From Chromatium okenii (GTDB taxonomy: Bacteria; Pseudomonadota; Gammaproteobacteria; Chromatiales; Chromatiaceae): 64,000 nt of DNA. Shown piece by piece: positions 1 to 64,000 of the stretch (position 1 is the stretch's first letter; every line of letters starts with the position of its first letter). The stretch lies in contig NZ_PPGH01000037.1 in NCBI RefSeq assembly GCF_002958735.1, positions 558,001 to 622,000 on the forward strand, in the 5' to 3' direction. Below the pieces are notes generated by a model that saw only the letters and a list, made by a program, of their open reading frames with translations, searched no databases and was not told the DNA's origin. The translations under genes were made by a program, and so were the position numbers.

Positions 1-2013
1 ATCAATTCAAGCGGTGCAGTAACCTTTAGCGGATTGCAAACGGGCGATACGCTCACCAAATTAACGCAAGTATTCGATAGCAAACATGCGGGCAGTCGCA
101 CCTTAAATGTGTCACCTGATTATGTTTTAAATGACGGGAATAGCGGATTGAATTACAGCGTAACGCTTAAATCTGTAAAGGGAACTATTGACCCTGCAGT
201 TGCATCATTGAATGCGAGTAAAATTTACGACGGCACAGCTCAATTCAGTACCAGTCAAATCAATGTTACAGGTATTTTTGGTGAGTTATTAACCCTTAAT
301 GGCACTGGATTAGCAACTGCAAATAGTAACCAAGTTGCTGATAATGATGTGAATTATCTAAAAGATTTAGCTGATTTAACCCTTGCCAATGGTGTGAACG
401 AATTAGCAAGTGATTATATTTTGCCTGATTTAACTACGCGAAGTATCAATAACAACGTGATAATTACCGCTGCGGACATTCATTTGCTCAGTATTTTTGG
501 TAATAAAATTTATGATGGAACACCTATTTTTGATTACACTCAATTAGAAATTGATCCAGGCAGTGTATTGGGTGATGATGACGTACTTCTCAGCAGTGGT
601 AATGCCGAAGTCAGCAGTGGTAATGCTGGCATTTATAATGCTTTTATTCGTAATGATTTGAGTTTAAGTGGTGCTGAAGCTGCCAATTACAGCGTCCTCG
701 GTGGTTCTGTTAATGTCGTGATCAATCCTGCGGCCTTAACCATTAACGCTATTACCGATAGTCGCGTTTATGATGGCACTACTGAATCAACTGCTGTAGT
801 GACATTTAGCGGGCTGCAAATTGGCGATACGCTCACTGAATTAACGCAGGTATTTGATAGCAAACATGCAGGCAATCGCACTCTAAATGTGTCACCTGAT
901 TATGTTTTGAATGATGGGAATAGAGGATTAAATTATAGCGTAACGCTTAAATCTGCAAAGGGAAATATTAACCCTGCGGCATTAACCATTAACGCAGTTA
1001 CTGATAATCGCATTTATGATGGGACAATCAATTCAAGCGGCGCAGTATTATTTAGCGGATTGCAAACTGGCGATACGCTCACCAAATTAACGCAGGTATT
1101 CGATAGCAAACATGCGGGCAGTCGCATCTTAAATGTGTTACCTAATTACATTTTGAATGACGGGAATAGCGGATTGAATTACAGCGTAACGCTTAAATCT
1201 GCAAAGGGAACTATTAACCCTGCAATTGTATTACTCACTGCTGCTAAAGATTACGATGGTACGGCACAATTTACAGCAAGCCAAATTAATGTTATTGGTA
1301 TTGATGGTGAATTATTAACACTTACTGGTTCTGGATTAGCAATAGCTGATAGCGAGAAATCTGATAACACAACTTATTTAATAAGTTTAAATAATTTGAC
1401 GCTGGCTGATGGTATTAATGGATCGGCGAGTGATTACGTTTTACCTGATGTAACTACACTAAGTACTAACAGCAAAGTAATCATTACTCCAGTCACAATA
1501 ACAGTAGTTGAACAGGGATCAGAAACAGGGTCAGGTTCAACACAGTTTATAACTCGGACGCCTACAAGAACTGTAATGACTATGAAGATTGATGGAAACA
1601 CTTCGTGTGTTTTAGTGGAAATTGCGGATTTAATTTCTGCGGTTGCCAATAGCGCTAATTTGAGTTCGAGTTATGACATATTCAAAGCAGCAATTGCATC
1701 TGCTATGGTAACAGTACAGCAAACTAGCGATGCCGAACCATCCCAATCAGTATTAAAGCAGCCAGTGGTTATCGCACAACAGGAAGAAGTTTTGCAATCA
1801 CCTGATATTGCGCAAGCAATTAATTTGGCTGCTATAGAACAAAATCCGGTGATTGAAAAGCAACTGGTAACACCACCATTGGTTAAGTCCGTTAATGTTC
1901 AGAGCAAAAATCTGGTAACGAAAGAAAAAGAGAAAGAAAAAGATGACCATTGTGATCCACAAGAATCGACTTTTTCAGATCAGTTTTCGTTATGTCGGCG
2001 CTCTAAAAAATAG
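1..2013 (+). CDS. YDG-repeat surface/adhesin-like protein, 3' part (5' end outside window)
   Basis: The frame is open from base 1, so the start lies upstream and the TTG at 34 is only an internal codon. The visible 670 residues are built from beta-rich modules each carrying an I/V-YDGT motif (KIYDGTAQFS, KIYDGTPIFD, RVYDGTTEST, RIYDGTINSS, KDYDGTAQFT), the hallmark of YDG domains in filamentous-haemagglutinin-type secreted proteins. Modules run in the order A-B-C-A-A-B and are followed by a Ser/Thr/Gln-rich tail of about 170 residues that ends in a highly charged KEKEKEK stretch. The family is exported by two-partner secretion and acts at the cell surface; that role is inferred here. No TpsB partner with POTRA domains is visible; the convergent neighbour is a plain beta-barrel. 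Confidence 0.8.
   Translation: MNSSGAVTFSGLQTGDTLTKLTQVFDSKHAGSRTLNVSPDYVLNDGNSGLNYSVTLKSVKGTIDPAVASLNASKIYDGTAQFSTSQINVTGIFGELLTLNGTGLATANSNQVADNDVNYLKDLADLTLANGVNELASDYILPDLTTRSINNNVIITAADIHLLSIFGNKIYDGTPIFDYTQLEIDPGSVLGDDDVLLSSGNAEVSSGNAGIYNAFIRNDLSLSGAEAANYSVLGGSVNVVINPAALTINAITDSRVYDGTTESTAVVTFSGLQIGDTLTELTQVFDSKHAGNRTLNVSPDYVLNDGNRGLNYSVTLKSAKGNINPAALTINAVTDNRIYDGTINSSGAVLFSGLQTGDTLTKLTQVFDSKHAGSRILNVLPNYILNDGNSGLNYSVTLKSAKGTINPAIVLLTAAKDYDGTAQFTASQINVIGIDGELLTLTGSGLAIADSEKSDNTTYLISLNNLTLADGINGSASDYVLPDVTTLSTNSKVIITPVTITVVEQGSETGSGSTQFITRTPTRTVMTMKIDGNTSCVLVEIADLISAVANSANLSSSYDIFKAAIASAMVTVQQTSDAEPSQSVLKQPVVIAQQEEVLQSPDIAQAINLAAIEQNPVIEKQLVTPPLVKSVNVQSKNLVTKEKEKEKDDHCDPQESTFSDQFSLCRRSKK
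733..1224 (+). repeat. 246-bp tandem repeat inside the YDG protein gene
   Basis: Two consecutive, nearly identical DNA units of 246 bp (733-978 and 979-1224) encode 82-residue YDG modules that begin LTINA and contain VFDSKHAG and GLNYSVTLKSAKG. A further partial copy of the same unit lies at 1-192. The high nucleotide identity implies recent duplication or ongoing recombination. Confidence 0.75.
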
Positions 2014-2017
2014 TGTG

Positions 2018-3289
2018 CTAGAAGCGATAACCAAAATTCAGTTCTAAACCTTTAATATCACCATCACCAATCATGTATTTAAAACCAAGACCAAAAGGAT
2101 GACTTGATTGATTTACATCCTGCTTTTCCGTAGCGCGTGCTGGACCAAAAGTAATGCCAAATTCTTGATAGTTTCTGCTATACAAAGCATCACCAAAAAA
2201 ACTGGTATCCGTCGCAAATAAGTCAATAGTAAATTTTCGATTCCAAAAACGTCGTTGTATTGGAACAGAAAACAGTAGTCCATTGCGAATAATGGTATTC
2301 TTTAAATTGTAACTAACGCTGTAGTCGCCAAAGCTAATTGGTAAAGTTGCATAATAACCAACCATGTTTCCCATGCTGATACGCAGAGTATCGCTTTGGT
2401 GTAATACCAAATCACTCGTTAACGAACCAGAAATAATTTGTGCAAGTGATCCAAGGTCAGATGATCCAGTAATACCATAGCCAATTGCCGGCGTTAACGA
2501 CCAACGCGGAAATAGAGCTTTACGATAAGCGATACCGATATTACCGCGATAGGCAGTTGCACCACCAAGTTCCATATAGGTGATTGGGGTACGCACAATT
2601 AGGCGATCGTAATTGCTGAAAGTATAGGTGTATGACATGGGAATAGTGAATACGTTTTGAGTTAAATTGCCTACGCTATAACTGCCAAAACGTGCATCAA
2701 GACTTAACGATTTTCCAGCAGGTAAGCCCTCATATACTGGGCTGGTTGCAGCCTTAAAATCACCTTCAGCCATTTGCGTTTCAATACTTGCAGGATTGCC
2801 CGCAACAGGGTCAGCTGGAGATACTCGCAGCAGTTCTTTTGAAATGTCTTTTCCGCTATTTTTAATATACTCTTCAAATAAATCGTTGCTTGCATTGCGG
2901 CTGCCACCTTCAAATACTTTTGCAATGCCTAAACTTGGCACAGCAAACATGAGTGTGGTAGAACCATAGCTATAACCTAAAGTGATTGGTAATCCGCGTA
3001 AATCAAGATGGTAAATAGCCGCAGAAACGCTATCTTCATAGGTAGAAAAACGACTACTCATTTGCGTTGCATCAATCTGCGTAATGATTTCGCTAATTGA
3101 AGTTGCGCTCACATTAGAAACTGCGCCATCAACGCAGATAGATAGATTAAAAATGTCGTTGCCCGTTGGTGTGGGGCAACTGCACGGCGGACAGGGTTCT
3201 GCCGCTTGCCCAGTCAAAACAATGCTATTTAACCAAATTGCCATTAACAATTGGATTAATGCAATTAGAGTTGTGTGTTTTTTCATCAT
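2018..3289 (-). CDS. Predicted outer-membrane beta-barrel protein, function unknown
   Basis: 423 residues. A clear Sec signal peptide (MMKK, then a hydrophobic stretch to LTGQAA) is followed by a Cys/Pro-rich segment (EPCPPCSCPTP). The second half (about 190-423) shows alternating hydrophobic/polar beta strands with aromatic belts, and the protein ends in YRF; a C-terminal Phe is the usual recognition signal of the outer-membrane assembly machinery. A GGGGG ribosome-binding run precedes the paired ATGs at 3289 and 3286. The gene converges on the YDG gene with a 4-bp gap. I do not recognise the family and see no POTRA domain, so it is unlikely to be the TpsB transporter of its neighbour. Confidence 0.7.
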   Translation of the reverse strand: MMKKHTTLIALIQLLMAIWLNSIVLTGQAAEPCPPCSCPTPTGNDIFNLSICVDGAVSNVSATSISEIITQIDATQMSSRFSTYEDSVSAAIYHLDLRGLPITLGYSYGSTTLMFAVPSLGIAKVFEGGSRNASNDLFEEYIKNSGKDISKELLRVSPADPVAGNPASIETQMAEGDFKAATSPVYEGLPAGKSLSLDARFGSYSVGNLTQNVFTIPMSYTYTFSNYDRLIVRTPITYMELGGATAYRGNIGIAYRKALFPRWSLTPAIGYGITGSSDLGSLAQIISGSLTSDLVLHQSDTLRISMGNMVGYYATLPISFGDYSVSYNLKNTIIRNGLLFSVPIQRRFWNRKFTIDLFATDTSFFGDALYSRNYQEFGITFGPARATEKQDVNQSSHPFGLGFKYMIGDGDIKGLELNFGYRF

Positions 3290-3387
3290 TTCCCCCAGTT
3301 AGTTTTAATGCGTTTATTTAACAAATGTAGTATACCGTGTATCATCGGTGTACAAGTTTAATGCTGTTTGCTGTATCGAGGAAACAA

Positions 3388-3969
3388 ATGATTTATTCTC
3401 TCGATTTAGATGCGCCGATAATCAGACTAACGCATCATTGTTTATTACGCGGAATGGTTATTTTATGTGCAACTTGGTTGGCTGGTTGCGCGACTAATCC
3501 CGATCCGCATCAAGGCGGATTTATTAACGGAATTACTGGACTTGCTAATGGCAATTATCAGCGACGTATTGATGAACGTGAAAGTGTTTATCACACCGAA
3601 TTGAGCGCCGGAGAACAATTGCGGGCGCAAGCGCAAACCTTGGAACAAGAGCGTGAAGCGATTCGTGGCGAACTGAATCAAGCACAAAGTCGATTGATAA
3701 CATTGGAAAATCGCATTAAACAGGCGCGTGCTCGGCTCGCCAGTCAGAAGCAGCAGGTTGCGGCGGCACGGGCGCAACAAGCGCGGTTGGCGCAGGCACA
3801 AACGCAGTTGGTTCAAACCAAGCGCCAGCTCGCGGCGATCCGTCCGCAGGTGCAAAAAGCTGCGCCAGCGCAGTCGATAGATGCGCTCAAACAACGGTCG
3901 CAGGCGCTGCAACATGAGCTGAATGCGATTGATGATCTGGTCGGTAGTGTTGCCGATAGTGGTTTGTAA
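3388..3969 (+). CDS. Coiled-coil lipoprotein, hypothetical
   Basis: The ATG at 3388 is chosen because a GAGG site lies just upstream (about 3378-3381), whereas the longer frame from 3337 has none. A hydrophobic segment ends in the lipobox LAGC, so the protein is probably lipidated at that Cys and anchored in the envelope. Residues from about 60 to 190 are rich in Gln, Ala, Arg and Glu with heptad spacing, predicting a long periplasmic coiled coil. No family recognised. It stands just upstream of ruvB with a 42-bp gap and may be co-transcribed, but a functional link is not evident. Confidence 0.75.
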   Translation: MIYSLDLDAPIIRLTHHCLLRGMVILCATWLAGCATNPDPHQGGFINGITGLANGNYQRRIDERESVYHTELSAGEQLRAQAQTLEQEREAIRGELNQAQSRLITLENRIKQARARLASQKQQVAAARAQQARLAQAQTQLVQTKRQLAAIRPQVQKAAPAQSIDALKQRSQALQHELNAIDDLVGSVADSGL

Positions 3970-4011
3970 TACTTCAATTTTTTACCTCAGGCTGCGAATG
4001 ATGTACCTGCA

Positions 4012-5055
4012 ATGAACATTTCTGACCGTTTAATTGATCCTGCTGCGTTGCGCGATGATACCGCGATTGATCGCGCCATTCGTCCGCGCCAACTCGTTGA
4101 TTATGTGGGACAACCCACAGTATGCGAGCAGATGGATATTTTCATCAGCGCAGCACGAGGGCGCGGTGAGGCGCTCGATCACGTGCTGATTTTTGGGCCG
4201 CCCGGTCTGGGCAAAACCACCCTGTCGCACATTATCGCGCACGAAATGCAGGTTAATCTGCGGCAGACTTCTGGGCCGGTGTTGGAAAAGCCCGGCGATT
4301 TGGCGGCGCTGTTGACGAATTTAGAACGCGGCGATGTGTTGTTTATTGATGAAATTCATCGTCTTAGTCCTATCATCGAGGAAATACTTTATCCGGCGCT
4401 GGAAGATTATCAGCTTGACATTATGATCGGCGATGGTCCCGCAGCGCGGTCGATTAAGCTGGATTTACCGCCGTTTACGTTGGTTGGGGCGACCACTCGC
4501 GCTGGGCTATTGACTGCACCGCTGCGTGATCGGTTTGGGATTGTGGCGCGGTTGGAGTATTACTCGGCGGAAGATTTGACGCGGATTGTCACGCGCTCGG
4601 CGCAGATTCTCGCCATTGATACCGATGTCGCTGGTGCGGCAGAAATTGCCCGGCGATCACGCGGAACACCGCGTATTGCCAATCGGTTGCTGCGACGGGT
4701 GCGCGATTATGCGCAGATTCGTGCCGATGGGCGCATTACCCGCGAAGTAGCGGATCAGGCGCTGGCGTTATTGAAAGTTGACGCGCTCGGTTTTGATCAC
4801 ATGGATCGGCGGCTGTTGGAGGCAGTGATTGAAAAGTTCGATGGCGGACCGGTCGGCGTGGACAGTTTGGCGGCGGCGATTGGTGAGGAACGCGGAACGA
4901 TTGAGGACGTGTTGGAGCCGTTCTTGATTCAACAGGGTTTTTTGATGCGCACTCCACGCGGACGCATGGCCACGCAAACCGCTTATGTGCATTTTGGATT
5001 GACCCCGCCAGCGCCACTGCGTGATCTGTTTTCTCCACCAGAATCAGCGATTTAA
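4012..5055 (+). CDS. ruvB: Holliday junction branch-migration helicase RuvB
   Basis: 347 residues, the usual RuvB length, full match by eye. It has the Walker A motif GPPGLGKTT, Walker B DEIHRL, sensor 1 GATTRAG, an arginine finger region PLRDRFG and the C-terminal winged-helix signature RTPRGR. RuvB hexamers drive branch migration of Holliday junctions together with RuvA and RuvC during recombinational repair. Neither ruvA nor ruvC is adjacent in this window, which differs from the common ruvC-ruvA-ruvB cluster. The gene converges with lpxH. Confidence 0.98.
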
Positions 5056-5060
5056 TTCAG

Positions 5061-5807
5061 TTAAAGCACTGGTTCGCGTCGCCATTCACCAGTTTGCGGC
5101 GCGAACACCAGCATCTCGCCACCCGTCATTTCATCCCATTGCGCCAGCACGCTGCGCCGTGCCGGTTTGCCGTCCAAATCCAGTACATGCTCGTCAGGAC
5201 GATGCGTGTGCCCGTGAATCAACCGTGTGGCTGCAAAACGGCGCAGAAAATCGTTAACGGTCAATAAGTTAACATCCATGATTGCTGGCGCTTTGTGCGC
5301 ATTCACATTCATGCTGGTGCGCCGATAGTGCTCGGCAATTTCCCGCCGACGCGCCAGCGATTTCCACAGAAAAAGCTGTTGTAACAACGGATTGCGTACT
5401 CGCCGCCGAAATCGCTGATACGCGACATCATCCGTGCAGAGCACATCGCCGTGCAGCAACAACGTCCGTTCGCCCGCGCAATCAATCAACAACGGTTCGC
5501 GCCCCAGTCGGCAGCCGGTGTGTCGAAAAAACCGCCGTCCCAGCAGAAAATCACGGTTGCCGTGCAGCAATACACACTCCACGCCAGCGGCAGTGAGATC
5601 GCGCAGCGCCGTACTCACCAGCACATTGTGCGGCGCATCATCATCGTCGCCAATCCACGCATCGAACAGATCGCCGAGGATATACAGCCGCTGCGCCTGC
5701 CGTGCGCGGTCACTGAGAAAACGCACAAAACGCGTCACGGTCGCTGGGTATTCCGGCGACAAATGCACATCAGCAATCAATAGGATGTCGGTTGGCAAGC
5801 AGTGCAT
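5061..5807 (-). CDS. lpxH: UDP-2,3-diacylglucosamine pyrophosphohydrolase LpxH
   Basis: 248 residues of calcineurin-like metallophosphoesterase with LpxH signatures: IADVHLSPE, LGDLFDAWIGDD, LLHGNRDFLLG, LLHGDVLCTDD and HGHTHRP. The Asp/His/Asn residues in these motifs bind the two Mn ions. The enzyme hydrolyses UDP-2,3-diacylglucosamine to lipid X and UMP in lipid A biosynthesis, at the inner face of the inner membrane. The start sits 2 bp after the stop of the upstream membrane coiled-coil gene, so it is the last gene of an operon-like run. Confidence 0.96.
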   Translation of the reverse strand: MHCLPTDILLIADVHLSPEYPATVTRFVRFLSDRARQAQRLYILGDLFDAWIGDDDDAPHNVLVSTALRDLTAAGVECVLLHGNRDFLLGRRFFRHTGCRLGREPLLIDCAGERTLLLHGDVLCTDDVAYQRFRRRVRNPLLQQLFLWKSLARRREIAEHYRRTSMNVNAHKAPAIMDVNLLTVNDFLRRFAATRLIHGHTHRPDEHVLDLDGKPARRSVLAQWDEMTGGEMLVFAPQTGEWRREPVL

Positions 5808-5809
5808 GT

Positions 5810-6430
5810 TTAATTGGGCGAATCAAATAAATCAGTGAGACCGTCTAATTCTTCGGCACTAATTTCTATCTCAGGTTTTTTTTCTACTTTAGGCGATGGT
5901 GGTTTAGGTGCTTCGGGCGATTGCGCATGATCTTCCTCGGCATTACTGAATGCAGCAGAGTATTCTTTCATTAACTCATCTAAAGTGTGCCGAGTGTTTT
6001 CCAATTCGTCGGCGAGCTTGGCTTTTTCTTCCTCAAGTTCAGCAGTATCAACCATTCCGCTCGGTACTAATTCTGACCAAGGATCAAGCACTTTTGCTAA
6101 TTCAGCCGGAATTTCTGCCAGCTTTTTACCATCGCGTTCTAAATAAAGACTCAGCATCGCTTGATAAAATGCTTGTTCGCGCAGCGCGTATTCATCCACC
6201 TTGGCTTTTAATTCGTCTTCTTGCAAGCGATAGGTCGATTCAAATAGCGTGGTGAGCGCATCCCGGCGCGATATTTCAATGCGTTCAAACTTTTTAGCTA
6301 CTGCGCCAGCATGTTGAAGATCAGCTTGTGTCTGCTGGCGCTGGCGGTGCACTAAAATCCATAAAATTGCCCACGCAATTAGGGCAAATTCAGTGGCAAG
6401 GACGATGCTACTGAGCGTGAGTGCGTTCAT
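5810..6430 (-). CDS. Single-pass membrane protein with coiled coil, unknown function
   Basis: The start is set at the ATG at 6430, which overlaps the stop of the upstream VWA gene as ATGA; the longer frame to 6517 only overlaps that gene. About 206 residues. One transmembrane helix at residues about 8-27 (LATEFALIAWAILWILV) is followed by a long, strongly charged coiled coil to about residue 160, then a Pro/Lys/Glu-rich tail ending in GLTDLFDSPN. No recognised domain. Translational coupling to the VWA protein suggests they form a complex at the inner membrane. Confidence 0.75.
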   Translation of the reverse strand: MNALTLSSIVLATEFALIAWAILWILVHRQRQQTQADLQHAGAVAKKFERIEISRRDALTTLFESTYRLQEDELKAKVDEYALREQAFYQAMLSLYLERDGKKLAEIPAELAKVLDPWSELVPSGMVDTAELEEEKAKLADELENTRHTLDELMKEYSAAFSNAEEDHAQSPEAPKPPSPKVEKKPEIEISAEELDGLTDLFDSPN

Positions 6431-8316
6431 GTGGACGTTGCGCCTGCTGAAGATTTGCTTGCCCGCACAACTGTAGTCGTAATTGCGGCTGGCTTCGAGC
6501 GATGTAACAACCACCACGTTAGACCGAGAATCAATCCCAACGCGGCATTACCAATCAGCAGATACAGACCAAAATCAAGCCATGAGAACGGCGTATCTGC
6601 TGAAGTTTTGGTTTCTTCTGGCACTGCAAAATCGAACGTGAAATTTGCATTTTCTGGTTTAACATCAATCATTTCACCGTTGCTGGTGCGTGCCAACAAT
6701 CGCGCCTGAACCTGATATTTGCCCGGTTGTGTCACCGGAATCGTCAACACCAACGGCTCGGCGTTTTGGTTGGCAAGGTCAATTACGGTCGCCAGACCCG
6801 GCGGTCCTTGAATACTCAAATAACCAGAAAGGGTTTTTCGATCAACAAGATCAGCTTCAAATTCCACCGTGGCAATGATCGCCGCCGGAGTTTTTTCATT
6901 TGGATTTTGTTGGGTGTAATGCACTTGCAGCGGCGCACCAATCAGTTTGAAGCGTTTAACCAATTGGCGTTTGAACGTTCCGCTGTCGAGCGTGACCTGA
7001 AGTTGATAGCTGCCTGGCGTCAGCAGTTGCGTTTCCAATTCAGCATGAAAATGACTGGTCGCAGCGTCGAGTTCTAAATGCACTTCAATTGGCGCAGCCG
7101 CTATTTCAGCGACCGGTTTATCAGCAGGTTTCTCTGCATGTTCAACGGGATGCGCATCTTCATGCGCAGCAACTGTATCTGCATGAGCATCAGCCGGTGG
7201 CGGTTTGACCGCAGCAGGCGCTGGCGCAGCGGCAAGGTCTAGCAATGTGAGCGTGGCGGTTGCCGTGACCAATTGCAGCAAATCACTGCGCGTCACCATT
7301 TTTCCGTGATCGGTCAACCAAGTTTCAATTGGCAGCGGTGCGCCATGACTTAACGCAGCAGGTAATGGATTGAGTTCAATTCCCAAATCCGTCACGACAA
7401 CCACCCGATTATCGGGATCAGTAACGCCTTGAAGTTGCCATTGTCCGGGCATCGGTTTGGTCAGCGTGACCAGATCGTAACCTTCTTCCTCGCGCCACAA
7501 CGCGCCAGGCTGGGGTTTAGTGGCCGAAATAGTTTTGCCATCCGGCGTAATCAGTGCGGTCGTGCGCTCGCTGCCGCGAAACGCTAACAGCGTAAATTCA
7601 GACACTTGCCCATCAATCTGAAACCGATTTCCGGTTAATGGCACGGTGGTCGGCGCTGCCGTCTGTTCCAGCATGTGCAAAAAAATCCGCTGCAATTCAT
7701 CAGCATTCGCCGCAGATTCAAACCAACCGCCAGTTTCACTCGTCAACATCCGCAGCAATTCAGTATCCACTGCATCTGAAAGCGCAATTGCATGAACCTT
7801 AACTTTTAATTCCCGCAATTGGTCAATCTGAGTAGAAAGAATACGTTCTCGTGACGCCGCACTTTGATTGGCATCTTTACTAACATCAACCAATCCATCA
7901 GTTAATAACACCAGATGGCGGTCGGTTTCTTCAATCGGTGGTTTCCAACCATCAATACCCGCGTTAATTGCTTGTTCAATGTTAGTAAATAAACCACGCG
8001 AATGAATACGATCTAACCGACTACGAGTGCGGTTTTTCCACTTATCATCTACCACACTGGGTGGTGATAACACCTCAGCTTTTTCAGCAAATAACCACAC
8101 GCCAGCTTGTGCATTGGCTGGCAGCAATTCATTCACCAAGCGCAATGCGGGAACACGCAGATTTTGCGGATCATTTTCCTTCATACTGCCAGACACATCA
8201 ATCAGCAATCGCACTTCTGGTGGTATTGCTGCTGCGCATAATGATGTAGTGCTGATGAATAATACCAGCAGCAGCGATAATTGCCGAATCAAAACGATTA
8301 ACAAAGGGCGCTTCAT
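6427..8316 (-). CDS. VWA-domain protein with signal peptide and C-terminal membrane anchor
   Basis: 629 residues. The N-terminal signal peptide (to about residue 29) precedes a von Willebrand factor A domain with the metal-binding (MIDAS) sequence DVSGSMKEN and the later TDGLVD. After the VWA domain come immunoglobulin-like beta regions, a low-complexity Ala/Pro/His/Glu linker around residues 370-410, and a C-terminal transmembrane helix (LYLLIGNAALGLILGLTWW). It is predicted to be periplasmic and tethered to the inner membrane. VWA domains bind protein partners through a divalent metal; the ligand here is unknown. The gene lies upstream of, and overlaps, the membrane coiled-coil gene. Confidence 0.85.
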   Translation of the reverse strand: MKRPLLIVLIRQLSLLLVLFISTTSLCAAAIPPEVRLLIDVSGSMKENDPQNLRVPALRLVNELLPANAQAGVWLFAEKAEVLSPPSVVDDKWKNRTRSRLDRIHSRGLFTNIEQAINAGIDGWKPPIEETDRHLVLLTDGLVDVSKDANQSAASRERILSTQIDQLRELKVKVHAIALSDAVDTELLRMLTSETGGWFESAANADELQRIFLHMLEQTAAPTTVPLTGNRFQIDGQVSEFTLLAFRGSERTTALITPDGKTISATKPQPGALWREEEGYDLVTLTKPMPGQWQLQGVTDPDNRVVVVTDLGIELNPLPAALSHGAPLPIETWLTDHGKMVTRSDLLQLVTATATLTLLDLAAAPAPAAVKPPPADAHADTVAAHEDAHPVEHAEKPADKPVAEIAAAPIEVHLELDAATSHFHAELETQLLTPGSYQLQVTLDSGTFKRQLVKRFKLIGAPLQVHYTQQNPNEKTPAAIIATVEFEADLVDRKTLSGYLSIQGPPGLATVIDLANQNAEPLVLTIPVTQPGKYQVQARLLARTSNGEMIDVKPENANFTFDFAVPEETKTSADTPFSWLDFGLYLLIGNAALGLILGLTWWLLHRSKPAAITTTVVRASKSSAGATST

Positions 8317-8370
8317 TTTAATGATGCTCGCTAAAAATAGCGGTGATAATAGTTATTTTCAGATGTTAAT

Positions 8371-9051
8371 TTACGGCAACCACAACTCGAAACAACTGCC
8401 GCTGAGAATATGGGCATTGCGCAGCCGAATCATTCCAGTGCGCCCATCAGAATTGCGATGTAATGCAGCAATGCGTGACGCAAAATATAAACCGAGATGC
8501 GTCCGCGACGGATCGTTTGCAATGAATTGAGGTAAACCGTTTTCAGAGGGCAAACAGTGGATTAAAGCATCGGGAAAACCTGCGCCGTCATCTTCCAAAC
8601 GAATTACACAATAACGTTCTTCAATTGTGGCGCTGAGAAGGATTTTCGTTTTAGCATAACGCCCAGCATTGCCAATGGCGCTATTGAGCAAACCATGAAT
8701 TAAATCAGCGTCAAAATATCCAGTTAAATGCGGATCGCAACGGTGCGTTAATTCAAGATTTAAGCCACGACACATGGCTTGATTATCGGCAAGTACATCT
8801 TCAAAAAAATCATCAAGATTGTGTTCGTTAATCCGCGCCACCAATTGTGCATTACCAATTTTATAGAGATTGAGTAATTGAATTAACGCGCTGTTTGCCC
8901 GTTGCGTTTCGTGCTGCAACAGGCTGGCTTGACGCGGATTAGCAATGTGGTTATTCGGATCGTTAACCAATTCATTAAGCGAATTCAGGATCAATCCAAG
9001 CGAATTCTTGATGTCGTGAATAGAAGAAGCAAGAACGTCGGAAAAATCCAT
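8371..9051 (-). CDS. Soluble sensor histidine kinase, no separate sensor domain
   Basis: 226 residues, cytoplasmic, without a membrane segment. The phospho-acceptor box SSIHDIKNSLG is at residues 9-19, followed by an N box with NSAIGNAGRY, a G1 box EDDGAGFP and a G2 region THLGLYFASRIAALH, i.e. HisKA-like dimerisation helices plus a HATPase_c domain. The start is 14 bp downstream of the stop of the REC-TPR regulator, so the two form an operon and probably a cognate pair. With no input domain, the signal is likely to come through a partner, perhaps via the TPR region of the regulator. Confidence 0.88.
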   Translation of the reverse strand: MDFSDVLASSIHDIKNSLGLILNSLNELVNDPNNHIANPRQASLLQHETQRANSALIQLLNLYKIGNAQLVARINEHNLDDFFEDVLADNQAMCRGLNLELTHRCDPHLTGYFDADLIHGLLNSAIGNAGRYAKTKILLSATIEERYCVIRLEDDGAGFPDALIHCLPSENGLPQFIANDPSRTHLGLYFASRIAALHRNSDGRTGMIRLRNAHILSGSCFELWLP

Positions 9052-9065
9052 GATGATTCACTCAA

Positions 9066-10679
9066 TTAGGCAGTAGGCGAGATATTTTTTAACCGCGATA
9101 CCACTTCATGCAACCGCCAATCCTGTGGAGCAAGTGTTTGTACCCGTTCGACATAACGCCGTACAGTGAGGATGTCTTCCATTGATGCGCCAAACTTTTC
9201 CATCTTGATAATCATTGCTTTAGCAGCATTGAGATTAATGGTCTTATTGCCGGGCATTTCATCAGCTGCTTCATGCAATAAATGAATGGCTTCGTCGAAT
9301 TTACCTTGTTTAATAAGATAAACCCCAGTGTTATTGGTTTTCACTACGCCCTGTTGAATTTCACGGATTGCAGTTTCAGCATCATATTCAAAGCCAGCTT
9401 CACGACACACCTGCACCAACACCATTAGGAATTCTTCATCGTCGTGGTTATTCGCAATTACACTTTGAATTAACGCTGTCGCTTTATCGTGATCGCCTAA
9501 TTGTGCATAGGTTTTTGCCAATTCCAAGCCGAGTTTAGAATTGGCAAGCTCACCGCATTGGCTAATGACTTGCTCGGCACTTTGCAGTGCTGCCGCTGCT
9601 GCCACGCTGTCTCCTTGATTCTGCTTAACCGCAGCAGTCGCAGTGGCTTTATAAAAGACTGCTTCTGGTTGATTGGGAAATGACTTGGTAATTTCGCCAA
9701 TGAGTTTCAACGCTTCAATATGCTTGTTATTCGACGACTTTGAACGCGCCAATCCTGCGAGTAATGAAGGATGATTCAATGCTGAATTTCTCGCCAAAGT
9801 AACGGCGCGAGTAAATGCGGTTTCTGCCTGTTCGGGATGTCCATTACTGAGTGCAAGATCACCGAGTTGTTGCTGGCGTTTCAGGGCACGCGGTGAAATC
9901 TTCACGGCAGCATGTAATGTCTGTTCGGCGGCATCAAACTGTTTTAATTCCGCCTGCGTTTTTGCCAGCCAGTCATACGCTGTAACTAAATTAGGATCGA
10001 GTTCAATCAATTGCTGAAACATCTCTAATGCTTGTTGATGTTTCTTTTTCCAATACAGCACTTTTCCAATGCCCAAACGCGCCCATGATACTTCGTGTTC
10101 GTGCAATACCTTTTCAAAGATCACCATCGCGTCATCATAGCGATTGGCGGTCATGCAAATCTCAGTTTTGAGCTTGAGTAAATCGGGAAGGTTCTTGGGA
10201 TCAGTTGCAATTAACGCATCAAGTTCAGCAATGGCAGTATTATAATCTTTTACAATCATCGCTTTACTGACTTTTTTCAAATCCGCTTTGCGCTCAAATA
10301 GCTTATCTAAACGCCGCTGGAGGATTTCTTTGGTGAAGGGTTTGGAAAGATAACTGTCTGGTGAGTATTCCACTGCGCTCATCACCATGTCGCGGGTGTT
10401 TTCAGCAGTAATCATAATGAAGATGCTGTCAATGTTAAGCAGCAGATTATGACGCGCTTCTTCTAATACCTGTTGCCCATCTTTACCGGGACCGAGGTTG
10501 TAATCGCATAACACCACGTCGTAACGTTTACCCGTCATCTGCGCGATAGCATCATTACCATCACGGGCTTGATCAATTTGCGTGACTTCGAGTGAACGTA
10601 AAATACTTCTGATCGCCGAGCGCACATCGCTGAAGTCGTCGATAATCAGAAATTTCTTGTTTGTAAATTCGTCTGTCAT
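9066..10679 (-). CDS. Response regulator with N-terminal REC and C-terminal TPR repeats
   Basis: 537 residues. A receiver domain occupies about 1-125, with acidic pocket LIIDDFSD, phospho-acceptor in VVLCDYNLGP, a T in MITAEN and K in SKPFT. The rest consists of tetratricopeptide-type helical repeats (motifs such as AYDWLAKTQAELKQFDAAEQ) to the C-terminus. TPRs mediate protein-protein contacts, so output is probably by binding rather than DNA. A CAGGAG site precedes the ATG. It is followed immediately by the histidine kinase gene. The architecture occurs in Pseudomonas-type gammaproteobacteria, where its role is poorly defined. Confidence 0.9.
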   Translation of the reverse strand: MTDEFTNKKFLIIDDFSDVRSAIRSILRSLEVTQIDQARDGNDAIAQMTGKRYDVVLCDYNLGPGKDGQQVLEEARHNLLLNIDSIFIMITAENTRDMVMSAVEYSPDSYLSKPFTKEILQRRLDKLFERKADLKKVSKAMIVKDYNTAIAELDALIATDPKNLPDLLKLKTEICMTANRYDDAMVIFEKVLHEHEVSWARLGIGKVLYWKKKHQQALEMFQQLIELDPNLVTAYDWLAKTQAELKQFDAAEQTLHAAVKISPRALKRQQQLGDLALSNGHPEQAETAFTRAVTLARNSALNHPSLLAGLARSKSSNNKHIEALKLIGEITKSFPNQPEAVFYKATATAAVKQNQGDSVAAAAALQSAEQVISQCGELANSKLGLELAKTYAQLGDHDKATALIQSVIANNHDDEEFLMVLVQVCREAGFEYDAETAIREIQQGVVKTNNTGVYLIKQGKFDEAIHLLHEAADEMPGNKTINLNAAKAMIIKMEKFGASMEDILTVRRYVERVQTLAPQDWRLHEVVSRLKNISPTA

Positions 10680-10779
10680 CGGGTTGCGCTCCTGCGCGTT
10701 TTTTAATCGACTATTGCGGTTGCGAATAGCTATTGATATTACTCTGCGCTCTCACTGACATTCAAGACGCTTTAACTTT

Positions 10780-12068
<1,289 letters not shown>

Positions 12069-12188
12069 GTTTTTTATCGTGTTTTATGGTTTATGAATAA
12101 AGTTGTCGATTGTCAGGAACGCAGGATCAGTCAATCATGCACAATCAATTATGGCGATTTTCAACTGATATTCCCGATAGGACAACTG

Positions 12189-12845
12189 ATGACAACTGAT
12201 ATTCACCTGACTTGGCACACGCATCAGGTCACACGCGCTCACCGTGAAACCCAGAATGGTCACAAAGGCTGCGTCATTTGGTTTACTGGATTGAGCGGTT
12301 CTGGCAAAAGCACCATCGCCAATACACTTGACCATCAATTATATGCGCGTGGTATTCGCAGCACAGTACTCGATGGCGATAACGTGCGTCATTCATTAAA
12401 TGCTGCGCCAGCGCAATTATTACCAATTCACGGCGAGGCATTTGCTGAACGTTTTGGGCTGGGTTTTTCTGCCATTGACCGCGAGGAAAACATTCGTCGT
12501 ATTGGTGCGGTTACCCAATTATTTGCAGAGGCGGGAATGATCGCATTAACTGCGTTTATTAGTCCATATCGCCGCGATCGGGAATTGGTACGGAATGCGC
12601 TACAGCCCAGCGAGTTCATTGAAGTTTTCGTTAATACACCGTTGGCAATTTGTGAAACCCGCGATCCCAAAGGACTATACAAAAAAGCCCGTGCTGGGGA
12701 ACTTAAAGGTTTCACTGGCATTGATGATCCGTATGAAGCACCGCTTGCACCTGAATTGACGCTCAATGCTGATAATCATACGCCAGAAATGCTCGCTGAG
12801 ACAGTGATTATTTATTTGCAAACACAGGGTATTATCGCCGCTTAA
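12189..12845 (+). CDS. cysC: Adenylylsulfate kinase CysC
   Basis: The start is set at the ATG at 12189, preceded by AGGA about 7 bp upstream; the longer frame to 12093 runs into the purD promoter region. About 218 residues with P-loop GLSGSGKST, substrate loop LDGDNVRHSL, ENIRRIG, LTAFISPYRRDRE, GLYKKARAGELKGFTGIDDPYE: all APS kinase signatures. It phosphorylates adenosine 5'-phosphosulfate to PAPS in sulfate activation. An insertion of roughly 18 residues (around LLPIHGEAFAERFG) separates NVRHSL from LGFS, where E. coli CysC has only two or three. A DUF29 gene follows 21 bp downstream. No cysD or cysN is adjacent. Confidence 0.95.
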   Translation: MTTDIHLTWHTHQVTRAHRETQNGHKGCVIWFTGLSGSGKSTIANTLDHQLYARGIRSTVLDGDNVRHSLNAAPAQLLPIHGEAFAERFGLGFSAIDREENIRRIGAVTQLFAEAGMIALTAFISPYRRDRELVRNALQPSEFIEVFVNTPLAICETRDPKGLYKKARAGELKGFTGIDDPYEAPLAPELTLNADNHTPEMLAETVIIYLQTQGIIAA

Positions 12846-12866
12846 ATTCGATTGGAGAACAACAAA

Positions 12867-13306
12867 ATGGCAACGATAGACGCTCGTGACGATCATCGTG
12901 CTTGGTTATTAGAAAGTGCTGCGCTGATTCGCGCTGGTCAATTCGATGCGCTTGATGCCGTACAGCTTGCAGAGGATTGGAAGACATAGGAACGAGTACG
13001 GCGCGGGAATTAGAAAACCGATTGGGTGTGTTGCTGGCGCACCTATTGAAATGGCGTTATCAACCTGAACGACGCGGAGCAAGTTGGGAAGCAACTATTA
13101 AAGAACAGCGGCAACGTATTCTTCGATTATTACGAAAAAATCCCAGTCTGAAAGAAAACTTAGAAGAAACGTGCACTGACGCTTATAGCGATGCGCGTCT
13201 CATTGCTCGCCGCGAAACAGGATTACCTGAGAACACTTTTCCACAACTGAGTCCATTTGATTGGCAGCAAACTGTGGGCGATTTTTGGCCGGAAGAGCAC
13301 ACTTAA
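12867..13306 (+). pseudogene. DUF29 family protein, one frameshift
   Basis: An ATG at 12867 with GGAGA upstream opens a frame reading MATIDARDDHRAWLLESAA, which stops after about 36 codons. The next frame continues with ELENRLGVLLAHLLKWRYQP and ends at 13306 in DWQQTVGDFWPEEHT. Joined, this is a typical DUF29 protein of about 146 residues. Adding one T to the GATTGG at about 12977 restores AEDLEDIGTSTARELE, so a homopolymer error is likely. DUF29 function is unknown; members are abundant in cyanobacteria and some gammaproteobacteria, often near mobile DNA. Confidence 0.85.
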
Positions 13307-13316
13307 ATCAACAACG

Positions 13317-13351
13317 ATTGCCCTTATCTTCTTATCGAAAAAAAGGGCAAT
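13317..13351. terminator. Hairpin between convergent DUF29 and DUF2333 genes
   Basis: ATTGCCCTT at 13317-13325 pairs perfectly with AAGGGCAAT at 13343-13351 over a 17-nt loop, between two convergent genes. The T-tract on either side is short, so it is a probable but weak bidirectional terminator. Confidence 0.55.
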
Positions 13352-13364
13352 TCGTTTAAATCTA

Positions 13365-14360
13365 TTAACCTTGTTGCAATAACATTCTTAAATCGCCAAT
13401 CGCTGCGTTGGCACGAGAAATATAAGATGCCATCACTAACGAATGATTACCCATTGCGCCAAAGCCAGTCCCATTAAGAATCATTGGACTCCAAATTGGA
13501 TTTTGAGTGTTTTGCAATTCACGAATAATCTGCCTTAATGACACCAACGCATTCTTATCTTTTAAGACTGCATCGAAATCAACTTCTAAGGCTTGCAGCG
13601 TGTGCAATAGCGCCCAGGTATAACCGCGAGCTTCAAAAAATACGTTATCAATCTGTCGCCACGGAGTCTTCGCGTGAATTTGGTCTGGTGTGCTAGTTGA
13701 TTGACGCGCATTGCGATCACCCGCCAAATCCGTATTCAAGCGTTCTTGACCGACCGCATAAGATAACCGCTGTGCCAGATTACCCAACCGCTTTTCTGCT
13801 ACCTGAAGATAAACCGCAAGATTATCCGCACGCGCAAAGAATTGACCATCAAACGCCTGTTGATCGGCTAAACGATGCGCATAACCATAAAGTGCTGTAA
13901 TGCCTTTACGATATTCTGATTCGCTTGAAGGGATAATCCACGAATCAGAATTATAATTAAATTGCGGTTGCGCAATTTGTAAATCCTTATCTTCTACTGA
14001 TTGCGATTGCGCACGACTGAAATCATTGCGCAGCGAATTGGCTAAATCGCGCAATTCAGTCAAGGCTCCAAATTCCCAATTCGGAATGTTATCCAGATAA
14101 ATACCGGGGGGTATTTTATCATTCGTGAGATAACCACCTGGTTTATCAAGCAGTGTTTCACCAATCCGAATTGCCGTTGCAGCAGTGACGCTGCCAATCA
14201 CAACTTTACTCGAATCACCATTAGCCACTGCCAGCGCCTGTTCACGTACATCAAAACTTGCTGGCGAACGCGACCAAACAATACCGAGAATCAATATCAC
14301 CACCAGATAGGTGATAATGAAAAGACCAAGTGTCCACCATAGACCTTTTTCTTTCCACAA
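13365..14360 (-). CDS. DUF2333 family inner-membrane protein
   Basis: 331 residues from a TTG at 14360. A transmembrane helix (LGLFIITYLVVILILGIVW) near the N-terminus is followed by a periplasmic domain of about 300 residues with the DUF2333 features RIGETLLDKPGGYL and PPGIYLDNIPNWEFG. Function unknown. The true start may be the ATG at 14432: it has a strong GGAG site and is in the same frame, but a TAA interrupts at codon 22. That upstream leader would give the short cytoplasmic N-terminus usual for the family. Confidence 0.85.
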   Translation of the reverse strand: MWKEKGLWWTLGLFIITYLVVILILGIVWSRSPASFDVREQALAVANGDSSKVVIGSVTAATAIRIGETLLDKPGGYLTNDKIPPGIYLDNIPNWEFGALTELRDLANSLRNDFSRAQSQSVEDKDLQIAQPQFNYNSDSWIIPSSESEYRKGITALYGYAHRLADQQAFDGQFFARADNLAVYLQVAEKRLGNLAQRLSYAVGQERLNTDLAGDRNARQSTSTPDQIHAKTPWRQIDNVFFEARGYTWALLHTLQALEVDFDAVLKDKNALVSLRQIIRELQNTQNPIWSPMILNGTGFGAMGNHSLVMASYISRANAAIGDLRMLLQQG

Positions 14361-14472
14361 CGGGGATTATACAGGTGAAAACTTGCGTACTTTTTGAGTC
14401 AACGCAGGTTTATTGAGTGACAAACGATCCATAGCATTCTCCAAATGGCTAAACACAGAACAAGCGATTTAA

Positions 14473-16173
14473 CTAACTGGGCTGAGTATGCGACGTGATA
14501 CCGCCGTTGACTTTCAAATGAATCAGCTCGATGTTTTCTAAACCATCGTTATCGACCACTTTAACTGCAATAGTATGTGCGCCGGGTTTGAATTGATAGA
14601 TTTGTTTACCCTCTTTGTCTAATAAAACTTCAGCGTTAAACCCTTTCACCGCATTAAAATTGAAATCCCACGCAAAAAATTCAATTCCGCTGGCGCTTTC
14701 AGCGGCAGCGATCAACTCAATTTCGCGGTGTGCCTTCTTGGTGACACCAAGATCATTAAATTGAACTGATAAGGTTGGTTTTTTTGAAATCGGCACAATC
14801 TCCGCAACTGTCACCAGTTCAATGCTGATATTTTCCCGATTTTTTAACCGCGCCACTTCCTGTATTGCGCCTTTGCCAAAACTAAACGCAATGATAACAC
14901 CAATCATGCATTTTCGCTTTTATTGCGCTCATATAGCACTTTATCATCACGCATAATTGCAGAATGAAAGTTATCAATTACATTACGACCAATATCATCG
15001 CTGCGTTTTACTTGAATTGGTACACCGTCGCGGGTTTTACCGTCAATCCCTAAATCACCGCGCTGGCGTGTGTTCGGTGTTCCGCCGTATTGTTCAATGA
15101 TCCATGTCTCAAATGCAAACGCATTTTGATAGCGCAAGGTATCGTAATCGTATTGATGAAGCTGAATCACAAAAGATTCCGAGAATAAATCACGCGCATT
15201 CATTAACCGAAGTTCTGTCACCTTGACTGCTTGCACCGATTGATCAATACCAATCCAATGGCGTTTTAGTTCTGCCGCAGCTGTAACAGTAGTGCCGCCG
15301 CCCATAAACGGGTCTAACACCATATCACCTTCATTGGATGCCATTTCAATAATGCGCCGCAGCAGCGCCAATGGCTTTTGTGTTGGATAGCCAATGCGCT
15401 CTTTAGCGTGAGCTTGGACGTTATTGATGTCTGTCCACATATCGCCTAATAAAGTGCCTTTTTGTTCGCTTAAATAGCGTTTTAGTCTTGGTTTTTATTA
15501 AAGTTGTAATTGCCTGCTTATCTTTTGGTAATAGATTTTTCCTTCATCGTGCAGTTTTTGCATCGTCGCTTTTTCATAGCGCCAACCCTTTACTGGATAC
15601 GAAAATCCCATCCATTCATACATCATATTAGGTCGTGGATTAGGACTTCCCATATCACTAGTCGATATAATCCTCGACCGTCCTGATCATCATAACGATA
15701 AAATTCACCTGTATTTTCTGAGTAACCAGAATAAATTGGATGATAAGTGAACTTTTCGCTTTTTGAGTAATACCAATTGTATCTTTTAATACAGCTAGCT
15801 TATTTTTAGCGTCATTATGTGCATTATGTCGTTGCCAAATGATCTCACCTCGAAAATTGTCAATGCCAAAAATCTTATTTAGAATATCAACGCGAATTTC
15901 GGAATTTGCGTGCCAATCACAATGCAAAAACAGTGAACCCGTTGGTTTTAAGATGCGGTGCATTTCAATCACACGTTCTTTTAACCAAGAAATATAATGG
16001 TCAATGCCACCGCTCCAACGATCTTGAAAACTGCGGAGTTCGCCAGCATCACCCCAAATCACTTCGTAATTCCGATTAGAAAAAAACGGCGGATCAAGAT
16101 AGATTAAATCCACTGTTTCCGCTGCGATACCGCATAATACTTCAAGGTTATCGCCTAAAATGAGTTGATTCAT
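14473..16173 (-). pseudogene. Beta-class DNA methyltransferase fused to a nuclease-like domain, several frameshifts
   Basis: Fragments at 15658-16173, 15440-15658, 14904-15440 and 14473-14907 form one protein. The N-terminal part has LIYLDPPFFSNRNYEVIWGD (motif IV, DPPF); the third has GYPTQKPLALLRRII and VLDPFMGGGTT (motif I), giving the IV-then-I order of beta-class N4/N6 methyltransferases. After the methylase comes RGDLGIDGKTRDGVPIQVKR, a D...QVK pattern like Mrr-type PD-(D/E)XK nucleases, then a beta-rich C-terminal region ending in HLKVNG. Single missing bases explain the breaks near 15768, 15665 and 15520; one near 15490 is not a simple single deletion. It may be a restriction-modification enzyme with both activities, or a solitary methylase with a decayed nuclease. 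Confidence 0.78.
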
Positions 16174-16236
16174 AGCATATTTCCAATAAATACCAAGCGC
16201 CCATTGAATAAAATTAACGAACGCTTGGCATTTTAT

Positions 16237-17702
16237 TTACGCAAAATCGTGATTCACCACATCAATTGAACGCTGGCAGATTTCACGTCCGTAATCTGTC
16301 CACAAACCCTGTCCCCAATAGCGATAACAACTGGTTTGCGATGCCATTAAATGAAACAGTGCATTGCGATAGCTGGGATGATTGGTAGCAATTCCACGTT
16401 GCAATACTTTTTCATGGAATAGCGAACTGGCTGCTTCCATTGGACCGAGCAAATTGTCATAACCGCGCACCCAAGACAGATCATTCGTCCAACTGCCGCC
16501 TTCCATGTGAAAACGCCCATCTTCCTGCTTCAATTCTGCAATCACCTGCGCCAATTTTTCAGGACCATCTCCGGGCTGCATTCGCGCCAAATACGATCAT
16601 GGAAAATCGGTTGAATGGCTGTGAAATCACTCTCTTTAATACCCATTGCAAACAGATGTTCAAGGTATTCACTGGCATTCATCATCGGGCTGTCTGAATG
16701 ACTGGATAATGCCGCAACCTCCATAAACTTGCCGGGAAATTCATTCATCATCACGCCGCCATTCTCGCCATCAGCAATTTGCGTGACCAATGGCGGAATG
16801 GATTTGCCAGCCAATTCAACGCGATTCAATCCCTGTGCTTCATACCACGGCTGCATTTGCGCAACCAATTTGGTATCAGAACCCTGCGTTTTAATAATAG
16901 CAATGATGCTTGCAGTCTCACCTTTGGAATTGGTGCAGACTAAACGCTGTGGAATATGCGGGCGCTCTGGATGACGACCATTGCTGACCTGTTGCACCGA
17001 ATGTTCTTGAATGAGCACCCATTGAAAACCGCAATCAACCAGCGTTTTAACGAATTCATAAGCGACATCAGGATGATTCGGCAGTGCCATTTCCGAAGGT
17101 GAAAAACCACGCACTCGTTCTAATGCTTCCCAGCCGAAAATCGCAGCGAAATGATGTTGAAAAGCGCGAACATGCAAACGGAAATCCTGTACTGGAGTTG
17201 ATGGCGCAACGGCATGACCCCAAGGCATTCCTAACCATTCTGCTGCCCAATTGTATTCAGGATTACAGGTAATGTTTTTTAACGCATCAATGACGTGGTG
17301 TTCACCCATTTTGCGCAGACCATGCAATAGCGTTCCAGAATACTCCAACATACAGCGCGGTGATTTGCCTTCGCCAATCAATTGCGGAATGAATTCGCCC
17401 ATGCGCTTATAACACCACACAAAAGCTGGCGCATTGTAATTGTCGCCAATGTGTTGGTTGTGCATCATATATTGCAGATTGCTAATCAGTTCAGCAGTAC
17501 GCAAATCATTGCCGCCAGCAGGAATAAGCGGTTGATGTTGATGCAGCGCGATGGCAGTGGCGGAGCGAATTGCGCCGAAATTAATACCGCCACGATCTGT
17601 AAATAAGGTGCGCTCACGACCACGAGCGACGACTTGTGCCAGCTCGGTTTCATTGCCAGAGATATTCGGGACATCGTTAACGTATTCAGGTAGTTGGTTC
17701 AC
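16237..17702 (-). pseudogene. GH57 family glycoside hydrolase, one frameshift
   Basis: The GTG at 17702 is used as start because AAGGA lies 7 bp upstream. The first frame (to 16542) contains the GH57 regions ALHQHQPL, RGFSPSEMALP (catalytic Glu context) and QIADGENGGVM (catalytic Asp context). The second (16237-16590) continues with RMQPGDGPEKLAQVI and ends SIDVVNHDFA. Adding one G near 16587 joins them as HDRIWARMQPGDGP. Joined length is about 488 residues. GH57 enzymes act on alpha-glucans as amylases, amylopullulanases or branching enzymes; the specificity cannot be told. It lies directly upstream of a second GH57 gene in the same orientation, so they are probably co-transcribed. Confidence 0.88.
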
Positions 17703-17781
17703 GCAAATTTCCTTAACAGTTTATTCAAAAAAGACGTTTATCAATTCTTGATGATCTATGCTACTGCAAAGCAGAAGATGG

Positions 17782-19035
17782 CTATTCTTCTGATGTATTC
17801 ACCTCCTCAGTGTCCGCCGCATCGCTATTGATTTGTTCCGCTGGTTCATTCGCTAAATCGGTATTGATTCCGATTTCATTTAATGCAGCGCGACTGATTG
17901 CTAAATCTGCTTCAGCGCGGGGAACCCATGCTTCGCCCCAATAGAAATGACAACTGGTTTCGGCGCGTAATAACGCATTGAGTGCAGTTGCAATCGCATT
18001 AGCATGTGCTCCTTCAGTCATCCCATGCTCACCAGCAAACCAACGCGCATCGTGCACCAATTGACTCATGCGTCCACATTCTGCCAATACCTTGCGTTGA
18101 TATTCTGATCCAGTCCATTGCGTGAAATCACGTCCATGATGCCAGCCCGTATTCCATGCACCAGTGCGCACTTTGACTTCGCTGTGAACGCCATAGGTAT
18201 CTAAATACTCATGAATGAATGTGGGCACGATGTTTGAAATGCCAGCATGGACTTGTTCTAATAATGGGCGATAAAAAACGCTCCAAAAATTCGCACCTTC
18301 AGTGACATTGCGGAACCAGCCACCGTTTTCGCCATCGGTGCAAGTGGTGACTAATGGCGGGAAATCACACCATTTCGTGCGTTCAGCAACTTCGGATTGA
18401 AACCAACCTAAATCCATGCCGGATTCTTGCGCATCAGACAATTCACGGTCGCGCACAATAACAGTGATTTCTGCATCGCCATAACGGGCAATATGCGGGC
18501 GATAACGCATTTCTTCCCAACTCATTGGCGTGACGGGTTCAATGTGTTCGCTATCGACTAAAACGTAGCGATAACCAGAGGCTTGCAACAGCGGAATAAG
18601 TTCCATTGAAAAACCCATTTCTGGTGGCCAAAAACCCTGAAATCGTGGTCGCCATAATAAATGATGCGCAATTCCCAGCCAGCGTTGTAAATGCTCGCGG
18701 CGATCTGCTTCAGGAATTAACGGTAATACGGGATGATAATAACCCGTGCCCAAAATATCAAAGAGCGATTGATTTTGGAAATGCCACAATAGCGCACCGC
18801 AATCAACAATACCATAAACCTGTTGTTGAAATGCGGGATCAGATAACGTTTCTAATAACGTTCCCGACAAGGATAAATGCACTCGCGCATGTTGTTCATG
18901 TCCCCATAAACTGCGCGGAATGCGATCTAAAGCAAACAGAATTTCCTGTGCTTCCCATGTTTGATGTGCGAGTAAATCCTGAAGATTGTTCGGCGGTTGA
19001 TGGAGATTAAGAACGAGAGCGTGATGGACTGTCAT
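17782..19035 (-). CDS. GH57 family glycoside hydrolase
   Basis: 417 residues from the ATG at 19035; a TTG two codons upstream sits at better spacing from an AGG and cannot be excluded. GH57 conserved regions are seen in order: LNLHQPP, LSGTLLETL, FQGFWPPEMGFS (Glu nucleophile context), CTDGENGGWF (acid Asp context) and a C-terminal FYWGEAWVPRAEAD. The C-terminal 35 residues are acidic and Ser/Asn/Glu-rich. It is predicted to cleave or remodel alpha-glucan in the cytoplasm, fitting with the glycogen phosphorylase further along. It shares only the family motifs with the neighbouring GH57, so the two probably have different specificities. Confidence 0.92.
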   Translation of the reverse strand: MTVHHALVLNLHQPPNNLQDLLAHQTWEAQEILFALDRIPRSLWGHEQHARVHLSLSGTLLETLSDPAFQQQVYGIVDCGALLWHFQNQSLFDILGTGYYHPVLPLIPEADRREHLQRWLGIAHHLLWRPRFQGFWPPEMGFSMELIPLLQASGYRYVLVDSEHIEPVTPMSWEEMRYRPHIARYGDAEITVIVRDRELSDAQESGMDLGWFQSEVAERTKWCDFPPLVTTCTDGENGGWFRNVTEGANFWSVFYRPLLEQVHAGISNIVPTFIHEYLDTYGVHSEVKVRTGAWNTGWHHGRDFTQWTGSEYQRKVLAECGRMSQLVHDARWFAGEHGMTEGAHANAIATALNALLRAETSCHFYWGEAWVPRAEADLAISRAALNEIGINTDLANEPAEQINSDAADTEEVNTSEE

Positions 19036-19101
19036 TGGCAAAATAACCTAATGTGAATGTTCAAAACAGAATACCAAATAATGGTATGAAAAACATGACT
19101 G

Positions 19102-20616
19102 TTATGTGACCGTGATTCCGGAATAATTGCGCCATTGCGCTGGGCCAGTTTCATGGATTGATACGCCGTGACTGTCCACTGCCACCATGACCGGCATGTC
19201 TTCAACAGTGAATTCGCGGATTGCTTCCATTCCTAAATCAGCAAAGGCAATGAGGCGCGAGGCTTTAATCGCTTTGGCGACTAAATAGGCAGCGCCACCC
19301 ACTGCGATTAAATAGACTGCGCCATGCTGTTTAATTGCGTTAATGGCAATTGCGCCGCGTTCGGCTTTGCCAATCATGCCAATTAAACCGGTATCGCGCA
19401 GCATTTGTTCGGTGAATTGATCCATGCGCGTTGCGGTGGTTGGTCCTGCTGGACCGACAATTTCATCACGGACTGGATCAACTGGGCCGACGTAATAAAT
19501 AAAGCGATTGTTTAGATCAACGCCAGCGGGCAATGGTTCACTGCGATTGAGCAATTCAATAATGCGCTGATGTGCTGCATCGCGTCCGGTTAATAATTTG
19601 CCGGATAACAATAGCCGTTCGCCAGGTTGCCAAGTGGCGAGATCGGCGCGAGTGAGTTGGTCGAGATTGACGCGCCGTGCTCCGGCGGCGGCGTTCCAGT
19701 CGATGCGCGGCCAATCATCCAATTTGGGCGGCGTGAACGTAACGGGACCGCTGCCGTCGAGCGTGAATTCAAGGTGACGAGTCGCGGCGCAGTTGGGAAT
19801 CAGGGCGATTGGCAACGACGCGGCATGAGTCGGATGAGTCAGAATCTTGACATCCAGCACGGTGGTCAGGCCGCCCAAGCCCTGCGCTCCGATGCCGAGT
19901 GCGTTGATTTTATCGAACAATTCCAAGCGCAGTTCCTCAGTTGGATTGGCTGCGCCTCGCGCTCGCAATTCGTGCATGTCAATCGGCGCGAGCAGCGATT
20001 CTTTCGCCAGCAACATCGCTTTTTCTGCCGAGCCGCCGATGCCAATGCCGAGCATTCCCGGTGGGCACCAGCCTGCGCCGAGTGTCGGTACAGTTTGCAA
20101 AACCCAGTCAGTCAGGCTGGCGCTGGGGTTGAGAATGGCAAATTTCGCTTTGTTTTCAGAGCCACCGCCTTTGGCTGCCAACCGCACTTCCACTTGAGCG
20201 CCGGGCACTAATTCAACGTGCACGATGGCTGGCGTGTTGTCGCCGGTGTTTTTACGTGCACCGAATGGCGGCGCGACCATTGAAGCGCGGAGCGGATTAT
20301 CGGGATGTTGATAGGCGCTGCGCACTCCGGCATCGACTAATTCCTGCACACTCAACGCGGTGTCCCAGCGGACATTCATGCCGATTTTGAGAAAAACTAC
20401 AACCAAACCAGTGTCTTGGCAAATTGGGCGCTGACCTTCGGCGCAGAGTCTGGAATTAACGAGAATTTGCGCCATTGCATCGCGGGCAGCGGGTGATTGT
20501 TCGGCGTAATAGGCAGCGGTGAGGGCTTGAAGATAATCACGCGGGTGATAATAAGAAATGAATTGAAGTGCATCGGCAATGCTGGTGATAAAGTCGGTTT
20601 CACGAATAAGCGTCAT
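19102..20616 (-). CDS. Class I (iron-sulfur) fumarate hydratase
   Basis: 504 residues from the ATG at 20616, which has GGAG 8 bp upstream. It has the alpha- and beta-type halves fused, as in FumA/FumB. Cysteines for the 4Fe-4S cluster are in PICQDTGLV, AGWCPPGMLGIG and LIPNCAATRH; other signatures are GGGSENKAKF, GIGGSAEKAM, GPAGPTTATRMD and IGKAERG. It interconverts fumarate and malate in the citric acid cycle. The downstream DUF457 membrane gene is in the same orientation 12 bp upstream of this start, so the two may be one transcript. Confidence 0.95.
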   Translation of the reverse strand: MTLIRETDFITSIADALQFISYYHPRDYLQALTAAYYAEQSPAARDAMAQILVNSRLCAEGQRPICQDTGLVVVFLKIGMNVRWDTALSVQELVDAGVRSAYQHPDNPLRASMVAPPFGARKNTGDNTPAIVHVELVPGAQVEVRLAAKGGGSENKAKFAILNPSASLTDWVLQTVPTLGAGWCPPGMLGIGIGGSAEKAMLLAKESLLAPIDMHELRARGAANPTEELRLELFDKINALGIGAQGLGGLTTVLDVKILTHPTHAASLPIALIPNCAATRHLEFTLDGSGPVTFTPPKLDDWPRIDWNAAAGARRVNLDQLTRADLATWQPGERLLLSGKLLTGRDAAHQRIIELLNRSEPLPAGVDLNNRFIYYVGPVDPVRDEIVGPAGPTTATRMDQFTEQMLRDTGLIGMIGKAERGAIAINAIKQHGAVYLIAVGGAAYLVAKAIKASRLIAFADLGMEAIREFTVEDMPVMVAVDSHGVSIHETGPAQWRNYSGITVT

Positions 20617-20628
20617 GGCAATCTCCAA

Positions 20629-21384
20629 TTAAAAAGTACGAATGAAATGCTGCCACCAGTGCAGCAATTGCGTCCACAGTTGTTCGCTGCTGGTGCGGAA
20701 TTGATCGAGCAATGCTGCGGGGTCAATAACAATGTGCAATGGCAGCGTTGTTAACCAAGTGAGCGGCGGTGTAAACCACGCCAGCGTGACGATAATTATC
20801 AGCATCAATAGATTGCTCCAGCGGTCGGTATAACTAAATGGTTTTAAGGCAGTGCCAAAGGAGCGTTTGATGCGGCGATTGAGTAAATCGACGCTGTAGA
20901 TTTCGTCCAGTGTGAGATGCGTGAGATAGCCAATGCCGGTCACGAATCCGGCAATCCACGCTGCCTGCGCGGATTCGTGCCATAACCAAAATGCCACATC
21001 GGTGATGCTGAGAGTGACGGCGGCGACGGCGAGCAGCGAGTGCCAGATGCCGCGATGTACGGTGAGGTGGGCGAAAATTTCAAAGAAGCCGTGACGGACG
21101 AGGACGTAAACGCCAGCCCAAATGAGCGTGAGTTGCAGTGGTGATAATTGTCCGAACCACGGCAAGGTGGTGACGAAGGCAAGGCCTGCGCCGATCAGAC
21201 TAAATAGGATGTTGGTGGGTTTGGAGGTTTTCGAGTCGATGTCAGGCAGAAGGCTGCCGATGACGCCGAGCACGAAAAACGAGAAGGTTTGGCTGCCGTT
21301 AATCAACGCGGCGGTGTGCAGCGCCAGCGTGGTGGTGGCACTGACGACGATGCCGAGGTTGAGATGGGTTTGGAAATTAGCCAT
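20629..21384 (-). CDS. DUF457 / YdjM-like membrane-bound metal-dependent hydrolase
   Basis: About 251 residues from the ATG at 21384 (MANFQTHLNLG). Several transmembrane helices surround the conserved polar motifs LLPDIDSKTSKP, VHRGIWHSL and THLTLDEIYSVDLL, which supply the Asp/His metal ligands of the DUF457 family (E. coli YdjM is SOS-induced). The substrate is unknown. The C-terminal 60 residues are hydrophobic and Trp-rich. It lies just upstream of the fumarase gene and is divergent from the amidase gene. Confidence 0.85.
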   Translation of the reverse strand: MANFQTHLNLGIVVSATTTLALHTAALINGSQTFSFFVLGVIGSLLPDIDSKTSKPTNILFSLIGAGLAFVTTLPWFGQLSPLQLTLIWAGVYVLVRHGFFEIFAHLTVHRGIWHSLLAVAAVTLSITDVAFWLWHESAQAAWIAGFVTGIGYLTHLTLDEIYSVDLLNRRIKRSFGTALKPFSYTDRWSNLLMLIIIVTLAWFTPPLTWLTTLPLHIVIDPAALLDQFRTSSEQLWTQLLHWWQHFIRTF

Positions 21385-21470
21385 AAGGATGTGGACAGTG
21401 CGGGTTTCTAGGTTGTGCGGCAAATTGTGAAGATAATAGTCGGATTGTTTTTCAGTCGAGATTCCGCGCT

Positions 21471-22358
21471 ATGTCCCAGCCCCTCATTATCGCCCTTGCC
21501 CAGCAATCCGATCAGGGCAGCGCTGCCGCGAATCTGGATGATTGTGAAACGGCGATTCGCACGGCGGCTAATCGCGGTTGCAGCTTGGTGTTGTTGCAAG
21601 AATTACACAACAGTTCCTATTTTTGCCAAGTGGAAGACCCTGCGCTGTTCGATTTGGCCGAGCCGATTCCCGGACCGACGACCGAGCGATTAAGTCGGCT
21701 GGCGCGTGAATTACAGATGGTGATTGTCGGTTCGGTGTTTGAGCGCCGCGCTCCGGGGTTGTATCACAACACGGCGGTGGTGTTGGATGTAGACGGTTCG
21801 CTGGCGGGGATTTATCGCAAGATGCACGTTCCTGACGCGCCGAGCTATTACGAAAAATACTATTTCACGCCGGGCGATTTGGGATTTAACCCGATTGATA
21901 CGGCAATTGGGCGACTGGGCGTGTTGGTGAGTTGGGATCAATGGTTTCCAGAGGCAGCGCGGGCGATGGCGTTGGCTGGCGCACAAATTCTGCTCTATCC
22001 GACGGCGATTGGCTGGAATCCGAACGATTCGGCTGCCGAACAAACGCGCCAGTTGGATGCGTGGGTGACGGTGCAACGCGGTCATGCGGTCGCCAACGGT
22101 CTGACGCTGGCAGCCTGCAATCGGGTCGGTTTTGAACCGGAGCCGCGTGGTTCTGGCGCTGGCACACGGTTTTGGGGCAGTTCTTTTGTGTGCGGACCGC
22201 AGGGTGAAATGCTGGCGCAGGCGGATTCGCAAACGCCTAAATTATTGATTGCTGAGGTTAATTTGGTGCGGACGGAGCAGGTACGGCGGTCGTGGTCGTT
22301 TTTGCGCGATCGGCGAATTGATGCTTATGGCGATCTTGGGCGGCGCTATCGGGATTGA
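21471..22358 (+). CDS. aguB: N-carbamoylputrescine amidase-like nitrilase, catalytic Cys replaced by Ser
   Basis: 295 residues, full length for AguB. The nitrilase-superfamily catalytic Glu is in LLQELHNSSYFCQ and the Lys in IYRKMHVPD, with YYEKYYFTPGD following. The third residue of the triad should be Cys in the family sequence VLVCWDQWFPEAAR; here it reads VLVSWDQWFPEAAR (AGT codon at about 21930). AguB converts N-carbamoylputrescine to putrescine in the agmatine route of polyamine synthesis. With Ser in place of the nucleophile the enzyme is probably inactive or weak, unless this is a single-base sequence error (TGT to AGT). No agmatine deiminase gene is adjacent. Confidence 0.85.
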   Translation: MSQPLIIALAQQSDQGSAAANLDDCETAIRTAANRGCSLVLLQELHNSSYFCQVEDPALFDLAEPIPGPTTERLSRLARELQMVIVGSVFERRAPGLYHNTAVVLDVDGSLAGIYRKMHVPDAPSYYEKYYFTPGDLGFNPIDTAIGRLGVLVSWDQWFPEAARAMALAGAQILLYPTAIGWNPNDSAAEQTRQLDAWVTVQRGHAVANGLTLAACNRVGFEPEPRGSGAGTRFWGSSFVCGPQGEMLAQADSQTPKLLIAEVNLVRTEQVRRSWSFLRDRRIDAYGDLGRRYRD

Positions 22359-22402
22359 AAGCTAAAAATAAACCGCTTTTTCTATCACACAATTCAAATA
22401 AA

Positions 22403-22493
22403 GGTAGTGCCCAGAATCAATAAGAATAAATAACTTTTAACCTTTATTTATAAAGCACCAGGAGGATTTAATCCTATTGATCGTGGCACTACC
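22403..22493. repeat. 91-bp element with imperfect terminal inverted repeats (MITE-like)
   Basis: The left end GGTAGTGCC followed by CAGAATCAATAAGAATAAA matches the reverse complement of the right end, GGTAGTGCC then ACGATCAATAGGATTAAA, over about 25 positions. The interior is AT-rich with no coding frame. It sits 140 bp upstream of the IS481 transposase. A miniature inverted-repeat element or a long regulatory hairpin are both possible. Confidence 0.55.
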
Positions 22494-22635
22494 TGTCAGG
22501 AACCGTATGATTATATTCCGCAACGCAGCTACCCACTATTTTTAGCATGAGAGGCTTTGCAAGGCGTCATCACGGACATTCACCACCGCGCCCTACATCC
22601 ACACATAGCTGGGCACACAGAGGAGAATTGATGCT

Positions 22636-23631
22636 ATGAACTTGAATTTACACAAAAATGCCCGCACAACTCCCGCGATCCGGCGTGAACTGCAACATTC
22701 CACTAAATCTGAGCGTGAACTCGCCCGCGAATATCATCTGAATCGGGCGACGGTACGCAAATGGCGTCACCGCGAGACCACTGACGATGCGTCTCATTGT
22801 CCGCATCATCTACATACCACTTTGAAACCATTGGAAGAATTGATCGCCGTGGAGTTGCGCACGACGTTGTTGCTACCCATCGATGACTTGCTGGTCGTGC
22901 TGCGCACCTGTTTTAACCCTGAGGTATCGCGCTCAGGGCTACAGCGTTGCTTACGTCGCCACCATGTCTCCAACCTTAAAGAATTGATTCCAAAAGAAGA
23001 AGGTGCGAAAAAACCACCTAAACAGTTCAAAGATTACGCGCCCGGTTTTATCCACATGGATATTAAATACCTCCCTAAGATGCCGGATGAACAAGCCCAT
23101 CGCTATCTTTTTGTCGCCATTGATCGGGCAACGCGTTGGGTCTATGCCAAGGTTTTTGCTCAGAAAACTGCCGCCAACGCCAGCGCGTTTCTCCAGCAAG
23201 TGATCGCTGCTGCCGCGTTTAAGATGGAAAAGGTGTTGACCGACAACGGTAAGGAGTTTACTGATCGTTTCTGCGCTACCGGCGAACGCGAACCGACTGG
23301 TCGCCATCGCTTTGATTTAGTTTGTAAAGAACACCAGATTGAGCATCGCCTAATTCCGCCCTCGCATCCGCAAACGAACGGAATGGTCGAGCGATTTAAC
23401 GGACGGATTGCCGAGGTAGTGGCGACGACGCGCTTTGATTCTGGAAAGAAGTTAGAGGAAACGCTGCACCATTATGTGCGGATGTATAACCATCAGATAC
23501 CCCAAAAAGCCCTTGGACATGTGTCACCGGTGCAAGCGTTGAAAAACTGGCAACAGAAGGAACCTGAACGCTTCAAAAAACAGGTCTACAATCTCTCGGG
23601 TCTTGACATCGATTTCAATCCGGCTGAATGA
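22636..23631 (+). mobile_element. IS481-family DDE transposase
   Basis: 331 residues, intact. An N-terminal helix-turn-helix (RELAREYHLNRATVRKWRHR) is followed by the rve integrase core with catalytic residues in GFIHMDIKYLP (D), KVLTDNGKEFTD (D) and HPQTNGMVERFNG (E), the pattern of IS481 and related IS3-like transposases. AGAGGAG lies just upstream of the ATG. I could not identify terminal inverted repeats with confidence, so the ends of the IS are not set. It borders the toxin-antitoxin island and may have helped assemble it. Confidence 0.9.
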
Positions 23632-23752
23632 ATATCAACTCACCATGTTGCGGTTTATTGCCGAGCAGAATGATGTGAGCCAGCAGAAGGTATTAAATCG
23701 CATCGTCATACCGGAATTGGTGAAACAAGCGGAGGAATTGTTTGAGCGGTGA
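23606..23752 (+). pseudogene. Possible ribbon-helix-helix antitoxin remnant after the IS481 gene
   Basis: A frame overlapping the 3' end of the transposase reads SIRLNEYQLTMLRFIAE and later VLNRIVIPELVKQAEELFER, then stops at 23752. The pattern of a short beta strand followed by two helices resembles RHH/CopG-type DNA-binding proteins. There is no good start codon or ribosome-binding site, so it is either the 3' remnant of a gene cut by the IS or a chance frame. Low certainty. Confidence 0.35.
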
Positions 23753-23774
23753 CTTTGCAGATCATGGGATTGTG

Positions 23775-23789
23775 GACTACAGTCTAGTC
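23775..23789. promoter_or_regulatory. Possible operator of the phd-PIN operon
   Basis: GACTA at 23775-23779 and TAGTC at 23785-23789 form a short inverted repeat 25 bp upstream of the Phd-type antitoxin start. Such repeats are typical binding sites for TA autoregulation, but a 5-bp arm is short. Confidence 0.3.
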
Positions 23790-23814
23790 AGGCTGACCAC
23801 TTTGGAATAACACC

Positions 23815-24093
23815 ATGAACGAGCCATCTCACCCTGAAGCAAGGAATCACTGGCAGCTTCAAGACGCCAAAGCACGATTCAGTGAACTGGTACGGCGAGC
23901 GCGTGACTGTCCTCAGCATGTCACCGTCAACGGTTTGGAACGTGCTGTCGTGCTATCTGCCGAGGAATACATGCGCCTGCGGGGACAACCGACTGGGCAT
24001 GACTTGGTAGAGCTGATGGCGGGAACGGCGCTTACCGACCTCGTGCTGGAACATCCCAAAGTGCAGGGAGCGGTGAGAGCGGTCACGCTATGA
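23815..24093 (+). CDS. Phd/YefM-family antitoxin
   Basis: 92 residues. The N-terminal half WQLQDAKARFSELVRRARD is the Phd/YefM DNA-binding and dimerisation motif; VTVNGLERAVVLSAEEYMRL follows, as in the family. The C-terminal third should bind and neutralise the toxin. It overlaps the following PIN toxin gene by 4 bp (ATGA), a classic TA arrangement, and is expected to repress its own promoter. A truncated second copy of this gene lies at 25188-25257. Confidence 0.92.
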   Translation: MNEPSHPEARNHWQLQDAKARFSELVRRARDCPQHVTVNGLERAVVLSAEEYMRLRGQPTGHDLVELMAGTALTDLVLEHPKVQGAVRAVTL

Positions 24094-24521
24094 GCGGATG
24101 GCTACTGGACACCAATGTCTTATCTGAGTTGCGGCGACCACAGCCAGCGCCTGCGGTTGTCGCATTTGTTAGCGCCCAGCCTTTAAGCCAGCTCTACGTC
24201 AGTGAAGTGACCTTTGCCGAGATTCGGTTTGGGATTGAATTGATCGCTGCACCAGAACGCCGTGCTGAACTGCGACATTGGTTAGAGCAACAACTGCGTC
24301 CCATGTTTACCACGCGGACACTTCCCATCTCTGAAGATGTCTTATTGCAATGGCGACTCATCATTGACAGCGGTCGCCGGGTTGGACACACCTTCAGTCA
24401 TCCAGACGTTCTCATTGCCGCGACCGCAGCCCAGCATGGATTAACCGTTGTGACCAGAGACACCAGTGATTTTATTGCTGCCGGAGTTGCAACATTAAAT
24501 CCTTGGGTTGATAAAAGATGA
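24090..24521 (+). CDS. PIN-domain toxin, VapC/FitB type
   Basis: 143 residues. PIN acidic residues are seen in LLDTNVLSELRRP (first Asp), SEVTFAEIRFGIE (Glu), HPDVLIAATAAQHGL (Asp) and VTRDTSDF (Asp). PIN toxins are Mg-dependent ribonucleases, commonly cutting tRNA. It overlaps the Phd antitoxin upstream and the nucleotidyltransferase gene downstream, each by 4 bp, so all three are translationally coupled. All four acidic residues are present and activity is expected. Confidence 0.93.
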   Translation: MSGWLLDTNVLSELRRPQPAPAVVAFVSAQPLSQLYVSEVTFAEIRFGIELIAAPERRAELRHWLEQQLRPMFTTRTLPISEDVLLQWRLIIDSGRRVGHTFSHPDVLIAATAAQHGLTVVTRDTSDFIAAGVATLNPWVDKR

Positions 24522-24808
24522 ATCGCCAACGCACCCTTGAATTACTCACCCAGAGCAAGCCGGAATTGCACACGCGCTTTGGTGTAATTAGCCTTGCGTT
24601 ATTCGGTTCCACTGCCCGCGATACCGCAAGCGCCGATAGCGATGTTGACATCCTCGTGCGTTTTGATGGAGCTGCGACTTCCGCCCGTTACTTTGGAGTG
24701 CAGTTTTATCTGGAGGATTTCCTGAAGTGTCCGGTGGATTTGATTACAGAAAGCGCCTTGCGACCGGAATTGCGCCCTTTTATTGAACAGGAACGAATCA
24801 CTGTTTAA
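24518..24808 (+). CDS. MNT-type minimal nucleotidyltransferase (MntA-like antitoxin)
   Basis: 96 residues with the nucleotidyltransferase fingerprint LFGSTARDTASADSDVDILV (GS-x10-DxD), and later FYLEDFLKCPVDLITE. Proteins of this size are usually the antitoxin of HEPN/MNT pairs, where the MNT protein AMPylates its HEPN RNase partner. No HEPN gene follows: the next 80 bp are non-coding and the next gene is on the opposite strand. Instead it is coupled by ATGA overlap to a Phd-PIN pair, so it is either a third component of that operon or an orphaned half of a HEPN/MNT module. Confidence 0.88.
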   Translation: MNRQRTLELLTQSKPELHTRFGVISLALFGSTARDTASADSDVDILVRFDGAATSARYFGVQFYLEDFLKCPVDLITESALRPELRPFIEQERITV

Positions 24809-24891
24809 TCAACGGGAATGGCGTTTTTATCTTGACAAAGATATTCCCGCGTGATTGAAACCATGAATTGTTTATATCAGCGGTAATGAGA

Positions 24892-25128
24892 TTACCAAAC
24901 ATCCCGCTCAACTTGTTCCTGAGTGCCGCGCCCTTCAATCAAAAAGTCAGGAGAGAATTGGGCAAATTTATTCAAGACACCAGACAATGACCGACGTGCG
25001 GGGCGTATTCTGAGTTCATCGCCTTCACGTTCAATCTCCAGTTCAATATCGGTGTGTTCATACGCTAGTGCTGCCGGAATCCGCACCGCTTGCGAATTGC
25101 CATTCTTAAAAACCCGTGTCGTGTGCAT
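24892..25128 (-). CDS. VapB/MazE-like SpoVT-AbrB antitoxin, apparently orphan
   Basis: The ATG at 25128 starts MHTTRVFKNGNSQAVRIP, the swapped-hairpin AbrB DNA-binding motif of VapB-type antitoxins; the remaining residues (EREGDELRIRPARRSL, then LNKFAQFSPDFL) form the toxin-binding tail. 78 residues. No toxin gene lies downstream: only 80 bp separate its stop from the convergent nucleotidyltransferase gene. The vapC partner has been lost or never came along. Confidence 0.88.
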   Translation of the reverse strand: MHTTRVFKNGNSQAVRIPAALAYEHTDIELEIEREGDELRIRPARRSLSGVLNKFAQFSPDFLIEGRGTQEQVERDVW

Positions 25129-25187
25129 GGTGATACCCGTAAGGATGTATGACGGATGTACATTAAACGCCTTAGCACATTTCCCAT

Positions 25188-25257
25188 CAACGGTTTGGAA
25201 CGTGCTATCAGCAGAGGAATACATGCGCCTGCGTGGACAACCGACTGGGCGTGACTG
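25188..25257 (+). pseudogene. Truncated copy of the Phd antitoxin gene
   Basis: About 70 bp match the Phd gene at 23933-24004 closely: both contain TCAACGGTTTGGAACGTGCT and GAGGAATACATGCGCCTGCG. The copy lacks 8 bp, consistent with slippage between two GTGCT direct repeats present in the intact gene, and is cut at both ends. It encodes the relic SAEEYMRLRGQPTGRD. Evidence of local duplication and decay in the TA island. Confidence 0.8.
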
Positions 25258-25310
25258 ATCTGCTGATACGTTTATACTTGCCAGACCAGAATGACCGCCT
25301 TACAGTAAGG
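25251..25310 (+). promoter_or_regulatory. Predicted promoter and operator of the mazEF-like pair
   Basis: A -35-like GTGACT (25251-25256) and a -10 TATACT (25273-25278) are 16 bp apart. A perfect palindrome CCTTAC-A-GTAAGG at 25298-25310 lies between this and the antitoxin ATG at 25339, a suitable site for autoregulation. The -35 region lies in the Phd relic. Confidence 0.5.
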
Positions 25311-25338
25311 ACATCATTCTCAACGCTGGACAACTGCC

Positions 25339-25566
25339 ATGCTGACCATCGGTAAAATCACCGCCAAAGGACAAACCACCATCCCACAGGAAATTCGAGC
25401 ACTGCTCAACGTCAAGCCCGGTGATCGGATTGTGTGGGAAGCCAATAATGGTTCTGTACAGGTACGCCGCGCTGAACCGCTGGATATGGATTATCTTCAC
25501 GCTTTGGAAGGTACTTTAAGCGAGTGGGCAAGTGCAGCAGATGAGGTTGCGTATCGTGATCTTTAA
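25339..25566 (+). CDS. AbrB/MazE-family antitoxin
   Basis: 75 residues. MLTIGKITAKGQTTIPQEIR and LLNVKPGDRIVWEA form the SpoVT-AbrB swapped-hairpin domain; the C-terminal 30 residues (WASAADEVAYRDL) are the toxin-binding tail. It overlaps the MazF-like toxin gene by 26 bp, so the two are translated together. It is expected to bind the palindrome at 25298-25310. Confidence 0.9.
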   Translation: MLTIGKITAKGQTTIPQEIRALLNVKPGDRIVWEANNGSVQVRRAEPLDMDYLHALEGTLSEWASAADEVAYRDL

Positions 25567-25897
25567 CGCTTTTGACGTGGTGCGGGTGCCTTTTCCATTC
25601 ACAGATCGCAGCGCCACCAAGAATCGTCCGGCGCTTATTCTGTCCGATCAATCTCGGTTTAACACGCTGGTTGGTCATTCGGTAATGGCAATGATTACTT
25701 CTGCTGAAAATGCCGCTTGGCCTCTCGATTGCATCATCGATGATCTGAGCGCGGCTGGTTTACCCGCACCATCTAAAGTGCGCTTCAAACTCTTTACACT
25801 TGACCATCGTTTAATTCGTAGCGTTCTCGGTCAGCTTTCACCACAAGATGAAGCACGAGTTCGCCAAGGATTAACTGCATTATTCCCATTTTGCTAA
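25541..25897 (+). CDS. MazF/PemK-family toxin (endoribonuclease)
   Basis: 118 residues from the ATG at 25541; a GTG at 25532 is an alternative. The sequence IVIFNAFDVVRVPFPFTDR and NRPALILSDQS correspond to the PemK/MazF core (G/D-D-V-V and R-P-A motifs), and VGHSVMAMITSA to the central strand. The family cleaves mRNA at short sequences. It lies downstream of, and overlaps, its antitoxin. Confidence 0.88.
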   Translation: MRLRIVIFNAFDVVRVPFPFTDRSATKNRPALILSDQSRFNTLVGHSVMAMITSAENAAWPLDCIIDDLSAAGLPAPSKVRFKLFTLDHRLIRSVLGQLSPQDEARVRQGLTALFPFC

Positions 25898-25898
25898 T

Positions 25899-26249
25899 TC
25901 ACTGCACCAAATACACATCATCAACATCAAAGAATTGCTTACCAGTCGCATCTTCGAATTCGTGCAGTGATTTCTCCGCTTCCTCTTTCGATATACCCAA
26001 GCGTTTTGCGATTGATTCCAAACGATAAACAGGCTCTCCATTAGCGGTGTATCCGTCTGGTTTCTCCGGCATCAATCCCATTTCCATCGCCACGTCATGC
26101 GCCACATCCATAAAGGATTGCGGAGCGTTTTCCATCATGCGTGCAAATGCGCGTGCTGCTGCTGGTGGTTCACCCAAACCCTGCGCGACCAATTCAGAGT
26201 ATTCATTGCTGGCGTTTAAGAATGCTGCGGATAATTTATCTTGATTCAT
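25899..26249 (-). CDS. Hypothetical protein, 116 residues
   Basis: The ATG at 26249 has GAGG about 8 bp upstream; the longer frame to 26408 only overlaps the GNAT gene. The protein is acidic and helical, starting MNQDKLSAAFLNASNEYSE, with RLESIAKRLGISKEEAEKSL, which looks like a helix-turn-helix-like segment, and ending in a beta-like QFFDVDDVYLVQ. I do not recognise the family. It follows the GNAT toxin gene by 29 bp in the same orientation and may be a third member of that operon. Confidence 0.65.
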   Translation of the reverse strand: MNQDKLSAAFLNASNEYSELVAQGLGEPPAAARAFARMMENAPQSFMDVAHDVAMEMGLMPEKPDGYTANGEPVYRLESIAKRLGISKEEAEKSLHEFEDATGKQFFDVDDVYLVQ

Positions 26250-26278
26250 GGTTGACCTCGGCAACTGTGGAATTGATT

Positions 26279-26779
26279 TTAATCTGTCGCCAGCATTCGG
26301 ATCGTAGCGATTGGTAAATACAGTTGATGTCCGTCCGCTTGCAACGGCATAAACCCGAAGCGTTGATAAAATCCCACTGCATCCGGTTTGCTGTCCACGA
26401 TGACACATTGCACCCCGATACTGTCCGCAGCGCGTAAGGCTTGCTTCAACGCATGGATCAGCAGTCGTGAACCGATGCGCTGACCAGTGGCACGAGCAGT
26501 CCGGTCACTGGCAAGGCGACCAATCAACACGGCTGGGAGCGGATAACGCGGCAGACGGCGGGCATGATCAGGGGACAATTCGGTATGACGCACTGACGCT
26601 GCCGACAAAGTGCAATAACCCACGACGCGGTTCAGGTCATCAACTGCAACATAAACTCGCACCAGTTGCTGCCGTTGCCCTTGCATGGCGTAGCGGTGCA
26701 GATACTCATCCAGTTGCGCGTTCCCACTCTCAAATCCGCGCCGTTCATGCCGCGCCGGATCAAGCAGTTCAATCTTCAT
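26279..26779 (-). CDS. GNAT-family acetyltransferase toxin (TacT/AtaT-like)
   Basis: About 166 residues from the ATG at 26779. It reads as a GNAT fold: FESGNAQLDEYLHRYAMQGQ, YVAVDDLNRVVGYCTLSA, the acetyl-CoA loop region LASDRTARATGQRIGSRLL (R/Q-x-x-G-x-G/A) and FYQRFGFMPL. The residue pattern and the preceding DUF1778 gene match TacAT/AtaRT systems, in which the enzyme acetylates the amino group of charged tRNA. It overlaps its antitoxin by 11 bp. Confidence 0.9.
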   Translation of the reverse strand: MKIELLDPARHERRGFESGNAQLDEYLHRYAMQGQRQQLVRVYVAVDDLNRVVGYCTLSAASVRHTELSPDHARRLPRYPLPAVLIGRLASDRTARATGQRIGSRLLIHALKQALRAADSIGVQCVIVDSKPDAVGFYQRFGFMPLQADGHQLYLPIATIRMLATD

Positions 26780-27023
26780 TGCGCCACGCTTGACGCAGGG
26801 CAGCAGTAGGCGGCGGTGGGTCGTCCAATGACCGCATAAAGTCGCGCCATTCCTCAGTTGTGAGCACAAAATGCTGGTGGGTTTGCAGAATGTCACGCGC
26901 CCGATCCAGTGCCGCATTCAGCACCAGTGCGCTCAGGGTGTTGCCAGTTATTGCTGCCGCTTGCTGGAGTAATTGTTTGGCAGTCGTGGGGAGACGAAGA
27001 TCAAGACGGTCGCTTTCAACCAT
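26769..27023 (-). CDS. DUF1778-family antitoxin (TacA-like, ribbon-helix-helix)
   Basis: 84 residues from the ATG at 27023 (an in-frame ATG at 27032 is an alternative). MVESDRLDLRLPTTAKQLL is the N-terminal RHH strand and helix, with AAAITGNTLSALVLNAALDRA the second helix; LTTEEWRDFMRSLDDPPPP is the toxin-neutralising tail characteristic of DUF1778. It binds operator DNA together with the GNAT toxin. An inverted repeat lies immediately upstream of the start. Confidence 0.9.
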   Translation of the reverse strand: MVESDRLDLRLPTTAKQLLQQAAAITGNTLSALVLNAALDRARDILQTHQHFVLTTEEWRDFMRSLDDPPPPTAALRQAWRNED

Positions 27024-27035
27024 GTGCTGCATCCA

Positions 27036-27059
27036 TACGGTGTATTTCCGTACAGTATA
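27036..27059 (-). promoter_or_regulatory. Operator palindrome and -10 element of the DUF1778-GNAT pair
   Basis: TACGG (27036-27040) and CCGTA (27048-27052) form an inverted repeat with a 7-bp spacer. On the minus strand a TATACT -10 element (27054-27059) lies directly next to it. Position between promoter and start codon suits autorepression. No convincing -35 seen. Confidence 0.45.
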
Positions 27060-27170
27060 GCAGCACTGAAGTGATTGCCCCGACATCGCTGCCGGGGTGA
27101 GTGGGTGGTAGTGGTAATGTCGATAGGATAAAATTAAAATATCATTACGCACTTGAATCGGAGTTATTTT

Positions 27171-27910
27171 ATGCACTGCCCTAAATGCCACTCTCAATCT
27201 TTCGTCAAAAACGGTTTTAATGCTACCAATAAGCAAATGTACCGATGTAAAGACTGCGGACGACAATTTGTATTAAGCCCTGATAAAAGCATGATCTCTG
27301 ATGAAAAGAAATCTTTGATTGACCGCTTGCTTTTAGAGCGGGTTTCTTTAGCTGCTATTACTCGAATTGTTGGCGTCTCAAAATTTTGGCTGCAACGCTA
27401 TGTCAACAAAAAACACGAATCAATTCCACGTCACGTTGAAGTGAGTAAAAAGCGCCGGGGATGAATCACGATTGAGTGTGATGAAATGTAGTTATTTGTA
27501 CATACAAAAATAAACAATGGCTTTGGTTGTCGATTGACACTTGCACACGTGACATTATTGGCGCGTATATTGTGGATAGCAGTGAGAAATCTGCACGTGG
27601 ATTATGGGAATCTTTGCTTCTTATTTATCGCTAATGCGCAGTAAGTTATACCGATTTTTTGGCAGCTTATGGAATGATATTCCTATCAAAACGCTATCGT
27701 GCTGTTGGCAAAGAAAGTGGACGAACAAATCATATTGAAGCGATTGAACTGTGCGTTTCAGCAGCGCATCTCTCGATTTAGTGAGAAAAACTTTATCATT
27801 CCAAGCTCAAGTATCAACAAATGCTTGGGCTTGCGCCTGATCCTCTTTGCCGATGTTGTTATAAATCTGAAAATAATTGCGCTTAGAATTAACACAGATC
27901 AATCGTGTCA
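27171..27910 (+). pseudogene. IS1-family transposase relic, multiply broken
   Basis: An intact first part reads MHCPKCHSQSFVKNGF and YRCKDCGRQFVLSP, the zinc-binding N-terminus of IS1 InsA. Downstream, other frames give ECDEM, KQWLWLSI, RGLWESLL and GKESGRTNHIE, the InsB part of the transposase. Stops and frame changes separate these pieces, so no active transposase is made as the sequence stands. Single-base losses may explain some breaks, but there are at least four. No IS1 terminal repeats were identified. Confidence 0.8.
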
Positions 27911-27984
27911 TCTTTGAGCCTATTCCACAAAATCTAAATTGTCGCCATAATACAGTTCATTCATCACTCTCCATCTAATTCAAT

Positions 27985-28020
27985 TCCCCCCTTTGAAAAA
28001 AGGGGGGCGAGGGGGATTTA
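27985..28020. repeat. C-run/G-run palindromic repeat, copy 1
   Basis: A run of C followed by TTTGAAAAAA and a run of G, then CGAGGGGGATTTA. It abuts the secF stop codon on the minus strand and may act as a transcription terminator or mRNA end for secF. Same family as the copies at 34 kb, 43-51 kb. Confidence 0.8.
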
Positions 28021-28950
28021 AGGCCGCCCGTCGGTCACTGCTTCCTTGGGTGGACGCAACAAATCAGCGCGACTCACGCCGAGCGCAACCACTGACGCGC
28101 TGGCGACGTAAATCGTCGAATAGGTTCCGAACACCACGCCAATAATTAACGCCAATGAAAAACCATGCAGCGTTGGTCCGCCAAAGAAATACAGCGTCAC
28201 CACCACTAAAAATACCGTTCCAGCGGTAATAATGGTTCGCGTCATGGTTTCATTCACCGATTGATCCATGATTTCAATGACCGTGCCGCGCCGCACTTTG
28301 CGGAAATTCTCTCGAATTCGATCAAAAACAACGACGGTATCATTCAGTGAATAACCGATGACGGTAAGCACTGCGGCCAATACGGTGAGATCAAAATCAA
28401 TTTGAAATAGCGAGAATGCGCCGACCACAATCGTTGCATCGTGCATGGTCGCAATCACTGCGCCAACAGAAAAACGCCATTCAAACCGCAATGCGACATA
28501 AATCAGAATGCCAATGAGTGAAAATAGCACCGACAATCCGCTTTGATCCGCCAATTCTTTACCGACTTGCGGACCGACGAATTCAACTCGGCGCAACTCA
28601 ACTTGATCCGGTGCGGCAGCATTTAAGGCATTAAATACTCGCTTGCTAAGTTCATGGTCGTTGGTATCACCCACGGGCGGAATGCGTAATAACACATCAC
28701 GCGGTGTTCCGAATTGCTGCGCCATGACGTTTTCAAAACCGGCAGTGCTTAAAGCCTTGCGCACCTCGGCAAGATCAACTGCCGTTTTATAATTGACTTC
28801 CACGACTGTACCGCCGGTGAAATCCAAACCGAGATTTAATCCTTGAATCGCCAGTGACAGCAGGCTCGTGACAATGAGCACTGCAGAAAAGATCATCGCT
28901 TTCCGGCGCTGCGATAAAAAGTTGAATTGAGGAAGTTTAATTGCTCGCAT
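28018..28950 (-). CDS. secF: Protein translocase subunit SecF
   Basis: 310 residues, typical for SecF. The N-terminal helix is followed by LGLDFTGGTVVEVNY, a small periplasmic domain, then five more membrane helices with the conserved VIGYSLNDTVVVFDRIRE and ETMTRTI motifs. SecF works with SecD and YajC in the inner membrane, using proton motive force to help release proteins from the Sec channel. It follows secD by 11 bp. A repeat element begins at its stop codon. Confidence 0.97.
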   Translation of the reverse strand: MRAIKLPQFNFLSQRRKAMIFSAVLIVTSLLSLAIQGLNLGLDFTGGTVVEVNYKTAVDLAEVRKALSTAGFENVMAQQFGTPRDVLLRIPPVGDTNDHELSKRVFNALNAAAPDQVELRRVEFVGPQVGKELADQSGLSVLFSLIGILIYVALRFEWRFSVGAVIATMHDATIVVGAFSLFQIDFDLTVLAAVLTVIGYSLNDTVVVFDRIRENFRKVRRGTVIEIMDQSVNETMTRTIITAGTVFLVVVTLYFFGGPTLHGFSLALIIGVVFGTYSTIYVASASVVALGVSRADLLRPPKEAVTDGRP

Positions 28951-28961
28951 AATGGGTTCTC

Positions 28962-30818
28962 TTAAACAGGCAGGGTTTTCAAACGTTTGCCGCCATACGC
29001 CAAATTGATTAAGGCGCGGCTACAATTAATTGCGGTGAACATGGAGCTGGCTAAACCAATAATGAGCGTGACCGCAAAACCTTTCACTGGACCCGTGCCA
29101 AAACTGAATAGGACAATTGCCGCAATTAACGTGGTGACGTGACCGTCAACAATCGTTGAAAAGGCTTTTTCAAAGCCGGCAGCAATACTGGCTTGCGGTG
29201 AATTACCGTTTTTGATTTCTTCGCGCATTCGCTCGAAAATCAACACGTTAGCATCAACTGACATGCCCAGCGTGAGCACCATTCCCGCAATGCCGGGCAT
29301 GGTCAGCGTTGCGCCGAGCAGCCCCAGCACTGCTGCGATCATCACCAAATTGACGACCAGCGCGACGTTGGCGATCAAGCCGAATACGCGGTAATAAAAG
29401 CCCATAAACAGCACCACCGCGCCCATGCCAATCAGCACCGACAGGATGCCTTGGTCGATGTTGTCCTGTCCCAAACTGGGGCCGATGGTGCGCTCTTCGA
29501 CGATCTGAATCGGGGCAGCCAATGCGCCCGAACGCAGCAGCAGCGCGGTATCGTGGGCTTCGGCGCTGCTCTCCAACCCAGTCGTTTGGAAGCGCGAGCC
29601 GAACGGTTCGCGGATGGTGGCGACGCTAATCACTTCCTCCACTTTGCGCGTGGTTTTGACCGGTTTACCGTCCACCATCGCCGTGGTGGTGCGATTTTCG
29701 ATAAACACCACCGCCATCGGTTTGCCGACATTTTCGGTCGTCATATCGCGCATTCGCCGCGCACCCTGACCGTCGAGATTGACAAACACCGTTGGCGTAC
29801 CGCTTTGATTATCAAAGCCGGATGACGCATCGGTGATTTGATCGCCGGTGACGATGACGCGGCGTTTGAGCAAAATCGGTTTGCCGTCGCGTTCGTAATA
29901 GAGCTTGCTGGCGACCGGAACCTTGCCCGCCACTGCATCCGCCACGCTGCCTTCGGTATCGACGAGGCGATATTCCAAAGTTGCCGTCGCGCCGAGAATT
30001 TCCTTCAACCGACCGGGGTCTTGTGCACCGGGCAACTGCACCACAATGCGCCGCTCGCCTTGACGGGCAATGCTCGGCTCGGCGATGCCCAACGCATTCA
30101 CGCGATTGCGCAGCGTCGTAATGTTTTGTTCTAACGCGAAATCTTTAATCTGGCGCTGCGCGGTCGGCAACAAACTGAGCTGGGCAATAAAGCGGTCGCC
30201 GTCCTCACTGGTTTCGATCTGCATATCCTGCGTGTCGCGCTGCAACGCTTTCACGGCAGCGGCGCGAGATTCCGCATCGTCAAATTTGGCGATGATGTGA
30301 TTGCTGTCGCGGGTCAGCGTCAGATAACGGATTTTCTTATCGCGCAATTGCGTCCGCATGTCGCCGAGATTGCGCTCCAGCGCCTGCTCCAACGCTGCAT
30401 CCAAATCGACATCAATCACGACATGAATGCCGCCGCGCAGATCGAGACCGAGATTCATCGGCTTCAAACCCAGCGCTGGCATCCAGCCGGGCAAATCCGC
30501 TGACAACGTCAGCGCAGTGTGATAACGCGTTGATAACGTTTGCTCAATTGCCTCCTGTCCGCGCAATTGATCGCTGGCAGCAGCGAAACGAATCAGCACT
30601 TTGCCACCGTCGCGCAATTTGATTTCCTTGACGGGAATGCTGGCGTTATCCAACGCGGCGCGGATTTCGCCGACGCTGGCTTCGGTCACGGTCACACCGC
30701 GAGCGGCGGTAATTTCAATCGAGGGGTCTTGAGAATAAAGATTCGGCCACGCCAGCAGCAGACTGACCAAAATCACGCTTAAAATCAGCAGGTTCTTCCA
30801 CAACGGGTATCGGTTCAT
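28962..30818 (-). CDS. secD: Protein translocase subunit SecD
   Basis: 618 residues from the ATG at 30818 (MNRYPLWKNLLIL). It has an N-terminal helix, LGLDLRGGIHVVIDVD, a large periplasmic domain with NALGIAEPSIARQGERRIVV, and six helices in all with GMSVDANVLIFERMREEI near the end. SecD partners SecF as an RND-family proton-driven export factor. The gene is between yajC and secF in the standard yajC-secD-secF order, all on the minus strand. The tgt and queA genes that usually precede yajC are not present. Confidence 0.97.
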   Translation of the reverse strand: MNRYPLWKNLLILSVILVSLLLAWPNLYSQDPSIEITAARGVTVTEASVGEIRAALDNASIPVKEIKLRDGGKVLIRFAAASDQLRGQEAIEQTLSTRYHTALTLSADLPGWMPALGLKPMNLGLDLRGGIHVVIDVDLDAALEQALERNLGDMRTQLRDKKIRYLTLTRDSNHIIAKFDDAESRAAAVKALQRDTQDMQIETSEDGDRFIAQLSLLPTAQRQIKDFALEQNITTLRNRVNALGIAEPSIARQGERRIVVQLPGAQDPGRLKEILGATATLEYRLVDTEGSVADAVAGKVPVASKLYYERDGKPILLKRRVIVTGDQITDASSGFDNQSGTPTVFVNLDGQGARRMRDMTTENVGKPMAVVFIENRTTTAMVDGKPVKTTRKVEEVISVATIREPFGSRFQTTGLESSAEAHDTALLLRSGALAAPIQIVEERTIGPSLGQDNIDQGILSVLIGMGAVVLFMGFYYRVFGLIANVALVVNLVMIAAVLGLLGATLTMPGIAGMVLTLGMSVDANVLIFERMREEIKNGNSPQASIAAGFEKAFSTIVDGHVTTLIAAIVLFSFGTGPVKGFAVTLIIGLASSMFTAINCSRALINLAYGGKRLKTLPV

Positions 30819-30920
30819 CGGCAGTTCCAAGTTGCAAAAACGCGGGATCGCATAAGGCAAATAAACAAACAGCGCCGACATTGACAGATGGCGGCGCTGT
30901 TGAAACCACACGCGAGGAGG

Positions 30921-31256
30921 TTAAAGGTCTTTCAGTGTGCCTTTGGGCATCACGGATTCCACCGCAGAGCGCCGCACCTTGACCTGAATGCCTTCGGCAA
31001 TTTCCACCAGTACAAAGTTGTCGCCAATTTCCGCGATGCGCCCAGCCATGCCGCCGACGGTGACGATTTCATCGTTTTTCGCCAGCGAATCCACCATCTT
31101 CTGATGTTCTTTTTGGCGTTTGGTCTGCGGACGAATCAGCAGGAAATAAAACACTACGGCAAACAGTACCAGCGGCAGCAGCGCCATGATGGAGCCGCCA
31201 GCGGAGGCAGCAGCGTCGCCGGTTTGGGCGATGGCATCGGAAATAAAAAAGCTCAT
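30921..31256 (-). CDS. yajC: Preprotein translocase subunit YajC
   Basis: 111 residues from the ATG at 31256, with AGGAA just upstream. One transmembrane helix (IMALLPLVLFAVVFYFLLI) followed by RPQTKRQKEHQKMVDSLAKN and EIVTVGGMAGRIAEIGDNF, the YajC signature. It associates with SecDF in the inner membrane. First gene of the yajC-secD-secF operon. Confidence 0.96.
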   Translation of the reverse strand: MSFFISDAIAQTGDAAASAGGSIMALLPLVLFAVVFYFLLIRPQTKRQKEHQKMVDSLAKNDEIVTVGGMAGRIAEIGDNFVLVEIAEGIQVKVRRSAVESVMPKGTLKDL

Positions 31257-31314
31257 GTTAAGTTCCTGATTAAAAGTGAAATCAACGGGATAGATTCGGT
31301 GGCAATTTATCGGG

Positions 31315-31508
31315 TCAGTCATGGGTAACGAACAACCCGCCAGCGAATGATTTGGAACCAGGTAAAACGCCGTTCGAGGCGGTTTTTACGCGGTTTTGGT
31401 CTTGTTTGTAAATGCCAAGCAGTACGTCAATCGTGCGTGAGATGTTGTCATCAATCGCTGCTTTTAAGTTTTTGCACGCTTAACGCGTGAAGTGTAAAAA
31501 TACGACAT
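31315..31508 (-). pseudogene. Possible gene fragment opposite the tnpB left end
   Basis: On the minus strand a frame reads LKAAIDDNISRTIDVLLG and then GIYKQDQNRVKTASNG, ending FVTHD at 31315. Extending it to an ATG at 31508 needs one added A in an A-run. I do not recognise it. It may be the remainder of a gene interrupted by the tnpB element, or a chance frame. Confidence 0.3.
31477..31491. repeat. Hairpin at the left side of the tnpB element
   Basis: CACGC-TTAAC-GCGTG forms a short perfect hairpin 16 bp before the tnpB start. IS200/IS605 elements carry subterminal hairpins at their ends that the transposase recognises, so this may mark the left end. Confidence 0.4.
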
Positions 31509-32403
31509 GAATCCAGAAACCACCCTGAAAACGCTCAAAGTCCGCATCAAGGACAAACACGCTCCATTACTGCGCCAATGGGCGTTTGAGTGCAATCAAA
31601 TCTGGAATGAAGCGAATGCCATCACGGCTGAATACTCATACATGCCTATTCCCGAAGTAGGTTGGATGCGGTTTAATTTTTCGGCGTTTGATTTAGCCAA
31701 AAGTCAGGCTATTTTCGCAAAATCACGCGGTTTCACGATTCATTCGCAAACAGTGCAGGAAGTGACCGAAGCACACGCTAAAGCGCGTAAGCAATTCAAA
31801 AAAGACAAGCTGCGCTGGCGAGTGTCTGGTGGTAGTCGCCGTGCATTGGGCTGGGTTCCGTTTAAGTCTGGCGCTGCAGTGTGGAAAAACGGTCAAGTTC
31901 GTTACAACAAGCACTTCTTCAAGGTCTGGGACAGCTACAGTTTATCGCAATTTGCGTTTCGATCTGGTTCATTTACCGAGGATTCGCGCGGGCGCTGGTA
32001 TTTTAATGTCGTGGTGCAAGTACCCGTTATTGAAATGTCAGGTCGTGGTGAAATCGGTATTGATCTTGGTCTTAAAAAAGTAGCGACCTGCAGTAATGGC
32101 TTAAAGCTCGAATCAAAACAGTTTTATCGCAATGCTGAACAGCAACTTGGTATTGCCCAACGTGCTAATAAAAAGAAGCGCGTTAAAGCGATTCATGCCA
32201 AACTCAAAAACCGTCGAGCTAACCATTTACACTAATTCACCACTAAAATTGTGCGTGAGAATTCATTGATCGTTGTCGGCAACGTCAGTAGTTCCAAATT
32301 GGTAAAAACCAAGATGGCAAAGTCCGTTTTGGATGCCGGTTGGTTCATGCTGAAAACACAACTTGATGCGAAATCCAAAAGGTCAATGTATAGCATTCAA
32401 TAA
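31507..32403 (+). pseudogene. IS200/IS605-family TnpB, interrupted and truncated
   Basis: 242 residues are open (MNPETTLKTLKVRIKDKHAP, then VQEVTEAHAKARKQFKK and GEIGIDLGLKKVATCSNG, the first RuvC Asp). A TAA at 32233-32235 interrupts; the same frame then continues with FTTKIVRENSLIVVGNVSSS, the usual TnpB sequence, until another stop at 32401. The first stop looks like a single-base nonsense change and not a homopolymer loss. The zinc finger and last RuvC motif are missing, so no complete RNA-guided nuclease can be made. No TnpA gene is present. Confidence 0.85.
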
Positions 32404-32759
32404 GTTAACAATTTTTAACATTGGTTACTAATCATTGATTAGACATGATCGCTACATCATGGTTATTATGTTTGCAACAACGTGTACCTTATGGCGAGAA
32501 CCAAGCCCGCGTTGTTAATTTAAGCTCTTTAACAAGTTCGAGTATGCGGTTGCTAACACGAGTTGTTAGCGTAAAACTTGAAACGCATCTAAGAGTTGGA
32601 GCACGAAGTGTTTATTTCGTGCCTTGGTAGATACACCCGACAACGCCGGTCACGGATTAAGTTGTCGCAGTTAACGAAAGTTAAGAAAAATGTATCGGAA
32701 GATACTGCGCTGGTGCTTCTCGCTGACCGAATAGCTCGACCGCGAGAAGCTAAGAATAA
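32404..32759. other. 356-bp stretch without a recognisable gene, rich in hairpins
   Basis: No frame here gives a recognisable protein; the plus-strand frame at 32445-32630 has no family match. Three perfect hairpins are present: 32552-32570 (GCTAACA stem), 32601-32622 (GCACGAA stem) and 32715-32750 (GCTTCTCGC stem, 18-nt loop). Its position directly 3' of tnpB is where an omega RNA and the right end of an IS605-type element would be. Confidence 0.5.
32715..32750. terminator. Nine-bp perfect stem-loop downstream of the SDR gene
   Basis: GCTTCTCGC at 32715-32723 pairs with GCGAGAAGC at 32742-32750. It lies just past the stop of the minus-strand SDR gene. There is no T-run, so a role in termination or mRNA protection is only possible; it may instead be the transposon right end. 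Confidence 0.35.
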
Positions 32760-33485
32760 TCAGCAGGATTGACCAGTGATGCCGGAGCTGGCAGCACTGA
32801 GCAGGTAAATGTAGCGGTCGGTGATGGTCGCCGGTTCGGGATGCGTGTGCGGGTCTTCGCCGGGATACAGGTGGGCGCGTAACGCAGTGCGGACGATACC
32901 GGGATCGAAGCTGTTGACGCGGATGTGACCGCCAGCGCGGGTTTCGTCGGCGAGCACCTGCATCAGTCCTTCAATGCCGAATTTGGCAGCGGCGAACGCG
33001 CCCCAATAGGCTTTGCCGCGTCGTCCCACGCGGTCAGCAGTGAACACGATGGATGCCGCAGTGGACGCTCGCAGCAGCGGCAAACAGGCTTGGGTCAATA
33101 AAAATGGCGCAGTTAAATTGATGCGCAGCACCCGTTCCCACTCGGTCGCGTCGTAATCGTCAATCCGGCTGAGATAGGGCGCAAACGCTGCGCAGTGCGC
33201 CAGCCCGTCCAAATGCCCGAAAGTGTCGCCGATGATGTTCGCGGCAGCGATGAAATCAACTTCGGTCGCCGTTTCCAAATTCAGCGGCAACATTGCTGGT
33301 TCCGGTGCGCCAGCAGCAACGATAGCGTCATAAATGGGTTCTAAATCATCCGCTTTGAATGCAGACAGAATCACGGTTGCGCCAGCCTGCGCACACGCCA
33401 GCGCCACCGCTTGCCCAATCCCTTCGGTCGCGCCAGTGACGAGAATAATCCGCTCCGCCAGCGGCAGTGAATTTTGCTCCATCAT
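32760..33485 (-). CDS. SDR-family protein of the YciK type, catalytic Ser and Tyr not conserved
   Basis: 241 residues. The Rossmann start IILVTGATEGIGQAVALAC (TGxxxGIG) and the catalytic-loop Asn region VLRINLTAPFLLTQA match YciK. In E. coli YciK the catalytic Ser is in FTSSSVGR and the Tyr in GAYAASKF; here these read FTADRVGR and GAFAAAKF, so both are replaced while the Lys remains. The protein can probably still bind a nucleotide but should not act as a normal dehydrogenase. It lies 8 bp downstream of ubiG, as yciK does in Pseudomonas-like genomes, but the phosphatase gene normally between them is absent. Confidence 0.85.
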   Translation of the reverse strand: MMEQNSLPLAERIILVTGATEGIGQAVALACAQAGATVILSAFKADDLEPIYDAIVAAGAPEPAMLPLNLETATEVDFIAAANIIGDTFGHLDGLAHCAAFAPYLSRIDDYDATEWERVLRINLTAPFLLTQACLPLLRASTAASIVFTADRVGRRGKAYWGAFAAAKFGIEGLMQVLADETRAGGHIRVNSFDPGIVRTALRAHLYPGEDPHTHPEPATITDRYIYLLSAASSGITGQSC

Positions 33486-33493
33486 CTTGTTTC

Positions 33494-34213
33494 TCAGGCG
33501 GTTTCGCGGACGCAGGCGACCAGATAATTGACATCAAGCTGGCGCGGACTGAGGCGATAAGTGCGGGTTAACGGGTTGTAAGTCATACCGATCAAATCGA
33601 GCGTGCGCAGCGGCGTTTTGCGAATCCAACTGTCCAGTTCGGACGGGCGAATGAACCGCGCATAATCGTGCGTTCCTTTCGGCAATAACCCGAGCAGATA
33701 TTCCGCGCCGACAATCGCAAACAGAAAAGATTTGGGATTGCGATTCAGCGTCGAAAAAAACACTTTGCCGCCGGGACGCACCAGCCGCGCACAGGCTTCG
33801 ACCACTGACGCTGGGCTTGGAACGTGTTCCAACATTTCCATGCAGGTCACGACATCGAAACTGCCCGGCTGTTCGGCAGCCAGCGCCTCGGAAGTGATTT
33901 GCCGATATTCCACTTCTACGCCACTTTCCAACGTGTGCAATTCCGCCACCCGCAGCGGCATCGCGCCCATGTCGATGCCAATCACTTGCGCCCCGCGTAA
34001 CGCCATGCTTTCCGACAAAATTCCGCCGCCGCAACCGACATCAAGCACCCGTTTGTCGGCTAATCCGCCTGCGGTGCGGTCGATGTATTCCAAACGCAGC
34101 GGATTGATATCGTGCAGCGGTTTGAACTCGCTATTTGGGTCCCACCAGCGGGCGGCAAGCTCTTCAAATTTGCTGATTTCCACTGGATCAACGTTGTGTG
34201 CAGTGTGGGTCAT
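33494..34213 (-). CDS. ubiG: Ubiquinone biosynthesis O-methyltransferase UbiG
   Basis: 239 residues, standard length. The N-terminal [19 protein letters not shown] and NPLRLEYI are diagnostic of UbiG; the SAM motif is [16 protein letters not shown], followed by [14 protein letters not shown] and [20 protein letters not shown]. It carries out both O-methylation steps of ubiquinone synthesis. The YciK-type gene follows 8 bp downstream in the same operon. Upstream lies a pair of inverted repeat elements. Confidence 0.97.
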
Positions 34214-34269
34214 GAGTATTTAACCTGTTGGGATTGAAAGAAGTTTTCAGTTTAGGTGTTACACGAAAG

Positions 34270-34369
34270 TTCCCCCCTTAGCAAAAGGGGGGTTAGGGGG
34301 GATTTCTCCTCGGCGTCAAAGGCTTGAATCTTTAAATCCCCCCTGCCCCCTTTTGCTAAGGGGGGAAAT
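34270..34369. repeat. Inverted pair of C-run/G-run repeats, copies 2 and 3
   Basis: One copy at 34270-34306 (TCCCCCCTTAGCAAAAGGGG, then GGTTAGGGGGGATTT) and a second in inverted orientation at 34332-34369. Each copy is itself palindromic and the two are also complementary to each other across a 25-nt spacer, so the whole 100 bp can fold into one long hairpin or a cruciform. It lies between the parA stop and the ubiG start, both on the minus strand. Confidence 0.85.
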
Positions 34370-34378
34370 CGTGCCAAC

Positions 34379-35161
34379 TTAGCTGGCAATCGCCAGCCGA
34401 GCTAAGACATTCGCAAATGCGGTTTGATAGTCCTCATTGCCACGACTGCGCGGCGCGTAATAACGAATCGGACGACCAGCAGCAAAGGCTTCCGCCAGTT
34501 TGATGTCAGTGCGAATGCCACCGAGCAACCGCGCCAGCCCAAATTGTCCAACCACCTGCTCCTGCACCCGGCGATGTTGAATGATGCGCGAGTCGAGCTG
34601 CACCGGCAGCAATCCCAGTAACCGCAATTCGGCATTGGTCGTCATCGCAATCCGAAAAAATAGCCGCGCCAGCTGGCGCACTCCTTCGCCAGACAGAGGA
34701 TGCGGCACAAATGGAATCAATGCCCACTGCGCAGCAGTCAACGCATTGCGCAGCAGCCGATCCAATGACGGCGGCGAATCAATCACAATTCGTGCATAAC
34801 TGCTGGTAATGGTGGAATCCGTCAAAGCGCGGGCGAGGATGTGATCGTCATTCGGTGCGTTGTCGTGCTGAAACTCCGGGTCCGCTGGCACGAGATCGAG
34901 CAGTTCCCACGCAGTGCGCACAATCGCCGCCGTCAGTGGCAGCGTCGCGCCAGCAGCAGTAAACAAATGATGCGCAGTGAGCTGGCTGGCGCTGGTTTTC
35001 ACGCCTAAACCGAGAGCGCAATGCCCTTGCGTATCCAAATCAATCAACAGGGTACGTTGACCAGTGGCGGCGAACTCAGCAGCAACATTGACAGCGGTCG
35101 TAGTTTTGCCGCTGCCGCCTTTGCGGTTGGTAACGACGATGATGGTGGGAGACGATGACAT
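34379..35161 (-). CDS. ParA/Soj-family ATPase
   Basis: 260 residues from the ATG at 35161; GTG at 35164 and TTG at 35173 are in frame and the TTG overlaps the stop of the upstream regulator. The deviant Walker A motif is NRKGGSGKTTTAVN, with LLIDLDTQGHCALGLG and VIDSPPSLDRLL, the ParA-type Walker motifs. Such ATPases position plasmids, chromosomes, chemotaxis arrays or pili. No ParB gene or parS cluster is visible, and pairing with a CheY-like protein suggests positioning of a signalling or motility complex rather than DNA segregation. Confidence 0.9.
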   Translation of the reverse strand: MSSSPTIIVVTNRKGGSGKTTTAVNVAAEFAATGQRTLLIDLDTQGHCALGLGVKTSASQLTAHHLFTAAGATLPLTAAIVRTAWELLDLVPADPEFQHDNAPNDDHILARALTDSTITSSYARIVIDSPPSLDRLLRNALTAAQWALIPFVPHPLSGEGVRQLARLFFRIAMTTNAELRLLGLLPVQLDSRIIQHRRVQEQVVGQFGLARLLGGIRTDIKLAEAFAAGRPIRYYAPRSRGNEDYQTAFANVLARLAIAS

Positions 35162-35169
35162 CACAGTGC

Positions 35170-35541
35170 TCAAGGCGCGAGCGCATCAGCAATGGCGCGG
35201 CGCAACGCCTCACGCGTGAAGGGTTTGGGCAAGGTCGCCCGCACACCTATCAGTGTTGCCGATTCCAGATTGAACTCAGAACTGATGGTGCGGCGTCCGC
35301 CGGAAATGGCGATGATTGGAATGCGGTTGCCGCGTTTAGCGAGTTCAGCAATCAGTTCGATGCCGTCTTTTTCTGGCATCAAAATGTCAGTAATGATGAG
35401 ATCGGGTGGTTGTTGGGCGACAGCGCGGAGTGCCTCGTTGCCATTGCTCGCAGTGTGTGCCTGATGTCCTTCGCGGCGCACCATTTCAGCCAGCATGACG
35501 CGAAAAAGCTCCTCATCATCGACGATCAAGATGTTCAACAT
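35170..35541 (-). CDS. Stand-alone CheY-like response regulator
   Basis: 123 residues, receiver domain only: acidic pair in ILIVDDEELFR, phospho-acceptor in LIITDILMPEKDG, Ser in IIAISGG and Lys in LPKPFTREAL. The stop codon overlaps a possible TTG start of the ParA gene, so the two are coupled. With no output domain it should act by binding a partner, plausibly the ParA ATPase. Confidence 0.92.
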   Translation of the reverse strand: MLNILIVDDEELFRVMLAEMVRREGHQAHTASNGNEALRAVAQQPPDLIITDILMPEKDGIELIAELAKRGNRIPIIAISGGRRTISSEFNLESATLIGVRATLPKPFTREALRRAIADALAP

Positions 35542-35808
35542 AAACGCAATTTCTCCACAAAGCCTGCAACTGCCAGCCGCTATTAGTCGTTCATTTCACT
35601 ATGGTAAGTCGATGATAAAGCGATTGCACAAGCAGAATGCTGTTGATCACGAATGAATGGCGATTTGCATCAATCATGGCTTGAGAACTGTGGATATGTG
35701 CTTATTTTCATTCCGCAGGACTGGACACGGTTTTCCGTTGGCAACAAGAAACACCACGTTCACTGAAAACTGACAACTTCTTCTTTCACCCATTGGAGCA
35801 TTCACAGC

Positions 35809-36387
35809 ATGACCCACGAATTACCAGCATTACCCTACGCGAAAGATGCACTTGCCCCCGTGATTTCAGCGGAAACGATTGAGTATCACTACGGCAAGCA
35901 TCATCAAACCTATGTGACCAATCTCAACAACCTGATTGCTGGGACTGAATTTGCCGATCTGAGTTTGACCGACATCATTTTGAAAGCAACGGGCGGAATT
36001 TTTAACAATGCGGCGCAGGTGTGGAATCACAGTTTTTATTGGAATTGCCTCAGTCCCACTGGCGGCGGTGCACCAGATGGCGACTTGGGCGCAGCGATCG
36101 CAGCAACTTTTGGCTCGTTTGAAGAATTTAAGAAGCAATTTGCCCAAGCTGGCGCGACCAACTTCGGCTCGGGCTGGACATGGTTGGTGAAAAATGCCGA
36201 CGGTTCGCTAGAGATTTTCAACACCTCTAACGCCGGAACGCCGATGACTTCCGGCAAAACGGCGCTGTTAACGGTCGATGTCTGGGAGCACGCGTATTAC
36301 ATCGACTATCGCAATGCCCGCCCGAAATACCTCGAAACCATTTGGGACAAAATCAACTGGGCGTTTGTCGCCAGCAATTACGCGTAA
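35809..36387 (+). CDS. sodB: Superoxide dismutase, Fe type
   Basis: 192 residues, the usual length. ELPALPYAKDALAPVIS at the N-terminus, YHYGKHHQTYV (first His ligand), FNNAAQVWNHSFYWNCL (second His, Fe-type residues), GSGWTWLVKNADGSLEI, and DVWEHAYYIDYRNARPKYL (Asp and His ligands) identify an iron SOD. It converts superoxide to peroxide and oxygen in the cytoplasm. About 270 bp of non-coding sequence upstream probably holds its promoter. A strong hairpin follows the stop. Confidence 0.97.
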   Translation: MTHELPALPYAKDALAPVISAETIEYHYGKHHQTYVTNLNNLIAGTEFADLSLTDIILKATGGIFNNAAQVWNHSFYWNCLSPTGGGAPDGDLGAAIAATFGSFEEFKKQFAQAGATNFGSGWTWLVKNADGSLEIFNTSNAGTPMTSGKTALLTVDVWEHAYYIDYRNARPKYLETIWDKINWAFVASNYA

Positions 36388-36393
36388 ATCTCC

Positions 36394-36420
36394 CCAACCC
36401 CCTTTTACAACGGGGGTTGG
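36394..36420. terminator. Hairpin after sodB, member of the C-run/G-run repeat family (copy 4)
   Basis: CCAACCCCC at 36394-36402 pairs perfectly with GGGGGTTGG at 36412-36420 across a 9-nt loop TTTTACAAC. It starts 6 bp after the sodB stop. There is no T-run, but the very stable stem would stop or protect a transcript end. Confidence 0.65.
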
Positions 36421-36510
36421 TCAACAGTTACCAACATGCTACATCCCTCGCTCAAAAATGAGTGTGCAGGTATTGGCGCTGGTGAGTGAGCGTTGGCATA
36501 AAAATATCGA

Positions 36511-37527
36511 ATGAACACCAATCAGGGTCACATTGATTTAAGTCACGGCGCAGGTGGGCGAGCGACGGCGCAGCTCATCGCTGAGGTGTTCCGGCGTCAT
36601 TTTGACAATCCGCTGCTGGCGCAAGGCAACGATCAGGCGCTGTTTCAACCGCCAGCGGGTCGGTTGGTTATCAGCACTGACGGGCATGTGATTTCACCGC
36701 TGTTTTTCCCCGGCGGCGATATTGGCTGCCTGTCGGTGCACGGCACGATTAACGATGTCGCAATGGCGGGAGCGCGTCCGCTGTATTTGAGCGCCGCGTT
36801 CATTATTGAAGAGGGTTTTCCGCTGCGCGAGCTGGTGCGCATCGTCGAAAGTATGGCCGCTGCCGCCAAAGCTGCGGGCGTGCCGATTGTCACCGGCGAT
36901 ACCAAAGTGGTTGAGCGCGGCAAAGGCGATGGCGTGTTTATCACGACGACGGGAATCGGCGTGGTTCCCGACGGCATCAACATTTCCGGCGAGCTGGCGC
37001 AGCCCGGCGATGCCATTTTGCTTAACGGCAGCATCGGCGATCACGGCGTCGCGGTGTTGTCGCAACGCGAAAATCTCGGTTTTGAGACGACGCTGCGTTC
37101 GGACACTGCCGCGCTGCATGAATTGGTTGCGGTGATGATTGCGGCAGTGCCGGAGATTCACTGTTTGCGCGATCCGACTCGCGGCGGCGTGGCAGCGACA
37201 TTGAACGAGCTGGCGCAGCAGTCTGGCGTCGGAATGCAGCTCCGCGAGGAGGCAATTCCGGTGCGCACTGAAGTTGCAGCGGTCTGTGAATTGCTCGGTC
37301 TCGATCCGCTCCAAATCGCCAATGAAGGCAAATTAATTGCGATTTGCCCGGCCGCGCAGGCTGACAAGTTGCTGGCGGCGATGCGAGCGCATCCGCTGGG
37401 CGCAGCAGCGGCGATCATTGGCGAAGTGGTTGAAGATAAATTGCAATTTGTGCAGATGACTACCTGCTTCGGGGGCAACCGCATTGTTGATTGGCCGGTC
37501 GGCGAGCAGTTACCGCGCATTTGCTGA
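36511..37527 (+). CDS. hypE: Hydrogenase maturation protein HypE
   Basis: 338 residues, AIR-synthase fold: LSHGAGGRATAQLI, VISTDGHVISPLFFPGGDIG, SVHGTINDVAMAGARPLYLS, PIVTGDTKVVERGKGDG, RDPTRGGVAATLNELA, and the conserved C-terminus PRIC. The final Cys receives the carbamoyl group from HypF and is dehydrated to thiocyanate, the source of the CN ligands of NiFe hydrogenase. The gene is alone here: no other hyp gene or hydrogenase subunit is in the window. Confidence 0.96.
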   Translation: MNTNQGHIDLSHGAGGRATAQLIAEVFRRHFDNPLLAQGNDQALFQPPAGRLVISTDGHVISPLFFPGGDIGCLSVHGTINDVAMAGARPLYLSAAFIIEEGFPLRELVRIVESMAAAAKAAGVPIVTGDTKVVERGKGDGVFITTTGIGVVPDGINISGELAQPGDAILLNGSIGDHGVAVLSQRENLGFETTLRSDTAALHELVAVMIAAVPEIHCLRDPTRGGVAATLNELAQQSGVGMQLREEAIPVRTEVAAVCELLGLDPLQIANEGKLIAICPAAQADKLLAAMRAHPLGAAAAIIGEVVEDKLQFVQMTTCFGGNRIVDWPVGEQLPRIC

Positions 37528-37597
37528 ATGGGCGCTGTCCACCGCCAATATCCTTGTTAGGATCATCGCACTCACCACACACGCCGCATTCCACCAC

Positions 37598-40477
37598 ATG
37601 CCTCCAGCTCCACGTCACCGCGAAGAAACGCTCAATACCCATTTGGCAGTGTTGCTGACCGAACACGGAATTGATGACGCCGAACCCGAAACTATCCTGA
37701 CTGCCGGAACCCAGCGCCCGGATGTGATGTTCACTTTCAATGGGTTGCGCGTCATTTTAGAGGGCAAATTTGCCGACGTTGCCGACGCGGAAAAAGTGGT
37801 GCAGGCGGATGCGCAGCGGCGCGTCGATAGCGGCATCTGTCATATCGCGGCTGCCGTGGTGTATCCCGAAGCACTGCGCACCACGTCTACCAAGAACATC
37901 AGCGGCGTACTGGCTGAAACCCAGTTGCGGGTGTGCACGCTGTCGGAAATCGGCGCGACGGCATGGAGCGAGGCAACGCCTGCCGAATTACTGGAAACCT
38001 TGCGGCGCGTGCATCACACCATGTCGCAAGAGGACATCGTGGCGACGGCAGCGCAGGCATTATCAGAACGCATTGAAACCATTGCTTCATTTTGGAATGG
38101 ACAGGGCGCGACCTGCGATCGGCTGTCGGAATTGCTGGGAATGCCGATTCACGCGGATGAAGTGCCCGAAGTGCGGGAAGCGCGGCGCGTGATGTCCGCC
38201 AAAGTTGCCGCGCTGGTGATGGCGAACGCGATGATTTTTCAGGAACAACTCGCCAATTTCGGCAATGATCCGCGAGTGAACACGCTCCGCGCTTACGATC
38301 AAGCGCCCGATCCGATTGCCGACCTGCGCGAGCACTGGCATTGGATTTGGAACGAAATCAATTACGTGCCCATTTTTCAACTCGGCGAGCGGATTCTGGC
38401 GGAATTGCCGGTCAGTCTGCCGACCATTTCTGCGACGCGCTGGCTGATTACCGAAGCCAAAAGCATTTGCGCCAATCAGTCCGCGCTGCGCCATGACTTA
38501 ATGGGGCGGATTTATCACTGGCTGCTGTATCACGCCAAATATCTCGGCACTTATTACACCGCCGTTTCTTCCGCAACGCTGCTGCTCAAACTGACGTTTA
38601 ACCAAGATTGGCCGACGCTGGATGTCAGTACCTCACCGCCGCTGGCGGAGTTCACCGTCGCTGATTTGACCTGCGGCACGGGAACGTTGCTGATGGCGGC
38701 AGGCCAAGCAATTGCGGATCGGTTTGTGGAAGGACGCGCCCGCGCAGGGCTATCACTCCTCGCGGAGGATTGGAAGCAGTTGCATGTGGCGCTGATGGAA
38801 AACGTGCTGCACGGTTACGACGTGCTACCGTCTGCCGTGCATCTGACGGCATCGACACTGGGAATGCTGTCGCCACACGTCACTTATCGACGGATGAATC
38901 TGTTCATCATGCCGCTGGGAATGCAAGGCAACTTGCCGCGTTTAGGCAGTTTGGAATTCATCGGCACCGATCACGTGCCGACGCAGTTATCGTTGGATAA
39001 CCGGGAATTACAAGCCCAGCAAACTGGCGTTGCCAACACGTTTAAAGCTGAGGCAGCAATTCCGCTGCTCGATCTGTGCGTGATGAATCCGCCATTTGTG
39101 CGCTCGGTTGGCGGCAATTTGCTGTTCGGCAATCTGCCGGAACGGGAACGCGCCCAGCTCCAGAAAGAACTCAAAGTGCAGGTCAAAAAGCTCTCGGCGA
39201 GCAGCACTGCCGGTTTGGGCAGCGTGTTTGTGGCGCTGGCGGATACGCGGCTCAAAGTCGGCGGGCGCTTGGCGTTTATCTTACCGGTGGCGCTGGCGAC
39301 CGGCGAGGCGTGGGGCAGCAGTCGGGCGCTGCTGGCGGAGAAATACACGGTGGAAATGGTGGTCGTCAGTCACGACGCCGGGCGCCCGAATTTCTCAGAA
39401 AACACTGAACTTTCTGAATTGCTCTTTATCGCACGTAAGCGTCAACCAGACGCGCCAGCAGGAATGACGCACTACATCAATCTGTGGCGCAATCCGCCGA
39501 CCGTGTTTGAAGCACTTGATTTGTCGCGGCGGATTCGTGATTTGACGCCCGCCACCTTGACCGAGCAAACCATCACGCCGCTGCGTGATCTTGACGGTTA
39601 CACGCTCGGCGAGGTGATTGCATTGCCAGCGAGCGTCGGCGAGGCGCAGTGGATCGGAGCACAGTTTGCGCAAACCTGGACGCTGCGCACCGCAGCATTG
39701 CTGGGCACTGGCAATTTGGTGGTGCCGGGCAAACCGCCAGTCACGCTGCCGCTGTGCGCAGTGAGCGAACTGGGCAAATTGGGACCAGATCAAAAACGTA
39801 TTCACGAAGGATTTAAGGTGGCTAAACACGATTGGTCGCCCTATCAAGGCTTTTGGGATCACAACTCCAAAATCGTGACCACGATGGCGCAAAAGCCCAA
39901 TTCCTATCTCACGCTGTGGATACAGTCGCCACGCGGCGCAGATTACGGCTCCCGATTGTTATGGCCTCGCGCCGGAAAGATTCTATTAGCGGAACGCCTG
40001 CGCACAAATACGCATCGCGTGATGGCAGTTGGTTTTGATCGACCCGTGCTGGGCAATTCATGGTGGGCGCTGCAAACCGAGTTATCGCCCGCGCAGGAGA
40101 AGGTGCTGCTGCTGTGGCTCAACAGCACTCCGGCGCTGGTGCTGCTGTTATCGCGGCGGGTGACGACACAAGGTGCGTGGATGAAAGTTAAACAACCGGC
40201 GTGGGCAGCAATGCCGGTGCTGGATGTGCGGGCGCTGCCGCCAGCGACGCTGGAACAATTGGCGGCAGATTATGATCGGCTGTGCGAACAACCTCTGCTG
40301 GCGCTCGCCAAACTCGCTGTTGATCCGCATCGCATCGCCATTGATGACGCGCTGGCAGCGGCGCTGGGTTTGCCGGATTTACAGCCGTTGCGCGAGTTGC
40401 TGGCGCGGGAACCGGGCTTGACTGGCGTCGGCTTGTTTTGCAAACCGGAAAAGATTTCCAGACCGCCGCGCAAATAA
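37598..40477 (+). CDS. Eco57I-like DNA methyltransferase with N-terminal nuclease-like domain (type IIG-like)
   Basis: About 959 residues from the ATG at 37598; the longer frame to 37484 overlaps hypE. The first 110 residues include RPDVMFTFNGLRVILEGKFA, a PD...ExK pattern of restriction nucleases. The methylase core has motif I VADLTCGTGTLLMAAG and motif IV LCVMNPPFVRS (NPPF), so adenine-N6 methylation is expected. The C-terminal 300 residues, with WALQTELSPAQEKVLLLWLN and GAWMKVKQPAW, resemble target-recognition regions. A single chain carrying nuclease, methylase and specificity parts is the plan of type IIG restriction enzymes; no separate R or S gene is near. The codon frame is intact. 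Confidence 0.85.
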   Translation: MPPAPRHREETLNTHLAVLLTEHGIDDAEPETILTAGTQRPDVMFTFNGLRVILEGKFADVADAEKVVQADAQRRVDSGICHIAAAVVYPEALRTTSTKNISGVLAETQLRVCTLSEIGATAWSEATPAELLETLRRVHHTMSQEDIVATAAQALSERIETIASFWNGQGATCDRLSELLGMPIHADEVPEVREARRVMSAKVAALVMANAMIFQEQLANFGNDPRVNTLRAYDQAPDPIADLREHWHWIWNEINYVPIFQLGERILAELPVSLPTISATRWLITEAKSICANQSALRHDLMGRIYHWLLYHAKYLGTYYTAVSSATLLLKLTFNQDWPTLDVSTSPPLAEFTVADLTCGTGTLLMAAGQAIADRFVEGRARAGLSLLAEDWKQLHVALMENVLHGYDVLPSAVHLTASTLGMLSPHVTYRRMNLFIMPLGMQGNLPRLGSLEFIGTDHVPTQLSLDNRELQAQQTGVANTFKAEAAIPLLDLCVMNPPFVRSVGGNLLFGNLPERERAQLQKELKVQVKKLSASSTAGLGSVFVALADTRLKVGGRLAFILPVALATGEAWGSSRALLAEKYTVEMVVVSHDAGRPNFSENTELSELLFIARKRQPDAPAGMTHYINLWRNPPTVFEALDLSRRIRDLTPATLTEQTITPLRDLDGYTLGEVIALPASVGEAQWIGAQFAQTWTLRTAALLGTGNLVVPGKPPVTLPLCAVSELGKLGPDQKRIHEGFKVAKHDWSPYQGFWDHNSKIVTTMAQKPNSYLTLWIQSPRGADYGSRLLWPRAGKILLAERLRTNTHRVMAVGFDRPVLGNSWWALQTELSPAQEKVLLLWLNSTPALVLLLSRRVTTQGAWMKVKQPAWAAMPVLDVRALPPATLEQLAADYDRLCEQPLLALAKLAVDPHRIAIDDALAAALGLPDLQPLRELLAREPGLTGVGLFCKPEKISRPPRK

Positions 40478-40557
40478 CAATCGCGCCTTTCCCTCACCGC
40501 TTGCAAAAGCCGATAATCCCAATCAATAACTGATTCAGGTTGTTTCACCATTTCAGC

Positions 40558-42660
40558 ATGTCTGTTCACAAGCACACCGCCACCCTGTTGATTATTACTT
40601 CCGATGCGAGCGATGCCGAACGGTTGATCGGGGCGCTGCGCGAAGACGGCATTGCGACGCAAAGTGTCACTGTGCCTCATGCCGAACGACTGGCCGAAAT
40701 CATCGCCCAGCGCGGCTGTGATTTGATTCTCTGTTGTAGCTATCAGCGCGAGGTCGATTTGGACAGCGTGCTGGCAGCGCACCGGAAGCTCATCGGCGAC
40801 ATTCCGTTGATTTTGATCGAAGAATCGGAGCAACACGCTGCCAATCTCGCCAAAATTCGCCGTTCCGCTGTCCGCGATCTCATTCGCCGCCACGATCACG
40901 ATCACCTCAAACTGGCAGTAGCGCGGGAATTTGCCGAACTGCTGCGTCGCCGCGAAGCTGCCGGACTCAATCAACGCTTGCGGCTGTGCGAACAGCGCGA
41001 CCGTGAACTGATTGCTGTCACCAGCGCGGGCGTGTCGTTCGTACAGGACGGATTGCATCTCGACGCCAATCCCGCTTATCTCGCGCTATTTGGTTATCCC
41101 GATCTCGACGAACTGCAAGCCATTCCCTTTCTCGATCTGTTTGTTCCTGAATATCAAAAGAAAATCCGCGAGCTGCTGCGCGGTGGCGATGCAACTGCGT
41201 TGAACGAACCGGTGGAATTGACCGTCATTTGTCGCCGTCACGATGCCAGCCAATTCAACGCTCGACTGCTGGCAGCACCCGCCGAAATCGACCATGAACC
41301 CTGTTTGCGGTTGCTGGTGCATCCGCTTGACGCGCCAGCACTCGTAACACCAATCGCCATTTCAGCGGAGCCGGAAATCAGCACCGCTGCGCCAGCGCCC
41401 GTCGCAGTCAATGCGGAAATGTCTGCACCGGGCTTATCGCAATTGCTGGCAGAAATCACTGGGCATCTCAACGCCGAACATCGGATAGAACGTCCGTTTG
41501 CCATTTTCTATTTGCAATTGAAAGACGGCACACAGTTGCTGCGTGATCTCGGTTTGACACTGGGACTAGAACAACGCGACGCCTACGCCGCACAACTGAG
41601 CACGCTCGTTGCTGCCGAACACGGGTTTTGCGCCCGCGTCACTGATGACGGATTTGTCGTGTTGGTCGATGATGTCAACGAATTGGAAGCCAAGGCGCTG
41701 GCTGAACGTTTATTGACGACAGCCCGTCTGCCGCACCGCGCCGGAACGCAACCGGATGATGCAACGGCAGATTTTGACATGGGCTACTACTTGGTGCGCG
41801 ACCGTGCTGGTGCTGCCGAAGATATTGTCAACGCCGCTTATCGGCTGTGTGTCGGGCGTGAATCTGTTCCAACAGCGCCCGCAGCGACTCCGGCTGGCGA
41901 CAGTGAAGCCGAGATAGCGCGGCGGGTGGAACGGGCGCTGGCGCAGGATCATTTTAAGTTGGTGTATCAACCAATTATCAGCTTGATGGGCGACGATCAA
42001 GAAAATTACAGCGTGTTGGTGCGGTTGATTGATGAACACGAGCCACCATTGGAAGCGCGGGATTTTGTCGGTCCCGCCACCCGCGCTGGGCTGATCGAAC
42101 AAGTGGATCGCTGGACGATTCGCTCGGCAATTCAAGTGATTGGCGAGCAGCGTCGCGCTGGGCAGCGCATCAGTTTGTTTATCAGTCTGGCGGAAGACAC
42201 TTTTCGCAATCCCAGCATTGTGTTGTGGATTTGCGACTGCCTGCGCGAATTCGATGTGCGCGGCAACTGGTTGACGTTCCAATTTCAGGAAGAAGTGGTG
42301 ACGAACAATTTAGCAAGCCTGAATAAACTGATGGAAACATTAAAGAAAATTAAATGTCGCGTGGCGCTGCATCGTTTCGGATTGCTCGCGCATCCTGAGC
42401 GGCTGTTGCAGAATTTGCCGCTGGATTACGTCCTGCTGAAATCGACCTTTGCGCAGGGTTTGGCCAATGATCCGGCGAAACAACAGCGGTTGGTGGCGCT
42501 GGCGACCATGGCACATGAATTCAATGTGAAAACCATCGTCACCGGCGTGGAAGATGCGCAGTCGTTAACGGTGCTGTGGACGGCTGGCGTTGATTATGTA
42601 CAGGGTAATTTTTTGCAGCGTCCGTCACCGACGCTCGACATCACTTCTGGCGGACGTTAA
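40558..42660 (+). CDS. FimX-like protein: REC-like, PAS, degenerate GGDEF and EAL domains
   Basis: About 700 residues from the ATG at 40558 (a TTG at 40540 is possible). A receiver-like domain lacking the usual acidic pocket (TATLLIITSDASDAERLIGA) is followed by a PAS domain (AVTSAGVSFVQDGLHLDANP), a GGDEF-like region without the GG(D/E)EF motif (TDDGFVVLVDDVNELEAKAL) and an EAL-like domain. The EAL motif is replaced (YSVLVRLIDEH), DDFG is replaced by HRFG, and the end reads VQGNFLQRP. This is the architecture of FimX, which binds c-di-GMP without hydrolysing it and controls type IV pilus assembly. It is followed closely by recC. Confidence 0.85.
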   Translation: MSVHKHTATLLIITSDASDAERLIGALREDGIATQSVTVPHAERLAEIIAQRGCDLILCCSYQREVDLDSVLAAHRKLIGDIPLILIEESEQHAANLAKIRRSAVRDLIRRHDHDHLKLAVAREFAELLRRREAAGLNQRLRLCEQRDRELIAVTSAGVSFVQDGLHLDANPAYLALFGYPDLDELQAIPFLDLFVPEYQKKIRELLRGGDATALNEPVELTVICRRHDASQFNARLLAAPAEIDHEPCLRLLVHPLDAPALVTPIAISAEPEISTAAPAPVAVNAEMSAPGLSQLLAEITGHLNAEHRIERPFAIFYLQLKDGTQLLRDLGLTLGLEQRDAYAAQLSTLVAAEHGFCARVTDDGFVVLVDDVNELEAKALAERLLTTARLPHRAGTQPDDATADFDMGYYLVRDRAGAAEDIVNAAYRLCVGRESVPTAPAATPAGDSEAEIARRVERALAQDHFKLVYQPIISLMGDDQENYSVLVRLIDEHEPPLEARDFVGPATRAGLIEQVDRWTIRSAIQVIGEQRRAGQRISLFISLAEDTFRNPSIVLWICDCLREFDVRGNWLTFQFQEEVVTNNLASLNKLMETLKKIKCRVALHRFGLLAHPERLLQNLPLDYVLLKSTFAQGLANDPAKQQRLVALATMAHEFNVKTIVTGVEDAQSLTVLWTAGVDYVQGNFLQRPSPTLDITSGGR

Positions 42661-43253
42661 TTGATGAACGCAGAGCACCAAGATTTGCCGCACGGTTTCA
42701 TGCTGATTCAAGGCAACCGACTGGAAAATCTGTGTGAACTGCTGGTGGCATGGCTGAAACGTCATCCGCTGCCGCCGTTAGAAAATGACGTGGTGCTGGT
42801 GCAAAGCAACGGCATCGCGCAGTGGCTGAAGTTGGCGATTGCCGCAGATGCGACTGGCTGCGGCATTGCGGCGGACTGACGTGACGCTGCCGGGGCGGTT
42901 TATTTGGCAAGCGTATCGGCAAGTGCTCGGCGATTTGCCGCACAGCTCGCCGTTTGACAAAGAACCGTTGACGTGGCGGCTGTATCGGCTGCTCGGCAAT
43001 TTGGATGCGCTGGCGGAGATTTTTGCGCCACTCACCGGCTTTCTCAGCGGTGATGATCACGCCCGCCGTCGTCATCAACTCGCAGCAAAACTGGCCGATC
43101 TTTTCGATCAATATCAAGTCTATCGCGCCGATTGGCTGACTGCGTGGCAGGACGGCGACGACGTGCTCATCCGTCCGCATGGCAGCCGCGAACCAATTCC
43201 CGAAGCGCAGCGCTGGCAACCCGCGTTGTGGCGGTTGCTAGTGGCGGATATTC

Positions 43254-43325
43254 AAATCCCCCCCGTAAAGGGGGGAGAAGAAAAGCCCCCCTTTGAAAAA
43301 GGGGGGTTGGGGGGATTTATCAAAA
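43254..43325 (+). repeat. Palindromic C-run/G-run repeat inside recC, copy 5 (double)
   Basis: Two copies in tandem follow GCGGATATTCAAATCCCC. They are read within the recC frame as ADIQIPPVKGGEEKPPFEKG and LGGF. The standard RecC sequence has no such segment at this point between LWRLLVA and the next conserved block. Confidence 0.8.
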
Positions 43326-45228
43326 CAGGGCGGTTGGGGGATTTATTGAACAAGGTGAATTCACCACCGCCAGCCGCGCTGCCGTTCACCGTGCTTTTTT
43401 AGAACAACTGCGCACTGCGCCAGCTCCACGTTTACCCGCCGCATCATCGTGTTTGGCATTTCCGCGCTGCCGCGCCAATCGCTGGAAGTGCTCGCCGCGA
43501 TTGCTGTTCACGCGCAGGTGTTGCTGTTTGCGCACAATCCCAGCCGTCATTACTGGGGCGATCTGGTCGCCGAGCGCGAATTGTTCCGGCAGGATTATCG
43601 TCGCCAGCCACCGCGCCAGCGCCCACCGATCACCGATGCTGCCGCGCTGCATCTGCACGGTCATCCGCTGCTGGCGGCGTGGGGCAAACAGGGGCGCGAT
43701 TATCTGCGGCTGTTGGACGAGCACGATCAGCGCAGCCAATACGAGGCACATTTTCAAGCTGCCGACATGCCGATTGATCTGTTTGAATCGCCCGGCAACG
43801 ACACGCTGCTGCATCAATTACAAGACGACATTTTGGAATTGCGTTCGTTGGCGGAGCGGCAGGCGCTGCGCACCGTCATTGATCCGGCAACTGACCGCAG
43901 TCTGGAATTTCTGATTGCGCACAGTCCGTTGCGCGAGGTGGAAATTCTGCACGATCAATTACTTGAAGCGTTTGCGCTGGCGGAACACGCCGGAACGCCG
44001 CTCGCGCCGCGTGACGTGCTGGTGATGGTTCCCGACATCAACAGTTATGCGCCAGCCGTGACGGCCGTCTTCAAACGCCGTTATGACGATCCGCGCCGCA
44101 ACATTCCGTTTCACTTGCCGATCAAGGACAAACTGTCACCAATCCGGTGTTAATCGGGCTGGCGACGCTGCTCAATCTGCCGCAAGCGCGGTTTAGCGTC
44201 ACCGAGCTGGTGGATTTATTGGACATCGCGGCGCTGCGCGAGCGGTTCGGCATTGACAACGCGGATGTGCCGCAACTGCGGCGGTGGATCGGTGGCGCGA
44301 ATATCCGCTGGGGCTTGTCTGCCGAACATCGCGCCAGCTTGGGTTTTCCGCCCGACTTGAGACAAAACACTTGGGAATTCGGTTTGCAGCGGATGTTGCT
44401 CGGATTTGCCAGCGGCGCAGGCAGCGCGTGGCAAGGCATTGAACCCTATGATGAAGTTGGCGGTTTAGATGCCGCGCTGATTGGACCGCTGGTGCAATTG
44501 CTCAATGCACTGGAACGGGCATGGACGGTGCTGCAAATCCCGCGTTCTGCGTCGGACTGGGTGGCGTTATTGGCGCAGACGATGGACGAGCTGTTTGTTG
44601 CCGTCAGTGATGCCGATCAACTCGCGCTGGCGCAGGTGAGAGCTGCGCTGGAGAAATGGGCGCTGGAATGCCAAAACGGTGAATTAGCTGAAGAATTGCC
44701 GCTGGAAGTGGTGCGTGAAGCACTGCTGGCGCGATTGGATCAGCCGACGTTGACGCAGCGATTTTTTGCGGGCGCGGTCAATTTCGCCACGCTGATGCCG
44801 ATGCGAGCAATTCCGTTTCGGCACATCTGGCTGCTGGGCATGAACGATGGCGATTATCCGCGCAATTATCACCGCGCCGATTTTGATTTGATGAGCAACG
44901 ATTACCGCCCCGGCGACCGAGCGCGGCGCGAAGATGACCGTTATTTGTTTTTAGAGGCGCTGCTGTCAGCCCGCAAGCGGCTGGTCATTAGCTGGGTTGG
45001 GCGCAGCATCCGCGATGATTCGACGCGCCCGCCGTCGGTTTTAGTCGGGCAATTGCGCGATCACCTTGCCGCTGGCTGGCGGTTAGCCGACGGATCGAGC
45101 ACGAATCTGTTGGACGCTTTGACGACCGAACATCCGTTGCAGCCATTCAGTGCGCGTTATTTTCAGCCGGAGCGGTCGCCGCGTTTGTTCACTTACGCGA
45201 ACGAATGGCGAGCGGCGCATCACCAGCT

Positions 45229-45367
45229 AAAACCCACCTTTAGCAAAGACCACGAAAAGCCCACCTTTGGCAAAGGAGAGCAGCTAAAGCCCCCCTTTAG
45301 CAAAGGGGGTTGGGGGGATTTGAAAGAAGAAATCCCCCCCGACCCCCCTTTTACTAAGGGGGAGACA
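45229..45367 (+). repeat. Cluster of palindromic repeats inside recC, copy 6 (several units)
   Basis: Two degenerate units (CCCACCTTTAGCAAAGA and CCCACCTTTGGCAAAGG) are followed by two well-conserved ones around 45290-45365. They are translated in frame as KPPFSKGGWGDLKEEIPPDP and PFTKGE, between QLKPTF and the downstream RecC sequence ALGLFLRQPLKTFYTQRLGL. Confidence 0.8.
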
Positions 45368-46289
45368 AATCAGCCAACTGAAAACTGCCAACTGACAACT
45401 TCGGCGCTGGGATTGTTTTTGCGCCAGCCGCTCAAGACCTTTTATACCCAGCGACTGGGGCTGTATTTCAACGCGGATGACAGTGCCGCTTGATGATGAG
45501 CAGTTCACTGTGGAACAGTTTGGAAGTTGGCAATTGGGCGATGTGTTGGATGCAGTGAAAACCGCGCTGGCACAAGATGTTAGCGTTGACACTGCCCGTT
45601 GTTTACGCGATGCCGCCGCACAATTGGCACGTGCTGGCGCATTGCCGCTGCCGCCGTTTGCCGCAGCATTGATGGATAAGTTGCTCGCCGAACTGACGGA
45701 GCCGGTAGCGCAATATCAAACGCTGTTAACGCAGTATGCGCGGCGTTGTCCGGCGGAAAGTATTCAGCTTGAAACTCTGAATGACGCGCTCAACGACATT
45801 CGCAGCGATGCCGCTGGCAACCGAATTATTCTGCAATTACAAGCCAGTAACCTGTATTCCGGCGCTATGCGAAATGGAGGCGATTGGTGCGGGCGTGGCC
45901 GCTGCATCTCGCGGCGCAATTCGGCGGCGCCACCACCACCCATATTTTCGGACCAAAAAGCGATTTCGTTCTCAATCCGCTGCCAGCAGAAACGGCGCAA
46001 ACCTATTTGCTGGCGCTGCTTGACGGCTATCAACAGGGCATCAGTCAACCGCTGCCGCTGGCGTGTGACACCGGTTTTGCCGCGCTCGCCGCCAACGCCG
46101 GGCGCAGTGTTAATCTGGTAAAAACCTACGAAGGCGATGATTTCAACGCCCACCAGCCCGGCGAATGCGCCAGTCATCCCGGCTATCGGCGGTTCTGGCC
46201 AACCTACGCTGAACTCGCTGCCGATCAACGGTTTATCGTTAATTGCCCAGTTGTATCAACCGCTGTTTGATCACGTTTACAGCGCGGAT

Positions 46290-46330
46290 ATACAAATCCC
46301 CCCAACCCCCTTTTTCTAAGGGGGGAGAAG
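46290..46330 (+). repeat. Palindromic repeat at the recC 3' end, copy 7
   Basis: GCGGATATACAAATCCCCCC leads into CAACCCCC, TTTTTCTAAG and GGGGG. As sequenced it puts a stop (TAA) into the recC frame; one more T would give ADIQIPPTPF-SKGGEETPQR and a TAG at 46348. The flank matches those of copies 5 and 8. Confidence 0.75.
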
Positions 46331-46612
46331 AAACGCCGCAGCGGAGCTAGACGTATGAACGACGCACTGAATCCGTTGACTTTTCCGCTCACCGGCACTC
46401 GGCTGATTGAAGCCAGCGCCGGCACCGGCAAAACCTTCACGCTGGCGCTGCTGTATGTCCGACTGGTGCTCGGTCACGGCGATGACAACTCGGCATTTCC
46501 GCGCCCATTAACGCCGCCGCAAATTCTGGTGGTCACTTTCACTGATGCAGCAACCAAGGCACTGCGCGACCGGATTCGGGCGTTGCTGGTCGCAGCGGCG
46601 CAGTGTTTTGAG

Positions 46613-46655
46613 GCGGATATTCAAATCCCCAATCCTTCTTTTTCTAAGGGGGGAA
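46613..46655 (+). repeat. Palindromic repeat inside recB, copy 8
   Basis: GCGGATATTCAAATCCCCAA followed by TCCTTCTTTTTCTAAGGGGGG. Read in the recB frame as EADIQIPNPSFSKGGSDASE, between AAAQCF and LLALRETYAPNEWAECA. The C-arm has diverged, so the palindrome is weaker while the frame is kept open. Confidence 0.78.
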
Positions 46656-49572
46656 GCGATGCGTCGGAATCGTTGCTGGCACTGCGCGAAACCTATGCTC
46701 CGAACGAATGGGCGGAATGTGCGCAGCGCCTGCGTTTAGCTGCGCAATGGATGGACGAGCGATGATTTCGACCATCCATGCGTGGTGTTATCGAATGCTG
46801 CAAGAACACGCTTCGACACTCGCGGGTTGTTCACGCGGGAACTCGTCACCGATCAAACCGAATTGCTGGCGGAAGTGGTGCGCGATTATTGGCGCGTTCA
46901 TTTTTATCCGCTGGAACCCGCACAAGCGGCATTGATGCTGGGCGTGGTGAAATCGCCAGAAGAATTGCAGAAAAAACTCAAGGTGTTGCTGGCGCGGCGC
47001 GAAATTCCGCTGGCGCATCAAGGGCAGCTGCTCGTCGTTGATTCGCTCGCTGATGTGTTGGCGCAAGCGCAGTTGCAGCATGGAACAACAAGCGCGGAAT
47101 TTGTGGCAAGCGGATCAAGCCAATCTCGAACAGCAATTGCGCGGGCTGCGCGAGCATTTCAACGGCAATGTTCACGGCAGCGCCAATGCCGACAAATTCG
47201 AGGAATTGCTGGCGGAAATCGCGGACTGGGCGGCTGGTGCGCTGCGCCCAATAAATTACTGAGCTTTGCGCAGGGCGCATTTCGGTTCAGAAAAGGCGCG
47301 AAAATTCAAACTGAAATCGTCCATCCGGCATTTCAGGCGCTGGCGAATTTGCAGCAGTATCAAGCACAACCGCAATTGCCATTCGCCGCTCAAGTGCTGG
47401 CACACGCCAAACAATGGGTGGCGAAAACGCTCGATGAGCGCCAGCAATTACGCGCCGAAATGGGTTTTGATGACCTGTTGCGGGAATTGGAGGCAGCGCT
47501 GGCGCGGTCTGCTGCGGATGCGCCAAATGGAGCCAGTTCTCGTCTCGCCGCCATCATTCGCGCTCAATTTCCCGTCGCGTTAATCGACGAATTTCAAGAC
47601 ACCGATCCGCTGCAATACCTGATTTTTAATCACATTTATGGCGTTGCTGCGAACAACCCGAACACGGCGCTGATTTTAATCGGCGACCGAAGCAGGCGAT
47701 TTATGGCTTTCGCGGCGCAGATATTCACACCTATTTGACAGCGCGAGCTGCGACAACTGGGCGTCATCACCGGCTGGGCGTGAATTACCGTTCCACCAGC
47801 GCCGTGATTGATGCGTGTCAACGGTTGTTTGCGCCCGCAGAAACTGGGTCGTCACGCGGCGCGTTTCGGTGCAAAACCGACGACGGTCACAATCCGATTC
47901 CGTTGCAAACCGTGATCGCCAGCGAACGTTGCATCCGCGTTTAATTTTGGACGGCGTGGACGCAGTCGCACTCACGTTTGGACGCTCGACGGCGTGGACG
48001 AGCAGCCCGTCAGTCCCGGCGTTACCGCGAGCAGATGGCGGCTGCGACTGCACCCAACTGGTACGTGGTTTGCGCAAGCCGCTGAAGGGAAAGCCGGTTT
48101 TATTGACGGCGAGGTGTTTCAACCGCTGCGCGGACAAGACATCGCCATTTTGGTACACACCGGCACGGAAGCGCAGATCATGCGCGAGGCGCTGGCAGCG
48201 CGGCGGATTCACAGCGTCTATCTGTCTGATCGGGAATCGGTTTTTCAAACTGAAGAGGCAAAAGACCTGCTGCATTGGCTGCGAGCAGTCGCTGCGCCAA
48301 CTGATGACCGTGTGGTGTGCGCCGCGCTGGGAACCAACACGCTGGCGCTGCCGCTGGAGCATTTGGCGCAACTGCAACAGGATGAATTGGCGTGGGAAGC
48401 GCAGATCGAGCGGTTTCGCGGTTATCAATTGCTGTGGCAGCAGCAAGGCGTACTGACAATGCTGCGGCAGTTATTGCACGATTTCGCATTGCCAGCACAG
48501 TTGCTCCAGCAGCCCAACGGCGAGCGTATCCTCACGAATTTATTGCATTTATCCGAATGGTTGCAGCAGTCAGCAACTGCGCTTGACGGCGAGCAGGCGC
48601 TGATTTGGCATCTCACTGCGCATCTCGACAGCAGCGGCGACGAGTTCATTCAACGCCTTGAAAGTGATGCAGAATTAGTGAAAGTCATCACCATTCACAA
48701 AGCCAAGGGTTTGGAATATCCGCTGGTGCTGCTGCCGTTTATCTGTCATTGGAAAGAGGTTGATGACAAAACGCGTCAAGTGCTGTATCGCAACGGTACA
48801 CAGACCTTTTTGGAAGTGGCGGGAAAAAACAGTTTGCGGAAGCGTGGGAAGCAGCGGATGAAGCGCGATTGAGTGAGGATGTGCGGCTGATTTATGTCGC
48901 CGTCACTCGCGCCCGCAATGCGCTGATGTTGGGTGTCGCACCGTTAAAAAGTGGCAATGTAAAAATTCCGCAGTTGGAAAAATCGGCTTTTGGTTACTTG
49001 CTCAATGGCGGTAACAAGTTTGCGAGTGCAGCGGAAGTGTGGACGGCGCTGGCGGAGCTGCAAGGCGATTGTCCGCATCTGCGCATTCAGCCAGCGCCTG
49101 CGCCAACTGCCACTTGGTTTACGCCGCCACCGACCGCGCAATTGGAAGCAGCGCGAGTCGCTAATTTTTCGCTACCGTCGCGTTGGTGGATTGCCAGCTA
49201 TTCGGCGCTGAAAACCATCACGGCTGCCGAGCCAGAAACACCATTGCAAAACAGAGTGTTAGAAGAAGCAGAACTGGAAAGATTGAGCATCGCGCCGCAG
49301 GAATCGTTTGCGTCCGAACTGCGCCAACTACATGATTTTCCGAGAGGAACGCGCTCTGGAACCTTTTTGCACGGCATTTTGGAATGGGCTGCGGAGTGCG
49401 AAACCCGTGACGCTGACGGTCAATTGCTGTTTGGTTTTGCCGCAGCGGCTGCGTCTGCGCCAGCACGATTGGAAATGTTAAAAAATCGCTGTGCATTGAA
49501 TGGATTAACTGAATGGATTGTCCCGCTGGAGCAATGGCTCGGCGCTTTTCTCAATCAAACGTGGTCACTTGA

Positions 49573-49685
49573 AATCCCTCCCGCCCCCCTTTTTCAAAGG
49601 GAGAGAAATCCCCCCTGCCCCCCTTTTACAAAGGGGGAGAAAGAAAAGCCCCCCTTTAGCAAAGGGGGGTTGGGGGATTTGATGA
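49573..49685 (+). repeat. Cluster of palindromic repeats inside recB, copy 9 (three units)
   Basis: Three units in a row, alternating in orientation, are translated in frame as EIPPAPLFQRERNPPCPPFT, then KGEKEKPPFSKGGLGDLMKQ. They separate LNQTWSL from WGDLHCAISRQML in the linker before the RecB nuclease domain. Confidence 0.8.
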
Positions 49686-50208
49686 AACAAGTGAGTTGGG
49701 GAGATTTGCATTGCGCGATCTCGCGCCAAATGCTATTCAAGTTGAAATGGAATTTTGGATTGAAAGTCATGGCGTTAAAACGACCACGCTCGATCAATTA
49801 GTGCAGAAACATTGCCAGCCCAATCAACCGCGTCCACCGCTCGCCAGCAATCAATTAAACGGAATGCTCAAAGGATTTATTGATTTGTTATTGGTGCACG
49901 AGGGGCGTTATTACGTCGTCGATTGGAAATCGAATTGGCTTGGCAAAGATGATGCGGCGTATACGCGAATGGCGATGCAACTGGAGATGCTGCATCACCG
50001 TTATGATTTGCAAGCCGTGTTGTATGTGCTGGCGCTGCATCGGCTATTGAAAGCGCGATTGCCAAATTACGATTATGACGCGTGATATTGGCGGCGCGAT
50101 TTATGTTTTTCTGCGTGGCGCAGCAACAGCCAGTCAAGGGTTATTGATGGATAAACCGCCGCGTCAATTGATTGAAGAAATTGATGAATTATTTGCTGGC
50201 GCAGCGCG

Positions 50209-50979
50209 TCAATCCGCAAACGAAATCAATCCGCGCTGACTGGATTGAATAAACTGCACAATCTGCGCCGTTTCTGGGCTGGGATATTCTAATTCAGCTT
50301 GAATTAACGCTGCGCTAAACGCAAACCAGAACGCATAATTAACCGATAAACCGCTTTAATTTGACTGCGCTGAATTTGCGTAAATCCATTGCGGCGCAGC
50401 CCGACTACATTTAATCCAATCATTCGGCTCGATGTCCATCCGCAACGCAAACGGCGGCACATCTGCGCCACGCCCGTCACTCCCGCCACCATGCATACGC
50501 GCCAATGCGACAGAATTGATGCACTGCACTTGACCAGATAAAAATACGCGATCTTCAATCGTGACATGCCCGCGAGCGTGGCGGTATTGGCAAAGATATT
50601 GTGATCGCCAATCACGCAATCATGCCCAGCATGTGAAAATGCCATCCAATAATTATCGTTGCCAATTCGGTGCCTTCGTCGATTTAATACCGCAACTGAT
50701 ATTAACGCCTTCTTTGAAATGATTGCGGTCGCCAATGGTTAATGGTTTAGCGCGGTCGGGAGTGAAAGTGAAATCCTGCGGCTCGGCACCGAGCGTCGCT
50801 CCGTGACACACGCGGTTATTCATGCCCATGCGCGTATTGCCATAAATACGCGCACAGCTATCAATAATGCAGCCAGCACCAATGACAGCTCCTGCTTCAA
50901 TAATTGAATACGCGCCCACTTGCACCGTGTCGTGCAATTGAGCGCCAGCTTCAATAATCGCAGTGGGATGAATCCGCAT
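50209..50979 (-). pseudogene. lpxA: UDP-N-acetylglucosamine acyltransferase LpxA, frameshifted
   Basis: Starts at 50979 ([15 protein letters not shown]) with left-handed-helix hexapeptides: [19 protein letters not shown] and [13 protein letters not shown]. It continues in other frames: YWMAFSHAGHDCVIGDHNIF (catalytic His region), HVTIEDRVFLSGQVQC, AGVTGVAQ, DVPPFALRMDIEPNDWI, GLNVVGLRRNGF, and finally ALIQAELEYPSPETAQIV with a TGA at 50209-50211. The span equals the usual 256 residues. LpxA starts lipid A synthesis and is essential, so the breaks are probably sequence errors. No fabZ or lpxD is adjacent. Its 3' end overlaps recB by 31 bp. Confidence 0.88.
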
Positions 50980-51006
50980 GTTTAACTTTAACCCTTGCCA
51001 ATCGGA

Positions 51007-51050
51007 CTAAAAGCCCCCTTTGAAAAAGGGGGTTGGGGGATTTATAAAAG
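51007..51050. repeat. C-run/G-run palindromic repeat between purH and lpxA
   Basis: AAAGCCCCCTTTGAAAAAGG then GGGTTGGGGGATTTATAAAA. It lies between the lpxA start and the purH stop, both on the minus strand, so it probably serves as a transcript boundary. Confidence 0.75.
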
Positions 51051-51061
51051 GGCTGGAGGAT

Positions 51062-52625
51062 TTAATGGCGGAAATGGCGCATTTCTGTGAAGATCATCGC
51101 CATGCCATGTTCATTCGCAGCGGCAATGACTTCAGCATCGCGCATGGAGCCACCCGGTTGAATCACGGCAGTAATTCCTGCTTCGCGGCTTGATCAATGC
51201 CATCGCGGAATGGAAAAAACGCATCGGATGCCATCACTGCGCCAGCAACAATTAACCCGGCGTGTTCGGCTTTAATGCGTGCAATTCGCGCCGAATTCAC
51301 CCGGCTCATTTGCCCGCGCCAACGCCGATGGTCATTTGTTCACGGCCATAAATAATGGCATTGGATTTTACAAATTTAGCCACGCGCCAGCTAAATAATA
51401 AGTCGGCATATTCCTGTGCAGTGGGAGCGCGTTCGGTGACCGTTTTGACCTGTTCGGTGAGACACAAATCCGCATCTTGCACCAGCAATCCGCCGTTGAC
51501 TCGTTTGAAATCAAGGCGATACGCAGGTTCTGCATTCCAAGTGCCGCATTCGAGCAGCCGTACGTTTTGTTTCGCGGCGACGACGGCACACGCAGCGGCG
51601 CTGATGCGCGGGGCGATGATGACCTCAACAAATTGCCGTTCCACAATGGCTTGCGCGGTTTCTGCGTCGAGTTCGTCGTTAAACGCGATGATGCCGCCGA
51701 ATGCCGATTCGGGATCGGTTTGATAGGCGCGGTTGTAGGCGTCGAGCAGGCTGGTGCTGACAGCGACGCCGCACGGATTGGCGTGTTTGACGATCACGCA
51801 GGCGGGCGCTCCGCTGAATTGTTTGACGCATTCGAGCGCGGCGTCGGTGTCGCCAATGTTGTTATAAGACAGTTCCTTACCTTGAATTTGGCGGGCGGTG
51901 CTGATGCCAACTTCGCTGTGATCGTGTTCGACATAAAACGCGGCATGTTGATGCGGATTTTCGCCATAACGCAGCGCCTGCTGACGCTTGAATTGCAGGC
52001 TCAAGGTGCGCGGGAAGGCGCTGTTTTCACCCACCGCAGTCGCCACGCGGGCACCGAGATAATTGGCAATTGCGCCGTCATAACGCGCAGTGTGTTCAAA
52101 CACTTTGACTGCCAAATCAAAGCGCGTTGCGACACAAACGCCGCCGTTGCGCTCCAGTTCGGACAAGACGCGGGTGTAATCCGCTGCATCGACGACGACG
52201 GTCACGCCGGCGTGATTTTTGGCGGCAGCGCGTAGCATGGTCGGGCCGCCGATGTCGATGTTTTCAATCGCAGTTTTCAAATCGCAGTCGGGATTGGCGA
52301 CGGTCTGCTCGAACGGGTACAGATTGACGACCACCAAATCAATCGGCGCAATCGCGTTGGCCGCCATCACCGCCTCGTCAATGCCGCGTCGTCCCAAAAT
52401 GCCGCCGTGAATGCGCGGATGGAGCGTTTTGACGCGCCCGTCCATCATTTCAGGAAAACCTGTGTAATCAGAGACTTCAATGACGGGGATGCCGTGCGCG
52501 GTGAGCAGTTTGGCAGTGCCGCCGGTGGAGAGAATTTCGACGTTGTGCGCGGCGAGGGCGAGGGCAAAATCGACTACTCCGGTTTTATCAGAAACGCTAA
52601 TCAGGGCGCGATGAATGGCTTGCAT
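51062..52625 (-). pseudogene. purH: Bifunctional AICAR transformylase/IMP cyclohydrolase PurH, two frameshifts near the 3' end
   Basis: The ATG at 52625 opens a frame of about 439 codons: [113 protein letters not shown]. It stops at 51306; other frames continue with [33 protein letters not shown] and [18 protein letters not shown], ending RHFRH and TAA at 51062. Adding one C at about 51304 and one G at about 51187 restores the whole. It performs the last two steps to IMP. It follows dusB by 36 bp. Confidence 0.93.
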
Positions 52626-52661
52626 CAAATTGAGTCCGAACGTCGTTAAAGGGTTGAAAAT

Positions 52662-53698
52662 TCAAGTTATATCCGCGCAGCGGGCGAAAAATGTTTGCAC
52701 CAGCGCGGTTTGTTGGGCTGGCGTCTGCGCCTGATTGACCGTTGCCCGAAATGCCGTCGCCTGAGGAAAGCTGCGGCAATACCACGCGAGATGTTTACGC
52801 GCAATTTGCACGCCCATGGTTGCGCCATAAAATTGATATAATTCATCAAGATGGGTGCAGACAAGCGCGGCAATCCAGCTGGCGCGGGCAGTGGCGGCGG
52901 GGCAACGCCGGTGGTCAATTCCGCCGCGAGATCACGAAATAACCACGGTCGCCCTCGCGCAGCGCGTCCAATCATAATCGCATCCGCCCCGGTTGCATCC
53001 ACAATGCGGCGAACGTCCTCCGCCGTAGCGATGTCGCCGTTGGCAATTAAAGTGCCAGTGAACACCTCGCGGACGGCAGCCAGCGTGTCGTGTTCGGCCG
53101 GAATGTTGTAATGACAAGCGCGAGTGCGTCCGTGTACGGTCAACGCCGCAATGCCAGAATCGTGCGCGATGTGCGCAATGGCGGGCGCGTTGCGGGTTTC
53201 TGGCGACCAGCCGGTGCGAATTTTCAGCGTGACCGGCACCTGCACTGCCGCGACGACCGCCGCCAAAATCCGCCCAACCAATGGCTCATCGCGCAGCAAA
53301 GCGGAACCGGCAGCGACGCGGCAGACTTTCTGCGCGGGACAACCCATATTGATGTCAATAATCTGCGCACCTAAATCGACATTCAACTGGGCAGCTTGCG
53401 CCAATTCAATTGGGTTTGCGCCGACAATTTGCGCGGCAATGATGCCGGATTCACCGCTATAATCAAGACGGCGCAATGATTGACGACTGCCCCATAATGC
53501 CGTATTCGCTGCGACCATTTCCGCTACAGTATAACCGGCACCGAATTGGCGACATAACACACGAAAGGGGCGATCCGTAATTCCTGCCATTGGCGCGAGC
53601 ACCAGATTATTCGCAAATTGATAGCGCCCAATTGTGAATGGATGCAAAACGTTTTGCGTTCCAATGCGTTGATCGTGTATTGAAAATGAATCAAGCAT
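52662..53698 (-). pseudogene. dusB: tRNA-dihydrouridine synthase B, frameshift near the 3' end
   Basis: The main frame contains LVLAPMAGITDRPFRVLC, DINMGCPAQKVCRVAAGSAL (catalytic Cys in KVC), LTVHGRTRACHYN, LIANGDIATAEDVRRI and DAIMIGRAARGRPWLF, all Dus FMN-binding and catalytic motifs. After about residue 285 the frame changes; the true C-terminus reads through YGATMGVQIARKHLAWYC to FFARCADIT and a TGA at 52662-52664. It reduces uridines in the tRNA D-loop. It starts 2 bp after the glgP stop and precedes purH. The fis gene that normally follows dusB is missing. Confidence 0.9.
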
Positions 53699-53700
53699 TT

Positions 53701-56196
53701 TTACCGTTCAACAGTCACTGGCGGAACATTCCAAATGTTTTTGGCGTATTCAACAATTGCCCGATCTGATGAAAATTTACCCATTCGCGCCACGTTCAAA
53801 ATCGACATGCGATCCCAATTTGCAGCATCGCTCCACGCAGTACTCACTTGCGCTTGACACTCTAAATAAGCACGGTAATCAGCTAACACCATAAACGGGT
53901 CATGGTTAATTAAATGATCAGTTAATGGACGAAATAACACCATGTCGCCGCGTGAAAAATGACCAGAGTTAATTAAATCAATATCAGCTTTTAACTCCGG
54001 GTCAGCGTGATAAAGCTCCCAAGGTCGATAACCTTCACGCTGTTTTGCAGTCACCTCAGCCGCTGTCATACCGAATAAAAAGAAATTCTCCGCTCCAACT
54101 TCTTCGCGGATTTCGACATTCGCACCATCTAATGTGCCAATCGTCAATGCACCATTCAATGAGAATTTCATATTGCCAGTGCCAGAGGCTTCTTTACCGG
54201 CGAGTGAAATCTGTTCTGACAAATCGGCTGCTGGATACAACCGTTGACCATTTTTAACATTGAAATCTGGCATAAACGCAACGCGAATTCGCCCATTGAC
54301 TAACGGATCATGATTAACTACTTCTGCAACCGCGTTAATGAGTTTAATAATAAGTTTAGCGAGATAATAGCCGGGCGCAGCCTTACCGCCAAAAATGAAT
54401 GCTCGTGACACAATTTCTTGATTGGGATTCTGTTGAATGCGCTGATATAACCGAATGATATGCAAGATATTCAGATGCTGGCGTTTGTATTCATGCAGCC
54501 GTTTTGCTTGCACATCAAACATGGCTTGCGGATCAAGCACGACGCCCGTTTGTTGCTGCAACCAATTCGCAAAATCTTGTTTTGCAGCAATTTTTACCTC
54601 GCGCCACCGCTGTTGCAATTCAACATCATCGGCATGGTGTTCTAAATGACGCAACAGACTCAAATCACGAATCCAATCGTTATGCCCGCAAGTGTGACTA
54701 ATTAAATCTGCCAGCCGAGGATTACTCACGACCATAAAGCGCCGAGGCGACACGCCATTGGTAACATTATGAAATTTCTCTGGCCATAGGTCATAAAAGT
54801 CATTAAATAATGTCGTCTTCACTAATTCTGAATGTAGTGCAGCAACACCATTCACTGCTTGACTGCCAACCACCGCCAAATTCGCCATGCGGACACGTCG
54901 TTGTTCTCCCTCTGCAATCAGTGACATCCGAATGACCCGTGTCTCATCATCTGGAAATTTTTCGCGTACCTGATTGAGAAAATCTTGGTTAATTAAATAA
55001 ATAATTTCCAAATGACGTGGCAATAATCGCTCAAATAAAGCGACTGACCAAGTTTCTAATGCCTCTGGTAATAGCGTGTGATTGGTATAACAAAAAGTGT
55101 TGCGGGTAATCGTCCATGCTTGTTCCCACGCCATGCCGTGCTCATCAATAAATAACCGCATTAACTCTGCTACAGCCAGAGCCGGATGCGTGTCATTCAA
55201 TTGCGCAACAAATTTATTTGCAAAAGTATCGAGTGAACCAACAGTATTGAGGTGTAATCGAATCATGTCCTGTAATGAACAGGATACAAAAAAGAATTGT
55301 TGTTTTAATCTTAATTCCTTGCCTACCTCTGGCTCATCATTTGGATAAAGCACCTTAGAAATGGTTTCAGCCTCAATTTTTGCATGAACTGCGCCGTAAT
55401 AATCACCGACATTGAATGCCTGAAAATCAAATGACTGCGGTGCTTCCGCTTTCCATAATCGCAACAGATTCACATTGCCAACGCCATAACCGAGAATTGG
55501 CGTGTCGTAGGCAACGCCATTGATTTCTAAACTCGGCAACCAACGATGGCGCAATGAACCATCTGCATGACGATATTGTTCGGTATAACCACCAAAGCCA
55601 ATTGGAAAACAGATTTTGGGACGCGGAATTTCCCACGGATTACCATTGCGTAACCAAGTGTCACTACGTTCTACCTGCCAGCCATTTTCAATCGTTTGAT
55701 CGAAAATACCAAATTCATAACGAATACCATAGCCAATTGCGGGAATACATTGGGTTGCTAATGAATCCATAAAACAGGCAGCCAAGCGACCCAAACCACC
55801 ATTACCTAATCCTGGTTCCTCTTCTTCTTCTAAAATCATTGCAAAATCTAGTTCCAATTCCGCAGCAGATTCTTGCGAAATTTTGGTAATTCCCAGATTG
55901 ACTAAATTATTTGCTAAATGTGGGCCAAGTAAAAATTCTGCTGATAAATAACATACGGTACGCGCACGATTGACTTTGAATGCCTGCGCTGATTTTACCC
56001 AGCGTGCTAGTAGTCGATCGCGTACCGTATAAGCGGCAGCCATATACAAATCATGCGATGTTGCAACTTCTCGAAAGCGTCCTTGAATATAAAAAAGATT
56101 ATCAATATAAGCCTGTTTTAATGCTTCTTTAGACATTCCAGTACGGGTATGTTCACGATTGGGTGAAAGTAGTTTAGTCGATTGTGCTGTACTCAT
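53701..56196 (-). CDS. glgP: Glycogen/starch/alpha-glucan phosphorylase
   Basis: 831 residues, intact. Landmarks: YYLSAEFLLGPHLANNLVN, EPGLGNGGLGRLAACFMDS, QLNDTHPALAVAELMRLFID, TNHTLLPEALETWSVALFE, NGVSPRRFM, and the PLP-lysine region EASGTGNMKFSLNGALTIGT, then DGANVEI. It releases glucose 1-phosphate from the non-reducing ends of stored alpha-glucan in the cytoplasm. It fits functionally with the two GH57 genes. It starts a minus-strand run with dusB and purH. Confidence 0.97.
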   Translation of the reverse strand: MSTAQSTKLLSPNREHTRTGMSKEALKQAYIDNLFYIQGRFREVATSHDLYMAAAYTVRDRLLARWVKSAQAFKVNRARTVCYLSAEFLLGPHLANNLVNLGITKISQESAAELELDFAMILEEEEEPGLGNGGLGRLAACFMDSLATQCIPAIGYGIRYEFGIFDQTIENGWQVERSDTWLRNGNPWEIPRPKICFPIGFGGYTEQYRHADGSLRHRWLPSLEINGVAYDTPILGYGVGNVNLLRLWKAEAPQSFDFQAFNVGDYYGAVHAKIEAETISKVLYPNDEPEVGKELRLKQQFFFVSCSLQDMIRLHLNTVGSLDTFANKFVAQLNDTHPALAVAELMRLFIDEHGMAWEQAWTITRNTFCYTNHTLLPEALETWSVALFERLLPRHLEIIYLINQDFLNQVREKFPDDETRVIRMSLIAEGEQRRVRMANLAVVGSQAVNGVAALHSELVKTTLFNDFYDLWPEKFHNVTNGVSPRRFMVVSNPRLADLISHTCGHNDWIRDLSLLRHLEHHADDVELQQRWREVKIAAKQDFANWLQQQTGVVLDPQAMFDVQAKRLHEYKRQHLNILHIIRLYQRIQQNPNQEIVSRAFIFGGKAAPGYYLAKLIIKLINAVAEVVNHDPLVNGRIRVAFMPDFNVKNGQRLYPAADLSEQISLAGKEASGTGNMKFSLNGALTIGTLDGANVEIREEVGAENFFLFGMTAAEVTAKQREGYRPWELYHADPELKADIDLINSGHFSRGDMVLFRPLTDHLINHDPFMVLADYRAYLECQAQVSTAWSDAANWDRMSILNVARMGKFSSDRAIVEYAKNIWNVPPVTVER

Positions 56197-56280
56197 TAGA
56201 TTACCTCATAAAAAGTGATATGTAGATCAAGTCACTGCCCGGTTGCTCACTGCTTCCGGGCGAGTGAAAAATTAAACAGG

Positions 56281-57330
56281 CTATGTTATTGATTCAGTCG
56301 CTTCAATAACAGGATGTTTGTAACGCATTGAAGAAATCAGCGCAAAAACAATAAAAGCAACGCCAATTAAACCAGTAATCACTTCAGGAATATGTAGCAC
56401 AATGCTGGTCAGCATAATTCCGGCTAATGCACCAATTGCCCAATGCGCACCATGTTCTAAAAACACATATTCATCTAATGTACCCTTATTGACTAAGTAT
56501 ACTGTCAATGACCGGACAAACATCGCACCAATGGCCAAGCCCAACATGATAATCACCACGTCACGGGTAATGGCAAACGCTCCGATTACACCGTCAAAAG
56601 AAAACGACGCATCCAGTACTTCCAGATATAAAAAGCCAGCAATACCGGAACGCTTGGCGGTATTGACCATTGCTGCGCCTTCTTCTTCGTTTTCAAATAG
56701 GCTATCAAGGCTACTGACTGCAACGTAGAGAATAACACCACCAATGCCAGCAACTAATAGTGACATCCGCGCTGCGGGCTCTAATGGCAATAAGGCTTGT
56801 AGCAAAAACAGAATAACTAACGCAACCATCACCTCAATTGCATCGAGCTTGCCAAGTTTTGATAAACGCTCTTCGATTGCGCCCAGCCAGTGTAATTCTT
56901 TGTTGGCATCCATCATAAAATAAAGGAATACCAATAGCAGAAACATTCCGCCAAACGCAGAAATACCGACATGGCTGTCTGTGAGATATTTTGCGTATTG
57001 ATCGGGTTGTTGCAGCGCCATCAAGGTGACATCAATCATGCCCTGACCTGAGGCAATAGCGACAATTACAATCGGGAAAACTAACCGCATTCCAAAGACG
57101 GCGATTAAAATACCGACGGTTAAAAAAATCTGTTGCCATTTGGCATCCATTTCCTTGAGCACCGAGGCATTAACAACTGCGTTGTCAAATGAAAGACTGA
57201 CTTCCATAACGCCCAGAATTAACGCTAAAAACATTGCTGCCATACCGCCAGCAGGTGTTTGATTTCCCCAGTAAAACGCTACGATCAAACAGATAAGCGT
57301 CACTAAAATAGAGTAACGAAATGCTTTCAT
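56281..57330 (-). CDS. DUF475 / TerC-like integral membrane protein
   Basis: 349 residues with about nine transmembrane helices. The conserved acidic intramembrane motifs EVSLSFDNAVVNASVL and EVLDASFSFDGVIGAFA are those of the TerC-like DUF475 (YkoY/Alx-type) group. Alx/TerC proteins are linked to metal (Mn) export and metallation of exported proteins; that role is inferred for this one. Between glgP and argG with no operon partner evident. Confidence 0.88.
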   Translation of the reverse strand: MKAFRYSILVTLICLIVAFYWGNQTPAGGMAAMFLALILGVMEVSLSFDNAVVNASVLKEMDAKWQQIFLTVGILIAVFGMRLVFPIVIVAIASGQGMIDVTLMALQQPDQYAKYLTDSHVGISAFGGMFLLLVFLYFMMDANKELHWLGAIEERLSKLGKLDAIEVMVALVILFLLQALLPLEPAARMSLLVAGIGGVILYVAVSSLDSLFENEEEGAAMVNTAKRSGIAGFLYLEVLDASFSFDGVIGAFAITRDVVIIMLGLAIGAMFVRSLTVYLVNKGTLDEYVFLEHGAHWAIGALAGIMLTSIVLHIPEVITGLIGVAFIVFALISSMRYKHPVIEATESIT

Positions 57331-57411
57331 TAAATGCCTCGATGTGAATAAAACAGTCAGTGTGCGTTACATCGCATTGCAATGTAACGCTGCCGCGTTT
57401 GAATAAAAAGA

Positions 57412-58631
57412 CTAACGTCCTTTGCGCCCAGCAACCCGCAGCCGCAACGCATTCAAACGAATAAAACCGGTCGCATCCTTTTGATCGTATGCGCCAGCAT
57501 CTTCTTCAAAGGTCGCAATTGAAGCGTCAAATAAGCTATTTGTTGCCGATTTGCGTCCAACGACCATCACATTGCCTTTGTATAGTTTCAAGCGCACTTC
57601 GCCATTCACCACTGCCTGCGTCTGGTCAATTGCTGCTTGCAGCATGTACCGTTCCGGTGCAAACCAATAGCCGTTGTAAACTAAGCTGGCATAACGCGGC
57701 ATTAATTCATCTTTCAAATGCGCTGCTTCACGATCTAGCGTCAATGATTCAATGGCGCGGTGCGCTTTTAATAGAATCGTTCCGCCGGGTGTTTCATAGC
57801 AGCCGCGTGATTTCATACCGACATAGCGGTTTTCAACGATGTCGGCGCGACCAATACCCTGTGCGCCACCAATGCGATTGAGTTCTGCTAATAATTCCGC
57901 CGGACTGAATGGTTGTCCATTGATTGCTACTGCATCGCCATGTTCAAACGTTAATTCAATGGTGAGTGGTTGATCAGGGGCTTCTTCTGGTGCAACGCTC
58001 CAGCGCCACATATCCGCGCCGGGTTCAATCCATGGGTCTTCAAGATCATAGCCTTCGTATGAAATATGCAGCAAATTGCATCCATTGAATACGGCGATTT
58101 GGTTCCATCGCGTTTCATTTCTACCGCAATGCCATGCGCGGCAGCGTAATCCATCAATTTTTCACGCGATAATAAATCCCATTCGCGCCAAGGGGCGATG
58201 ATTTTAATGTCGGGATTGAGTGCATAGGCAGTTAATTCAAAACGCACCTGATCATTGCCTTTACCGGTCGCACCATGCGCAATGGCATCTGCGCCTGTTG
58301 CAGCAGCAATTTCAATTAAGCGTTTGGCAATTAACGGACGCGCAATTGAAGTGCCGAGCAGATATTCGCCTTCATAAATCGCATTGGCGCGAAACATGGG
58401 AAAGACGAAATCACGCACGAATTCTTCGCGTAAATCATCAATGTAAATTTCTTTTACGCCTGCCGCTGTCGCTTTAGCACGAGCTGGCTCTAATTCTTCG
58501 CCCTGTCCAACATCTGCGGTAAAGGTGACAACTTCGCAGCCGTATTCTTCTTGCAGCCATTGTAAAATCACCGACGTATCTAAACCGCCGGAATAGGCTA
58601 AAACCACTTTTTTAATTGCGCCATGCGCCAT
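57412..58631 (-). pseudogene. argG: Argininosuccinate synthase ArgG, one frameshift
   Basis: The ATG at 58631 begins [20 protein letters not shown] (ATP pyrophosphatase P-loop SGGLDTS). The first frame runs through [29 protein letters not shown] and SPYSMDA, then breaks at about 58070. The second continues [35 protein letters not shown] and [17 protein letters not shown], to 57412. Adding one A to the AA at the break gives [12 protein letters not shown], so a homopolymer error is likely. Joined it is about 406 residues. It joins citrulline and aspartate in arginine synthesis. argH and other arg genes are not adjacent. Confidence 0.94.
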
Positions 58632-58654
58632 TTTATGCACTCCACATTCACATG

Positions 58655-58672
58655 AAAAAAGCCCGTTTGGGC
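58655..58672 (-). terminator. Terminator-like hairpin in the argG leader
   Basis: On the minus strand GCCC-AAAC-GGGC is followed by six T, 24 bp before the argG start. The 4-bp stem is short. It could attenuate argG transcription or be a chance structure. Confidence 0.35.
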
Positions 58673-58739
58673 GAAAGCAAAGTATTCGTTTTTGTGTTAT
58701 CTGTTGTCAGATTATTGTGAAACTCAACGCAGAATTGCT

Positions 58740-59868
58740 ATGTTAAACGTGATTGATCGTTATTTGCTGCGCGAAATCGCCAAAGTGTTTGCGCGATTGT
58801 CATCATTTTACTGTTGATTGTGACCAGTTTGATGTTTTTGCGCATTTTAGAAGAAGTCAACCTCGGTGGTCTCAATGTTGAACTGGTGTTTACGGTGTTG
58901 CGGCTGCAACTCCTCCGCGATAGCGCCAGCCTGTTACCACCCGCATTTTTTCTCGCTGCGCTCGTCACTTTGAGCCGTTTATCGCGTGATAGCGAACTGA
59001 TTGCGCTGAATGCGTGTGGCATTGGTCCGCCGCGTTTATATCGAATTGTGCTCTTACTGGCGCTGCCGGTGGCATTGCTGACGGCGTGGTTTGCGCTGTG
59101 GTTGCAGCCCGAAGCGGCGAGCGCGATTCAGGATATTCGGTTGCAGCAACGCGAGCAGGCAGCGCAGCTTGCGGGGTTACAGCCGGGGCGCTTTTATGTC
59201 GAAGAAAACGGTCAAGTGGTGATTTATATTGGCGAAATTACCGACGCAAAACGCTGGGCAATCTCTTCATTCTCGATCGGCGCAGCGCACCAACGCAGTT
59301 GGTGATGAGCGCCGGCGGCAGTCATCGCCTCGATCCCGTGACTGGCGATCATCTGGTCACACTGAAACAGGGACAGCGGTTTGATGGCAATCCCGGCGCA
59401 GGTGCATTTTTGATCGGTCATTTTGAGGATTATCTATTACGGATTCGCAGCGACACTCCGCCGCAGCGGTTTCCGTCAAAACGCGCCGCCTTGCCGACAG
59501 CGGCACTGCTGGCAACGCCGGAACGTGGCAATCGTGCGGAGTTGGAACACCGAATCGCTGCGCCGTTAGCGATTATCACGCTGTCGATATTGGCAATTCC
59601 GCTGGTGGAAATTTCGCCACGCCAAACTGCAACCGGGCGGTTATTACTCGCGCTGCTGGCGTATTTCTGCTTTTTCAATTTGCAACGGCTGGCGGAAAGT
59701 TGGCTGGAAACTGGCGTGACGCCCTTGTGGATCGGCAGCCTGTGGTATCAATTCGTTATTCTCGGCGCAGTGCATTTACTGCTGCTGCCGGAGAGTTTTT
59801 GGCTGAAACGCGCACGTCAACAGTTTGCGCGTGTACCAGAATCAAGAGGTTGCACGATAACCTCTTGA
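58740..59868 (+). pseudogene. lptF: LPS export permease LptF, two frameshifts
   Basis: The ATG at 58740 starts MLNVIDRYLLREIAKVF; the next frame gives IVIILLLIVTSLMFLRILEE, a long stretch with RDSASLLPPAFFLAALVTLS and LRLSRDSELIALNACGIG, and VEENGQVVIYIGEI; the last frame gives LGNLFILDRRS and LEHRIAAPLAIITLSILAIP to the TGA at 59868. One C lost at about 58793 and one A lost at about 59252 account for both breaks. LptF with LptG and LptB forms the inner-membrane ABC transporter that extracts LPS. lptG, normally next, is absent: the following gene is on the opposite strand. Confidence 0.9.
59842..59868. terminator. Hairpin at the lptF stop between convergent genes
   Basis: TCAAGAGGTT at 59842-59851 and AACCTCTTGA at 59859-59868 form a perfect 10-bp stem with a 7-nt loop; the last bases are the lptF stop codon. 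It lies 12 bp from the end of the convergent DUF3050 gene and suits a bidirectional terminator, though without a T-run. Confidence 0.6.
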
Positions 59869-59879
59869 CTCTGCGCAGA

Positions 59880-60653
59880 TTATCGCCGCGCTTGAATCGC
59901 GGCTAACACACCATCCCAAAAGCGAATTCGTGCACATAACGCTTCTTCAGCCGCGACTTCTGCTTCACTGATGCGTTCAGGATCGTCGCCGCACAGCGTT
60001 TCCAACAGCCGAAATGACAGCGGTCCGTGAAAATCTTCATCGAGGTGAATGTGCCGATGCAGATAAAAATGAAACACCGGCGCTTGCGCTTCGGTGATCT
60101 GCATGTGACCCAGAAACTGCCGAAACATCGCCGGAATGAGATTCTCGCGTCCCAGCGCCAGCGCCGCTGCCACACAATGCGCTTTGTTTTCGCGGATAAA
60201 ACTAAAGGTGGTTTCGCTGAAATACCGCGCAGGCAGCGGCACGATGGGCGCATACAACGCCGCATCAATACCCTTTTCTTCCACCAGTTTTAGAAAATCC
60301 CACGGCAATTGCGCATCTGCGCCCACTTCCTCCATCGCTCGGCAATACGACTCAAAATGACTGGCGTAACCGATTTGCCCATCCGCCAGCGGCACAGTGT
60401 CGGATTCCTCTTCCAGCGTTAACTGATTGATAAAAAAGCGCAAACTCGGATCGCTGCGCGGAATCCACGGAACCTGCACCGGCGCGATGTACCGCTGCAA
60501 GTATTTGATTAACGACATGAAATCCCACACTGAAAACACGTGATGCGCCATAAACACGCGCAAATCTTCAATCGTGGTTAACGCGCCGTAAATCGGATGT
60601 TGATTCAACTGCTCACGCAGCGGTTGTAAATGCTCTAAATTCAATTGTGTCAT
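59880..60653 (-). CDS. DUF3050 family protein (heme-oxygenase-like fold)
   Basis: 257 residues, intact. MAHHVFSVWDFMSLIKYLQR and FYLHRHIHLDEDFHGPLS are the conserved His/Asp/Glu motifs of DUF3050, and FINQLTLEEESD another. Their spacing suits a heme-oxygenase-like helical fold with a di-metal site; some enzymes with that fold are oxidases or oxygenases. The reaction here is unknown. It converges with lptF and stands 56 bp downstream of a coiled-coil gene in the same orientation. Confidence 0.85.
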   Translation of the reverse strand: MTQLNLEHLQPLREQLNQHPIYGALTTIEDLRVFMAHHVFSVWDFMSLIKYLQRYIAPVQVPWIPRSDPSLRFFINQLTLEEESDTVPLADGQIGYASHFESYCRAMEEVGADAQLPWDFLKLVEEKGIDAALYAPIVPLPARYFSETTFSFIRENKAHCVAAALALGRENLIPAMFRQFLGHMQITEAQAPVFHFYLHRHIHLDEDFHGPLSFRLLETLCGDDPERISEAEVAAEEALCARIRFWDGVLAAIQARR

Positions 60654-60709
60654 GGGTTTAGCTTCATCTGATGCGGAGTGAAAATGGAATGTTTAGGGCT
60701 GGCGCATTT

Positions 60710-61465
60710 TCAGTCGTGCCAAGCGGTCGCTGGCGATTGCGCAGGTAATAACGTTCCACTCGCCGCTGCCAACGCCGCTGCGAGATTGGGATCATCCTGT
60801 TCTGGGCGGGTTGGCGCGAGGAGTTTGGCTTTGGCGGTCGCTGCCTGCGCCTGCGCCAAATCACGCGCCGCAGCATCGTTCATCGCTTTCAGTGCCACAC
60901 TTAAACTATTGGTCGTGCTACTTAAACCGGCAGCTCGTCGCGCTGATTCCGCCTGACGTTCCGCAGCTTCACGCTGCTGCTCGGCGCGTTTCATATCCCG
61001 CTCGGCGCGTTCCAACTGACTGCGTGCTGCCTTCAATTTGCTGCCAGCATCCGCATAGGTCGTCTCCAGCATCGCCAAAAAACTCTGCGCATCAGCCGCT
61101 TCACTCACTTCGCGCTCCACGTCCGGCGTCATCTGCTCCAGCATATCGAGCAAGGTATTCAAACTTTTTTCCAACGAGGCTCGCCGTGCTGCGTCAAACT
61201 CAACTGCGACCTGCGTTTGCAGCAATTCCGCCGCTGCCATCCGCTGATTCAACAGAGTTTGAATAGCATCCGCCTCTTTTTTCTCGCGTTCATAAGAAGC
61301 GCGGGCTTGCGCAACTTCCAATCCCAATTCATCCAGACGCTGCTCCATTGCCCGCAATTCAGCTTCAGTTGCACCTTTTGGATCCCAACGTACCAATGCC
61401 TCAATGCCAACCTGCATCGCTTGATCGGTTTTCACTCCAGCAAAATGACGGATAAAACTCAACAT
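60710..61465 (-). CDS. Coiled-coil protein, unknown function (PspA-like in shape)
   Basis: 251 residues with an AGGAG site 9 bp before the ATG. A short N-terminal region (MLSFIRHFAGVKTDQAMQVG) is followed by almost continuous heptad-rich helix from about 40 to 190, with LERAERDMKRAEQQREAAER and similar. The shape resembles PspA/ESCRT-III-like membrane-binding proteins but I see no decisive signature. The C-terminus may be affected by a frame change: an adjacent frame reads DRLARLKMRQP and stops a few codons further on. Confidence 0.7.
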   Translation of the reverse strand: MLSFIRHFAGVKTDQAMQVGIEALVRWDPKGATEAELRAMEQRLDELGLEVAQARASYEREKKEADAIQTLLNQRMAAAELLQTQVAVEFDAARRASLEKSLNTLLDMLEQMTPDVEREVSEAADAQSFLAMLETTYADAGSKLKAARSQLERAERDMKRAEQQREAAERQAESARRAAGLSSTTNSLSVALKAMNDAAARDLAQAQAATAKAKLLAPTRPEQDDPNLAAALAAASGTLLPAQSPATAWHD

Positions 61466-61554
61466 CGAAAAGCTCCTGTAGGAAAAGTTAGCGGTTATAT
61501 TATGGCAGACAAGATAAAATCCATGTCGGTATCTTAAACGCAGAGGATAAAACT

Positions 61555-61950
61555 TTGAAAATACTCATTGTCGAAGATGATTTCGTCAGTCGCACCATTC
61601 TTCAGGAATATCTCAATCTTTATGGCACCACACATATTGCGGTGAATGGCAAAGAAGCAATTGCCGCAGTCAAAGCGGCTGATGCAATCAATGCGCCCTA
61701 TGATTTAATTTGTCTTGATGTGATGATGCCAGAAATGAGTGGTCAAGAAGCACTGCGGGCTATTCGTGAAATTGAAGAAGCAAAAGGAATTTTTTCTTCA
61801 GAAGGTGCGAAGATCATGATGACCACTGCATTGAATGATGTTAAAACAGTGAGTGTCGCTTTTCAAGGATTATGCGATGCGTATTTAGTCAAGCCTATTC
61901 GTAAAGAAAAGCTCCTGTGCGAATTGCGTAATCTCAAAATCATTCCGTAA
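61555..61950 (+). CDS. CheY-like response regulator
   Basis: 131 residues, receiver domain only: MKILIVEDDFVSRTILQEYL, phospho-acceptor in LICLDVMMPEMSG, Thr in IMMTTALND and Lys in YLVKPIRKEKLL. The start is a TTG at 61555, fixed by the conserved KILIVEDD that begins at once and by AGAGGA about 8 bp upstream. No kinase gene is adjacent. Two stacked terminators follow. Confidence 0.93.
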   Translation: MKILIVEDDFVSRTILQEYLNLYGTTHIAVNGKEAIAAVKAADAINAPYDLICLDVMMPEMSGQEALRAIREIEEAKGIFSSEGAKIMMTTALNDVKTVSVAFQGLCDAYLVKPIRKEKLLCELRNLKIIP

Positions 61951-61983
61951 CAATCACCGCATACAACCCACTTTATAGAAAAT

Positions 61984-62023
61984 TTGGCAGTAGAAAATCC
62001 TGTCGTTACTGCCAACTTTTTTT
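61984..62023 (+). terminator. Rho-independent terminator of the CheY-like gene
   Basis: TTGGCAGTA at 61984-61992 pairs with TACTGCCAA at 62007-62015 over a 14-nt loop, then C and seven T (62017-62023). A complete intrinsic terminator 33 bp after the stop. Confidence 0.85.
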
Positions 62024-62033
62024 CAATTGACAT

Positions 62034-62063
62034 AAAAAAACCAGACCGAAGTCTGGTTTTTTT
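62034..62063. terminator. Bidirectional rho-independent terminator
   Basis: Seven A, CCAGAC-CGAA-GTCTGG, seven T: a symmetrical terminator working for the sulfur globule gene on the minus strand and backing up the one above on the plus strand. Confidence 0.9.
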
Positions 62064-62082
62064 GACGCTTAAAAAACAGCGT

Positions 62083-62511
62083 TTACTTGGTTGGTGCTGG
62101 CGCTGCCGGAGCAGGAGCTGCTGGTGCAACTGGCGGTGCGTATGGGAACGCATATGGATAAGCGCCACCATAATAAGGTGCGCCATAACCACCATAAGGA
62201 GCGCCGTAGCCGCCATAATAAGGATTGCCATAACCGTAACCATCGTTATAGCCATAACCACGACCATAACCGCGTCCGTTGCCACGACCATAGCCGCGAC
62301 CGCCGCCGCCCATGCTCATGTTGAAGTCGCCATAACCATCGCCGAGCATGTCGCCAAGCATGTCGCCAGCGCCATCGCCCCAGCCGTTGTTGCCGTAGCC
62401 ATTATTGCCCCAGCCATTGTTATTGCCCCAAGGACCGCCCCACCATGCGGAAGCAGAAGCAGACACACCCAACAGAGCAGCGATGGCGGCAGCAGTAGCA
62501 AGTTTTTTCAT
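62083..62511 (-). CDS. Sulfur globule protein-like Gly/Tyr/Asn-rich secreted protein
   Basis: 142 residues from the ATG at 62511, with GGAG 8 bp upstream. The Sec signal peptide [20 protein letters not shown] ends in an AxA site, followed by [16 protein letters not shown], then a tandem [15 protein letters not shown] and Gly/Arg/Tyr repeats ([18 protein letters not shown]), and a Pro/Ala-rich tail. This composition and order closely match the sulfur globule proteins (SgpA/SgpB type) that coat periplasmic sulfur inclusions in purple sulfur bacteria. It stands alone with its own promoter and terminator, as expected for an abundant structural protein. Other Gly-rich secreted proteins are possible but less likely. 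Confidence 0.82.
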
Positions 62512-62577
62512 TGATATTCTCCAAATTATTTTTGATTTGCACTTCATCTGATCGCCTGAACTGCGACCATGGGAATT

Positions 62578-62606
62578 AGTATATTAGAAGATGCTTAAAT
62601 AGTAAA
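62578..62606 (-). promoter_or_regulatory. Predicted sigma-70 promoter of the sulfur globule gene
   Basis: On the minus strand TTTACT (62601-62606) and TATACT (62578-62583) are separated by exactly 17 bp. Transcription would start about 60 bp upstream of the ATG. Confidence 0.6.
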
Positions 62607-62623
62607 TACCCTTGGTTTTATTT

Positions 62624-63421
62624 TTATGATTGGACGTTCATGCGCTCCAGCACTGCAACTAAGTCATTCCAAACCTTCACTTTTTGGTTCGGCGACCGCA
62701 GCAAATACGCAGGATGATAGGTGACGCGCAGCGGAATTTTGGTCTCGCCAAACGTAAACCAGCGTCCGCGCAGCGCCCCAACAGTCTCGGTCGTGTGCAG
62801 CAAACTCTGTCCCGCCACGCCACCCAGCGCCAGCATCATGCGCGGTTGAATCAGCGCCACCTGTTCCCGCAAATACTCTGCGCAGGCAGCGATTTCATCA
62901 GGATGCGGATTGCGATTGTCCGGCGGGCGACATTTGACGACATTGGCAATGTAAATCTGCTCACGCTCCAGCCCCATCGCTCTGACGATGGCGGTCAGCA
63001 ATTTTCCCGCTCGCCCAACGAACGGCTCACCGGTTTGATCTTCCTCTGCGCCCGGCGCTTCACCGATGAACATCAACGCTGCATCGCGTTTGCCGCTACC
63101 AAATACCGTTTGGGTGCGCTGTTCGCACAGCCCGCAAGCACGACACGCGCTCACGCGAGCAATTAACGTGTTCCAGTCTGGCGCAGCAATCACCGGCGCT
63201 GCGGTTTCAATCATCGGCGCTGGCGGTATGACTTCAACAATCGGTGCTGGCGCTGGATGAATCACTGTGGATTCAACAGATTGCTCCATGATTACTGCCG
63301 ACGCTGGCGCTGCGGCGGGCATTACCGCTGGCGTTGACGATGTGGGCGACGCAGCAAAACGCGGTTGCCACAGACTGATGTCCATCGCTTCGAGATAAGC
63401 ACGTCGCCGCGTTTCGTCCAT
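62624..63421 (-). CDS. Uracil-DNA glycosylase, family 4 (iron-sulfur)
   Basis: 265 residues from the ATG at 63421, which has GAGGA upstream; the longer frame overlaps leuA. After an Ala/Pro-rich N-terminal linker of about 85 residues, the catalytic domain has CRACGLCEQRTQTVFGSG (two cluster Cys), MFIGEAPGAEEDQTGEPFVG (motif 1), VVKCRPPDNRNPHPDEIAAC (other Cys) and VTYHPAYLLRSP (motif 2). It removes uracil from DNA. It follows leuA by 10 bp on the same strand, where rimI often precedes it in other gammaproteobacteria. Confidence 0.92.
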   Translation of the reverse strand: MDETRRRAYLEAMDISLWQPRFAASPTSSTPAVMPAAAPASAVIMEQSVESTVIHPAPAPIVEVIPPAPMIETAAPVIAAPDWNTLIARVSACRACGLCEQRTQTVFGSGKRDAALMFIGEAPGAEEDQTGEPFVGRAGKLLTAIVRAMGLEREQIYIANVVKCRPPDNRNPHPDEIAACAEYLREQVALIQPRMMLALGGVAGQSLLHTTETVGALRGRWFTFGETKIPLRVTYHPAYLLRSPNQKVKVWNDLVAVLERMNVQS

Positions 63422-63431
63422 CGTTACGTCC

Positions 63432-64000
63432 TCAAACATCCGCAATCTGTGGATGCGCCCGCTCGGCCGGATGCAAAATCGTATTGCACGCATTGAGATA
63501 GGCTTTGGCCGAGGCAATCACGATGTCGGTGTCTGCGCCCTGTCCGTTGACCACGCGCCCGCCTTTTTCCAAACGCACCGTGACTTCGCCCTGCGCATCC
63601 GTTCCGCTGGTGATCGCGTTGACCGAATACAGCCGGAGCACTGCATCACTTTTCACAATGCTTTCAATCGCTTTGAACGTCGCATCGACTGGACCGCCAC
63701 CGCTGGCGCTGCCGGTTTGCTCAACGCCATCAACGGTGAGCACCAATTGCGCATGAGGCGTTTCGCCAGTCTCGGAGCACACGCGCAGCGAAACCAATTT
63801 GACCCGCTCGTTGGCGGTTTCGAGCGTCGCATCCGTCACCAGCGCCTGCAAATCCTCGTCGAAAATCTCGTGCTTTTTATCAGCCAAATCTTTGAAACGG
63901 GCAAACGCTGCGTTCAATTCTTCCTCAGAATTCAAGGTGATGCCCAGCTCCAACAGCCGCGCCCGAAACGCATTGCGCCCAGAATGCTTGCCCAGCACCA
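63432..64000 (-). CDS. leuA: 2-isopropylmalate synthase LeuA, C-terminal part (5' end outside window)
   Basis: The frame is open to the window edge. [19 protein letters not shown] is the end of the LeuA catalytic region and the residues after about 70 form the regulatory domain that binds leucine ([58 protein letters not shown]). LeuA condenses 2-oxoisovalerate with acetyl-CoA in leucine synthesis. The gene precedes the uracil-DNA glycosylase. Confidence 0.95.

Follow-up and report, generated by a model that had tools for sequence, protein, structure and literature searches.

The window, the 64-kb stretch of the Chromatium okenii genome (G000) analysed here, contains recC followed by recB, and five copies of a palindromic C-run/G-run repeat lie in this region (Table 1). 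A sequence-only reading had pointed out these copies, and they were confirmed far above chance; the palindromic repeats are real. The strict module AAATCCCCCC-N2-6-CCCCCTTTNNNAAAGGGGG showed 63 + 65 occurrences in the C. okenii genome, with none for the reversed-pattern control, and the repeat is arranged singly, as facing pairs or in arrays. The same reading had placed all five copies within recC and recB. This holds for copies 1 and 2 (recC) and copies 4 and 5 (recB) but not for copy 3, which belongs to the end of recC and not to recB: in the fitting frame, the recC stop codon falls inside this copy, and recB starts at 46355. The proposal that all copies are read in the same frame also stood in part, with copies 2 and 4 keeping frame 2 on both sides, whereas copies 1 and 5, each 1 base short of a multiple of three, shift the frame. 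Alignment of RecB and RecC with repeat-free relatives showed that the relatives have shorter loops at these places. The sites of copies 1, 2, and 5 span 102, 154, and 131 bp in C. okenii versus 22, 61, and 9 bp in the sister genome G006, respectively. The left flank reported for three of the copies, GCGGATAT(T/A)CAAATCC, was indeed found as three exact matches in the window (43244, 46284, and 46613). Among 398 loci compared, which include 35 other stretches of the C. okenii genome, the 15-base form of the flank was found at only one, the recBC place itself (L001), and thus the element does not generally include this left flank.

Table 1. Genes and repeat copies in the C. okenii window
Feature	Position	Strand	Evidence
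recC, with its reading frame disrupted in this assembly	42664..46328	+	Pfam and NCBIfam matches; tblastn with intact relatives
recB, with its reading frame disrupted in this assembly	46355..50238	+	Pfam and NCBIfam matches; tblastn with intact relatives
Copy 1, in recC; frame 2 upstream, frame 1 downstream; triplex-type block at 43286	43254..43347	+	
Copy 2, array in recC; frame 2 before and after; triplex-type block at 45290	45229..45367	+	
Copy 3, 3' end of recC, ahead of the recB start	46284..46331	+	
Copy 4, in recB; frame 2 before and after; net gain of 9 codons over G006	46613..46655	+	
Copy 5, array in recB; frame 2 upstream, frame 1 downstream; triplex-type blocks at 49606 (- strand) and 49649	49573..49690	+	
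77-bp segment after recB, with a repeat core at 51014; no counterpart in G006	50984..51060		
Further repeat copy	27986..28019		
Further paired repeat copy	34272..34366		
Further, weaker repeat copy	36392..36417		

Judged from its letters, the repeat fits a short self-complementary palindrome of the G/C-rich intrastrand-triplex type, CCCCCCTTT-N3-AAAGGGGGG-N2-3-GGGGGGATTT. The ITxF sequence pattern (three consecutive triplex-forming blocks of 6–15 nt with loops of 1–6 nt) was found at five places in the window, when scored as a C/T block, N3, an A/G block, a short loop, and a G-rich third block. These places are in copies 1, 2, and 5 and at the core at 51014; copies 3 and 4 miss the strict pattern. 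Five copies were folded, and the two longest recBC copies gave predicted folds of -53.8 and -56.3 kcal/mol (z of -4.6 and -3.7), while the other three (z of -1.65, -0.51, and -0.99) were not clearly stabler than shuffles. An Rfam search of the window returned no match, and neither did a blastn search of PLSDB with a 76-nt element, for which low-complexity masking is perhaps responsible. The module was also observed in 97 IMG/VR stretches.

The reading frames of this region required caution. There are about 15 frame changes in recC and recB of C. okenii, including one across copy 1 and one across copy 5, whereas RecC is one open frame in all 14 other genomes and RecB in 10 of the 14, that is, in all those where RecB was found in the stretch. 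The doubt that recB and recC might be true pseudogenes, already raised by the sequence-only reading, therefore has some substance: the two genes may have decayed in this strain, and the in-frame reading of the repeats would then be a matter of chance. Single-base losses relative to G006 amount to 2.47 per kb in 42661-50240, against a range of 0.63 to 1.46 per kb for three further stretches that make up most of the window, and 708 of the 3,792 C. okenii genes are annotated as pseudogenes. An even density of frameshifts along the window was rejected; the frameshifts are clustered, which adds some weight to decay. However, the adjoining stretch (50241-54000) is equally bad, at 3.58 per kb. When 23 other G006 ORFs were mapped onto the window, 19 kept one frame and four did not, two of these lying beside recB (51065-53656) and two at 57415-59865. 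The broken neighbours past recB are, judged by their sequence, purH and dusB. The assembly was made from PacBio reads alone at about 25x, and the words polish and quiver are absent from the main text of the genome paper. Because purH and dusB are broken alongside recB and recC, the reading frames in this stretch are untrustworthy, and together with the PacBio-only assembly this leads us to favour a local assembly error as the origin of the breaks. Decay would moreover touch only the recBC of this strain, while the pattern holds in the clean genomes G002, G006, and G025 (Thiospirillum jenense), and we regard it as an improbable explanation. It is the clean sister genomes, and not the C. okenii assembly, that carry the case for in-frame copies.

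A repeat core was counted as in-gene when it lay in an ORF of at least 200 aa with at least 50 codons on either side. By this measure, 56 of 77 cores in G002 were in genes (random places, 431/575), as were 9 of 18 in G006 (132/170) and 15 of 32 in T. jenense (86/138), but only 22 of 69 in C. okenii itself (205/328). The in-gene habit is far broader than RecBC. Five genomes with the same core avoid genes (G440, 5/26; G428, 3/19; G273, 2/15; G315, 0/25; G208, 0/13; 10/98 in total), and the in-gene share of G002 differs from that of G273, G315, and G208 combined with p of about 1e-16. In the clean genomes, the in-gene copies are read through in frame and the host enzymes are otherwise complete, as far as the sequence tells.

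The idea that the repeat keeps one open frame was not upheld, since five of the six orientation-frame classes are in use. Several frames thus occur among the intragenic copies across the genomes, although the flanks of a given copy stay in one frame in the clean genomes. In each of the eight genomes tested, the five avoiders among them, the core averaged 4.7 to 5.9 open frames out of six, indicating that the openness follows from the letters of the core. That the element evolved to be open was accordingly rejected, the core being equally open where genes are avoided. Stop-type spacers (TAA/TAG) were likewise rejected as the cause of the in-gene habit, which their counts do not track: in the stretches read, they numbered 0/82 in G002, 0/86 in G000, 3/25 in G006, and 2/31 in G025, and among the avoiders 17/28 in G273 and 18/29 in G440 but 3/12 in G428, 0/10 in G315, and 0/4 in G208. 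In G002, cores fall in genes as often as random places do, and more often than the share of 0.5 or less that would be expected were survival limited to in-frame insertions at random sites. Simple insertion followed by selection therefore does not account for it.

Forty-six host ORFs were found in two genomes, and a Pfam domain scored over the cut-off in 28 of the 30 that were scanned. The hosts in G002 include LeuS, PurL, MurG, and MurF, and each of these four has a clear extra segment compared with solved relatives (PurL, 43 residues versus 16; MurG, 48 versus 15; MurF, 20 more; LeuS, about 13 more), located in a loop or linker; a GH1 host that was also aligned showed no clear extra segment. 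RecC of the clean genome G002 carries its own in-frame segment, IPPSPPFAKGG, at a different site. An AlphaFold model of the RecC fragment (mean pLDDT, 51.4) was too poor to show the loop. Empty or short sites were found in sisters for RecC and RecB, for MurG (G006 and G004), and for LeuS (G000, G006, and G004), and also in the pair L184 and L376. Orthologous sites carry longer or shorter versions of the repeat in different species; the MurG array of C. okenii, for example, is 48 bp (16 codons) longer than that of G002 at one end. Where a shared site seemed to be read in different frames, one member of the pair was always the error-prone C. okenii assembly; the C. okenii stretch of an AcrB-like pair, taken on the wrong strand, was left out of the comparison.

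Could the encoded peptides have a selected function in their hosts? Such domestication would agree with the persistence of the segment in essential enzymes and with the sharing of sites between species (8 of 10 mapped sites for G002 and C. okenii, and 5 of 7 for G006 and C. okenii, counts that are inflated because both sets of stretches were picked for carrying repeats). We nevertheless consider it quite unlikely: the five orientation-frame classes give different peptides, the same site varies in length, sisters lack the LeuS segment, and the hosts share no common function.

Presence or absence of copies between genomes suggests that the repeat is mobile. No constant target-site duplication of the kind that marks a MITE was found in the few empty sites compared, with a possible TTTAA around 50984-51060. 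Short homology was noticed at insertion ends (recC copy 1, recB copy 5, and L184/L376), a handful of sites seen without a control. REP/REPIN elements, which are associated with RAYT, are small extragenic palindromes of high copy number that occur as facing pairs, and the Chromatium repeat resembles them in its small palindromes, facing pairs, high copy number, and REPIN-like size. However, it would be most surprising if RAYT-driven REPINs had simply happened to enter genes here. PF01797 (RAYT) had no match in the three module-bearing genus members (G000, G002, and G006) and 6 to 13 matches in each of four members without the module, so that RAYT was rejected as the mobiliser within the genus; the in-gene cores of G002, G006, and T. 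jenense also depart from an extragenic location. Least plausible of all is that the segments escape translation by ribosome skipping or removal at the RNA level, for although the two longest recBC copies fold strongly and the frame is lost across copies 1 and 5 in this assembly, three of the five folded copies were unexceptional and the G002 in-gene cores lie in frames open on both sides, which skipping would not need.

We conclude that the repeat is probably a tolerated mobile element, residing in loops and linkers, read in frame, and changing by modules at fixed sites. It would have entered many protein genes in the C. okenii group (G000, G002, and G006) and in T. jenense. The resulting Pro/Phe/Lys/Gly-rich segments are presumably translated and tolerated as flexible loops, and selection may have purged most gene-breaking copies. 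Slippage, template switching, or gene conversion, aided by the hairpin or triplex, may add and remove modules.

A further reading is unlikely but has an appreciable chance, namely that a triplex-type palindrome spreads nearly blind to genes and nearly without harm, its fixed-site segments being rewritten in new lengths, and perhaps new frames, while the gene is kept. It is based on the random-like in-gene density in G002, the essential hosts, and the rewriting of lengths without gene loss. If true, it would imply one of two things. New copies might arise by template switching or gene conversion that starts from short homology with the AAATCC/GGATTT ends and yields mostly in-frame products. Alternatively, there would be so little selection against extra loops in this lineage that many proteins drift by way of peptides encoded by the repeat. 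Both C. okenii and T. jenense are very large-celled species, and polyploidy or a small effective population size may therefore play a part.

Whichever process is at work, the repeat offers a natural experiment on the amount of added sequence that essential enzymes will take, with sisters that have or lack copies, shared sites of differing length, and hosts with solved relatives. It also bears on the spread of palindromes that lack a known transposase. A literature search of open-licence PMC papers found nothing on repeats within Chromatium genes. Rickettsia is the best-known case of conserved proteins that carry in-frame repeat peptides; the Chromatiaceae phototrophs present the same phenomenon with an apparently unrelated repeat, one that in five other genomes avoids genes.

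In design, the closest counterparts are the G/C-rich intrastrand triplex motifs (TM, TMECO) of Holder et al. (2015; PMC4666352). As described in that paper, they share with the Chromatium repeat a C-rich block, a short loop, a G-rich block, a short loop, and a second G-rich block, as well as many copies, patchy presence among relatives, and paired inverted copies. The TMECO pattern, CCCTCNCCC-N3-6-GGGNGAGGG-N3-GGGNGAGGG, was not found, as the Chromatium module blocks are C6T3/A3G6 in place of CCCTCNCCC. TMECO is described there as always intergenic in E. coli MG1655, whereas the Chromatium copies lie in frame within genes. By its sequence, the Chromatium repeat appears to be an in-frame version of a DNA type that in other bacteria mostly lies between genes. 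The 107-bp Correia elements of Neisseria and ERIC/RU-1 are likewise small open-frame repeats fused in frame to genes, but are set apart in that PMC2229807 lists them with target duplication and with inverted repeats at their termini. The sequence-only reading had compared the repeat to Rickettsia palindromic elements (RPEs), and this likeness holds in kind: a palindrome of similar length is fused in frame in conserved, essential-type protein genes, as found in the sister genomes, and occurs also between genes. According to PMC2229807, RPE insertions were reported in 19 reading frames, compared with 46 host ORFs in two genomes here, and a guanylate kinase with a translated insert was active. 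The Chromatium repeat differs from RPEs in its apparently unrelated letters, in its free-living phototrophic hosts, in the many frames used, and in its modules and arrays.

The palindromic repeat sits in genes of the clean sister genome G002 as often as random places of the same stretches do. Its unit is AAATCCCCCC-NN-CCCCCCTTT-NNN-AAAGGGGGG or the reverse (the module), and it occurs alone, in facing pairs (those measured in G002 and a second clean sister, G006, span 71 to 183 bp) or in arrays whose middle units are decayed. The strict module was found 128 times in the C. okenii genome under study, 67 times in G002 and 19 times in G006, and the core CCCCCTTTNNNAAAGGGGG at 184, 93 and 24 sites, respectively. 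The pattern search within the genus found no strict module in G001, G003, G004 or G005, and a control search of the genus genomes with reversed patterns gave zero matches. Among sampled genomes, 19 of 369 in the class and 6 of 77 in the family carry the strict module. Several contigs start within about 75 bases of a core (C1, C37, C39, and C65 of G002; C5, C14, and C22 of G006), as if the assembly were broken at repeats, and the sister-genome copy numbers are probably underestimates. Strong conservation 5' of AAATCC was not found in the three module-bearing genomes of the genus, where a subset of these regions resembles decayed tandem modules. The strict module was also seen in 97 stretches of IMG/VR viral contigs (L225-L304), which may be prophages from hosts rich in the repeat or may themselves carry it about.

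To count as in-gene, a core had to have 50 or more codons on each side within an open frame of 200 aa or longer. For G002, context was read for 83 of the 93 cores, and six at stretch ends were left out; 56 of the remaining 77 lay in genes, compared with 431 of 575 random places. This share exceeds the value of about 0.45 to 0.5 that random insertion would give if copies survived only when in frame. The corresponding values were 9/18 against 132/170 in G006 (20 of 24 cores read, two left out), 22/69 against 205/328 in C. okenii (75 of 184 read, six left out), and 15/32 against 86/138 in Thiospirillum jenense DSM 216. The same core avoids genes in other genomes, both of the family (G440, 5/26, seven left out; G428, 3/19) and outside it (G273, 2/15, two left out; G315, 0/25; G208, 0/13, one left out). 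Comparison with the three outside controls gave p values of about 1e-16 for G002, 3e-5 for G006 and 6e-5 for C. okenii, all of them too small because cores of one array are non-independent. The sequence-only reading had held that the palindrome keeps one open frame. The 65 in-gene cores of G002 and G006 are instead spread over five orientation-frame classes (forward 0, 12; forward 1, 8; forward 2, 20; reverse 0, 15; reverse 2, 8; unoriented, 2). The sixth, reverse 1, holds no core; it often has TGA, and the open-frame criterion alone removes such cases. Since the cores are read in so many classes, it is DNA that spreads, and not one peptide.

The repeat was found in 46 host ORFs (38 in G002 and 8 in G006), and a Pfam domain scored above cut-off in 28 of 30 scanned from G002. 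These hosts include leucyl-tRNA synthetase (LeuS), the purine enzyme PurL, MurG, MurF, NAD synthase, DsbD, a CheA-type kinase, an AcrB-type pump, a competence protein, YhdP, and histidine kinases. Compared with solved relatives, the region with the extra segment spans residues 619–661 in PurL (625–640 in the relative) and 174–221 in MurG, between the two MurG domains (166–180 in the relative), and adds about 20 residues to MurF and about 13 to LeuS; no clear extra segment was seen in the GH1 host. LeuS, also matched in G001, G003, and G005, lacks the segment in C. okenii, G006, and G004, the three genomes whose sites were inspected. The G002 LeuS open frame (L216:3-3050) has about 145 residues upstream, either a fusion or merely a long open frame, and its residues 2–105 match separate genes in C. 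okenii, G006, and G001. In MurG, G002 has a 48-residue segment that C. okenii shares and extends by 48 bp on one side and by 30 bp on the other, and the linker is short in G006 and G004; that of G006 (KPHLEKSEFE) is possibly the remnant of a decayed repeat. An in-frame repeat segment also stands in RecC of G002, at a site differing from those of C. okenii.

Repeat copies and related features in the window, with counterparts in G006 and frames from tblastn with intact relatives
Feature	Position	G006 counterpart	Observation
Copy 1	43254-43347	22 bp	frame 2 to frame 1; triplex-type pattern
Copy 2	45229-45367	61 bp, with AACTGACAACTG-type repeats	frame 2 maintained; triplex-type pattern
AACTGACAACTG-type short repeats	45370-45400	L031 near 6960-7022	at copy-2 site of recC
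Copy 3	46284-46331		recC end
recB start	46355
Copy 4	46613-46655		frame 2 maintained; net gain of 9 codons
Copy 5	49573-49690	9 bp	frame 2 to frame 1; triplex-type pattern
Frameshifted stretch	50241-54000		probably low-quality assembly
Triplex-type pattern	51014
Frameshifted stretch	57415-59865		probably low-quality assembly

The earlier proposal of five in-frame insertions inside recC and recB stands for copies 2 and 4 but not, in this assembly, for copies 1 and 5, across which the frame changes, and copy 3 lies at the end of recC, before the recB start. G006 is indeed shorter at the sites of copies 1, 2, and 5, and the left flank said to be common to three copies was confirmed as GCGGATAT(T/A)CAAATCC, found in no other of 398 loci searched except at the same place. 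As G006 carries ACGGATATTCAA at the copy-1 site with the repeat absent, copies 3 and 4 may be descendants of copy 1 that kept its flank. The AACTGACAACTG-type repeats at the copy-2 site in both species indicate two repeat kinds in one RecC loop. G003, G004, and G005 lack the module, yet their RecC or RecB bear other palindrome-like in-frame segments, and the RecBC loops of the family may collect unrelated palindromes. Such stretches include PSPQPLSPRGEG in G003 RecB (L034), whose DNA has a hairpin like the E. coli triplex motif (TMECO) with a third block discerned by eye. Segments of ERSRR type and PSTPLRTG were likewise seen among the RecBC proteins of these sisters (G003, L034; G004, L032; G005, L033).

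Reading recC and recB of the window requires about 15 frame changes. RecC is a single open frame in all 14 other genomes read, and RecB in 10 of the 14; the stretches read for G001, G023, T. jenense, and a Thiorhodococcus MAG (G028) yielded no RecB. Chromatiaceae are among the named organisms with the closest RecC, although Pseudomonas makes up most of the 80 named loci. Single-base losses relative to G006 numbered 17 in 6,896 aligned bases of recBC and 13 in 3,631 of the stretch after it, which by likeness we take to hold purH and dusB; elsewhere in the window there were 20 in 13,743, 2 in 3,167, and 10 in 10,001. Losses exceeded gains by 30 to 5 in recBC and the adjoining stretch. The frameshifts are concentrated at recBC and the two stretches in the table; most other window genes are intact, and a single frame is kept in 19 of the 23 other ORFs that were mapped. 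The genome (3,784,749 bases, 45 contigs; window on C38:558001-622000) is taken as C. okenii LaCa, a canu assembly of PacBio RSII reads in which coverage of the long contigs is 24-27x and 708 of the 3,792 annotated genes are pseudogenes; neither "polish" nor "quiver" appears in the main text of the paper describing it (PMC6374484). Because purH is also affected and the assembly is from PacBio only, we favour a local assembly error and infer that copies 1 and 5 are in-frame copies from which the assembly has dropped one base of a C or G run. That recBC of this strain has truly decayed is the less likely reading.

Among sites with both flanks mappable, the repeat occupied the same position in 8 of 10 G002–C. 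okenii pairs, 5 of 7 G006–C. okenii pairs, and 3 of 3 G006–G002 pairs, rates inflated because the stretches were picked for bearing repeats. These shared sites, not all in genes, carry repeats of differing length, and one empty site was found (L184 of G006 against L376 of C. okenii). In the few empty sites compared, a constant target duplication was not seen; a resemblance between these sites and the ends of the element is conjectural. A profile search for the REP-associated transposase family (RAYT; PF01797, Y1) gave no match in C. okenii, G002, or G006, and 6 to 13 matches in each of four genus members without the module.

The module matches the block-and-loop layout of G/C-rich intrastrand triplex motifs (Holder et al. 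2015, PMC4666352), a pattern present at five places in the window, within copies 1, 2, and 5 and at 51014. These motifs were proposed to promote rearrangement, which would agree with the repeat turnover seen here. TMECO in E. coli MG1655 is reported as always intergenic (PMC4666352), whereas in the Chromatium group many copies lie in frame within genes. Neither in-frame triplex-type repeats inside genes nor repeats within Chromatium genes were described in the open-licence papers that we searched. Palindromes in frame within proteins are known from Rickettsia, and small repeats fused to genes from Neisseria and enterobacteria (PMC2229807).
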